NCBI GenBank assembly: GCA_023078555.1
Contig: CM041200.1
Location: 1,488,001 to 1,552,000 of the forward strand
Direction: 5' to 3'
DNA: 64,000 nucleotides
Source of the DNA: Ulva prolifera
Lineage: Eukaryota > Chlorophyta > Ulvophyceae > Ulvales > Ulvaceae
Shown here: in pieces, positions 1 to 64,000 of the stretch
Layout: the number at the start of each line of letters is the position of its first letter
Numbering within the stretch: the first letter of the stretch is position 1
The notes under the pieces: model-generated
What the model was told of the DNA's origin: nothing
Seen by the model: only the letters and a program-made list of their open reading frames with translations
Databases searched by the model: none
Position numbers and translations under genes: made by a program

Positions 1-66
1 CCTGCACGTGCTCAGGCACAGCTGAGAAGGGATCTTATTCTATTTGAGGTGGTGGATGCACCTTAC

Positions 67-3052
67 ATAAGCATCGTGTTGGTCCCTCATTGCATCCATC
101 TGGCGCTTTGTGTCCTGCTTTGAGCTTTCCTTAAGATCACCGATATCAGTTCGGTGCTTTTGCACCAGCGCCTGGATCTCAGGCTCTAGCCCTTTGATCG
201 TGGCATCCTTGATTTCCTTGGTCTTGTCAGCAAGCCAGCCCTCTCTCTTTGCCTGCGCAAGTCCGACTTGTGATCACCTAAAACTGGCCATGCTCGTCGT
301 TTATCTCGTTCTGACTGTTACCTTCTCTGCTGCCGTCCAGCCGTCCTTTTGCTTCTTTAGTTCCTGTGCCCATCCGGCCTTCAACGCAGATACCGTGTCT
401 GCATGCTTTGCTTCTAGATTCCCCAATTTTTCCTTTGCATCATCCACTTGCCTCGCTAGGGAATCCTTGTCAGCTAGTAATCTGTCAATAAGATCCAAGT
501 GCCGTTTCAGAGCAGCCTCAGATTCGTCCTTTTGTGCTGCCAGTGCTCTTTCATGCCCTTGTTTCCAGCTCTTGCGCTCTTCACTGCACCAAAATATTCC
601 ACAGTTTGGTGTGTTGCTGGCTATAGCCGTTCGAGACATTCATGCATGGTCTGCGCGAAGAAGCTGCCATGCCTGTGAGCATGCTGCAATGACTTGATCT
701 GCATGTTCAGGGATGCAACCGTGTGCTCCCGAGCCTGCAACTCTTGTTGCATCTTCTTCACTCTCCTGCGAACTTCCTCACAGAAGGACACCCCCGGGAC
801 CAAATCTCTTGGCTGGCTGCCTGGAGCCATTGCTGGCCGATCTGTGTCCATATCATGCTCTGAAAGGGCTGTTTCTAGAACGTGCGAGATGGAAGCATCG
901 CCATTGCTTGTTGCCGGTGGATGGCCTGAACACGTATTCATGCCGTACACAGCTCGTTGGTGCCTGCTGCCAGGTGCAGTGCTGCCACATGCACTGATGC
1001 TTCTGCTGTTCACTGCCAATTCAGCTTCTTCATCTGCCTGGAAATATCCAGGTATTATAGATGATGCAGCCATATTTCTTTTGGAACATCCAGTGTAACC
1101 CGCGAGGCACCTGATGTGAGACAGAATCCAAGTAGTCCAGAATGCTGTCGAGCTTCCGGTCAGGCTTATTGGCGGCCACAGCATTTGAACCTCTTGTGCA
1201 GTCATTTCGGTCGTCCCTTGCCAAAAATGGTCTTGCGTGCGCTTGCTGTACTGGCTCAGCACGATCCTGCGTAACAGGACTATGGTTGATACTGTGTACA
1301 ACTTGGCATAAGGCGGGTCGAATGCAGATATGATTGCAAGGTGAGCATGGAGTGCTTCAAAAAGCGTATGCACACTTCTGCACATGATGTTGCCTCCTTC
1401 TTGTCACTCATCAAAGCTTCTGTGCCACGTCCTGCTCTGCATGCGTTCCAGCAGTGAACACAACTGTATCACCAAAATCTTTAATCAGGATTGCTGAGTC
1501 TGTTGTTACCTGATGTTGTTGATTCGCTCCCGAACGTTGACACGTCGAGCACCTGGATGTTCACCTGTGTAATCTGCTGGTGGGCGTGCAGCTGCCTGGG
1601 GCACCCCATTCGCATTGCTCAGTCGCTCATTGTGAATGACTCTGCTATCCTGTGGCATTACGTCTGACCCATCAGCTGTGGCTGATGGTATATTATGCTG
1701 TACGCTGTCGTTACATTGTACACGATGCAATTCTATGGAAGCCTTCGCTCCATCTGTTATTGTTTCGTCTTTGTTCTTCGCAGATTCCTCTTCATCTGTA
1801 TTGATGCCACATATATTTATAAAACTCTGGCATAAGCAATAGGCTTGACTGTGCTATGACACAACAAGACGCCTGAGAGGCGGGCCACCTGTCTGGTGAC
1901 AATCTGTTTGCGTGAGTGGCTGATTGCAGGACAGATGCCCACCTCCAGAAACTTGCATCCCGGCAGCTCGAAGAATGCTGACTGCGTGCTGCACTGCTTC
2001 TTGATCACTGCGCTGTGATGTGCGTGACTGAGGCCTTCCTTTTCTGTATCTATTCATCAGCGCCTCAATGTTATCCAGGCTACTTCTGGAACTTAGTTCC
2101 CGATCCTCTGCATGCTGGCCCCCCATGTCTTCCGCTACAAGCACAAACCTCTTTTACTGCAACAGGTTACATCAAAGGCCACTGGAGCACTCGGGATGAT
2201 ACGATATGGCTGTTCAGGCCCACCCACATCATCAGTGATGCAACTTGGAGCCAATGAAACGACTGCAAGAAGCAAGAGCGTATCCGTACACACCACAATC
2301 AAATGGTGCTTCGGTGGGTGATCTACTGCGTGGAATCATCAGCGAGGACCGCGGCAATAGAAGCTCGGCAGGGACGATGGCTCTGTTGGCCTGCAACTTC
2401 CTCCAGTATGTCTGGATGATGCGCGCAGCCACTTCTTCAACAAACCCTTTGAAAGCAGCCGAGTCAAGCTCCGGGCTACTTTGAGGACTACTGTGAGCAA
2501 CCGGGCTGCACGCACGATCTTGTGCAGTGCATGGTGGTGTTGAGCTGCTCATTTGTGCTTGTCGCAAGATCCGTTTGTGGACCTGATCTAGCGCTGGCTG
2601 AACCTCAGCTTTTGCGGCCTGCATGCCACAGAGCCTGATGCAACATCGACGTTCAGCTGCGAGGTGTTGTAATGTGAGGCTGCTCTGGCAGAGGGGATGG
2701 CCACCTCCAGTTGTTGTTGCTGTACTGCTAACGGCCGCTGTGTCCCCCTCTGAGGGCCCACAGTGGAATGGGAGGAGTCGGTGACTCGTTTAGCTGCTTG
2801 GATGGCTTGGAGTTTGTTTTCCTGTAGCATTCTTACTGTTGCACCTGCTCACGTGGCCCAGCGAGGGGCCGATGACATACCTAGAAGAACATGCCTTTTG
2901 TGAAGGACTCCTGCCTCGATCAGCCCCCTGACGTCCATGGTGTCTTTGTCTTCCAGCTGGCATGCTAGAGTTCTACGTGCCTCTCCTTGAGATTTCAGCC
3001 AGACGGCAACAGTATGTAGGAGAGGCGTGGACCTTCTCACGGCACCTGACAC
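67..3052 (-). CDS. CEP131: CEP131/AZI1 centriolar coiled-coil protein, 3' part off the left edge
   Basis: This is the homologue of CEP131 (AZI1), a coiled-coil protein of centriolar satellites and the ciliary transition zone needed for cilium assembly. The clearest exon, 67..252, encodes the family signature around KREGWLADKTKEIKDATIKG followed by LEPEIQALVQKHR, which closely matches the human protein. The next exon upstream, about 322..583, carries KRHLDLIDRLLADKDSLA and a long heptad-like region. Further upstream lie a segment near 690-800 (VRRRVKKMQQELQARE), a short helix near 1130-1200 (DRKLDSILDYLDSV, equivalent to human KLQSIMSFLDEME), an exon near 1890-2140, and an IQ motif (AARIIQTYWRKLQ) near 2390-2440. 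All of these occur in family order. The last visible exon ends at a GT donor (65-66), so the C-terminal half lies beyond position 1. Exon ends between 600 and 3052 and the true start codon are not resolved. Confidence 0.5.
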
Positions 3053-3859
3053 TGGTCACTCAACTTGCCTTCGACGTGTCTATACAATCGAGCAGGGCAG
3101 ACCTAATAACACCATGACCGACTGCTCCAGGGGTTGAACCTTAGAGGTTGTTTCACAAAGAGCAACGTGGCATGCAACTTGTGGGTGACCAAGCGGACAT
3201 GGAGCACAGCCAAGGCTTAACAGCAGCACCTCACAAAGTCGTCTAGTCACACTTACCTATCATTTATAGGCTGCAGTCCCGGATGGGGTGCTTTCCGATT
3301 TTCGCGCGGCGCTGCTGAACGCTCGCGGTCTCGCACACTTGCCACCGAGCACCAAATGGTATGTGAACTACAGTCATTTAGAATGCAGCCGACCAATTAT
3401 ATTCTAGAGCAACATGTTCTTGGCACAACACGGGAGAAAACCATTAAAAAATGAATGCATCGTCGTCCGTCAACAGCGTTCTGCAGCAGTGCGGTGCCAA
3501 GATAGCTGTGGAAACAACGAGGGACAAATATCGCTGATCCACAAACGACTTCCTGTATCACACAGGGAGTATATGCTGAGGTGCGTTGCAGGAAAAGCAC
3601 TCGACTGCGCACACGCCTGACAAGACTTCTGCTGCACGCTGTGGCGAAGGGTCGCGGCTTCGCGAGTGTGTGATTTGCAGCTAGATTTAGAGCCTCGCCG
3701 CGCAGTCGCACCTAACAAGCTTTAGCGCGTGCTCACGATGCCATATGTTGGAGGCCTGCTTCAGGCGAGCGGCATCTGTTCCATCCTGTCGGCTTCGCCA
3801 ATCGTGCTGTTTCTGAAGCTCGGCTTCTCGGGTGGTGCACCGGATATAGGGCCGCTGCT
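3053..3859. other. Divergent intergenic region CEP131/PDX2
   Basis: About 800 bases separate the 5' end of CEP131 (leftward) from PDX2 (rightward). Open frames here are short and lack family resemblance. The interval presumably holds both promoters and CEP131's missing first exon. No clear TATA box or repeat was seen. Confidence 0.5.
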
Positions 3860-5039
3860 ATGGGAACCATTGGAGTACTTGCCCTTCAAGGGTCGTTCCG
3901 AGAACATGCTGTTACTCTGACACGTTGCGGTGTCCATGCCAAAGAGGTACGCACGGCTGAAGAGCTACGCACGTGCGATGGCCTCATCATTCCAGGAGGC
4001 GAGTCGACGACGATGGCACATATAGCAAACACAAACGGGCTCCTGAGCGAGCTCAGAGATTTTGTGATCACTCAGAGAAAGCCTGTGTGGGGAACTTGTG
4101 CTGGCCTCATCTTCTTGGCGGAGTCTGCTGAAGGTGTGGCTTGCGACATGACCCGGCAAGGCACAGGTGGCAGGATCCGCAATACTTTGCCAGTCCGATG
4201 CTACCTTGCCCATCTTTGAGTGGCTCACCGCACGCAGGGGCGAAGCAAGGTGGACAAGAACTGTTGCAATGCATGGCCGTGCATGTCAGCAGGAATTTCT
4301 TTGGGTCTCAGATTGCTTCATTTGAACAGCAGCTGCCAGCTCACGAGGACCTCCTGAAACATGGAGATGGCAGTACCTACAGAGCTGTATTCATACGGGC
4401 TCCAGCAATTTTGAGAGTTGATAAGGAAAGAGTCACTGTCTTGTCAGAATATGAGCTCACGCCAGAGGAGCAGCAGAGGGCAGGCCGGGACAGTGTCATT
4501 GTGGCAGCGAAGTCGGAAAACATGCTTGTCACGGCGTTCCATCCGGAGCTGACCGGGGACACACGCTGGTGTGGCATGCTTTGCTACACTGACATGCGCG
4601 CCACTGAGGCATGCTTCAACATGAACGCTTGCTGCAACTCTGCCCGTTGGCGAACCGGTGTACACGAGATAGTTCAGTACCAATGGCATTGAGGAGGTTG
4701 ACGAGAACTTCTTACGTTCCAGTGCTGCAGTTTCGACCCGGATTCATGGGGCATGCTGTGCCAGATTGGGTGCACAGTCTGTATGTCCCCCGCGTTCCAG
4801 GGCCGGCTGTCCTTGTATGTCTGATGTACGCACTGCTCTGCCTAACAATGAAGTCTACCTGATACATGATGTGCTGCTACAGGCACCAGCTCTTTGTGGA
4901 CATGGTACAGGAAGGTGGCAAGTGTGCTCCACAAGATGGGAGCGATGCCGCGGCCACGGAATCTAACAAGCCCCCCACCAGGCAGCCCAATATACCTGCA
5001 GATCTTCCAATTTTTGGATCCGTGCATCCATGTGCGTAG
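3860..5039 (+). CDS. PDX2: PDX2, pyridoxal 5'-phosphate synthase glutaminase subunit
   Basis: This is the class-I glutaminase that releases ammonia from glutamine and channels it to the PDX1 synthase, making pyridoxal 5'-phosphate in the cytosol. Three exons join in phase: 3860..4133, 4238..4568 and 4883..5039 (253 aa). The start is the ATG opening MGTIGVLALQGSFREHA, the usual family N-terminus. Visible motifs are IIPGGESTTM (oxyanion region), GTCAGLIFLAE with the nucleophilic cysteine, RNFFGSQIASFE, and HPELTGDTRW with the catalytic His-Glu pair. That last motif is completed only when exon 3 is joined (HQLFVDMV). A 25-40 residue tail follows the conserved core, a little longer than in bacterial PdxT. 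No transit peptide is apparent. The second B6 gene of the window, pyridoxal kinase, lies 38 kb away. Confidence 0.5.
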
Positions 5040-5121
5040 AAACAAAATGATTTGGCATTTTTTCGATGATGTTGTGTTCCCGGACATGCTAATATATGTT
5101 TTCAATGACATGAGATTTTGA

Positions 5122-5126
5122 TGTAA
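5122..5126 (+). terminator. TGTAA polyadenylation signal of PDX2
   Basis: TGTAA lies 83 nt after the PDX2 stop codon. The same pentamer follows several other genes in the window at a similar distance, as in green algae. Confidence 0.5.
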
Positions 5127-5608
5127 CGAATTATTGTGCCATGTTCACGTTGCAGTATGCACAGCTCTTCACAAGAGTCTTCAAGGCTGGGCGACGTAGG
5201 TGTCTTCATTCTCACATGTTGCCCAAAATGTGGTGTGCTTCATACGAAGCAAATTTGACGCAGCGTCTGTTTGCACGTGTCGCCATGATGCTTTGGTTTT
5301 ATTGCTGGCTCTCTGCATCGCAAAAGGCGATCACGAAAGACTGTGCAGGTAGTATACCATGGTGGGGCTTTATGACGACATGTATCACCGTGAACCGGCT
5401 GTAGCGGCTGTCTGCGCATATGGTGTGCCATGCAAGCCGGGCGTGCTCTTCCGCACGAACGTAACCCGTTCGGCGTGTACGTCCACGCGTTTCAACAAAT
5501 AACAAATTAACTCGTTCTGAATAGTTTTGATCCAGCGTGAGATCAGCCTTTGACCTTGTTTGACGTCGCACTGCTGACCGTTCCTCTGCGGAGAATACAT
5601 CAGACAAC
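5127..5608. other. Intergenic region upstream of NUP98-96
   Basis: About 480 bases contain only short open frames without recognisable content. This is the presumed promoter and 5' leader of NUP98-96. I see no repeat or RNA gene. Confidence 0.5.
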
Positions 5609-8600
5609 ATGGGTGCGACTGGAGCCCCCTCTGTGCTTGTAAATTGGAACATTGTGCTTCTGTGGTCTGCCTAACGCCAGATCTTCCGTGCAGCGTTCTT
5701 CGGCTCCGGCACGCAACAGAAGTCCGTCTTCGGAGGGTCGGTAGGTCTCTGCTCTCAGATGCACCAATCGCCTACAGAAAATGTATAGCGCTGACCCCGC
5801 TCTCAATGCAGGGATTCGGTGGAATCTCTCCGGCGTCTTCATCGGCCTTTGGGCAGCCTGCTGCAGCCGGGTTCGGGGTGCGCTTCAGCGAGGCACACGA
5901 CCTTTTTGTGACAATGTCGAGAAACAGATATCCTGCATTCATGCAGAGAGTTCCTGCAGGGATCCGCGTTTGGTGCACAGACGGCGAGCGCCTTTGGCTC
6001 TACGTTTGGGCAGTCCAGTCCTGCATTAGGAGGTGTGCCTCCTCCCAACGTGTCCTGACGCATTCATTGACCCTTCATATCACTGACCGTGAGCCGAGTC
6101 TGATTGCTATGCATGATGGTCATGACCATGTCGTCCATACATAACCCTCCAGTCCATTTGAAAGCCCTCTGCAGGTGGTCTTTTTGGGTCTCCGCAGCCC
6201 CAGCCACAGGGTGGGCTGTTTGGAGGCGCAGGAGCAGCGGGATTCGGGTCATTTTCTCAGCCCACCTCCGCATTTGGAGCAGCGCCAGCCACACCAGGAT
6301 TCGGTGCAGCACAGCCGCAGGCGCAGCCCAGTGCCATACAACAACCGCCAGCAGCTCTGCACCCCCAATTGGGATACCCAACAAACGGGCAAGGCAGCCG
6401 AGTTGCCCCATTCCAGCCAGAAAATACCAAACAGCAAGATCAAGCTGTGCAGCAGTTCCGGACGATTTCTGCTATGCCTGCATATATTGACAAAAGCCCG
6501 GAGGAACTCCGCCTGGAAGACTACTCCAACAACTGTAAGGGAGCCTCAGGCGCGCAGCCGTATCCAACTGTCCATCCTTCAAAGACTGCAGCAGCAGGTG
6601 CGCTTGCCTCCTTGTGAGATTGCTCCATAGCTGGCAGCATGTCGAAGCTGTTTGTGATTCATTGAGCATGTTGCTTTGCATCCTCTAGCAGTGGTGTCAC
6701 AGTTTAGACGCTTGAAGGCACTCAGGGCTTTGGTTCTCCTGGGGCGGGTGGTTTCGGGGCCGGCGCAAGCACGTTCGGGGCTTTCGGGGCATCAGCCTCT
6801 GCATTCGGTGCTTCTGCATCCGGATTCGGCGCACCTGCGCAGGGAGGATCTTTGTTTGGGCAACCAGCATCACAGCCCTCACTATTCGGCGCACAACCCG
6901 CTGCCCAGACTTCATTGTTTGGCAATACAAGCCCTGGATTCGGAGGTATGTCCAGGACCCCGGGCGGAACACCCTGAGGCTGCCCCCGTGTAACATCACT
7001 TTGTATCGTGATACATTAGCTTTCTCGTGACCTTCGACGAAGCTGGCGTGTGTGCAGGGAGCACCTTTGGTCAGCCAGCAGGTCAGGCACCTGGATTCGG
7101 CTTCTCCCAGCCAGCTCAGGCCTCGCCGTTTGGGGCCCCTGCAGCTTCATCGACAAGCCTCTTCGGTGGCCAGCAGGCCAGCCCTTTTGGCCAGAAGCCA
7201 GCTGCGACCGGCTTGTTTGGTGCACCGGCACAATCTTCGCCAAGCCTGTTTGGCGCTCCAGCATCATCGCAGTCTTTGTTTGGCGCCCCAGCTGCATCCT
7301 CAGCCTCACTTTTCAATCAGCCTGGCGCCGCCTCACCATTCGGCACGCCCATCAAGCCTGCAGGCTTCGGCGCAGCACCAGCGGCAAGCCCATTTGGGCA
7401 GCAGCCAGCACAGCCTGCTGGTGGCCTGTTTGGCCAGGCGAGCTCCGCCAGCCTGTTCGGAGCCCCAGCCTCCGCTCCGCTGTTTGGCCAGCAGAGTAGC
7501 GCATCCCTGTTTGGCACGCCGTCCAGCGGCGGCCTGTTCGGTAACACAGGTGCTGGTGCATTTGGCCAGAAACCTGCCACGCCTGGCGGGGGCGGCCTGT
7601 TTGGGAACACAGGTGGCTCCCTGTTTGGCCAGCAATCGTCTGCATCGCTGTTCGGCACCGGTACCGCGCTCGGCGCTGGCGGAGGTGGCCTCTTCGGCGC
7701 ACCTGCGTCCTCTGCCTCCCTCTTCGGGGGGGCGCCCGCACCATCGATGTTCGGGGCCCCTGCGCAGCCAGCCGCAGGCGCGGGGCTCGGAGGCATGTTT
7801 GGCCAGCCGGCCGGCGGCGCCGTGGTCCCGGCATCTCCACCAGTTGCGCCTGCTGTAGCAGGGCAGTCTCCGTACGGCGCGCTGCCGGCTGTCCCCGTGC
7901 TTCCGGACATGAAGAGCGGCATCGCTGCATCACCTGTCAACCGCTCGGTGAAGGTGGCACCGCCGGTGGTCTTCCGCCCCCACCGGCGGCCGACCACACC
8001 GCTGCGATCCCCTCTGCGAACCCCCAAGACGTCTCCAGCACCCGGAACCAATGAGACCCAGCGCCACCTGGCATCGCGTTCGCCATCCATCTTTAAGATT
8101 TCGTACCGGGACCCTGGCCTCGTCATCAACGGCCCGCTGCCCAGCACGGCCTCGAGGTCCAGCCCCCCAGCTGCTGCCGACGGCCAGGGCATGCCTTCCC
8201 CTGGGTCCAGCCCTCCGACAGCCGCGCTGGCCGGGCCCAGCTCTGCCATGCGTCAGCATCTTGTGACTCCCGAAATACAGCCCATCGGTGCTGTACACAG
8301 TGGTAGCCGCCAGCCCGGTCCGAGCTCACGCCGTGACACAGCGTCTCCTTCACCGCCGCCACTGCAAGGCAATGGTTCCTATGAGGCTGCTGATGAGCGG
8401 CCTTCAGGGTCGAAGACAGAGGTCAGAATTCCCGAAGTCCCTGAAGGCTGGTTCATGAAGCCACCGCCGGAAGATCTGCGGGCGAAACTGAGCCGGGATC
8501 CAGAGTCAATCAAAGCTGTAGACAGATTCACCGTCGGCAAGAACGGGGTCGGAAAAATCATGTTCCTGGAAGACGTTGACCTGTCTGAAGTGAAGAACCT

Positions 8601-11600
8601 TGGTGATGTGTTCACCATCCAACCTGGCCATGTGGCTGCATACCTGGAGGGTGGCATATCCAAGCCGCCCTTTGGGCACGGGTGCAACCAGCCAGCTCGC
8701 ATTCAGATAAATTTGCCAGTCAAGCGACTCAATAAAGTCGTCAAGCGTGACCAGTGCAAGTCTACAGAGGAGCACATTAGCAAGGTCAAACTGGCGCTGC
8801 AGAGGATGAACTCGGAAACAGGCAGCACGTTTGTGTCATGCCAGGTTCTGGATTCGACCAACGTCATGTGGACGTTTGAAGTCCCTCATTGGTCTAGGTG
8901 AGACCCTGACTCCACATCCACATGGCCGCTTGGTGTGCGGATGGGATTAGAAACAGCACATTTGGCAGGCTGTGCTACGCTGTCTTATGCACGAATTGCG
9001 TAGAACAGTTGCTCAGTCAAGCATGCTCGGCAGCGGCCCGGTGTCCGTGTCCATGTCAGTTTTAGTGGGTGGTGTATGCTGCCTGAACCATCTGCTGGCC
9101 GCACAGGGCACCGCTGTCAAGTTGGGTCTCTACGCGATGTGGGTCTCTGTGCGCATTTGATGGTGGGTCAAGTAGTCGTTGTTCCACCAGTCTAGTGGCT
9201 GTGTTCCAACTGCTTGTAGCGTGCGTGTGAAGCCTAGATTTGGTGATGATGGGTGTTTGTGCATGCATCTGGGGCAGTTCTTACGCCAAAGCAGTGTTGC
9301 TGCCATGCACTCGTTTGTAATTACGTGGGCGATACAACTCTCTGTGGGAGTACATGCTTCCAGCCGCCAGCGATGTTTTCCTGTTCCTTGCATCACGATT
9401 TGTCAATGAATACACATGACCTCGAATCGCCACATCCCTTTGGCATAGTTGACCACAACGCCGTACTTTCCTGCCCGTGATGTGGATATACGCCGTGGCA
9501 TGTGATGTGCTGGTAGACCATCTGATCAGCACAATGCCAAACCAGTCGCACTGCACAATGTGTCGCTTTCTTTGCTTTGTGAGGTGGCGTGTCTCTTTGC
9601 AGACATGCTGATGCAGGCACGGCAGTTTCGGTTTGGCATATGTGTGCCTGTTTGTGTTGATGATGTGCATCACTGGCGTTCATCTAGCCACAGATGATGC
9701 AAGCACGCCATGGCTGCTGTGTCTCGCCCTGTGTATGTTGTAACTAGCTGGTTCTCACGAGTGAGGCATCGTTTGCAGGTATGGGCTGCCTCCTGAGCTC
9801 TGTGGGTCTGCATCAGATGACTCTGACATCGAGGCAGACATGGGCATTGTGCTGCGACGCCCTACAGCAGGCAGGCCCCGCGCAGCCCAGGCCGAGCCTG
9901 TGCCGGCAGACTTTGCAGCAGTTCCTGCAGATAGCTATAAGATCGACTCTGAAGACAATGCATCAGATGGCACCGACATGCACGAGGTCGAGTCTCAGCC
10001 CGTCACGCCGCCGGTCCATACACACACTGTGTTTCAGCCGCTGCAACCGCTGTACGAGCGCTTGAGCGCTGCAGCAGCGCCACTGGCCTCGCCAATGAGC
10101 GCGGAGCAGGCACTGGCGACGCCGCCCAGTGCCAACGTGCCCGCCCCTGACTCGCGCAGGGTCCAGACGGCATGGGCTGCCCCCGCTCGGCCACTGCAGC
10201 TTCAGCGACCCAGCAGCGCAGATGCGCCACCGGACGTGTCGATGCTGACGCAGCGCGAGGTGCTCCAAGTGGCAGCAGGAGACAAGTGCATGCCGCCGAG
10301 CGACGCGTCCGTTATCACGGACATGTGGCCCCTGATGAGCCGCTCGCGCCGTGCCCACATCTCAGCGCAGGGACGGATTGCCTCGGCCTCCCATACAGTC
10401 GTGGGCACGCAGATGCGCTCGTCCGTGAAGCTTGCCAAGCTGCTGCCGGGCGCGGTGCTGCTGAGCGAGGCGGTGCCAGAAGGCGACGTTGCGTGCCGGG
10501 GGGTACGCGACGTCCTGCGGCAGCGCGCACAGCGGCTGCTGGAAGTGCACTCGCAGTACAGCAGCGCTGCCTGGGCCGGCGGCGACGACGCGGCAGTGGC
10601 CGCCTCCCCCGGGAGTGCCGGCATGGACGTGGACATGGCTGTGACGAATGCAGACGATGCCAGCACAGGGCTGCAGCCTCATCTGGTGTTCTCCTGCCAG
10701 GCTGACACCATGCCATGCGAGGCCATGAAAGACGCCTGCAGCCATGACCGTTGGCTCCAAGGCGAGTCTGATCTATGCGCCACCGTCGCAAAGTGTGCGC
10801 CAGCCCTGGGCGAGCACTCGAGAGCCCTTGCGGCGACGTTCGCTCTCATACGCAGGCTGTTCAGGGCGCTGGCGCCAGCTGATGGCTCGCAGGACGCAGG
10901 CAGTGATAACGTCGCAGGGCTGCTAGCTGTGCAGCGTAAGCTGGAGCTGTCAGACTGGCTGGAGGAGCAGGTGGACCGTGAAGTAGCAGAAGCCTTGCCA
11001 CAGGTGCACCTCCCCTCGATGGCACCGCACGCCTGCTGCCATGTGAATGTGCTGCGCGTGCTCCACTGACATGCTGCATGCTGTGCAGGCTGAGCAGTCG
11101 GCAGGAGGCGCGCAGGCGGTCGTTGTGGAGCTGCTGTCTGCGCACGACATCCCAACCGCTGTGCGGGTTGCCACGGGCGCCGGGCTGCCGCGGCTGGCAT
11201 GCCTGATCGCCGGCGCTGGCCTCTCCCCGGGCAGCTCTGCACTGCTGGCGCACCAGATCTCGGCCCCGGGGGGCCTGCCCTCGTGGGAGACGTCTGGCCT
11301 CTTTCACGACCCGCAGCGCCGCCTTATGCCGCCGCCCCTCGAGGCCGCATACAAGCTTCTTGCCGGTGACATCGCTGCGGCGCTGGCTTTCCTGCTCAGC
11401 CGCGAGGTCACCTGGCAGCGGGTATTTGCGATGTGCCTCTGGTATAGCGTCTCGCCGGACCAGCCGCTGGCCGCAGCCATTCTCAGCTTCAGCCACATGC
11501 TCTCCTCCGCGCCCTTGCACAGCGGTGCAGCCGTGCCGTTTCCGAGCCCGTGGTACGAGCATGTGTCGCTCCGCGCGCCTCCGCGGCAGTCCCGGCAGCA

Positions 11601-12726
11601 GCGGGTGGACGTGCAGTACGTGCTGCTCCACCTGGCCGCGCGGGAGCCGCTGATGCTCTCGAGCGCTCCGTCATCGCTGGCTCTGCGCCTCGCGTCCACG
11701 GGGCCCTACTCCCCGGACCCGCTGGACGCGCTGGTGCCGTGGCTCGTCTGCGGCATCCTCATGGCCGTTGGGGTCATGCAGGACGACTGCGGCGGCGACC
11801 GCACACTGGCGGACGTCTACGCGCAGGTCACCCTGGACTGCGCGGCGACGCTCGTGTGGCTCGGCGAGTCACGATGGGCGGTTTACGTGCTCTGCCACCT
11901 GCCGGTGCGCATCCGCTCTGCTGTATGTGTTCTATGCTGCCGAACCGTACAGCATTGCCAAGCTATTGCTGGACTGCAGGTCTCGGATGAGGGGTCGGTG
12001 CAGGCAAAAATGGAGCTGCTGCAGCACGTACTGGACATCCACCGTGCCGAGGCGGCGTCTGAGGAGGCTGCGAAGGCTGATCAGGAGTGGCTGTTGGGAA
12101 CCTGCCGCATCCCGACGCACCTGATTGCCCGTGCAGACGCGCTGGCCGCGCAGGCGCAGTTCCGGACGAACGCTCATGCTGAGGCACTGGCGAATGCGGA
12201 GCAGCAGGATGGCGCGCATGCGTTCATGATGCGTACAGCCGGCCCTCAGCACCTCAGCCGGAACCAGTCGCCCGAGCTGGGCGCGTGGCTGCTGACGTGT
12301 CCCTCCCTGAAGAGCCAAGACGCTGCAGCCATCCGGGTACGCACCAGCACAGCGCGCACTCTTGTTCCTTAAAACGCGTCCATCCTGACCGGTAGCGTCG
12401 TGCAGGAATTCCTGCATCTGCGTGCGCGCATCGAGGCGAGGGCAGATACGCGGCATGGAGAGGTGGTGAGCAGCCATGAGGAGCGGGAGGCTGCGTATAC
12501 CGTGTTGCTGCATGTTTGCACGCGCTTGAGTGAACTCAAGGCTCAGGGCGCGGGCTGTGAGGTGCAGCAGGCCATGTTTGCACACATGGCCGCACTGCTT
12601 GGAAAGTGGCTGCTGGCTGGGCCACGGGGCGCTGTGAGCATCACTGATCAGGCAGGGGCAGCATCCTTGCTGCGCCATATTCCCGGCTCGGCCCTGAGTT
12701 TCCATGAGGTAGTAGGCCGGGCATGA
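5609..12726 (+). CDS. NUP98: NUP98-NUP96 nucleoporin precursor
   Basis: This encodes the autocleaved precursor of two nuclear-pore proteins: NUP98 (FG-repeat barrier and mRNA export) and NUP96 (scaffold of the NUP107-160 Y-complex). Ten exons join in phase: 5609..5612, 5694..5740, 5812..5877, 5960..6032, 6175..6597, 6718..6945, 7058..8897, 9779..11003, 11089..12336 and 12406..12726 (1824 aa). Order of parts: GLFG/FG repeats; a GLEBS-type RAE1-binding motif ending KSPEELRLEDY in exon 5; more FG repeats with LFGAPA units in exon 7; a proline/serine-rich linker; and the autoproteolytic domain (EGWFMKPPPEDLRAKL to FEVPHWS). After cleavage comes RYGLPPELCGS, like human KYGLQDS, then an acidic stretch and the helical NUP96 domain. 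Two details are odd: the coding part of exon 1 is only ATG plus one base, and the cleavage tripeptide is HWS instead of HFS. The acceptor of exon 6 (AAG) is the least certain junction. Confidence 0.5.
5694..7870 (+). repeat. FG/GLFG repeat-coding region of NUP98
   Basis: Exons 2-7 encode dozens of FG dipeptides, many as LFG, AFG or GFG, separated by short Ala/Pro/Gln/Ser spacers. The most regular part (about 7130-7800) has LFGAPA or SLFG units every 10-15 residues. These form the disordered, karyopherin-binding meshwork of the pore. The low complexity also opens long spurious frames on both strands here. Confidence 0.5.
6444..6530 (+). other. GLEBS motif (RAE1/GLE2-binding) of NUP98
   Basis: Exon 5 encodes RTISAMPAYIDKSPEELRLE followed by DY, the GLEBS consensus that docks the mRNA-export factor RAE1. 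It lies between two FG-repeat blocks, as in animal and yeast homologues. Confidence 0.5.
8887..8898 (+). other. Autoproteolysis site of the NUP98-96 precursor (HWS)
   Basis: The autoproteolytic domain ends in VPHWS at the last codons of exon 7. Cleavage in the family occurs just before the serine of HFS. Here phenylalanine is replaced by tryptophan, while His and the nucleophilic Ser (8893-8895) remain. The next exon begins RYGLP, matching the residues after the human cut site. Confidence 0.5.
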
Positions 12727-14368
12727 CCTATTTGATAGTGATGGGCGGACGCGCTCAAAATCGCGATCATTCGTGTAGCATGAATGATGTGTTATGATGT
12801 GTCACTGATGGACACCGTGTCTCCGCACCTCAGCTCCTCCTTGTTTGGGCACAACACTCTCCGGCGCACACTCCGAAGTGCTTGTGCAGCCGTGGGTGCT
12901 GTATCCCGTGGCAGGCTGTTCTGAGGGCAGTTCAAAATGCTCATGCGTCTTGTTGTGAACGAGTCATGATGTGAGCAGCATGTGACGATGGACCCCACTC
13001 TTGCCAATGCCCAAGGCTGCGGACTGCTGCGGTCTGCAGGAAACAATTCGGCCTCATGACGAGGGCAGCTTCAAGAACAACTCGTTGTTCCTACGAGTGA
13101 CTCCATTTAAGCGCCTGAAACGTTGCAGAACGAGGCCCCGGTTATTGCGGCATGTCATTCGCCAGGCCAACGCTCTTCATGGCCGTTTGTGTTATCCCAG
13201 TTGCATGCCTTTCTTGCAGCAGCAAACTGAATTGCATTCAGGGGATGCGTCTTGTAGGGCGATAAGAAACAGCAATGCCATGCACATATGCATCGCTAAA
13301 GAGGGGGACAGGGCACAATTGCAGGCAACCACGGAAGACAGGTGGCCCATACTGGCCAGGCGGCACACAGCACGTCAGTGCAGGTGCATGTCAAAGCCTT
13401 GAGCAGATGAAGCAATCAACTGGAATCAATCAACTGGAATCACGGCGCTGCAGAGTGGTGGGGCGGATTTGGACCTTGGCGCTTCTTGCAGCCCTGCTGG
13501 CAGCAGCTGTGTGTGACCTGGACTGTGGATGTTTAGCGCATCTGCATGCATGCATCTGTATGCAGTCGACGCAGTTCTGCTGTAGTACAGCAGCTGTACG
13601 AAGTGAGGGGAATGTTAAGTCGATCGGGCTGTGGTGTGTCTGATGGATGAAGAACCAGTGGCGGTGTCTGGCTGTGCAACGTCCAAGTCTGCGGTGCTAC
13701 ACCATGCTACTGGTACCTGCCTCTCCGCGTTAACTCTAAGTGGACAAAATTGTGCTGCGTGATAACACTGGCTATTGCAACAGTGACCCATGTGTTGTTC
13801 GTGTAGAACCTTTGACTCTTCTTTATTGTGCAGTTCTTGTAACATGCACACCACATATGATCAGGCGTGGAGGCACACCGGGAGACTGCGTCAACCTCGA
13901 TCATGATGTGCGGTGCATTTATGCGCAATTGTAATATTGATGCGGTGTACATTATGTCCAGCTGCAGCTAGTCATTGTATGGCACGTAGCAACTCTGATA
14001 CATGCATACGCCTGCGCCACGGAGGCACTGCTGCCGGCTAGGCAACAGCCGACTGCTGTGATCGAGGGACCCCTATGCTCATGCATGAGCCGCAGGACCC
14101 GTTGACAAGATTGCAGGCACGTACCATGCATGTGTGCACTGCTGGGAGAAGAAACGGCGCATACGATGTAACAGCCATGGCCAATCACTATGTAGGCATG
14201 CCAAACAGCCAACAGGTGCCATCGACTGCAGACAGTACGTCCACACGCGTTCGTTCCTATATGTCGGCGATTACCTAAGTTTGTCACTGTCCCCAAGACA
14301 GAGCTCTGCTTGGCAATTGCTTCACGTTCCCGATTATTCATGTCCGCAGCAGCCTGTTGCACGATAAC
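12727..14368. other. Gene-poor interval after NUP98-96
   Basis: About 1.6 kb with only short, unconserved open frames on both strands. It holds the NUP98-96 3' untranslated region and a perfect 14-nt tandem duplication. No RNA gene or mobile element was seen. Confidence 0.5.
13414..13441. repeat. Perfect tandem duplication of a 14-mer
   Basis: AATCAACTGGAATC occurs twice in direct succession. It is isolated and lies outside any supported gene. Confidence 0.5.
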
Positions 14369-14804
14369 ATGTCTTCCGGCAGCCTCTTCGTGATCCGCGT
14401 CAAGGGCGGCCAGGGCGTTGATGATGCTCCTCCGAATGATCGGCACTGGCTGCATAGCTTGGGTACGTATGCCGCGCCGCTGAAAACCTGCAGCACCGCG
14501 CTGGTAACCGACGCCAGAACATGGCGTCCAGCAGCTCTGAAGTTTGATGGTGTTTTCCGCAGGCTACGTGTTGGTAGTCCTGGCTTTTCTCCACGCTTGC
14601 GCTCTTGCATTCTGGCTGTACCAGCTTACTATTACCAGGGGATCCAGCGAGCATACGACCTCAACAAAGAAGTTCAAGAAGTTTACGGCTACATATGACT
14701 TCGATGACGCCAGCGAGATACAACGGATACAAAGGAGCCAGTCTCGGTCGGGTGGCCCGTTGCCCAGAAACCGCAGTGTTCCGTGTCTACAACAGGATGC
14801 TTGA
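14369..14804 (+). CDS. Small single-pass membrane protein, unidentified
   Basis: Two exons, 14369..14462 and 14563..14804, join in phase at good GT and AG sites to give 111 aa. The first 32 residues begin MSSGSLFVIRVKGGQGVDD and are polar. One hydrophobic helix follows at about residues 33-53 (YVLVVLAFLHACALAFWLYQ). The C-terminal half is basic and serine-rich, with KKFKKF and several Arg-Ser pairs, and would probably face the cytosol or matrix. I do not recognise the family. The open reading frame across a spliced junction and the single clean helix argue for a real gene. No conserved catalytic motif is visible. Neighbouring DNA on both sides is gene-poor. Confidence 0.5.
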
Positions 14805-17401
14805 GGGGAGCTCATACTCCACTTGAAAGACTACGATGTTTGAGATGCTATCCACATTTTTTCACGAGATGTATCTAAGGAGGAAACGCTCTACTGGTGT
14901 CAGGATGTTTTGCAGATAAGCATCGGCGAACAGAAGACCTTCAAATAAAGCCCAAAGCACAAAACGTGAAGCTGCATCAGCGGCAAACCGCATCTAGCAA
15001 GCTGCTGTGGGTGGATGATTTGAGGCAGCAACGTTGCTATGTGTGGCCGTGTGTAATGGCACACAGCCTGCAGCTGAGGTCAAAATTTGATGCCCGATAA
15101 CAGCAAGCGCACATGAGAATGCAAATGCGCCATGTGCCTACTGGAATGTGGTGAATTTCCAATTATTTTCTAGCGACTATCCGCTACATGCTGTCCAATC
15201 AGCTGTGTTGCAGATATTGTGCGCCGCCCCGGCCTTGCTTGCATTGAAATGATTCAGCGAGTCGCACAGCTGGTGACGGCGTTGGCTGATCATGTGTACA
15301 TGAGTAGTTGTCATGCAGTCTAGTTCGCTGCTGTCCTGTGTAGAAGCCGTGATGGTTGCTGGCTCTTGTGGTGGGCAGCTACATCTGGTATGTGAGGGTC
15401 TTGTGCTCACCATGAGTGTCTCATGGGCCATGTAAAGAATGATCAGAACCTTCTGCATGCCGAATTTCGGATGGCACGCAGCTGCTCTCGTCAAGTTGTA
15501 GTATATGTGTCCCTCGCCATGCCGAAGTCCGTGACTGTACGAAGTGCACGATGCTGTTGAAGGGTGATGCGATTCACTCTGCACTATGTTATACCCGCGT
15601 TAGGTGGGGCTTCCAGCCATGTCGGTTGCAGCAGTGAGTGATACTTTGGAGCTCTGTCCAGCATATAGCTAGGGCGCAGCTGTACTGTCGTTGGAGTTGA
15701 TCAGTGGTAAATAACATCTGTATTGTCGTCTAATCATACTCGTACTGCAAAATGTCTTCAAAGGGACCATAAACGCTGCCGTGGACATATCTATCACCAT
15801 GCCTTACAAACGCATCTCCACTGTGACTTGTAATCTGCAGGCTGTGCATGCTGGCGCACGGCATGAGCAGGTGCAGAACTGTTTGCACCTCAGGATGGTG
15901 AGACGAAGATGCGTCAGCAATGGGGGCTAGCATACACCGCACAGTGGCCAGTGCTTCTCTGTGTTCTGTAGATGCGGAGCATCCCAGTGAAGAGTCCATC
16001 GGGTACGCATGCTATTCACAGAACATCTGTCTGATTTGATTGCGCAGATATCACGTCAAGCACGGCGTACATATAATGTGGTCCCTAAAGTGGTTGGGGT
16101 TGTGGATCTACGCACTGTCAGTCAAGGCATCGATATGACAGGCAGACAGGGGAAGCTATTCGCAGGCCATGATCCTCCTGCTGCAGTACATGGCATGACA
16201 GCTAATGTCAATAACAAGCGTCTATACACGTGGACTGGCTCGCGGTCACGCCCCCCACAGACGGCCACGGTCGACCTCAGGTATCCTTAAGCTTCACTTG
16301 GACCTGCACCTTCGAGGGGCAGAGCAGTCTGGGTAGAGCTGGAAGTAATAGGCCCATAAACGAGAATCGTGTGGAATATACAATATCTTAGCAGCTTCGT
16401 TCACGCCGCAATCCTGACCAGGTACTAGACAAGTCACTCAGTGTGCTGTCATGCGAACACCAGTACAGTACAAGAAGCGGATACACCACATGCCGAGCTG
16501 ATCCTGCACGTACATTTGTGAATCGGATGACTGGCACTGCCACGGGTTCATTCTGGCACGGCAATCTCCGAGAAGTGTTGCATCTTGGTGGCACATACAC
16601 CAGTGCTTGCTCGCGCTGGTAACGGCGCGCAAGAACAGTTTGAATCGGCAGCAAGCTATACAATTGGGGACGATTAGCTACAACACAGGTCGTTCACGAT
16701 GAAGCTCAGATCGTTGCCCCACTTCCGCTTATGTTGCTTCCTCATGCTATCAGGAGCTATCACCAGCTCTACGCAGGTGGCGCCAGTCACAACAGACATC
16801 GCGTGTGCCTGACGTTGGAGCATGGCGGATACAGAGGACGACAATTGTTGTGACGTTGAGTCGGAACGCTTAATGATCTGCACAGCGTCTCACGCATTCA
16901 AACTCGAATCGATAAGGAGGCACTTAGCCAGGGCCAAACGCCCAGTTCTTGCCTCAAGGCTGCGTGAACAAAATACTATGTGACCTGATTACATCCATCG
17001 TTCCGGGCCATAGCTACTGGAGCGCATGGTTGAGTGGTGGAGGAGCGTTGTTTCTTCCTCATCCCGTCATCACCTCCGAACGAGCCGAATGTGCGCGAGA
17101 GTCGCGAGATTGAAATCTATATTATGACTCTGCTGATGCCATGAGCTTGATGACGAGCTCAATTGAAGATGCCGAAGCTCATCGTATGTAACACAGCCAA
17201 GTGGCAGCCGCGCACAGGCCGATGCTCCGTGCCTTGCTTCTACGACCTTGGCCTTGGCGCATACTGGTATGCATCGCTGCCGAATGATCTGATTTGCGGA
17301 AGGACGAACGTCAGTACACTTATAGCTCGTTTGGTTGGCGCAGTCCACGGTTGATTGTGTGTTCGGACGTTTGCAGTGACATGTAGTCGGAGGTATCGCA
17401 G
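14805..17401. other. 2.6 kb without a confident gene
   Basis: Several 60-90 codon open frames exist: 15730-15999 (-), 16009-16290 (+), 16674-16883 (-), 17070-17348 (-). None has a recognisable motif, and I could not join any into a longer spliced model. The minus-strand frames at 15730-15999 and 16674-16883 start with ATG and have unremarkable composition, so a poorly conserved leftward gene cannot be excluded. Confidence 0.5.
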
Positions 17402-18879
17402 ATGGGGTCTCTGCAATTTGACGATGACTCAGAAGAGAACACCAAGGACCTCAGATTCAGCCGTGTATCTTCCTCAGAATCTTACCGTGAATCTGTATCT
17501 GGGCTGAAATGGTTGTGCTACCCAGGTGAGGCCGTGAAAGGCTGTCTGAATCACTTACTTGCCGAGGATATAAGATGAGTCCCACGACACCAGTTCCCAT
17601 CACTTCTCGTCACACATATTTATATATACATGTAGTCGAAGAGCTTTCGAAATGGGGATCATTCGTGAAGTGGTGGCATGACAGCATTGCATCTTGCGAT
17701 AGCAAGCTGCTCACGTCGCTTCATCGGGCACATTTAGCTGGCGTGGTGGTTGCCCTTGTGAACATGGGACATGATCCAGGCTGAAGAAATCGCCAGTAGG
17801 CTGACAGGTCTTATAAAGCGATTGTTTGCATTATGCCGCAGCTGTTTTAGTTACTGGTTCTGCATGTGGTGAAATCGTCAGATGCTAACCCGCCTGTGTA
17901 CACACAGCGGTGAGCAAGTTGTTCGGCCGTGCTTGCCCTGCTACTTCAGGAAGGACACGTATTCCTTGCTGCTGCACCAGGATCGGTGATTCTGTACATG
18001 AGCCTACATGTCTTGCAGTTCTACCCATGTGCAGTGATCTTTTGCAGGGTTTGACAATGACGAAGGCCGTGAATGTGACTGGCACAAGATCACTGCCGCA
18101 GCAGATGACGTGGTGGCCTCCACATCTGACAGTACAAAGGCATCTGCATGTCTAGAACATGCTCTTCAAGACCTTGTCTCGTGGCAGAGTGACGTTCATC
18201 CCTTGCTCCTCAGGTGAATGTGCCCTAGCCTATTGTCGAGCTGACACTCAGGACGAGGGCAGTACTTCTGCAGCCAGACTGCCCAGCTGAGCTCAAGCAT
18301 CCCCTATGCAGGATTCAACAAGTCTGGGCCTCAGACGCTTGCATCAATGTGGTCTCTGATGCCTCGGGTGTAAACAACCTGAGACAGTACCTAGCGATCC
18401 ACCAGCACGTTGGCGAGCCTGCCATCCGAAAACTGTCTAGGCAACTCCTAAAAGGTGATCATGCTACCCCGTTGTGTTTTCAACCTCGTTCCTGCCACTT
18501 TTGCATTCGAGCATGCACAGCATTAGAATTTGCTTGACACAGCCTCTGCCTGCATGCAGCTTTCATCGCAATGGAGCGGCGTTGTGACCTACCCCTTCAC
18601 AAGGTCAGTATCTGTGATGTTCATGTACGTGCGGGCGATGCGCGTGTGTGCGTCATGCCCACATTCCTCTGGAGACCAGAACCAGTGGGCCATCACTCTG
18701 GAGCTTCAGTGACACAGCTCCTCATTCTTAGGGCATGGGCGAACGTGGTCATTGAAATGTACATCCGCGACGCATCTGTCAGCAGCTGGCCACTGGCCCG
18801 CGTCCGTGATCGGGTTCAGAGCGGCGTGTTGCCGCCAGATGCAGTGCGGCTGCTCTCTACCTGCTTAGACGAGGTGTGA
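17402..18879 (+). CDS. Unidentified protein, possible helical TFIIS-N (LW)-like domain
   Basis: Several exons fit GT-AG junctions: 17402..17525 (MGSLQFDDDSEENTKDLRF, acidic start), an exon from 17636 to about 17780 (EELSKWGSFVKWWHDSI), 18048..18213, 18312..18454 and 18560..18879. The exon between about 17908 and 17990 is uncertain. The 18048-18454 part is helical and ends AIRKLSRQLLKAF. This loosely recalls the end of TFIIS N-terminal (LW) domains, where a short helix reads like IAKLAKKLVKKW. That resemblance is weak and rests on pattern alone; an armadillo-type repeat is an alternative. The C-terminus is RVRDRVQSGVLPPDAVRLLS plus a short tail. Function is not assigned. Confidence 0.5.
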
Positions 18880-19413
18880 TCCAGCGCTGCTAGTCATATC
18901 CTCAGACACTGTGCCTCATGCACATCAGCAGAAATGGCCGCCCGTAAGCTTGACACCGAGCATGCAATGTGCTGTGGGGCTATGCCAGGCTGTCTGTATG
19001 GTGCAAACATGGACAGGTGTGTGGGACTGCGCCCCATTCTGCAACAGCTGATGCGCTGTTGATCCGCCGAGCTGATCCGCCGAGTTGATCCGCCGATGCA
19101 TAGTGCCTGTCTTCCATAGCAGGCTGCTGTTCTGACTGCATCAGATCCGCTAGCCGCTGCAGGTTGCTTCAGCTGAGCTCCCTCTCGGAGAGCTACTTGA
19201 TCACCCTTGGCTGAACACACGGACCTTTGCTACACCTGATGCCCAGCCAGGTGCACTGCTGCTGTTCTATCTGTTTTACAGTGCGAAGTTCGGGACATTC
19301 TAAGCTGCCCAAGTTCCTTGTGTGGCTGGAATTCACGTATGAAACACCATTGTGCAGGCCAAATCATGCGATTTTCTTCCCTGGTCAGCGCGCGGCCGCA
19401 ATCGAATGCAACC
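18880..19413. other. Short intergenic interval with a 13-nt triplication
   Basis: About 530 bases between two plus-strand genes. They may include the first exon of the downstream gene, since in-frame open sequence extends upstream of its first ATG to about 19318. A 13-nt unit is repeated three times near 19060. Confidence 0.5.
19060..19096. repeat. Three tandem copies of a 13-mer
   Basis: The unit TGATCCGCCGAGY is present as two complete copies and a near-complete third in direct succession. It is a minor local duplication with no obvious function. Confidence 0.5.
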
Positions 19414-19914
19414 ATGAATGAGCTACTGAAGTTTGCACCTGATGATGAAAACGTCCCCATTTCTACTGGTCGCCTGAAAGGAATAGAGTACGATATTGCT
19501 GTGACTGGAAGGCCTGATGCCGTCCGCAAGGAAATTGCATTCACTGTCAGATTGCAGCGCTTGTCTTCAGGGGGGCTGGACGACGACGACGACAACACAC
19601 AGGTACGCTCACACAGTCTGTGGACCTCCGATTTGGCAGTCTTACATCAGTGTCTACAGGCTGCACCACCAAGCTGACTCTCCTTATATCATGATGTGCA
19701 GGTCTTGACATTCCCTTACGATCTTGTACATGATACAGTGGACAGAGTGATCAGTGAGATGCAGGAGCAGCAGCTACAGCTGACTGCAACAGACCTAGAG
19801 CTTGTAGCCAGTGCTATGCGAGAGGTCCTCGCGCATCACGCACCTGGGCTTGAAACAATCAGCAGTATAGGCGCCTCACTGTCACATGCACTACGGTCCA
19901 CAACGTTACAGTGA
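19414..19914 (+). CDS. Small protein with a WNK/OSR1-type C-terminal (CCT) domain
   Basis: Exons 19414..19602 and 19702..19914 join in phase 0 (133 aa from the first conservative ATG). After the junction the protein reads VLTFPYDLVHDTVDRVISEM, then a stretch of glutamines and LTATDLELVASAM. This matches the pattern of the OSR1_C/CCT domain in WNK and SPAK/OSR1 kinases (FPFD..DT...VA.EMV....+ D...IA), which binds RFXV peptides. In those kinases it follows a kinase domain. None was found upstream here, so this looks like a stand-alone adaptor domain or the last exons of a gene whose 5' part I cannot see. An acidic run (DDDDD) precedes the junction. Its stop codon is only 31 bases from the stop of MED10 on the other strand. 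Confidence 0.5.
19906..19910 (-). terminator. TGTAA polyadenylation signal of MED10
   Basis: Read leftward, TGTAA lies 35-40 nt past the MED10 stop. It falls inside the last codons of the convergent CCT-domain gene, so the two transcripts must overlap. Confidence 0.5.
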
Positions 19915-19945
19915 ATGTCTGTTGCCAAAAGTACTGCAAAGCGTC

Positions 19946-20495
19946 TTACGCTCCCCCTTGAGGTTGGTCTCGAATTTGATTTAGCTCGTCCTTTAAGCTA
20001 ACGCGGCCTCGGGACATCGCAGACATCTTGCCTTGCATGATCTGCATTGTGCAAGTGTCGTAATTCGTTCCCACTCTGATAGAATTTTCGCATTGGATGG
20101 TGTGAATCTAGATCATAGCAGCTGTATTGTGTGCTTGCAATGGCGCATACCTGACTGCCCCAGATGGTGTCATCTATAAGCTGTTTGTAAAATGCGTCAG
20201 GATCTTTGCCTGCATCCAGCCATTCCAGAAGCTTGCATGGAACATCAGGTTGCTCTTTCTCAGGCATGCTCTCTAAGAGCATAGTAGATTCATCCACATC
20301 ACTTATGGCGTCCAGAACGCATCTAACAGCTTCGTATATCTTGACCTGGTGGGGCTGAGGAGAGCTAGTTTTCAGAGTCTGTTCCAGCCCACTCAGCTGA
20401 AATAATGCCTGATCGATCTTTGACTGCACAGCATCACAGCATACATTCAGATTGGGTTTGTCTCCTGCTTTGCTTTCAGGCCTGACTTCAGCCAT
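19946..20495 (-). CDS. MED10: Mediator complex subunit 10
   Basis: MED10 (NUT2) is a small helical subunit of the Mediator middle module, which links transcription factors to RNA polymerase II. Exon 1 is 20151..20495 and exon 2 is 19946..20041, joining in phase 0 (146 aa). The core has the family pattern: a helix AVQSKIDQALFQLSGLEQTL, a second helix, then DVPCKLLEWLDAGKDPDAFY. This corresponds to the signature V.lEvleyID.GrNPdlyT. Exon 2 supplies the C-terminal helix (IMQGKMSAMSRGRVSLKDEL), matching the K.G.......F...L pattern. Length is typical for the family. The start ATG is followed by AEVRPESKAGDKPN. The gene is divergent from the small membrane-protein gene at 20793, with about 300 bases between the starts. 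Confidence 0.5.
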
Positions 20496-20792
20496 CGGAC
20501 TTGAAATGGCGTAATCTCACAGACAAACATCCACGCACAGACCGGAACACATCGAGGCTACGTGGAGCCGTACATTACAGCCACAAGCTGCTTTACAGCA
20601 CGCCAGGATGCGATCGCACCAGTCAACTGCAGGGGAAGATGTGGCGCATGGCGCGCAATTCCGAGATATCTGAGACCACTCCGTCCCAGAAAGTTTGCAT
20701 GTCCATGCGTCTGGAAATTGCAGAATAAGATGAAAATTTAAAGCATAAGTGAAACAGTTCAGCAGCTACGGCACTGGATAACGAGACTGTGC

Positions 20793-21056
20793 ATGTGGCT
20801 GCGCTATGTTCAGGCCGTTCGGCTGGGTCTCTCCCGCCGCGAGGTTCCGCTGATTCACATTGTTTTTTCTCCATGTGTTCCTTTAATCAAGTATGTTGTC
20901 CCTGTGGTAGGCATTTGGGCTGTTTATTTCGCCTGCGGCCTAGATTCTATGCACATCAGAATGATAGCGGATGAAGACGCCCATAACCGCGCCCAAGCAA
21001 GTGAAGCGGCATCCCACGCAGCTCAATCTAAGCTGTCAAAATACGATCAGTCATGA
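20793..21056 (+). CDS. Small hydrophobic protein, unidentified
   Basis: This is a single-exon frame of 87 aa starting MWLRYVQAVRLGLSRR, a basic amphipathic N-terminus that could act as a mitochondrial signal. A hydrophobic segment at about residues 20-50 contains LIKYVVPVVGIWAVYFACGL. A polar, Ala/Gln-rich helix (DEDAHNRAQASEAASHAAQ) ends the protein. The layout resembles small inner-membrane or respiratory-chain accessory proteins, but I cannot match it to a family. It is divergent from MED10 and convergent with RNF32. Moderate confidence that it is real, because the frame is short. Confidence 0.5.
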   Translation: MWLRYVQAVRLGLSRREVPLIHIVFSPCVPLIKYVVPVVGIWAVYFACGLDSMHIRMIADEDAHNRAQASEAASHAAQSKLSKYDQS

Positions 21057-21185
21057 CTCAGATGTGCATGTGATCGCATCTGCTAAATCATGGACACATT
21101 CTGTTCTTTTGGTTCTTCAACATTTCGCTTCTGACAAAAACGTATCGGTTCACTCTGAGAGGCTGCCACTTGAGCTCAGGGCCGG

Positions 21186-21190
21186 TTACA
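21186..21190 (-). terminator. TGTAA polyadenylation signal of RNF32
   Basis: On the minus strand TGTAA lies about 37 nt beyond the RNF32 stop codon, the same spacing as for MED10. Confidence 0.5.
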
Positions 21191-21226
21191 AGATCAGTGT
21201 GCGCTTGATACATAGTAATCTGGTGG

Positions 21227-22386
21227 TCACGCACACACAAGCGCCCTTCTGATGTAGGCGTTGCGGCAGATCGGGCAGGTGGGATTTCCACCCCGAGCAA
21301 GCTCAAACTCTTCGAAGGACTCGATGCACTTCAGGTGAAACGCATGAGAGCAGCTCAGTAAAGAGCAGCCCATAGCCTGTCTCTTTTTGTGCAGTGGAAG
21401 CATGCAAATGGGGCAGTCTTCAGTCCCACGTGATCGCATAAGCTGTGTAACCTGCTCCCAGTCTACTGACACGTTGCAACTGTCTGCAATTCCTTCTGTA
21501 ACAACTTGATCTGTTCCCTGGTTTCGGGAATGCATGAATGATCGGGCTTGTACAGGGCAACTCAATACCAGATGCTTGTCTGCTTCCTGATAGACGTGCC
21601 GCGCCAACTGGGCATCTTGGTCCAGATGCCTGAAGAAGACGTCCAGATCACCTACACCGTCGTCCGCCATTGCTGTGATGAGCTTCTCAGTTTTGTGTGC
21701 AAGCCTGTTGTGAAGCCACTTCTGGTGTAATTCATCATTTGAAGGTTGCGGGGCAGCTGCCCACATAGAGTTAAATCTTTGCACTGCTGCAAATCGCCGC
21801 CAGCATGATTGAATAAGGATAGCACATCTTTCTCTGTGTGCGGCATGGCCATGTCTGATCGAGATCTTCTGATAGTCCTGGGTACGGCAGACAGGGCAGC
21901 AATGGCATCTGCTTCTTGAGAATTTTTCCCAACTGCCCAGGCATTGCTTATGAAATGTGTGCGCACAGGATGTAAGATTCTGTTGAGCTGGCTTGCAAAA
22001 TGGTTCACAACAGATACAGCAGTCAACACCAATTGGCGAACGATCTTTGTACCTGCACTCTATCAGGTTGCAGGCATCGATACTGATTGCCTGCCAATTG
22101 ACAGCTGATGTCGCCCTCGGACCCACCTCTCTATCACTTGGTCCCACTCCGACCGTGTCAAGGGCTTTGGTGGCCTCGCCACGAGGTTATGAACTTGTGC
22201 CAGAGACAGTGACCGACGCTGTACTGACCGACGTGGAATTTCTTGTAAACTAGACAACATGTGATCTTGAAACGCACACTGCAAGCCACCATCACAAGTG
22301 GTGATGCGTTGGCTATGGAGTGCAATTTGGTTTTGAAGCAGTTGGTCAGTGGGTACCGCAGTGCTTGCGATTGTCCTGTCCCGCAT
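21227..22386 (-). CDS. RNF32: RNF32-like protein: two RING fingers flanking an IQ motif
   Basis: This is the homologue of RNF32, a probable E3 ubiquitin ligase expressed in ciliated and spermatogenic cells of animals. Exons 22138..22386 and 21227..22090 join in phase 0 (370 aa, against about 362 in human), leaving an intron of only 47 nt. The N-terminal exon has AFQDHMLSSLQ and SLAQVHNLVARPPKPLTRSE, matching human QDHLL..LQ and LTLAQKLGL..PP.PLSSDEW. The first RING is CCICCEPF ... SCAHTFHKQCL ... CPVCR. An IQ motif follows (AILIQSCWRRFAAVQRF). The second RING is CPICMLPL ... SCSHAFHLKCI ... CPICRNAY near the C-terminus. This RING-IQ-RING order is specific to the family. The short intron was chosen because it keeps both conserved flanks. 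Confidence 0.5.
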
Positions 22387-23555
22387 GCTAGGCACCACCT
22401 TACTCGCCACCCAATGAGCCGCAGATGTCTGATGTGGACGTGATGGCCGTGCACGCTTCGACTGGCGAAGCTAAGCAGTGAGTGCAACGAGTGATCTTGC
22501 ACCACAATGTTGTACCGCTGGTAGTATATGCGAGCTGTGGCATTCCAGCCTTTCGTAACGAAACACTTTGAATTTGGGCGTTATGTTGTGCTTGACCTGA
22601 TGTTGGCAATGGAACAGCTGTTAAATTCGTTCAAACCTTCGCGCGCTGTGGTGTCAGAGCAACGGCATGGTATGCTTACGCGGGTCAGGTCAGAAAGCTG
22701 AAAGTTTACCCTAATGCGACCTACCAGCAGACGAGAACGGAAACTGGTCAGAGGTCTGAAATAACCTGTCCTGATGACCAGGCATGGTCACTTCGCATGT
22801 GTGAGAAGCTACATGTAACAATGTCGGTGTCGCAATGTCTGGCAAAGGCCACAGCAGGATTGCGTGCGGACAGGCAGGCATATTCTGCAAATACTCATGG
22901 CGCTTGGACATCTCATGTGCATCACAGTTGTGTTCAGCCGGTGCCAACGCACCACCGTGTCTTGGGTGTCCTTGACGCAAGTCTGAAACGCCATCACGTA
23001 TACGCCACCCCATACATAATCGAAGCGCGCCTGGCCTACCTTGCACCTGTGAAGACCGTTTTCCTATTTCTGACCTTCCCGGCGGATGGCATCAACACGT
23101 AGCGTTTCGTGCATCCCGGCTGACAGTAAGGGTGACATGGTTGCCCTTTTTTGCTGGTGCGTTTTGTGCCATCTGCTGTGTCGCAAGACATCATGTATGG
23201 TGGTTGGCTCTCACGATCTTTAGAGGGGCTTTAGCATTGCCCTTGCCAGTATGATCTGCCGACGCTGAACTCTCTCCCCAGCAATGAAATACTCTTACCC
23301 CTATACTTTCAAAATTTCATGTCTTATCACCTTGGGTGATTTTGAACCTGCGCTGGCGCAGAGTTGTGAATTTGACGAGAAGGGCCTCTGCGTCGGAACA
23401 GCGTATCGTCCAGGAAACCATCACGGTCGGCGTTCGCATTGCTGAGATTTATCTTCGGCTGGCTTGCAGATTTCAAACTTTCCCCCGCTGTCCTTGGACT
23501 GTGGGTGAGGTCCGGCATTTGTTGTTTTCCTGGTTTGCCGCTCGGTCTGAGGCAG
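22387..23555. other. Divergent intergenic region RNF32/PP2C
   Basis: About 1.2 kb with only short frames lacking recognisable content. It should contain the promoters of both flanking genes. No repeat or RNA gene was seen. Confidence 0.5.
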
Positions 23556-25131
23556 GATGGGTGCTTACTTAAGCTCTCCAATCACTGAAAAGGTACGTTA
23601 TGAGCCAGGCAGATGATCTAGACCGCTAGCGACGCCAATACTGCGAGCTTGCAACCATGTGCATGCAGGAAACACAAGAAGGAGAGAATGCATGCTTTCG
23701 TTACGGTGTTGCCGCCATGCAAGGATGGCGAGTCACGATGGTACGATTTCGTATTTTGTTTTCGTGTATCTGGTTGTATCAGATTCGTGCTGCACAATTG
23801 GTTGTTGTCTGAAGCTGCACACAGCCACTTTGTCAGCAAGCTCCTCAGAGTGCAGAGGTTTCAGACTCAACCAATACTTTTCACTGCATCACAAGCTACT
23901 TTAAGTACAGGAGGATGCACACGTGACCAAGCTGCGATTAAACGGCAAGGATGATGCTGCATTCTTTGGCGTCTTTGATGGTCACGGGGGTGCTCAAGTG
24001 GCCAGATTTTGTGCAAAACACATGCCGGACATCTTCATTAACTCTGACCATTACAAAAGTGGTGACATCAAGCAGGCTCTTATAAGTACATATCTCGCAA
24101 TTGATGAAATGCTCAGGAAGCCTGAACATGCTGAAGAACTCAATCGAATGAAGGCCAAGAGCAGTAACAGCAATTCTAATGGCATGGGATTGGAAGCCGT
24201 CGATCAACAAGAGTCAGTGGGTTCTGGTACGATCATTTCAGAATCGCGCCATTCGTTCGGGATGACAACGGAGCAGTCCAAGACCCTCTCTGTTTCCGAA
24301 TATCCTGTCCTCTGCAAGAACTTTTCAAAGCACACAGTGTTGATGCACAGCAACACTTTCAGCAACGTTGGAATCTTTCACACCTCAGACCTTGTCATTT
24401 GAGATTTCAGTCAGTATCTTTGAAGTAATGCATATCATGTCTCGGTCGTGAGTTGGCCATGACGCAACTCTATGCAATGGTGGACTTGGTGTTGTGTGCA
24501 GGGAGTTATGATGGCCCTGCTGCGGGATGTACTGCAGTCGTGGCTGTTGTGTTGGGCCAAGACTTGTATGTAGCCAACGCAGGTGACAGTCGGTGCGTCC
24601 TGTGTCATGGTAACATCACCATGAAGCTCACTGTTGACCATAAACCCACTAATCCTGGGGAGGAAAAACGCATTGTGGATGCGGGTGGGTTTGTAACAGA
24701 AGGTCGTGTGAACGGATGCCTCAACTTGTCTCGAGCCATAGGAGACATGAATTACAAGCAGGTGTGTGAAGTAACTTCTGCTCGAAAGCGCAATTTCGCA
24801 AGCTTTTTCAAAGTACGATGACATACACAATGTGATTTAGGGGAAAAATATGCCACCTGAGAAGCAAGTGGTCACAGCACTACCAGATGTGGAGCATGTG
24901 AAGCTGGATTCTAGCTCACGCTTCTTGATCTTGGCATGTGATGGAATCTGGGACATACTGACCCATGATGATGCTGTGGCGTTTGTTAATGAGAAGGCTC
25001 AAGAAGGGAAAGATGCAAGGGCTATTTGCGAAGCCATGTGCGATCACTGCCTGGCCCCCTCTACAGAAGGAATTGGAAAAGGCTGCGACAACATGAGCGC
25101 GATGGTGGTATTCCTATCCGTTGAGCCTTAG
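23556..25131 (+). CDS. PP2C-family protein serine/threonine phosphatase
   Basis: This is a complete metal-dependent phosphatase of the PP2C (PPM) family. Five exons join in phase: 23556..23591, 23669..23740, 23911..24226, 24502..24761 and 24841..25131 (324 aa). The protein starts MGAYLSSPITEK, a common start for PP2Cs related to animal PPM1G and plant group members. Metal-binding and catalytic motifs are all present: RYGVAAMQGWRVTMEDAH, FGVFDGHGGAQ, YVANAGDSRCVL, VDHKP, LNLSRAIGD, ILACDGIWDI and CDNMSAMV. Between the second and third motif groups is a Ser/Asn-rich, acidic insertion (AKSSNSNSNG). No transit peptide or membrane segment is present, so a soluble cytosolic or nuclear enzyme is likely. 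Its substrate cannot be told from the sequence. Confidence 0.5.
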
Positions 25132-25156
25132 AGCTACTGGGAGTGCATGGCAAAAT

Positions 25157-25161
25157 TGTAA
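25157..25161 (+). terminator. TGTAA polyadenylation signal of the PP2C gene
   Basis: TGTAA lies 26 nt after the PP2C stop codon. Confidence 0.5.
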
Positions 25162-25231
25162 TCGTGCAGGCATGAAATGCCTCATGAAAATCGTGGGTGG
25201 ATTTGGGGACTGATTTTCGACAGTGTATATG

Positions 25232-25236
25232 TTACA
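25232..25236 (-). terminator. TGTAA polyadenylation signal of the PAP2_C-type gene
   Basis: On the minus strand TGTAA lies about 24 nt past the stop codon of the convergent membrane-protein gene. It is 70 bases from the PP2C signal on the other strand. Confidence 0.5.
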
Positions 25237-25259
25237 ATGATCTTTGGAATCACTAGCGG

Positions 25260-26993
25260 TTAAGCTCCAACGAAGAACGCATTAATGATGCAGAAAACAA
25301 CAGCAGCAACAACGACCACCAGTGCTGTTTTGCTGAGTGGATCTCGGTGAGTTGATGGTCGAATTTTTAACACCTGTTGCTTTGGACAAACCCAGTCTAA
25401 GTCTTTCCAGACGAACCAGCACATGACAGCTGGGATGATAAAATCCACGCTGTAATGCCACCCCTCCACGGCTGTGCGTAAAGAAGTCTGGATGTATGCC
25501 ATCCACACAACATACTTGACCATTCCATGTGGGTAATATGTCCAAACAGTCGTCACTGTCATCATCCAGGTGCACGCATGCCCACTGCACAGATGTCACA
25601 CGCAGGTGGAGCTACACAAATGTACCGTATCTGATCAAAGAACGTTCCGAAGTGGATGCATTGTGACGTGACTGCAGGGGGACCGCGCCTGAGTATTAGA
25701 TCATTGCAACCACCAAAGCCCTTCAGTGTGGACAAGCCGGTCCAGACATATTCCCACAGCTGCTCTGGGACAGGTGGGAATCTCCGAGCGTAACAGGTCG
25801 GTGTACGTGCGTTTGGGAGCACCACCGCCAGGAATGCAACAGTGCGGACGATGCGCACAATGACATGCATCAGCAGAGCCCGGCTGGCTATTGAGAAACC
25901 AGAGTATGGAATCTGCACACGATTCTGATCAGTTGCCTGATCAACCCGCGGTGTCTCAAGCATCTGCGCCCGTTGAGACTGCAGATTCTATAAGAACACC
26001 TACCTGATCCCAAGCACATGAGAAAGGTACACATAAGAAGGCGACCAAGAAGTTAGCGATATGTGCCCAATGCCACGTTACCAGCCACTTAATGACCAAA
26101 CTTTGTTGCATCAGACCACGTGTGACAACAGCCACATTGTCTTGCAAGGGAATGAAAGATTTGTCATATTTTCTTGTGTTTCCAGCTGCAACAACCCTGC
26201 ACAATGTAGAGAAGTAATCCTGTTGGTTCACCACATTTGAGACAGCAAGGTGTGGGGCCTTCACAAAAGCGATGTCATCATACCACACGCAATAATTCTC
26301 GATCAGAAGTTCAACAACTGCTACAGTGAACACGATCAGGAACTTGGGCAGTTCTTTCAGCTCATCACTCCAGCGTCTGAACACTATCAGCCTGTGTGCA
26401 ATGAAAAGTCCTCCTGGAAGCAATCAAGCACATGCATCACTTGAACTGGAAAGACGGCGGCCGCACTATCGTTGTCAGTGCATGCGCATGTGCTCTGCCC
26501 CCCCACACACCCGCTGCAGTGACCAGCTTCAGGATCCATGCGGGGACGTGTAGGAGCTCGACAGGCCGCCACCCTAGAAGTACCGCCAAAATCAGCCAGC
26601 CAAGTGCCGGTCTGAACCTTTTTTTCAGGCGAGCCAGCCTGCATGCAAATATGTACGTGTGGCGCTGACAAACAGATCACAGTCATACATGTCACGAGTT
26701 GTGCCAAGGGGTTCACGTATTCTGCGATCTGCTACTTGCATCACGAGTGAGCTTGTGGATCGCTTCAGAATGAACCATTTCTGAGAGCATCTGCGCAGAC
26801 ACGTGCACTTTGCAGCAGGACCGTAGGTGTGGATGTAGGATCAATGCAGGCAAGGCTTGCCTGAGGAAACACCGTCCCGAAACTTCGGCAGCCAGTTGCG
26901 AATTAAGATTTCTTCAACGACTCGCAATCCTCGCCACAGACGCGCATTGATGGCCGATTGAGATGTGAATTGAGCGGCGTTCGAGTCACCCAT
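25260..26993 (-). CDS. Polytopic membrane protein of the sphingomyelin-synthase/PAP2_C type
   Basis: Four exons join in phase: 26511..26638, 26004..26413, 25626..25912 and 25260..25584. A candidate first exon starts at ATG 26993 (MGDSNAAQFTSQSAI), but I could not link it. The protein has about six hydrophobic segments. Family features are SIASRALLMHVIVRIVRT followed by AVVLPNARTPTCYARRFPPV, then GGCNDLIL, and later GWHYSVDFIIPAVMCW, which fits the second conserved HYS.D motif of PAP2_C enzymes. These transfer a head group onto ceramide or diacylglycerol in Golgi or plasma membranes. The first motif should read NDLIFSGH but reads NDLILRRGPPAVTS, so one catalytic histidine is absent from this reading. 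Either the enzyme is altered or an exon edge is wrong. An acidic-free, hydrophobic C-terminus (ALVVVVAAVVFCIINAFF) ends the protein. Confidence 0.5.
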
Positions 26994-27245
26994 GCATGTA
27001 GCACGCAAGTGGAAACAAGCCTTAGACCTCAGAGACTGGCGCGCTACGTAATCCGTGCGGCAGTGTGACATTGCTTCAGAGATAGATCTATGTCACACAG
27101 ATCGCGTTTTGGCTGTATGTACTCGCCTTTGGTGATGCTTGCCAGGCCTTCGACATCTGCAGCAGCACTTTCGTGGTCCCATGCACCAGATCTTTCACAA
27201 CGAACCGCATGGTAGACAAATCAGAGTGCGTAGCGTGATTTGAGT

Positions 27246-30200
27246 ATGTGTGTCACGGATGGCCCTTCCTTGAAGCATGACATCCCGGTGCTGTTGGGAG
27301 TAGTCCGGGAAGTCGAGCAGGATGTTTCAAAAGCGCGATCAAATGTCGCACGTTTCAAGGCAATATTCGAACAGTATCAGGAGCAGCCTCAGCTTTTGGA
27401 TACGTACCTGGAAAAGCTGTTGCAACCTCTGCTGGCTGTACTGGCCGAGTCTTCTAATCACCTGACGGAATCGGATCACTTTGCATCGGTGATGCAAGTC
27501 TGCCGGATGCTTCAAATCATTGTTCACACTTGTGGCCGCAAGACAGTGGCACTGTTTCTCCCTAACAAGCCCCCGGATCTTCCAAAAGCAGTCAAACTCC
27601 TAGCTCATGTTCACACATTGGACGCAAAGCAAGAAATTGACGAAGATGCACAAGACGGGCACTGGCAGACAATGTATATTATTCTGCTCTGGCTCTCAGT
27701 CTTGGTCCTCGTGCCGTTCAATCTTGCAGCCATTGATATGCCACCTGGCATGCGAACACCAGATGGGCAGCCAAGCAATGCGGAATTCGCGACATGGCTC
27801 ATCCCTTCGATCAAGGAAAATCTAGCACTTCCTGGCCCCAACCGGTACTTCCTCAGGATGTTGATGATGGCAGAGTCCAATTGTATGCAGAGATTCCAGT
27901 AATGCATGAGAAGTACTGCGTGGAGCGACGTCAAGGGCACTGTGCAGGGACATATCAGCCATAGTCCTAAGCAAGCTCGTCACGCGCGCGGAGATGTCAG
28001 GGCATCGTCAGCATGTGCTGCAGTGGTGCTGGACAGCCCTGGCTCCAAATCATGAACACTCGCTTCAAGGGTGCGGACTGTTTCTGTCACTGGACGTTGG
28101 TTGACTGTGCTCGCCAATTCCTGAAGACTTCGGAGGTACATGTGGTTCTCTGAAATCTAGTCTTGATTACCTTACAGTACACATTCTGAGGGCTGCACGT
28201 CATGTCAACAGTCCTGGTGGACTTCCAGGTCATTGATGGTGGTGGGAACTTTGGCCATGCTTGCCAGTATGCTGAAAAGTGGAAGCCGAAAAGTGATGAT
28301 TTCCGATGTGCACGAGGCATACAATAATGTTGCTCGCCTGCTTGCTTCAGGGAGGCTGTCCACTGACACCCTCGCACGTAAACTAGCCTGCAAAGTGATG
28401 CAACGATGCGCCTTGACGCTTTTGGACCCTCTGCGGGAGAATCATATTGCACGTGCCACCAAGCTACGTAAGCAGCCAGGCGTCCTTGTTCACTCTTCGT
28501 GTGAGCCAGAAGTTCTGGCCCTCACAACCTCTGGGCAAGCCGTCCTTCCCGGGGTAATTGATGAGCTCCTGAAGAGCCTGAGTGACCAAGACACGGTTGT
28601 CCGCTGGTCTGCAGCAAAAGGTCTGGGGAGAATTGCAGCTCGATTGCCAAGTTCATTCGTTGAGGATGTAAATGATGCGATTCTGGAGTTATTCTCACCT
28701 CTTGAAACAGACAGTTCTTGGCAAGGTGGCTGTCTTGCACTGGCTGAAGTTGCTAGACAGGGACTTCTGGCAACGGAGCGCCTGCCAAATGTGAGCTCGC
28801 CTGTTCATGCTGTCACTGCAGCTGTGAACTGCTGGACTGGATGAGACAATAAAATCTGGCTGCATATATTTGCAGGTCATTCCTCATGTGTGCGAAGCAC
28901 TTCGATTTGAGCAGCGCCGTGGGGCATTCAGTGTCGGTGCACATGTTCGAGATGCAGCAGCCTACGTTTGCTGGGCTTTTGCCCGCGCATATCGGCCGGA
29001 GGCTGTTCTTGAGAGCTTCCATATGCTGGCGCCCGCCCTGCTGTGCACTGCATGCTATGACCGTGAAGTTGCATGCCGGCGAGCTGCAGCAGCTGCCTTT
29101 CAGGAGAGTGTGGGACGATTTGGCGCTCAGAACTTTCCTGAAGGCATGGGTATAATTGCGGATGCAGACTACTTCACACTCGGATCGCGATCTCAGGCAT
29201 TTCTCAAGGTGGCCCCTGCAATTGCTGCCCTGCCTCGGTATCGTGTGGCGCTGTTTGAGCATTTGATGCACCATAAGCTGCCTAGCTGGGACCCTGCTGT
29301 GCGAGAGCTTGCAGCTCAGGCCCTGGCAGAGCTTGCCAAGATTGACCCAGCCTTTGCAGCAGAGCAAGTGTTCTCTTACATTTTGCCATCAAGCCTGAGC
29401 TCAGAGTCCACCGAGTTAAAACATGGTGCATGCTTGGCCCTATCTACTGCTTTGCCAGCGTTAGCTGGTGCTGGCCACCATGTCAGCAGTGAGCAGCAGA
29501 GCAGAGTTGTCAATGTTGCACTGAAAATTGGGACATTTGAGGGTAACATTGGCCAAGCTGGAGATGTGATGCGTATTGCACTGTGCAGACTCATCGGTAT
29601 TGTTGGATCTCTTGCTTACACGCTGAACTCAACCCAGGCGCGCTCACTGATGCGATGCAGTACCCATGAATGAACTTTGTTGCGACATGGCCAGGTGGAC
29701 TTTTCAACAGGCAAGGTTACAACATGCTTCATTCCAGTGTCTCTGCAGGTTGCTGCCCTCATGCATATCATTGACGACAGCCTACAGCAAACAAGTTCAA
29801 GGGTTCAAGAAGCGGCGGCACCTTGTCTACGGAGCTTTCTGCAAACATACCACTCTCAGACTCCATTCGACCATATTCAGCAGTACTGCGGGATGTTGTC
29901 CAATCACATACAGTGCAGGAGGATTGGTGGGGCTTTAGCTCTGGCTGTGGTGCCGACCATGCTCATCACAGCTGATTGGACAAACACTGCTAGGAAAGTG
30001 TGCGACGCAATAGATGTTGAAACTGCCCCTGAGAAAGGAGATGTCGATTCAAGAGTGGCAGCCATCAAGGCATGCCCTTACAGCAGCAAACATGTGAGGT
30101 CAAGTGGATCACACAATCAGGATCATGAGGTGACGTGCAGGCACTCATAGCTCTGTTACAATCAGGATGGGAAGGTCACGAAAGCCCTGCTGGTTTGAAG

Positions 30201-31776
30201 GAAAGCGATGCATGCATCCAAGTGGGGTTGCCAGTCCTGTTGCGCACACTAGATGACTACACAACAGATCGACGTGGGGATGTCGGTAGCCTGTGCGTGC
30301 CCATGACCGTTCCATGCAGTGCTCCTGTCTATTTGCTGTGTTCGCATCCATATGTGACTATGTTTCCAGGGTCCGTGAGGCTGGCATGGATGCATTGCTT
30401 CAGCTGTGTCGACACTTGATGGAAAAGAAACTCCTGAAGGATGACCAAATGTCTCAGATTCTGGCAGATGTGATGTGCAAATGTTTCAGACAGGCAGCCG
30501 AGCGCATCGCCAGAATACGCGAGGCTGCAGCAAACACGATTATGAAGTTGCTGGAATACCAGGTGTTTCCTTCTCTATGTTCCTGCCTGAAATCTTTGTT
30601 GTGATGGCATGACTGGATCACACGTCGTTGCAGGCTCAATTTCAACCTGGGGCCAAGTTGCATGCACAAGGACAAGTGCGTGCAATGTTGCAACACATTC
30701 AAAGCAGAGGCCATCTCGGAAGTGTTCGGGGCTTACCCCATGTCATAGCAATGATCTCGATACCGCCGTATCGTTCTTCAATCTTAGAGGGGTCAGTCGC
30801 ATCCATCGGTGGCATAGACCAGACTCTCAGTCAAACAGCAGCAGATGCCCTCACTGCTGTCGTCACTGCGCCTGACCAGTGCATTGCAAGTGATACAAAT
30901 GCAGCATCTGAAGGTTCAGCTACCATGGCTTGCTTGCAGATGCTGGTGTACATGCCACTGACATCAACAATGTGTTGATATTTCTACCTGGCAAGCAGGT
31001 GCTGGTGTTCAAATTAACAGGCTTGAAGCCAAGATCTTGGTCTCTGCTCTCATCCAAAGCTGGCAACAGAATAAACGCTCCAGCAGGTTGGCAACAGCAT
31101 ATTTGAAGACTCTGAATGTTCTACTGTCTCGACATGTCATCACCCGTATGTGCCTGACAGACAGTGACGCTGATGCTCTCATAGATCTAATACGAATAGA
31201 AGGCAGACAGTGCTCAGACTGTCAAAGACTGTGTTGCATAGCGGACGCGCTTTGTCATCTGACGGTCTTGGCAAAAGGAGACACAAAGCGAGCATTGCAG
31301 GCGCGATTCATCTGACACAAATCGATAACATGTCCATGGCCGACAGGGGTGAGCCATTGCGTGCAAGACCCCATCACCTTGCATTGCTGATGTTTCCAGG
31401 CGCCAACGTTCGAACGTGCACTGTTGTGCAGGCTGTCATGGTGCTGCTCTGCTCGAAGGTGCCAACAGTGCGTAATTACGCTGCGGAGCGTCTGTACTTG
31501 GCTATCCTAATGCTGCAGCGTCAGGTTGGCCGCAACACCACGAAAGAGTCATGGAGCAGCGCAACGTTCAGTATCGTGCAGACGCTATTGTGCTCTGTCC
31601 ATTGGGGCTCAGTTGAATGCGTAGACAAGGTGAAAAGTGTTCGGGACAACATTTTGGGTGCCTTCTGCATAGCTCCTCCAGTGAAAAATGAGAAGAGAAA
31701 GGTGAAAGCACCAGAAAGAAAGGAAACAGATATGTCTTACAAGTCTTTGCTGTACGACTTTGAGCGCGGCATGTAA
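27246..31776 (+). CDS. TBCD: Tubulin-folding cofactor D
   Basis: TBCD is a HEAT-repeat chaperone that receives beta-tubulin from cofactor A and assembles the alpha/beta dimer with cofactors C and E. Ten exons join in phase: 27246..27844, 27948..28070, 28229..28790, 28876..29659, 29738..30093, 30141..30292, 30370..30562, 30634..30878, 31021..31300 and 31432..31776 (1212 aa; human 1192). Diagnostic stretches include FKAIFEQYQEQPQLLDTYLE, QTMYIILLWLSVLVLVPFNL, DTVVRWSAAKGLGRIAARLP, AAAYVCWAFARAY and DDYTTDRRGDVG. The start ATG 27246 is provisional because an upstream coding exon is possible. Intron 9 (31301..31431) uses a GC donor instead of GT: no in-frame GT exists before the stop, and the join restores the family sequence. 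The gene supplies tubulin for cilia and the spindle and sits in a window rich in ciliary genes. Confidence 0.5.
31301..31431 (+). other. GC-AG intron in TBCD
   Basis: The exon ends ATTGCAG and the intron begins GCGCGA; the acceptor is GTGCAG. Joining gives KRALQ followed by AVMVLLCSK, which fits the TBCD C-terminal region (human RRQALLQLCLLLCH). No GT donor in frame is available. Confidence 0.5.
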
Positions 31777-32241
31777 CTGATGTGCCGACCAGTGAAACAT
31801 GCTTTTCACAGCGAACGAGTGCCATATCCAACCCCTGGTTTCTGGGGAAAACGTGGTCATGCGAACTTTCATCTCCATGGCTGCTGCGCTGTACAAAGAG
31901 AGCAATCGGTTCTGTCGTCGTGAGGAGCCTGTCTGACACACGCCATCGGCGATGTGTCTTGTGGCGTTTGTATGCATGGACGAATTTCGGCCATATCAAC
32001 GCGAGCCTTTTCAACTGCGCGATGCTTCGAGGTCTCGCAGGCCCGAGACTATCAGACATCGTTTGAGCCTGGTTTGATCATTCTGTGAACGAAATTTGGA
32101 TAACGCTGTAGATGCCAATCTTGCTGACCGAGCTTTCTTTCTCCTCGCGGTTTTATCTATGCATGTCTTGTCACAACTTTCTGTTGACGGTATGATCTGA
32201 TCTCACAATATCTCAGTAGCTCTTTCTTCATGGTTTTGAAG
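31777..32241. other. Intergenic interval downstream of TBCD
   Basis: About 465 bases with no supported gene. TGTAA overlaps the TBCD stop codon itself (31772-31776), and no further copy is obvious. Promoter of the next gene is presumed here. Confidence 0.5.
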
Positions 32242-34453
32242 ATGTCGCGGAAAGGGGATGGTCTTGCGGCCCATTTACAGGTATGTACAATCAACCCGCT
32301 CGCCAGCCCATCTTGCACTCACGCCTCCATCGAAGGCTGTTATGTGTCATGTGAAATTGTCGTGGACGACTCTAGGTCATTAGAGCTGACCCTTCCGCGT
32401 GCATTATCACTGTATGCGGCGCTGCACGGCTGCATCGCATAGCGCTTACCAGGTCCAACCCGCTGCTTGACATGCTTTCGTGTGCTGTATGGTAGGTGGG
32501 CGGGGTGATGCCTCCTGATATAGATGCTGATGTCGAAGTGTGCTCCGCTGGTGCTCCTGAAATTACACAGGCGCGCCTCGGATGCCCCAGCCGTCGTGTC
32601 GACATAGTATCACTGATCCGGCAAGAATATTCGTGTATGTGCTCTCTTGGCCCCTGCGGTATAGTTGCGGTGCTTCCGCGCCTTTATCCGGTCCAATGGA
32701 GCGTTCGCATCGCATCTCCGGCAGGTTGCATCAGATGAAAGGGCAGCAGAACGCCTCGTTGTGAATGTGGTCTCTAGCTTTGGGTCTACTAAAGAGCTCC
32801 TGCCGGGGATTTCGTTGGATGCCTGCGTGTAAAGCGCAGTGCCACGTTCCCTTCGGAAATGTAGGGCATTTACAACCACCCAGTGGTTGTGTCCATATTT
32901 TTGTTCTATATTTGTGCATCGTTTGTGAGCGCCACATTTGTTCAAGCAACGATCTTTATGCTGAGGCTGCTACGTGTCACATTCAGTTTTCCGAACAATC
33001 GGCGCCCCATGCGATAATTGAGATCCCTTTAGAGCCCACTCTGCAAGACAATGAGGTCCTTCTGGATAAGGCGGATAGGGGCAGTGGCAAGCTTGGACCA
33101 AAGCTCATGGTTGAGAAGCTGGCCGGATCAGGAGTGTACTATCGGGCCTTTGTCAAGAGTTCAAAGGCAGATAGGGTCTTACTCTATTTTCCTCCAGACA
33201 AAGAAGCACAAAAGTGGGAATGGGTGTACAAGTGTAGCAGTAGGATTCATCGGGGCACCGTTTCTGGCCGGTGCAGCTGGAAGTATCAAGGTGAGGGAGC
33301 CTGGAAAGTGCAAGTGAAGCCCAACAAGAAAAAAGGAACTGCCAGGCCGAAAGCATGCAAGAAGTCTAGATCACATGCTCAAGCTGAAGGTATGCTTTGT
33401 GCTCAGTCAGATTTTGGCCCAATGCTTGTGACCCTTGTCAAGCAAACAATGGTGACGTACTATCATTCAAACATCCACATAAGCTTGATCACCTTCAGAG
33501 CCATGCTGTACAAACTGTCTAGCGTCATGACACATCTCAAATATGACCATACGTGCAACAATTTGACCGCCTGTGTGTTGGCAGGTTGCCGCGCTCCAGC
33601 TCAACTGGACTCTAACCATTTTTTACACTACCCTGCAACTGAGAAAGCGCCATCGAAAGAGTCAGGGGATGCAACTGGTTCCTGCTCGTCACTGCCACCA
33701 GAGAACTCGGCTGGGGCAAGGATTGGTGTGTGCCTCGTACTGTGCAAATAGTCAAGTATACATGTCCCTGTCTGGTGATGGTCCATCAGGCATCTTTGAT
33801 TTACAGGCTTTCGGAATGAAGATAATCCAATTGCAGTCTGGTTTCAGAGACATTCTTCTCTTTGTTCACAGCGGCAGGAGCGGAAGCGGCGACCAGACAT
33901 GACTCTGGACTGCAAACTGGCTCAGTCCAGTCAATTAGCTCAATCTTTGTCCTCCCCGGCACCTTTTGTAGAGTATGCGCATGCCGAGGAAACAGGGCAA
34001 CAGTCCAATGTGTTGTCTTCTACTGGGAGTATGGATCATCTGGCCGAAGATGCACGGTTATCCAGCGTAGGGGGGGCTGAGAGATGTGACAAGGCAGGTG
34101 CAGGAGAGGCTGATCTGGGTTTGTATGTCTGCCGCTCACTAGATGGTGATGATGTCAGCCATTCAGATGCGACTCTGCACGTCAGACCTCCTCAGCACGA
34201 ACATGGATGTCACGCTGTGTGGACACCTATGCACCAGAAGTCAGCAGTGATGGAATCTCTGGCAGCAAGAGGTGTGTCTTGCAGCCCGTGTGATAGAGAA
34301 AAAGGTGACCCACGGGATTCATCGTGCCTTCCTAATGACTCTTCTGACACAGCCACTGTATATGGGCTGAACCTAGATAGTTGTACTTGTGTGGCGAGGA
34401 ACTGCTCAGGCCGGTCTGCGTCCCCCGAAACACGACGGCAAGCATGTTCATGA
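32242..34453 (+). CDS. Unidentified basic, probably nuclear, protein
   Basis: A first exon (32242..32280, MSRKGDGLAAHLQ, good GT donor) is followed by an unresolved part and then a clear coding stretch at about 32965-33390. The latter contains a compact Trp/Tyr-rich module: YYRAFVKSSKADRVLLYFPP, EWVYKCSSRIHRG and CSWKYQGEGAWKVQV, then a lysine-rich tail (KPNKKKGTARPKACKKSRS). Two or more later exons end in QERKRRPDMTLD (a possible nuclear localisation signal) and a long Ser/Asp/Cys-rich, probably disordered C-terminus stopping at 34453. The Trp-rich module has the look of a beta-barrel chromatin-reader (Tudor or chromo-like) domain, but I cannot identify it. The exon map is incomplete and no function is assigned. 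Confidence 0.5.
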
Positions 34454-34600
34454 AGCAGCTGACATGACATGTCGCTGTGAGTTTAGGGTGTTTTCGAGCC
34501 TCAATACGTGGGAGTATGCAGTGGTTTTTCTGTAAATTCGGCTGACAAACCAGCGTAGGATCATGCACAGATTCGAGCACATGTAAAAACTTGTTCTTGC
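34454..34600. other. Convergent gap before ADAT1
   Basis: About 150 bases separate the stop codons of the unidentified plus-strand gene and ADAT1. No TGTAA signal is obvious for ADAT1 in this gap. Confidence 0.5.
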
Positions 34601-36381
34601 CTATGGCTGCAGCTGCTGGAACACGTCCTTCAGGGCAGCTCTGGCAGCACAATACTCTTCATCTGAAAATTTCCAGACATTGTACTGCCACTGATGTGCA
34701 TAAACACACATGGCGTTCTGGCCCAGCGCAAACCCCCTCACTGAGCAGAAATGCTGGAACATGGCAGCACGGGAGTACTGTGAAATTTTTCCGTTGTGTG
34801 GTCGTCCTGATAGCCCATTGATCACCTCCGGCATTCCCCCACTTTGACACCAGCACATGCATCGCTGTTCGGTAAATTTCGCCTGCCATGTTGTACTAGT
34901 ATCGAACACTCCCGTATCGAACATCACTGCTGTGCACATTAGGGTAGGATGGTGCAGCTCAAACTTCCTGGCTGCAGCCGACTGGTTGAACTGCGATGGT
35001 GTCTGCTGGAGGGAAGTCCGACCACTGCTTGACAGATTCCAAGGCATGCTGCATGCAGCCATTCCAACCTTTGGCCTGTTGCCAGATTCGGCGGCTTGGG
35101 TGTACACACGGTCAAAATCTTGCAGGCGACAACATATGGCCCGGGTTGCGTGAGGTCGCGAAAACCTGTGCAAAAACTGCTCTTGTCATCATGCTAAGGC
35201 ACCATGCGGGTGCGCACGCAGCTGCACCGGGAAGACGTACTTGTGGCCTATTGTTATGGAGTTCATGTAGATCGGCTGCAACAGGAAGGTCAACATCAGG
35301 CCTCCCTGCACTCCGAGTACGTTCCATCGCGCAAGTTTGTCACTGCAAGAAGCCGTCTGGCCACTGCCCCTGAGAGCCATTTCACATGCAGGTGGTACGT
35401 GCTTCGCAATCTCTGCGTTCACTGGGGTGCTTGCGACAGCACAAGACTCCCGAACACAGCCAGGCTGCGAAGGCTGGGAGCTGCTGGGATCGCATTCCTC
35501 ATCAGCGGGGGCGGAGGCAGGAGTCACAGATGGCCTGAAGCGCTTGACCAGGAACATCGCCTGGCCCTCTCTGCGTGCCTGCAGTGTGATGCGGGTGTGT
35601 GGAATGCACGGAAGGCTGTGTGCCGGCAAGCTGAGCCGCGTCTCTGACTGGCCTTTTGCCCACCGTTTCAAGGACGCATTCCCACATGGCTGGGCACTGG
35701 TGTAAAAGTGCAGCGTCACCATGGGATTCCAGCGGAACTGCTTGGCAGTGGCGTGGCTGCCCGGGGAGTGCACCACCTCCAGCACCGCTGGGCAGCCTGG
35801 TTCCGGGCTGGCTGCTGCGGGGACATCACGCTCGACCGCGCACATACGTTCCATCTGCAGGTACAGGAATCGCATGAGGGCCCGTCTGGCGAGCACCTCT
35901 GCGTGCCCATCATGGACACATTCTCCCTTCACATCTGCATCGATTGCATCCTGTGGCATGAACTTGGTGCCGGCTCCCACAGCTACCGCCTGTATTGCAT
36001 CCGTGCTATCACGCCCGCAGAAAGTGAGGCTCGTCCCGCTGATGCATCCGGTGCCCTACGCACAAGCAACCAGGACGTGCAGGGAGACGTACAGACAGCA
36101 CATTGGTTTCCTTGTCATGGACCACGAACGCAGCCATCACAGTCTGTTGTTTTTCAAAAAGCCCATATGGCAGTACCTGAACACTCATATCCGCGGGAAA
36201 GTCACTGCTTTGTGCATTAGGTCACACATGGTTGTGCCAAACGATCAAACCATCCACCGGCTCGAATTGCCGGCAGCCACACCTGCCGATACTTTGTGAT
36301 GGCGGCGTTTGCAACACGATCTGCAAAGTCACATGTTGACGTGCGCTTTTTTTCTGCATTTCGGACGCTCACTTTGTCCAT
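34601..36381 (-). CDS. ADAT1: tRNA-specific adenosine deaminase 1
   Basis: ADAT1 (Tad1) deaminates adenosine 37 of eukaryotic tRNA-Ala to inosine; it is the ancestor of the ADAR editing domain. Four exons join in phase: 36283..36381, 36093..36143, 35241..35989 and 34601..35165 (487 aa). Zinc and catalytic motifs are visible: GAGTKFMPQDAI, then VHDGHAEVLARRALMRFL (His plus the proton-shuttling Glu), SAQPCGNASL (first cysteine) and CSDKLARWNVLGVQGGLM (second cysteine). These are followed by LQPIYMNSITIGHKY. Most homologues have PCGDAS, so the Asp to Asn change is worth noting. The C-terminal exon has the helical ADAT1 tail (GLSGRPHNGKISQYSRAAMF). The start ATG gives MDKVSVRNAEKKRTST and the ADRVANAAITKYRQ helix typical of the N-terminus. 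Confidence 0.5.
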
Positions 36382-37845
36382 GTATACACGTGCACAGCAC
36401 TTCACAGGCAGCCCGTGGTGATCCTTGTAGCCTATTCACGCCGACACTTTGGTTGCAAAGAAGTCGCAGTTACATCTTGGAGCTATACCACGGGGCATGA
36501 CCGCGATGCGGTTTTGTGAAAGACGTATGCAAACCCCGACCATGAACAGCACAGGCTCGGCAACGCTGAGCGGATATTGCAGCAAAGTGACGCTGCTGCG
36601 AAACAGACGCTAACATGCAACACCTGCCATGTGTTCTCCGCACTCGTTCTCTTGATGATGTCCACAGGTCAGCGGTGCCCACCTCGCCGGACGTGGCCGG
36701 CTGTCGCAGAGGCGCGGTTGCAGGTGCCGCTGTACACGCCGCCAGCACTGGGCTCGATGACCCCTGTGTATACATGTACGTGGCCGTGCATGATGACATA
36801 GCCATGTGCATACGGCATCGACAAAAGCGGGACCAGAGAGTTGGTTGCCTGGCTGGCATCACGCAACACCTCTTTGACCCCGCAGCACCAGCACCTAAGG
36901 TACGAAACGCCCCCACGCATCCCGGCGAGATTGCTGAACGGACATCAGTGCCCTGTCCCAGCGTCCATTGCGCCTGCTTGGCAACAGCCTTTGGCCACTT
37001 TGAGCATGACCTGGCACGCACACTCACGCCGGCGAATGCGACGCACACAATTCTGGCCCGCAGCTCTGGCTGTGGCGTGGGTGCGTCATGCTGGGGTGGT
37101 GGACGTGTTCTTGCGCTGCTGGAGCCGCGGTGCTGCCCGCCTCGCCTTTGTCCTTGTAACACGATTCTGGCCCGCAGCTGCTGCGGCGGTCTGTTTGAGC
37201 GACATGTCCACGCACCGCAGAGAGCAACGGCTTGGCTAACACACAGGCATAGTGTTTGGCAAGCACTGTGGGCAAGCGACACGACTGCACAGGCCCCGCA
37301 TCTCCACTGGCCAAGCGCAGCTGAATTAGCTGAGCTGATGTTCAGCATGCAATCCACTGCGCCATATGGCAATATGGTGGTTGTCCACGGAAGGAGCGCC
37401 ACGTGCGGTGGCTACCGCCCTCTCCGGACACAGTGAGTGCCTCGCCTTCTGCCCCCCCTTGCGCAATTCACAGCCACGCCACAGCCACAGCACGCGCATG
37501 CACTCCTGCCGCCTGCAGCCTTTATCGGTGCTCAGTGCCCCCAGAGCCATGCAAGACCGCGGTCTCGCGCACGCCTCTGCGGCAGGCCCGGGGGCACCCG
37601 CAGGCACGCTGCAGACCTGCACAGCTCATCATCCAGCAGCCCTCCAAGAGGCGGAAAGCTGGGGTGCAGGAACAGGCGAGGGGGCACGGGCACGAGGTGA
37701 TGCCGCCGCACGATGGTGCCACCTTGATAGAGGCATCTCGGTACGGCCCCCTCCGCAGCTTCGTCAGCGCAGCCCGTGCAAGCCGCTGTGGTCCCCAGCC
37801 CCCAGCCCCTCCCCTCGCCCCCGCGGTGCCGGTGCAGTCCGCACA
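36382..37845. other. GC-rich interval between ADAT1 and DGAT2, unresolved
   Basis: About 1.5 kb whose high GC content keeps long frames open on both strands: 36470-37402 (-), 36615-37436 (+), 37366-38193 (+). None resembles a protein family, and the frames compete for the same DNA. A 16-mer (ATTCTGGCCCGCAGCT) occurs at 37050 and again at 37164. The left part must hold the ADAT1 promoter and the right part the DGAT2 3' end. A small gene here cannot be excluded. Confidence 0.5.
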
Positions 37846-40619
37846 CTACGTGATGATCAGGGGTCGGGCCTCCCAGCTGTGCCGGCCGTCGCTGTACGCC
37901 CCCCGGTGCCGTTCGTACAGCGCAGCCAACGCCTCCACAAATCGCTGGTGCACATCCTCAACGTGGGCATCAAAGGCCGGGCTACCGGGGGGCATCGCCG
38001 GCCCGACGTCCACCGGCGTGCCCACAACTGCCGTGACAGGGAGGCGCCGCAGCACGGGCAGGCCCAGCACGCCGTGCACGAGGCCGATGCTCATCTTGAG
38101 CCGGCGGCTCAGATTCCGCATGCACCTGCACGCACAGCGCTATGGTTTTGTCGGCCGCCGCACACCGTGCCAGTGTGCACGCGGCACGTCTGATCGTTCA
38201 CGCCCGGGGTCTGCACAGTCGAGGTGTCAGTGCGAGCGTATATACGCGCACCCCGCAGCGCTCCAGCGCCTCGTTGTCGCGTCACACTCGCATGGCAGCG
38301 CTGCTGTGCTACGGTAGGTGATGGGCGTCTCGGCTCACTGGACGCCCCACAGCCGCTACGCGTGTCAGCAGCGGCGAGCCCCTGCTCTGCGCAGCTGCGT
38401 GCAGGCGCCAGCGGCTCTGCGTGGCGGCGGTAGACGGCGTGCAAGCAGGTGGGAGAGTTGAGCCGCACCTGGGGCCGAAGGAGAGCAGCTGGGAGTTGCC
38501 AAAGTAGTAGACGGGCAGCAGGGGCGTCCCGGCCTGCACGGCGGCCCGCACGAAGCCGCGGCGGTTGCGCAGCACGACCACCTCGCGCTCGCGCTCACAC
38601 TCAAACATCTCCGCAATGCCTCCCGCATGCACCAGGGCGCTGTTGCCTGCACGCACCGACCTGTTGTCACAGGTATCAGGAGGTGTGCAACGGCGCACGC
38701 ACGGGACCGCTAGCGCAGGTCGGCTTTGCCATTGGCTCAAGGCGCTGACCGCGTGCACGTTGGCCTCCCGCCACGCCCGCTGATGGCGGCAGCGCCCACA
38801 GCTGCAGCCCTTGCGAGGGGGCCGTCTTGCACATGCTCTCGCAGTAGTGGGCGGCTGTATGCAGCGGCGTGGGTGGATTGCGCAGAGAGCGCACCTGCAG
38901 CCAGTTCGCGCCGCAGGGACTTGAAGCTCGCAGGGACGCAGCCGCCTGCAGCACCAGCGGGAGTTCATGCAACGGAGCGGCGCACATGCTGGCAGGGCCG
39001 CACACCCACACGGCGGCGTGTTGTGTGACCGGCACCATGCTCACCAACACACCACCACCGAGCTGCCAAGCTCAATTGCATTCCCGCCCCTTGGGGCTGA
39101 CGTCACAGTCGCCGCCCGGGCAACATGATCAATGGGCTCGGCCTCGCTCGGAACCGCTGCGGCCGGCAACAGGGGCCAGCGGGGTGTAGGGGTCAACGTG
39201 CTGGGGCGGCGGCGTGAGGGACATCGCAAAGTCACACGCAACTGTGTAGAGGGTGTGCTGGCTTGCAGCGGCGGCGCACCGACGCTCATGTAGTGGCGCC
39301 ACAGGGGGCAGTAGAAGAGCACCGAGGCCGCGAGCAGCACGAGCGAGCGGGCGTGCACGGCGGGCCACACGGTCGCATGCATCTGCGCCGCGAGCGGGAA
39401 GACGCCGTGCGGGAAGCAGGCAGCCACGTACTGCCGCTGGGGGTCGATCCCGGCCTCGTGCACAACTCTGAAGCTGATGTGGCGCTTCCAGTGGTGGAAG
39501 AAGCAGGCGTCGAGCACGTCCACGACACGCTGGCTGTGGCGGCACAGCGGCAGCAGCAGCGTGCCGAGCGCGGCGGCGGTGATGTAGGCGAGGACTCTCG
39601 AGAACGCGGAGCCTGCATGCATGGTGTGCGGCGAGGTGGCTGTACGGCGGCGCTGGAGCACTGTAGGTAGGCATGTTTGATGCTTACCACGTGGTCTGCT
39701 GCCATGCTTCTGGATGGCATGTGCCATGCATGCATGGACGGCAGAGGCGACCTTATGGCGTGGTCGGTGGCGCCACTGCATGTCTCGAGGTAGGCGTCAT
39801 ACCGACGTCGTACAAGCCTGTGTGCGGCACCAGAAGTAGCATGGCAGGGCAACCGTGGCAGGTGCTGCGTCAGAATACTTCAGAGGCCAGGCAAGTGTCA
39901 AGTTTGAGCAGCAAGGGCGGACTGGGCTGACGGCGGCATACCTGCCATGATGGCCAGCCCGCAGAGGGGCCAGAAGGTCAGCAGCAGGTGTGAAAACGTG
40001 ACCCAGATGAAGACGCAGCAGTCCAGCAGTGACCAGCCCTGCTGGAACAAAGGCTCTGATTCATAGACTGTCTGGTGCGTCGGTACCGTAACTGCAAGGC
40101 AGTGAGCGGGTTAGGAAGAACTTACCAGCGGACATGCACCCGGCGAGCGGATATGTGCCGACAGCAGGATAATCTGCATAATCGCGTGAAACTACGCATG
40201 CCCGGGCATGGCTGGACAGCACAGCTACAGACGAGTCTATCAATGGACTTACGAGACCTGGTAAGTTTGGCGTGGGGTAATCATGGAATGGTGGTCGTGC
40301 AGTCCATCTGGCTTCGTGAGCGGGCATGTTGAAGGCTCGCACCTGGACTGGCAGACGTTGCAGTGCACATGGCAACGTCTGTTTGGCCCATGTCTCCTTG
40401 GCTGACTACAGAACAATTTTTTCCTGTATCGTGAAAATTTGATAACGCAGAATCGACGCTGCCACTCCGATCGGTTGCGTCCGCGTCATCATCGTCAGCA
40501 CCAGCGCTGCGCTGTTTCTCCGGATGCTTCGAGCTTCCCATAATTCGTGTCAGGGCAATCAGCTCAACTGATTCGCTATGATATCGTATTGGGTAGCTGA
40601 GACTGGACCCCGCTGGCAT
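37846..40619 (-). CDS. DGAT2: Type-2 diacylglycerol acyltransferase
   Basis: DGAT2 enzymes add the third acyl chain to diacylglycerol in the endoplasmic reticulum, making storage oil. Six exons join in phase: 40343..40619, 39942..40055, 39280..39612, 38895..38945, 38469..38646 and 37846..38125 (410 aa). The N-terminus is polar with an acidic DDDDADATD stretch. A transmembrane hairpin follows: SLLDCCVFIWVTFSHLLLTF and RVLAYITAAALGTLLLPL. Then come ISFRVVHEAGI, CFPHGVFPLAA (active-site PHG), GGCVPASFKSLRREL, ALVHAGGIAEMF, LRNRRGFVRAAVQAGTPLLP and VYYFGNSQ. The C-terminal part is TAVVGTPVDVGP with LALYERHRG-like helices. Joining the 51-nt exon 4 restores the conserved GG(C/A)P region. The usual HPHG motif reads FPHG here. 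A second in-frame ATG at 40541 is an alternative start. Confidence 0.5.
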
Positions 40620-41111
40620 GAAAAGCGCTAGTTCTGATATCGGTGCATGTACGTGTCACAAGCACCTTGTATGTACGTATGGTGTTATGGCAAAGCCGCA
40701 GACTGAGGACTACTCAAAGAGGCTACGTACATATATGGCTGCTTTCTGTATCGAACATCAGTTGTCTGCGCGTCGCGTCGGGACATGGCTCCTGCATCTC
40801 GAATTCCCTGGTAGTCGCCACGTCAGCACATGCACCATGCGCACAGTTCGCATTTCAAAGCAGGTCTGCCATGTAGACCGACATCTGGCACCAAACTTAT
40901 ATCTGAAACTCTAAGTTTTTCTGGTTCACCTGTGTTCAAGATATCCCGAAGTAGCAGCCTACCGCTCTCCAAGTTCATGGCGTCGTGAGATCGTCTTTCA
41001 CGGGAACAGCAGCTGCAACAAAAAAACAACAGCCCACACTACCAACCCAACGCGCACGGGGTTATCGTCTTGACATCCAGGTCCTCTGCGGTCCGTAGAC
41101 TCTGTCCATAC
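40620..41111. other. Divergent intergenic region DGAT2/IFT57
   Basis: About 490 bases. A minus-strand frame from ATG 40978 (MNLESGRLLLRDILNTGE) might be an extra upstream exon of DGAT2 or chance; nothing links it. No repeats seen. Confidence 0.5.
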
Positions 41112-42956
41112 ATGTCGAGCAGGGATGAGCTTGCTGGAGCAGCACATGCTCCACGCACCTTAGAGGTCCGTCAAAATCGCATGGCAAAGCCACATGATGG
41201 ACGCCAACGACGCGTATTGAAATTTGGGCATGGTATGCAGATTAGGACGACAGTTGAAGAGTGCATGGAGACATTGGTCTGCAAACTACATCTCCTTGAC
41301 TACCGACACAGATTCCTTGGCAGCAAATTTGGGTGTGAATCAATCAGATCTGGTCTGTCACAATGTCTGTGTTTGAAACATCATGCTTAATTTCTGTTGC
41401 TTGCCTCACAGGAAGCGCAGATCACCCATAGATAGCACTTGCTTCACTGGAATCGCGACACATCGCAGTCCCACTGAGTTGTTCTATACATTCTTCAATC
41501 TCGCAGCATGGATTATCAGTGAGTATGGCCAAGTCACGATAAATGCGTTGAAGGAAGGGGAAGACAGTGCGGCAGCAATTCGCAACCTGCTTCAGATTTT
41601 ACGTCAGCTGAACTTTGCAGTTCCCTCAACGTTGTCTGCATCCCAGCTGCAAGGTGGTTCGGGGCGAGAAATATGTGGCATTCTGAATGGCTTAGTGGAC
41701 TGGGCACTCCAACGCAGTTCGCACCAATTTCAAGCACCGCAACATCCAATGGATGAAGACGATAGGTATGCTGTGGCAACCTTTCAAAACTCTGCCACTG
41801 CAGGTAGTATTGCCATCAGCATGCATGCAAGCGAACAATTGGTGTATGCTCATGGTGACACGGCTAGTAGAAATACATTGCCAGGTGGCTTCAGAAATAT
41901 GGAGCTAATGGAGGTTCACGGAGAAGCTGACATGCTGGCAAGCATTGCAGCCCCACACAGAAAATCCAACATTCAAGATGCCGATGATGAGCTATCGCAG
42001 CTGGCGCCGGGAGCAGAACCCTCCACGCATGCTAGGCGCAATGAGGCTGCAGAGAGTGATACAGGGATCATTGAAAATAAGGTTTGATCACTGCCACGCT
42101 TATTTTGTTTCCAGACAACTGTACAGCGGTACTGCTGCTGTTGCGCCACAGTAAACGTGTTTCCGGCACATGCTGTGCCTCTGCTCACATGGGCCATTAT
42201 TCGCTGGACGGCGATCCACCTGATGGCGTCTCCTTGTGCAGATTGACAGGGAACGTTGGGACCTTGAGTACCAGCAGGTTGCACCTAGGCTGCAAATTCG
42301 GATTGCAGCAGAGACACGGGATTGGAGAACACACCTAGATGGAGTGAAACAGTGGCTGAAAGCTTCATTCAATGCAGCAGAGAAAGACGCAGGAACTCAA
42401 GGACAGCAAGCACCCGTTGCCTGGAAACAAGTAAAGAGAAGCTTGAATCATGTGCAGAATGATGTCCATGAACAGCTCAACAAGCTTGAAACTCGGGAAC
42501 GATTTCTGAACAATGAGTTCACTGCACGGACTGAAGAGTTCCGAAACAAAAAAGAGTCTTTCGAATCAAGCAAGGTACTTGATCACTTTGCTGCCCATCC
42601 CTGTCAGGAGGCATGTACGATGTAATACTTGTACTGGCGCATTCGTGTCCCAGAACCCCTTTCGCATGTAAGGCATGTGCTGATGCTCCAAACAATTTAT
42701 TCAGGAGCAATACGAGGACCAGATGAAGCAAGTGGCAGATGGCATGGCAGAGCTGCAGTTGTGTTTGGACCAGATCGAGGAGATGCAGGGCGAGCTGGAG
42801 GACCGGTCCATCAACTCTGCCAATGGGGCTGGACCAGTCGCAAAAGTGAGGAAGGCCACCATCAAATTGAAATCAGAAATGCAACAGATGGACGTGCGAC
42901 TTGGGATCACACGGCATCAACTACTGCACATGCACTTGAGGCACCAGGTGGAATGA
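41112..42956 (+). CDS. IFT57: Intraflagellar transport protein 57
   Basis: IFT57 (Hippi) is a peripheral subunit of the IFT-B complex, which moves cargo along ciliary microtubules. Exons 41112..41332, 41412..42081, 42242..42574 and 42705..42956 join in phase (491 aa). The N-terminal calponin-homology-like domain includes TTVEECMETLVCKLHLLDY, SPTELFYTFFNLAAWIISEY, NLLQILRQLNF and GREICGILNGLVDWAL, matching family members position for position. An acidic linker follows, then coiled coil from about residue 290 (RLQIRIAAETRDWRTHLDGV, LNKLETRERFLNNEF) to the end (KVRKATIKLKSEMQQMDVRL). A further intron inside the first exon (GAG|GTCCGT to CAG|ATT, about 102 nt, in frame) is possible. The gene ends 67 bases from the stop of pyridoxal kinase on the other strand. 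Confidence 0.5.
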
Positions 42957-43023
42957 TGCACAGTGGCTTCGGAGGTACACAGCAGCAGTGGTACGGTGTT
43001 GGTGGGGCATAGAGAGTAACACA

Positions 43024-44265
43024 TCAAGTTTTGGCTGGATTTGATCTATGCTCAACGACTGGATTAAGGATTTCACTCTGACACTGCACCAGGCGAAGCT
43101 CCCGAGCTCTCATGACTTCGGCCGTTCGCTCCTGGGAATTCCTGGCCTCGCCGGCGGCCTTGGCCGTGAACTGCAGCACCTTCTGCAAGCTGGCGACTGC
43201 CAGTTCGGTAGCATGAGCAAGATCCGTCGGATTCTCGGAGGTATGGTATAGCAATAAGGCTGCTAATAGGTCCCCAACTCCAGAGAAGTATGCATCAATC
43301 TTTGGGACGCTGATGTAAAATGGGCATGCATCCACTTGCTCGACTTTGCTGCTCCCCAGGACAACAATGGAGCCAGAAAACTCTTCCAACGCAAGACTTG
43401 TCACAATCTGCTCCCGCCATTTACATGACTTTGTGGCGGAGAACACACAGTGCAGCCAGTGCACGGCATGTGAGCATTGACAATCAATGGTTGGGACATA
43501 CCACAGTCTCAACGCCCAGATCGTGCAGTTTAGAGCATGCGGCAATGGCGTCTCTCATACTGAAGACTTCCATGCCTGACAGTAGCTCGAGCTCAAACTG
43601 GTTGGGGGTCAGTAATGTGACGTGAGGAATAATGTCTTGGATGTACGCATCAACAAGGTCTTCTGGAACATACAATTTGCCATGATCTCCAAGGACAGGG
43701 TCACATACTGCAAATGGACTCAGATTGTATATGCAGTGTTCCGGGCCCTGCTGAAGTGCAACATGGCACCAACAGTTGCCTTACCATGAACAACATCAGC
43801 ATTGGACGCTCGCATTTGTTGTAGCAGATTCGAAACCTCCCTCAAGAACGAAAGCGAGCCAATATACCCTGTTAAGAGGTGACTGTGCCCGTTCAAGAGC
43901 CCATTGGCTTTAAGGCCGTCAGTGAGCTCATTCAGTTCTTTCCCACTTACGACGCTCCCAGTGAAGGAGGGATACCCTGTGTGATTGCTGAATTGGACAG
44001 TGTTGATGGTGTCGACTTCATAACCAAGAAGCTGCAACGGAAAGGACGCGCATTTATTCCCTGCAGCACGGGTAGATCCTACTTGCTATTGAGACAGGAC
44101 GAAGGTGAGAAGACAAACACCGCAGGTGCAGTATCGCCTCAAAATTATGCTGCACATCATCTAGATTGTTATGTCGCATATTCTGTGAGCGGTGATCGCA
44201 ACATGACTCGACATACCGACGTATCCATGCACAACGTGGCTCTGCACGGTAAGCACGCGTTTCAT
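43024..44265 (-). CDS. PDXK: Pyridoxal kinase
   Basis: This enzyme phosphorylates pyridoxal, pyridoxine and pyridoxamine, the salvage route to vitamin B6 cofactor. Four exons join in phase: 44217..44265, 43785..44060, 43502..43707 and 43024..43407 (304 aa). The start is MKRVLTVQSHVVHGYVGNKC, the standard family opening with the substrate-binding SHVVHGYVGN. Other motifs are LLGYEVDTINTVQFSNHTGY, LLTGYIGSLSFL, CDPVLGDHGKLYVPEDLVDA and LLTPNQFELELLSG. The catalytic glycine-Asp loop reads FSGVGDLLAALLLYH; in most homologues this is GTGD, so one residue differs while the Asp is kept. The C-terminal 40 residues form a charged helix. Length is typical. The gene is divergent from cyclin H and convergent with IFT57. 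Confidence 0.5.
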
Positions 44266-44870
44266 TGTGTGCACGACGCCAGGGAACAGTTACAGAGTTG
44301 GCTGAGAGCATGAACTGACTTTGCTGTCTGTGAAATGGCCGCAAGAGATACTGCAGCCAAAACTGATTGGTGACACTGCTGTCGCCAGCGGCATCACACT
44401 GAGAGTCGTTGATGTAGAGACTCGCTCGTGGCACCAAAGCATTGAGTGCGCAAATCTCTCTCGCTCTGATCATATCTCCCCGTGAACATCGCCGCGGACG
44501 GCCATCCTGTCATGTTGGTTATGCAACGCACCAGTGACCACGCGATGTACTGCGAGAGGTCGCCACACTGCAAATTCAAGGACGCCAAAAGTTCGACGCA
44601 CAGCCTATCGACACACAAACCATCCAGTCGATGTCACTGATGATGGCACGAACCACGGCGTACATCGCCATGATCGTAGACAGCGATTCCGTGTCAACCG
44701 CACACTTGAGTTGAACACTGTCGCTTGTGATCATATTCTGTGTGCACGTGCTGTCCGTTTGAAACGCAGCGAAGGATGTTATGACCTGGCTGCGGTAAAA
44801 ACATGTAATATTTGCGCCTTTAATCCGCAAGCTATCTCGGGCAGGTGATCGGGAGGATCGTGGCTAGCGG
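44266..44870. other. Divergent intergenic region PDXK/cyclin H
   Basis: About 600 bases between two start codons, presumed to hold both promoters. Open frames here are short and unconserved. Confidence 0.5.
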
Positions 44871-46495
44871 ATGGACTTTGCTACATCCACACACCGAAAA
44901 CGGTGGATACTATCTAAAGATGAAGTGGTGAGATATGACTAAGCACCAGGAGGTTTCGGCTGGGTTGCTGCTGTGATGCGGGCACGTTCACAGATGTAGG
45001 CGTGACTCTGCAGATCGGCAAGAGGGCACATGCAAATGAAGCTGGTGTCGATTTTGTCCTCAAGCTTAGGGCGGACCACGGAGAACCCACCACCGATCTT
45101 GATGCAGTAACTCCGGCAGATGAGCTTGAATTGATCAGCTTCTATGCGTACAAACTTGCAGCCAAAGGACTGGACTTGTGGCCTCGCAAGGTCATTGCCA
45201 CAGCTGTGACATTTTTGAAAAGATTCTACCTAGATCATTCTATAATCCAACATGAAGTCAGGAAGATCGCCTTTGCGTGCCTGTACATTGCTGGCAAGGT
45301 ATGTCGAGGGTGCCGCAAGCACAGTCTATACCATCTTCTGCAGACGTTTTGTACAGATGTGTCAATGTCAGCACTGTAGAATTTCGGGCAGGGACCGTCT
45401 GGAATCACCTCGGCCGCGTCCTACATGTGCCTGAGGTTGCTGACTCACTTGTTTTGCAGGGCGTGCCACATAGGATAGGGCAAGCACCCGCTCTATGCAT
45501 GTGACTGCATTGCAACAATAACCACCGCCACTGGCCTGCAGGTCTGCGAGAACTACATTGATGCGGAGAAGATCCCAGAGCATTTCCCCGGTGCAGTCAA
45601 GGCTGACGATGTGTTGAGCCTGGAAACAGTTGTTTTGGGGGGCCTCAACTTTGATCTTGTCGTGTATCATCCATACACTTTTCTAGACGCCATGGTAGAG
45701 GTGAGGTCACTCACCAGTGGGCCCTGTTATCCTCCTTTGTGTGACTGGTGTTGGTCCTCGCGACGCGTCTGGGCACACCGGCCACGTACTCCCTGCTCGT
45801 GATGTCGCCACACAAAAGAGCACACCATGCAGGAGATCAACATGGCAACAGAGCGCAAGGAGGCAGCGGTCACAGAGGTATTGAGCAAGAACTCTGGCGC
45901 TCTAAATATGATCTACAAGCTGGCTCGGAGCTTCCTGGACTCAATGATCCAGAGCGATGCTGTGCTGATCTTGACCCCTCAGCAGCAGGCGTTGTGTGCT
46001 GTATGTCACGCCCTGGAGAGGAATGGCATGCCTAGACAGGCAGTGCTGCAGCGGTACGCGCAGCATGCTTCTGCGAATGCCGATGAGCAGCAGTCGGTGG
46101 TGGATGAGCTTCAGGTCTGCCGCTGTGCGCTTGCATGAGCCTGCATTTGCTTGGGTATGCATTGCTGACAAGTTGAATGCCTGGAGCGTGTTGCAGAAGG
46201 TCTGGGCGATGGGTGTGACTTTCGCTGACGCTGGTCATCAAGTGTGTGCCAAGTACTCACAGAAGGGGGCATCGCCCAAGGATCTGGATATGAAGGTGCT
46301 GATGCTGCTGCCTGCATGCTTGCATGTCTGCCACATCGATTACATCATCTCGCGACACCCGCACTTGTTAGCTGGCTTGCTGTGGCACAGGTCAGGACAT
46401 TCAACCCACTGATGAACACCACATCAAGTCTCTACAAGGCGCTGAAAAAGAAGAAAAAGAAAAGGAAGCGCGCAGCTGATGAGGGTGATAAGTAA
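44871..46495 (+). CDS. CCNH: Cyclin H
   Basis: Cyclin H pairs with CDK7 to form the CDK-activating kinase, part of TFIIH, which phosphorylates cell-cycle CDKs and RNA polymerase II. Six exons join in phase: 44871..44927, 45014..45298, 45542..45700, 45833..46114, 46197..46295 and 46391..46495 (328 aa). The start MDFATSTHRKRWILSKDEV matches the N-terminal KRHWTFSSEEQL helix of the family. The first cyclin fold contains FLKRFYLDHSIIQHEVRKIA and ACLYIAGKVCENYIDAEKIP. The second contains VVLGGLNFDLVVYHPYTFLD and the following helices. The C-terminus ends in a basic run (LKKKKKKRKRAADEGDK), a likely nuclear signal. Cyclin H specificity rests on the N-terminal helix and the LNFDLVVYHPY motif; other transcriptional cyclins are less likely. 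Confidence 0.5.
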
Positions 46496-46668
46496 TGACG
46501 GCTTGTGTCGTCCTAGCTCCTGTACTCTGTGGTGTCAACATCGACGCAACTTCAACTACAACCATCCCAAATGAGATTGCGATGGTGCCAGTGACAGACA
46601 GTAGATGCACGCTCGTTGCAACGTGTTGGACTGAGTGAGTGCTTACAAGCGGCCAATGCCTTTTCTTT

Positions 46669-46673
46669 TGTAA
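46669..46673 (+). terminator. TGTAA polyadenylation signal of cyclin H
   Basis: TGTAA lies about 175 nt past the cyclin H stop codon, farther than for the other genes but the first copy on this strand. Confidence 0.5.
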
Positions 46674-47896
46674 TTGACCTTTGATGCGGGCGCTGGCCGA
46701 TGTATCACGTTTCATGCTATCAGTACACTAATGAATACCGCGATGATGTGGTGCCAAGCCGTGCCACCTGCGCCATTCGGTCCGAATGTTCTGACTCCCG
46801 GCTGGACAATGTTTTTCGCATGCGCTCTGCAGGCGGGCTGGCGACGTGGCTGCGGCTATGAACTTGTGCACGTCTCGACATCTGTGGTAACGTGCCACTG
46901 CTTGGATGTGGTTTTGCTGGCGACGGGTTGTGATTCCTTCTGCTGTGAGTCTCCGCTCGACCACCAGGTCGACTGCAAGCATCATTGGGCCGTTGCACGC
47001 GGCTGTATATCTTCCGATTTCTACGTCGCCTGTACATACAGTTCCGAAAGCTTGTGATCATAGGCAACAGCATGAGTTGCACCAACTTCGCGACGCCAAG
47101 TGGGTACGGCCTGCTGCGGCACTGCCGTGTACCGTGCACCTTCCGACGCAATTTCTGAAGATAATGTGTAAGTTGCAGAGCCGCTAGAGGGAGGGGAGCA
47201 AAGGCCTGCATCTCATCCCGCACAACGGTGCGGGGCCTGAAGCATGGTGTTTGCACCAGAGAACCACGCACTGACATGTCATGCGCTGCGCCGGCCTGGC
47301 ATATGCCATTTCAAAGCTCACACTTCCTATAATTTGCTGGCCTTGCTCCGTAATCTTCATTTCAGTGTGCCATGCAGGGGCGGCGATGCCCATCCAAGCT
47401 CCTTAGCGCGTCAGAAAAGTGAGCAACCGCCCATCTGTCGCCCTCGATCATTTATGAATTTTCTTTTTCACATTGAAAAGCTTCACTTCAGATTACGTGG
47501 ATGCAGGAAGGACGCTGCCGTCTGCCATGCTGCTGCCGAACGAACTGATGCGCAACCGGTGCGTTGGCCTCATCCTCTAATGCGATGCCGTCAAGCGAGT
47601 CTCACACCGGTCCTTGCTCACGTAGACGCCTTGCCGCCGCGTCGTAGCAGCTTCTGTTGGTTCAGGAGCATAGCCGAACCACCTGTCGTGTTCATGTCGT
47701 GTTCTCAAACACTTGGGGCTGCCAGGAAGCAGCCTACTGATTCAAATAGTCAATGCACGTGGCACCAAGCAGGCCCCCGCTTGTGCAGGCATCATCAGCT
47801 GGGATCAAACCAGATGTCACTGAAGGTGCGTCTCCTGCCGGGTCCATCCTGCTGGGTCTATCCACATCGGTGCCACATCTCACCAACATCTGACAG
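46674..47896. other. Upstream region of acetolactate synthase
   Basis: About 1.2 kb without an independent gene. Its right end must contain the transit-peptide exon of acetolactate synthase. A long plus-strand frame (47244-47915) and a short one from ATG at 47753 both reach a GT donor near 47826. I cannot tell which is used; only the first is in phase with the next exon. Confidence 0.5.
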
Positions 47897-50153
47897 CAAA
47901 TGCCGAAGCATGTAGACTGGGTGGACCGCTTCGATGGCCAAGCCCGAAAAGGGTGCGACATCCTGGTCCAAGCCCTGGAGCGTGAGGGCGTCCACACTGT
48001 ATTCGCCTATCCTGGAGGAGCGTCCATGGAGATCCATCAGGCTCTCACCCGCTCATCCGGCATCCGCAACATCCTCTGCCGCCACGAGCAGGTACATTCC
48101 CCACCCCATCCCGCCCCCTCCCCTCAACCTCCCTCCCTTACCCACACTGCACCTCACTGCAGGGAGAGGTCTTTGCCGCCGAGGGCTGGGGCAAGTGCAC
48201 CGGCGAGGTTGGCGTGTGCATCGCGACGTCCGGCCCGGGCGCCACCAACCTCGTAACCGGCCTCGCTGACGCGCTCCTGGACTCCGTACCGATGGTTGCC
48301 ATCACCGGGCAGGTCCCGCGGCCGATGATCGGCACTGACGCCTTCCAGGAGACGCCCATCGTCGAGATCACTCGCCAGATCACCAAGCACAACTACCTCG
48401 TCATGGACGTGTCCGACATCGCGCGTGTGGTCAAGGAGGCCTTCTACCTCGCCCGTACCGGCCGCCCCGGCCCGGTGCTCATCGACATCCCAAAGGATGT
48501 GCAGCAGCAGATGCATGTGCCGGACTGGGACGCGCCGATGGCGATCACGGGCTACATGAACCGTCTGCCGGCGCCGCCGATCCGTGAGACCCTCGCGCCC
48601 GTCCTTAAGGCACTGCGCGGCAGCAGCAAGCCGATTGCGTACATCGGCGGCGGCTGCCTCGACGCCGGCGCGGAGGTCACGCAGTTCCTGGAGGCGACGG
48701 GCGTGCCCGTGGTGCAGACGCTGATGGGCCTCGGCTCGTACAACATGACGGAGCCACAGTCGCACGGCATGCTCGGCATGCATGGCACGGTTTCGGCGAA
48801 CGCGGCTGTGGACGGCGCGGACCTGCTGCTCGCGATCGGCGTGCGGTTTGACGACCGCGTGACAGGCAAGCTGGAGACGTTTGCGGCGCGCGCACGCATC
48901 GTGCACATTGACATCGACCCGGCAGAGATCGATAAGAACAAGCATGCGCACGTGCCGGTGTGTGCGGACGCACGCTCCGCTCTCACCGTGCTCAACACGA
49001 TGCTCGAGGATGACCCGGTGCCGCCGGCGCAGTTTGCGGAGTGGCGCGGCTACCTCGACGAGCAGCGGGAGGCCTTCCCGATGCGCTTCCCGCAGCGCGA
49101 CGACGTCATCGTGCCGCAGTGGGCGATCCAGCAGCTGTGGGAGGAGACGGACGGCGAGGCGGTGATCACTACTGGCGTTGGGCAGCACCAGATGTGGGCC
49201 GCGCAGTGGTACCCCTTCCGCAATCCGCGCTCCTGGGTCAGCTCTGGTGGCCTCGGGTCGATGGGCTTCGGCCTGCCGTCGGCGCTCGGCGCCGCTGCAG
49301 CCTTTGACGGTGCGCCACCCTGCATGCGCCACTCGCTGAAGCGTGGCCGCTGCGCCCGCCTGCTTGCACACCTGCGCGGGGATGTCCGTGCACAGCAAAC
49401 CCGCTGCTGCGCTGGGTGTGTCACTATTTGAGTCAGATTCCAACGGCGTGTGGGAGGCAGCCGTGGTGTGAGGGGCGGAGGGTGTGCGCAGGTAAGGATG
49501 GGCGGCCGAAGCGGACGGTCGTGGACATCGACGGCGACGGCTCGTTCCTGATGAATGTGCAGGAGCTCGCGACGGCCAAGGTCGACAACCTCGGCACCAA
49601 GGTCTTCATCCTCAACAACCAGCACCTCGGCATGGTGGTGCAGTGGGAGGACCGCTTCTACAAGGCCAACCGCGCCCACACGTACCTCGGCCGCCGCGAC
49701 GGTGCGCCTCCGCCCTCACCCTGCCTGGCCTCGGCCTCTGCTGCTCACCCTGGGCTCTGCCGTTCGGCAGAGGCGGCCAGGTTGTTGCAATGTGTGGGTG
49801 ACTAGACTTGTTGTGGCTCAGCCGTACTCGATGCCTGCCTTGGTGGAGCCTGGTGCTGGTGCTGGGAGGTGGTGACGTGCGTGGTGTGCTGTGCAGCTGA
49901 GTACCATGAGACCGGCGAGGTGTCTGACATCTACCCCGACTTTGTCAAGATGGCTGAGGCGTTTGGTGTCCCTGGGGAGCGTGTGTTCAAGCCTGAGGAG
50001 CTCCGACCGGCGATCCGGCGGATGTTGGACACTGAGGGGCCGTACTTGCTGGACATCATGGTCCCGCACATCGAGCATGTGCTGCCCATGATCCCAGGTG
50101 GAGGCAGCTTCAAGGATATCATCACCAAGGGCGACGGTACTTGGGATTATTAG
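47897..50153 (+). CDS. ALS: Acetolactate synthase (acetohydroxyacid synthase), catalytic subunit, first exon unresolved
   Basis: This thiamine-diphosphate enzyme makes 2-acetolactate or 2-aceto-2-hydroxybutyrate, the first shared step of Val, Leu and Ile synthesis, in the plastid. Four exons join in phase: 47897..48091, 48163..49309, 49492..49701 and 49897..50153 (602 aa of mature protein). Motifs: [34 protein letters not shown] (catalytic Glu), [83 protein letters not shown] with [15 protein letters not shown] (thiamine/Mg site), and [20 protein letters not shown]. The plastid transit peptide should lie in an upstream exon not placed here. Third codon positions are almost all G or C, unlike TBCD or PP2C. 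A regulatory small subunit is not in the window. Confidence 0.5.
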
Positions 50154-50223
50154 CACCGCGGCGTTGCTGTGATGAATTGCGCCTACTTCCTGTGCACGTT
50201 GATGAGGCGCCGTTGTTCGTATG

Positions 50224-50228
50224 TGTAA
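50224..50228 (+). terminator. TGTAA polyadenylation signal of acetolactate synthase
   Basis: TGTAA lies 71 nt after the acetolactate synthase stop codon. Confidence 0.5.
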
Positions 50229-50660
50229 TGCTGCTCCCGGCCTGATGGAGGCTCTGCAATCTTTCGCGATGCACATAATCCTCGTGTACACAAACTGACT
50301 ACAGAGAATCCACTACGCTGGGCGCAACCGCAACGCTGTAGCTCCGAGCGCCACCTCCACAGCTGCTCAGCATGAGTCAACGCGCCGCGGAGGTGGAATT
50401 CGATCTGATCACGTGTCGAGCATTGAGCACATTTCCGTCTTGCAGAGCTGTAGCAGGCAGTGCAAAGCCACACCGCACCCAACATGTTTGCGTGTCGATG
50501 TCGTGTGGCTGGAGAATGCTCACCGGTGGTTGCAGTGAAGTTGCGCGTGTGAGTTCGACTGCATCCAGCTGTGTGTGCCTTCATGCCATGTACGCCTGGC
50601 GGTGAGATCGGATGAACTGCTGCAGTCTCCTGCAGCCGTGCCATTACTGACTTCTCAAAG

Positions 50661-53353
50661 ATGCAGCGTGCGTGCGCCTTGCTGCGAGGCACGGCTGGGG
50701 ATGCAATATTGCAGCTGCGCCAACTCAGCACGTCAAGCGCACACTGCCGGCACCCAGGAAGCCCTGACGAGGAGGATCCACAAGAACGCATCCTCATTCC
50801 ATGGGTGCGGACGGTCATCAACGGCGTTGCTATTATGCGGCATCCGAAGTTCAACAAGGTGCGCGCTGTGAAAGGGATCAGAGGAACCAGCGGTCCACTG
50901 CGCGGCCCCTGCCACGCCGCAGGTCCAGCGCTCACAATCCCATATTGATCTACGCTGCTGATATATGTGCAGGGGCTTGCTTTCACGAATTCAGAGAGGG
51001 AGCGCCTGCATCTGCGCGGGCTCCTGCCCCCAGCTGTCCTAACTCTTCAAACGCAGATGGATCGAGTGATGATAAACGTTCGCACAAAAGCGTCGGATCT
51101 TGAGCGATATGGGTACATGCAGAGCCTGCATGAGCGAAATGAATACCTGTTTTACAAGGTATGAAATATCACTGATGCAAGTGTTGGCAAAACCTCCTTG
51201 ACCTGATCAGACTGCAAGGGTGGCCTGCTCTGCAGCGTGAAGCATGACTGCCGTCACTAAAAGTAGCGGCGACACTGCAGGTGATGAGGGAGCACATATC
51301 GGAGCTGCTGCCCATCGTCCACCTGCCAACAGTCCGCTCAGCATGCAGAAAGTATGGGCTCATGTTCAAGTCGCTACCACGATGCTTGTTTCTCACCAGA
51401 CAGGATCTCGGTGACGTGCACCGCGTCCTGAAGAACTGGCCGGAGCGCAACATCAAGGTTGTCATGGTCACAGATGGCGAAAAGGTGGGCCCGGCTGGGG
51501 ACCTCGGTGTCCATGCAGGTGATCACCCTCCCCACCAAGCCCACGCCACCCACACGGCTCTTGCACATCCAACCGGTTGCCTCAGTCATTCCACACAGCT
51601 CTGAGCTGGCCTGCGCTGCCGAGGGGCCCACAGTCGTCGCTGGCATGCAGTCAATGCGGTCATCGCGAAGCTGTCGCTCATGACGGCCGTAGGAGGCCTC
51701 AACCCGTCGCTCGCGCTGCCGGTGCAGCTAGACCTCGGCACCAACAACGACGGCCTGCTCACGAGCACCTTCTACACCGGCCTGCGGCAGCGCCGTGTCA
51801 CCGGCGAGGCCGCGGGCGAGCTGCTGCACGAGCTCATCCGCTCGATCGAAAACCGCTTCGGGGTCAACACGATGCTGTTCTTCGAGGACATGCAATACCG
51901 CACCACCATGCAGCTGCTCTCGCAATACGGGTGCGGGCACCCCCACGCTCTCTGCGTCCTGTAGACAGGACTGCTTCCGGTCGTGCCGGCATTCAGCCAA
52001 CCCAAGCCGGCTGCCCCCCCCCACGCTCTCTGCGCCGCTGTCGCTGCCTCCGACTGCTGCTGCATCCTGGCACGCGCGGTGCTCCTCCTATCCGTTACTC
52101 CTTTCTCAGATTCTGGTGTCGCAGTCAGGCCTGGTGATGCAAGCTGTGGCAGGGGGGTGCGTGAGGTGGGCAGCGGTGCAGGATGCGGTTCCCCTGCTTT
52201 GCGGATGACTACCAGGGGCTGGCGGCGGCGACGCTCGCGGCGGCGCTCGGCGCACAGGCACACACCGGCATCGCCCTGAAGGACCACCGGGTGCTGGTGT
52301 TGGGCAACGGGCCGCACCGGGTCGCCATCGCCGAGATGCTCGCCTCCGCCATCGCCTCGGACGCCAAGATCCTCGGCTCGCAGGCGCGCCAGAACATCTT
52401 CCTCGCGGACGACGACGGCCTCGTGACCGCGAGCTCGGCGCACGTCGACCGCGAGCACGAGGAGACGCGCGAGGTGCTGCTGTACGCGAAGGATTCCCCC
52501 GACTCGGCGGACGTCGACGAGGTGCGGCCCCACCCCCTCCCAGTCCACCTCGGCACAGCTGCCCTGCATGCGTGTTGCTGCACACGCTCGTGGCCCCGGG
52601 GGTCAGGTGGCCCGCCAACACCACGTACTTCCTTGACTGGGGTACCCGCTGAAAGGACACAGCGACGTCGAGTGAGCCGCCCGCGCTGCATGGAGGGGTG
52701 GCGCAACGCGCATCACCTGCCCGCAGCGGGCACGTGCTGGCCATCAGCCGCGCACCGCCATGCTGAGGGGGGGCCGCGTGCAGATTGTGGACATGGTGAA
52801 GCCGACGATGCTCATCAGCTGCTCCTCCAGCAGCCGCACGATGCGGCGCATCTCCGAGACGGCGGTGCGGCGCATGAGCGCGCATGCCGCGCGCCCCGTG
52901 CTCTTTGCGCTCTCCTCCCCCGAGGAGGAGCTCTCTGCGGCGCAGGCGTATCACTGGTCCGACGGCCGCGCCATCTACGCGAACTTCGAGGGCGAGGAGT
53001 GGGAGGTCACGACGCCACGCGGCGAGGTCCTCGCGCCAAGCAAGGTGCAGTCGGTGTACATCTTCCCGGGCCTATCGCTCGGCGTGTGCGCGACGCGGTC
53101 GGTGCGCATCAAGGAGGACCAGATCGTCGCGGCCGCGCGCACCGTGGCCAGCATGCTCACCGAGGAGGACCGCGAGCGTGGCCGTGTGCTGCCGCCAGTG
53201 TCCCGCGTGCATGAGGTCGCCAAGCAGGTCGCGCTCACCGTCGCCCGCACCTCGTACGAGTACGGGATCGCCACAGCGCTGCCGAAGCCGACAGACCTTG
53301 AGGCCACGATCGAAGCACTCGTGCACGACCCGAACTACGTGCAGTTTGGATAG
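50661..53353 (+). CDS. Malic-enzyme-like protein with altered active site, probably mitochondrial
   Basis: Six exons join in phase: 50661..50858, 50973..51158, 51281..51518, 51651..51930, 52182..52521 and 52784..53353 (603 aa). The N-terminus (MQRACALLRGTAGDAILQLR) is basic and lacks acids, like a mitochondrial presequence. Alignment to malic enzymes runs end to end: NKGLAFTNSERERLHLRGLL, MQSLHERNEYLFYK, VMVTDGEK, LDLGTNN, FFEDM, FADDYQG, HWSDGRAIYA, VYIFPGLSLGV and the C-terminal YGIATALPKP. Metal ligands (Glu-Asp of FEDM, Asp of FADDYQG) and the lysine of AKLSL are kept. Residues normally essential are not: VYTPTVG reads VHLPTVR (catalytic Tyr lost), GERILGLGDLG reads GEKVGPAGDLG, GAGEA reads GNGPHR, SNPT reads SSPE, and GNNVYIFPG reads VQSVYIFPG. 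The gene is intact, so it may encode a non-catalytic or re-tasked protein rather than a working NAD(P)-malic enzyme. Confidence 0.5.
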
Positions 53354-53416
53354 CAGCGCTGCTAGCTGAGAGAGAGTACATTATGCATTGTTTGTTTGCA
53401 TGATTCCATGGCCATG

Positions 53417-53421
53417 TGTAA
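53417..53421 (+). terminator. TGTAA polyadenylation signal of the malic-enzyme-like gene
   Basis: TGTAA lies 64 nt after the stop codon, within the 340-nt gap separating this gene from the convergent F-box/LRR gene. Confidence 0.5.
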
Positions 53422-53693
53422 CTGTTTCGCGAGTGTCTGTTATTGCGGGCTGCTGCCTGGTTGTGCGCGTGTGTTGCATGAGTCTCCATCTATGCATGCT
53501 CAGGGGGGATGCCACATGGGGCACTTCTCAGCCGACGTCTAAAACGGTGACAGTACGCGGCAAGTTGCACTTCTGGCCCTACTGGTGCCTCATGTGGCAC
53601 ACCCCTGGCGACTGGCGCCTAGCACACCCGCGGCGAGCAGCGGCCTGAAAGGCCTACCAACAGTATGTGGCCCGCGGCTATCTCGTGAGAGCG

Positions 53694-56041
53694 TCAGAAA
53701 AACACGATGATGCAGCCTGAGCCGCCGTGTCCCGGGGGCCCCGCGAGGAGGATGCGGGCGCGGAACTTGTGGACGCCCTGGTTGGTGATGCTGGTGCAGC
53801 GCTCGAGGTTGAGCTGGCGCAGCTCGCCCATGACCGCGAGGTTGATCAGGCCATCGTCTGTGAGGCAGCGGCACCCTGCGAGGTCCAGGATCTTGAGCAG
53901 GAACAGGCGGGGCAGCACGTTGAGGCTCGCGTTGGTGAGGTTCGTCGCGCCCTCAAGCGACAGGTTGCGCAGGCTCCGGAAGCGCGTGATCACCGACAGG
54001 CTCTTGTCGGTGATCGCCGAGTCGATGATGCGGAAGCTGAGCAGGCGCGTGCAGCCGGCGAGGTGGGCGAGACCGGCGTCCCCGACGAGGGGCGCGTGGT
54101 TGAGGTCCAGGTTCTCGAGGGCCGTCAGCGCGCACAGCGGCGCGAGCGCCGCGTCGCCGAGCTTCGAGCAGTCCGCAAGCTCCAGCGTCTGCAGCGAGCT
54201 GATGCGTGCGATGCCCTGCAGCAGGCTCGGCGACACGGCGCACGACTTGATGCTCAGGCGGTGCAGGCGGGCGAGCCGGCTGACGGCGGCCGCGGCCGCG
54301 AGCGCCATCGGCTCGGCGCACGAGTGCCACAGCAGCAGCTCGTCGAGGGTCGTGAGGCTGAGGACGGACGAGAGGAAGGCGGCGTGGACGTCGGCGCCGG
54401 CGTTGCCGACACGCAGGTCGAGTGAGAGCTTGCTCATGCCGGTGAGGGCCGAGACGCGGGCGAGCTGCTCGAGCAGGGCGGCGCCCTTGATGTGGCGCAG
54501 GTTGAGGCGCGCGAGGGACGGCAGCGCGGCGAGGATGCCCGGCAGCACGCCCTGTGAGACGAGGGGGCAGTTGTTGACCTCGAGGCAGGAGAGCGCGGAG
54601 AGGCGCGTGATGTGCATCAGCGTGTCGCCCTGCAGCTCGCGGCAGCCCCCAAGCCGCAGCTCCTGCAGCACCGTCAGCCCGCACAGCGTCTCGAACGCTG
54701 CACACACACGCGGGCGTCACAGTCATTGGTCGGCCGCACTGGACGCGGCGAGCATGCACACGGTGGGAGAGAATAGTGGAGGCGAGCGCCTTGGCAAGCT
54801 GCAGCCTCACGCTCCCTCGCCCGCACGGCGGAGATGGCTCTGCAGCGCCATGCAGCTGCAACGAAGAGAGGCTCAGACCACGGGCACAGCGGCGAGCATG
54901 GCACAGGGGGGCGGCGCACCCTGGGCGTTGAGGGGCAGCGACTGCGGGTGGTACTCGCTGGTCTGCCAGAAGTGCACGTTCTCGCCCTCCTGGCGGCCGT
55001 ACAGCGCGAGGCGGCGCAGCGACTGCAGGCGCGACAGCGGCTGCCACGCCGACGCCGACAGCTCCATGCCGCGGCAGCCGTAGAGGTACAGCGTGTCGAG
55101 CAGCGGCAGGCCCGCGAGGACCTCGACCTCGGCATCGGTGAAGCCGGCGCACTTGCCGATGGAGAGGCAGCGCAGCGACGAGGCGCGCTGCAGGCACGAC
55201 AGCGAGTCGGTGTCGATGGTCGCGCGGCCGATGTTGAGCGCCGTGAGGCGCGTGAGCGCCGACGCGATGAACAGCCGCTGCTGCGGGTCCTCGCGGTGGC
55301 GCTCGGTGATGGGGAACGAGATGCGCTCGAGGTTGGGCAGGTCGGCGAGGGTCGGGACGTTGATCAGGCCCGAGACGACGGCGAGCGGCGCATACATCCA
55401 GCGGTCCCAGATGCGCGGCATCACGCCGTCCGCCCAGCACAGCACGTTGGCCTTGCACTTGATGCGGCCGGAGGACGCTGAGTCGATGTGGTCCAGCAGC
55501 GGGCGCAGGTCCACCTGCCGGAGCTGCGGCATGACGCGGAGCGCAGACAGGTCGGCGAGGGAGCGAAGGCAGGGGTGCTGGATCCAGTCGAGGCACTGCG
55601 AGAGGTCGAGGCGGGTGACGGCGACGTACGACTGCAGCGGCAGGAACGACAGCTTGCAGAGGGCGGCCGGCTGCCTCGGGGAGAGGTGCGGCTGCCGGAT
55701 GCTGCACTTCTGGGCGACGTGCTGGTGCACCAGCCGGCGCATGCGGCGGTTCACCTGCACCGCGAACCGCAACCCTGTTGCGCAGGCGCGGACATCGGGC
55801 ACGTGGGCAATCGCCGTACGGTTCTGCTGGAGCCGAAGTTCGTTTCGGCGGCGCGGAGGCCGTCGAGGAGGGACACGCGTGCGTACCTGTGATGCTACCA
55901 GTAGGTCATTGGTGTCTGACGCGGCAAGGACAAGCTCGTCCCCGAGGTTAGACAACACGGTGACCAGAAGCTCGTCCGAGAGCTGCAGCCCCAGCCATGT
56001 GTTCGTGGTTGCTCCACGAGCCTCGTCGTGTTGTGACGGAC
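53694..56041 (-). CDS. F-box/leucine-rich-repeat protein, first exon unresolved
   Basis: Three exons join in phase: 55887..56041, 54920..55754 and 53694..54697, giving about 660 residues. The first part reads LQLSDELLVTVLSNLGDEL, and across the intron LVASQVNRRMRRLVHQHVA, which fits an F-box: LPDELL..IL ... VCRRW+RL. The rest is leucine-rich repeats of the cysteine-containing (AMN1/FBXL) kind, for example LQELRLGGCRELQGDTL, LQTLELADCSKLGDAAL, LKILDLAGCRCLTDDGL and LRQLNLERCTSITNQGV. Such proteins are substrate receptors of SCF ubiquitin ligases. Between F-box and repeats the LRRs are irregular. There is no in-frame ATG in the F-box exon, so the start lies in an unidentified upstream exon. Codons are extremely G+C rich at third positions, which keeps frames up to 580 codons open elsewhere on both strands. 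Confidence 0.5.
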
Positions 56042-56957
56042 CTGCAAGCAAGCGACCCTGGCTGCTGATGGTCGTTGTCGCTTCACGCCTACAGTAATAG
56101 CTTGCACAAGCTGCCAGGAATAAGCCAAGGAAGCGCACTATCTGACGAAGGACATCTATCTCTCTTTGCCGGCGTAAGCGCCATTCTGCAGAATTGCGTG
56201 AGCTGCTCAATTCACCTGGATCAAGTAGTGCACAACATATCCTGCAGACTAGGGCCACAGAGGGAAACGAAACGCGATTCAAAATCTCAGATACCAAAGG
56301 TGAATTCTCGTTGGAAATGTTCAGGCCGAAGCGTTAAGCAGCAGTGACGGGCTGCCCCCGCTTGGCAAGAGATAAGACGGGTGTGCAGCAGACCTAACCG
56401 AACAAGGTATAGGCTCTGCCACACAGCAGGAAAGCTGCACCACACATCCTGGAGATTTCGAGTCATAGCGCGTCCCTGGTGACGGCTGCCGGGCACTGCG
56501 AAGCAGTGCGCCAACGCATGCATGTCGCTTGTTCCACTGCAACGCGTTCAGCTGAGGCACGATGGCCCTGACGACAACAGCGTGCGCAGCGTGCAGCGGG
56601 AACTGCGGCTTCGCAACAGGTTGCAAGAGGTGGCGTGTCCCCTTACTTCTGCCATCAAGCAGAGGCGTGTGCCTGCCTCAGGCCGTGAACATCTGTTCTT
56701 GCCACACGCGGTGACAAACACACAGTAAATGCGGACTCAACTTATCAGTCAACCTAGATCATGGCAGCAGAAACATTTGCCGCTTTTGCATGCCAGGACG
56801 TAGTGACAGACAGCAAATAGAATTCTCCGCCCTTTCGTGGAACGACCCGCCATGAACTTCTGGCGCCAACAAAGCGCTACACCGACTTCAAAATCCGTCT
56901 GAGACAATCAGGTCGCGCAGCTGCGTCACCCAGGGGCGTAGTGCTTCCGTGCTCCAG
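56042..56957. other. Divergent region between the F-box/LRR gene and NPHP4
   Basis: About 900 bases that should hold the missing first exon of the leftward F-box gene and both promoters. A plus-strand frame at 56522-56728 (MSLVPLQRVQLRHDG) and minus-strand frames at 56287-56626 are open but have no recognisable content. Confidence 0.5.

Positions 56958-64000
<7,043 letters not shown>

Follow-up and report, generated by a model that had tools for sequence, protein, structure and literature searches.

Described Malic Enzymes and the Divergent Green-Algal Cluster

The described malic enzymes that compare most directly with the Ulva prolifera gene considered here are the plant-type NADP-malic enzymes (the A+V clade of Tronconi 2018), which share the fold and the same two Pfam domains with the green-algal clade to which the U. 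prolifera protein belongs, and the green-algal NAD-malic enzymes of the MME1 type (in U. prolifera, a gene at about 1.29 Mb on contig C3), which share the fold but differ from the clade in their intact catalytic residues and in forming a separate group in the tree. Human ME2, whose residue numbering is used throughout, resembles the clade in that both have Gln64, Arg67, Arg91, Asn92, and Tyr562 or their equivalents; unlike the clade it is catalytic and has Lys57 and Glu59, which the clade does not keep. That a malic-enzyme subunit can be regulatory has a precedent in the C4 NAD-malic enzyme beta subunit of Cleomaceae, reportedly described by Hudig 2022; that subunit stems from a recent angiosperm duplication within the NAD-malic enzymes, whereas the algal clade is old and lies on the NADP-malic enzyme side. 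Catalytic residues beyond Tyr112, Arg165, Leu167, Asp279, and Asn466 have known roles in malic enzymes; these five are named in one study (PMC12523003).

A group of divergent green-algal isoforms is mentioned in Tronconi 2018, which places them in a cluster with a very long branch and several mutations in conserved motifs, suggests neofunctionalization, and excludes the cluster from its Bayesian tree (PMC5958461). The clade described below likewise has a very long branch and mutated conserved motifs, and the two are very probably the same, a likeness drawn by description from a single sentence in that paper for which data are not shown (PMC5958461). Among the open-licence papers listed, judged by titles and opening lines of abstracts and in part limited to the best 20 of 65, 20 of 27, and 20 of 56 matches, nothing besides Tronconi 2018 was found that bears on a non-catalytic algal malic enzyme; nor did any of these listings show a paper that gives the residues lost or the width of the clade, or that proposes a non-catalytic role.

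Gene Structure and Active-Site Residues

In the window, the whole 64,000-nucleotide stretch of U. prolifera DNA that was analyzed, the malic-enzyme homolog occupies 50661-53353 on the forward strand and consists of six exons encoding 603 codons plus a stop, with GT-AG boundaries at each of the five introns (114-262 bases) and a GC3 of 0.83. The protein matches both PF00390 (159.2 bits; gathering threshold 23.1) and PF03949 (168 bits; gathering threshold 23.5) and has the malic-enzyme fold. The clean splicing into 603 residues that an earlier note on this DNA had claimed is borne out by the intact frame and the intron boundaries.

Exon 1 (50661-50858) encodes an Arg-rich N-terminus, MQRACALLRGTAGDAILQLRQLSTSSA..., that resembles a mitochondrial presequence, and the start of malic-enzyme homology. 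Exon 2 (50973-51158) retains the equivalents of the fumarate-pocket residues Gln64, Arg67, Arg91, and Asn92 (residues 94, 97, 121, and 122). In exon 3 (51281-51518), HLPTVR replaces YTPTVG, with Tyr112 changed to His (142) and Thr113 to Leu (143), and the stretch GEKVGPAGDLG, aligned without gaps, has Lys (196) at Arg165 and Gly (198) at Leu167. Exon 4 (51651-51930) retains Lys183 (214) and the metal ligands Glu255-Asp256 (286-287); exon 5 (52182-52521) retains Asp278-Asp279 (309-310), the second of which is also a metal ligand, and has GNGPHR (342-347) in place of GAGEAG at the dinucleotide loop, outside the GAGxAG pattern. Exon 6, including the stop (52784-53353), has SSPEEEL at the SNPT site (Asn421 to Ser, 459) and Gln-Ser (503-504) instead of Asn466-Asn467 before YIFPG, and retains the Tyr562 equivalent (599). 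Translation and alignment thus confirm the substitutions that the earlier note had read at Tyr112, Arg165, Asn421, the Asn pair, and the dinucleotide loop, as well as its statement that Lys183 and the metal ligands are conserved. The human ME2 numbering from Gln64 to Asp279 was verified by a residue count on the human ME3 chain; Asn421, Asn466-467, and Tyr562 were positioned by motif and alignment.

A decaying gene or a mis-spliced, functionless model is a very improbable explanation of these losses. The U. prolifera branch is long, which would fit decay; against it stand the intact 603-residue frame and GT-AG introns, the existence of a full-length relative with 64% identity (P0001; protein search, best 120 of 1891 matches), and constraint across the clade, and decay was rejected, in agreement with the claim that this is not a decaying copy. 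When all six frames of 50000-54000 were searched with loose motif patterns, the Arg165, GAG, and Asn467 motifs had no matches, the Tyr112 pattern had three chance matches (one forward, two reverse) of which none fits, and the Asn421 pattern had one, misplaced (LTHP, reverse strand). Since no canonical motif has a fitting place in any frame, alternative splicing cannot restore the residues, and a mis-spliced model was likewise rejected.

Taken alone, the U. prolifera protein retains 4 of 8 catalytic positions versus 56 of the 89 remaining family-invariant ones (Fisher p = 0.48), so that its catalytic loss is no more than chance; without a contrast in the single protein, the case for a pseudoenzyme rests on the clade.

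Phylogenetic Position

Besides P0001, the search with the U. prolifera protein returned two partial relatives, P0018 (84% identity over 32% of the query) and P0062 (70% over 47%), followed by green-algal relatives mostly at 39-47% identity (best 120 of 1891). The clade was assembled among the matches listed in this search and two others, one made with an alignment of 25 sequences (best 120 of 1507) and one with the joined U. prolifera paralogs as query (best 120 of 7998), the latter yielding NAD-malic enzymes, many of the same species. In a tree of 188 proteins, the U. prolifera protein, and its two paralogs, the U. prolifera protein falls inside a green-algal clade of 75 sequences (support 0.993). 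IQ-TREE analysis of 109 sequences, a set that omits 7 of the 75 clade members, 7 of the 17 plant-type enzymes, and 98 of the 121 NAD-malic enzymes, recovers a group of 74 (SH-aLRT/UFBoot 97.7/100) and, more weakly supported, a core clade of 68 (79.7/74). Plant-type NADP-malic enzyme is the nearest canonical relative in both trees, and the clade is a green-algal lineage sister to it.

Named sources of clade members include Volvox, Gonium, Edaphochlamys, Tetradesmus, Raphidocelis, Haematococcus, Coccomyxa, Myrmecia, Chlorella, Micractinium, Picochlorum, Auxenochlorella, Scenedesmus, Ostreobium, and Bryopsis, and portal codes of other members suggest Botryococcus and Asterochloris; relatives showing losses of this kind, which the earlier note had proposed to look for, occur across green algae. 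Two members carry gene names, P0160 ("MME6", Auxenochlorella) and P0019 ("ME6", Scenedesmus), and three have transcript names (P0016, P0028, and P0122). From the names of its relatives and the presence of a C. schloesseri member (P0023), we infer that Chlamydomonas reinhardtii MME6 belongs to the clade.

The early IQ-TREE branches P0105, P0153, and P0159 retain Tyr112, Arg165, Lys183, and the metal ligands, with Arg in position 421 and Ser in position 467; P0029, P0157, and P0052 (Pedinophyceae) additionally have His at Tyr112, and the core clade branches next. P0105, P0153, and P0159 are possible intermediates, or enzymes of altered specificity.

Loss of Catalytic Residues Across the Clade

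Residues were counted in the 73 full-length clade members among the matches listed (the fragments P0018 and P0062 being dropped from the 75) at eight catalytic positions: Tyr112, Arg165, Lys183, Glu255, Asp256, Asp279, Asn421, and Asn467. No clade member has all eight intact (range 0 to 6), whereas all eight are intact in 17 of 17 plant-type NADP-malic enzymes, hand-chosen among the matches listed, and in 120 of 121 NAD-malic enzymes among the matches listed, which include the U. prolifera C3 gene and a single sequence with a gap. Among the same 73 members, Asn421 and Asn467 are each absent throughout, Tyr112 is retained in 7 and Arg165 in 42, and the metal ligands Glu255, Asp256, and Asp279 are retained in 44, 49, and 28, respectively. 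The alanine after the first glycine of the GAG loop is also missing from all 73, of which 65 have Glu or Asp there, a replacement that would sit badly with the dinucleotide pyrophosphate. At 97 positions invariant in canonical enzymes, median retention in the clade is 48% for the 8 catalytic positions versus 93% for the other 89 (Mann-Whitney p = 0.003).

As read from the alignment, residues for malate binding, proton transfer, and the cofactor loop are lost through the clade, which makes oxidative decarboxylation of malate very unlikely; malic enzyme activity is very likely lost from the clade. That the proteins are divergent malic enzymes still working at a reduced rate seems quite improbable. 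Several sources do label clade members NADP-dependent malic enzyme, and the volvocine members P0006 and P0004 hold 5-6 of the 8 positions, among them Tyr112, Arg165, Lys183, and the majority of the metal ligands, so that some may retain activity; this account has to contend with the absence of Asn421, Asn467, and the GAG alanine from every one of the 73 members among the matches listed, and with the additional loss of Tyr112 and Arg165 in the U. prolifera protein.

The main rival to a non-catalytic protein is a neofunctionalized enzyme, in which a remodeled pocket would act on another substrate by way of Lys183 and the retained metal site. This reading, close to the suggestion made for the divergent cluster in Tronconi 2018 (PMC5958461), is rather unlikely and most credible in lineages that keep the metal site, such as that of U. 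prolifera, whose protein has all metal ligands. Among the 73 members in the matches listed, position 183 always holds Lys (42) or Arg (31), Asp278 is retained in 72, and the pocket change of Leu167 to Gly is near-fixed (70). The replacement at 421 is by contrast variable (Leu, Arg, Ser, Pro, Gln, Ala, and others), as is the cofactor loop, and no new shared catalytic set was observed among the clade members in the matches listed. Because metal ligands are missing in several lineages (Chlorella-type, Scenedesmus-type, Ostreobium, and other members), a new substrate is disfavored for the clade; for the U. prolifera protein itself, the new substrate proposed in the earlier note is conceivable.

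Constraint and the Fumarate Pocket

The fumarate pocket at the dimer interface (Gln64, Arg67, Arg91, Asn92, and Tyr562) is complete in 71 of the 73 clade members among the matches listed, and the U. prolifera protein has the equivalents of the direct fumarate ligands Arg67 and Arg91. Among these members, Arg67 is present in 72 of the 72 with a residue at that site (one has a gap) and Arg91 in 73 of 73. Of 62 comparable columns, however, 5 are equally invariant, that of Arg67 among them, and the pocket may be conserved for dimer packing only. For comparison, 19 of 22 named core-chlorophyte NAD-malic enzymes among the matches listed keep all five positions, the others being gapped. With protein distances between matched species as a stand-in for dN/dS, median distances in the clade are 1.25 times those of NAD-malic enzyme from the same species; the U. 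prolifera lineage evolves faster than NAD-malic enzyme, with distances of 1.41-1.81 versus 0.90-1.04 to 15 other species. The aligned proteins indicate that the scaffold and dimer-interface pocket are under strong constraint while active-site residues are lost.

The roles of fumarate-site residues in human ME2 are treated in PMC4049574 and PMC10202922, and according to the former, fumarate activation requires Lys57, Glu59, and Asp102. In the U. prolifera protein Lys57 is replaced by Ala and Glu59 by Leu, as they are in 66 and 67, respectively, of 74 clade sequences among the matches listed, and Asp102 is mostly not retained in the clade; the two arginines alone need not yield a fumarate response.

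Probable Localization, Candidate Partners, and Proposed Role

The genome (88.9 Mb, 44 contigs) has two further malic-enzyme loci, at about 5.19 Mb on C5 and 1.29 Mb on C3, and hand-joined models of both retain all eight catalytic positions; the search for a canonical malic enzyme that the earlier note had proposed thus ends in two intact paralogs, and a genome with no other working malic enzyme was rejected. The C5 locus (5190945-5193775, reverse strand; L008) is divergent with intact catalytic residues, and its hand-joined model lacks Gln64, Arg91, and Asn92.

The Arg-rich N-terminus of the U. prolifera protein contains the stretch RQLSTSS and only a single acidic residue among the first 30. 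N-termini rich in arginine and poor in acidic residues are typical of matrix presequences, and the mitochondrial look ascribed to this one is plausible. Net positive charge over 30 residues is found in 18 of 21 N-termini inspected; P0003, P0015, and P0016 have no N-terminal extension and are perhaps incomplete models. TargetP and PredAlgo assign Chlamydomonas MME6 (Cre06.g251400) to mitochondria, its mRNA is seemingly constant over the day (PMC11548211), and its AlphaFold model is reported to be of low quality (PMC13126933). The U. prolifera protein quite probably enters mitochondria, and the clade probably shares this compartment with green-algal NAD-malic enzyme.

The U. prolifera protein is probably a conserved non-catalytic scaffold or regulator, and an ancient pseudo-malic enzyme is the best reading; this part of the pseudoenzyme proposal gains from the clade-wide losses, the relatives known from transcripts, and the two intact paralogs, while a subunit regulating a true malic enzyme stays a conjecture. 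Loss of the catalytic site beside a kept dicarboxylate pocket favors a regulator sensing fumarate or a similar acid, and the co-occurring NAD-malic enzyme would be the first candidate partner. In the mechanism put forward here, the pseudo-malic enzyme would be imported into mitochondria, dimerize through its conserved N-terminal domain, bind fumarate, or a dicarboxylate related to it, at the Arg67/Arg91 pocket, and act by protein contact, whether by tuning canonical NAD-malic enzyme as its non-catalytic subunit or by serving another partner as a scaffold that responds to dicarboxylates; the dimer, pocket, and protein-contact steps together are offered tentatively. More doubtful still is the full history, in which the green-algal counterpart of plant NADP-malic enzyme would have been converted early in Chlorophyta into a non-catalytic, fumarate-sensing mitochondrial regulator with a near-invariant effector pocket, losing Asn421 and Asn467 first, Tyr112 next, and the cofactor and metal sites piecemeal.

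Green-algal genes that carry the annotation NADP-dependent malic enzyme probably do not encode malic enzymes, which would affect metabolic models and engineering in which MME6-type genes figure as sources of NADPH. If the proposed role is correct, the "MME6" of such models is not a malic enzyme, the clade is an old pseudoenzyme of central carbon metabolism that has lost its catalytic site and kept its allosteric pocket, and across green algae the regulator would couple TCA-cycle dicarboxylate levels to NAD-malic enzyme or another mitochondrial partner.

Genomic Neighborhood

Upstream on the same strand, a gene at 47986-49431, perhaps extending to a stop at 50153, encodes three thiamine-pyrophosphate-enzyme domains and is probably an acetolactate synthase, a user of pyruvate. 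Scans for tRNA genes and Rfam families across the window gave no matches. Stop-to-stop frames of 650 codons (53956-55905, reverse strand) and 1020 codons (58111-61170, forward strand) have no Pfam match and may be due to chance in a GC-rich stretch. The forward-strand region 7012-12372 is apparently a Nup98-96 precursor gene, in which an ORF with FG-repeat and Nup98 autopeptidase domains (7012-8901) precedes one with Nup96 (11047-12372), and 62991-63223 holds 116.5 perfect copies of the TG dinucleotide in an array.
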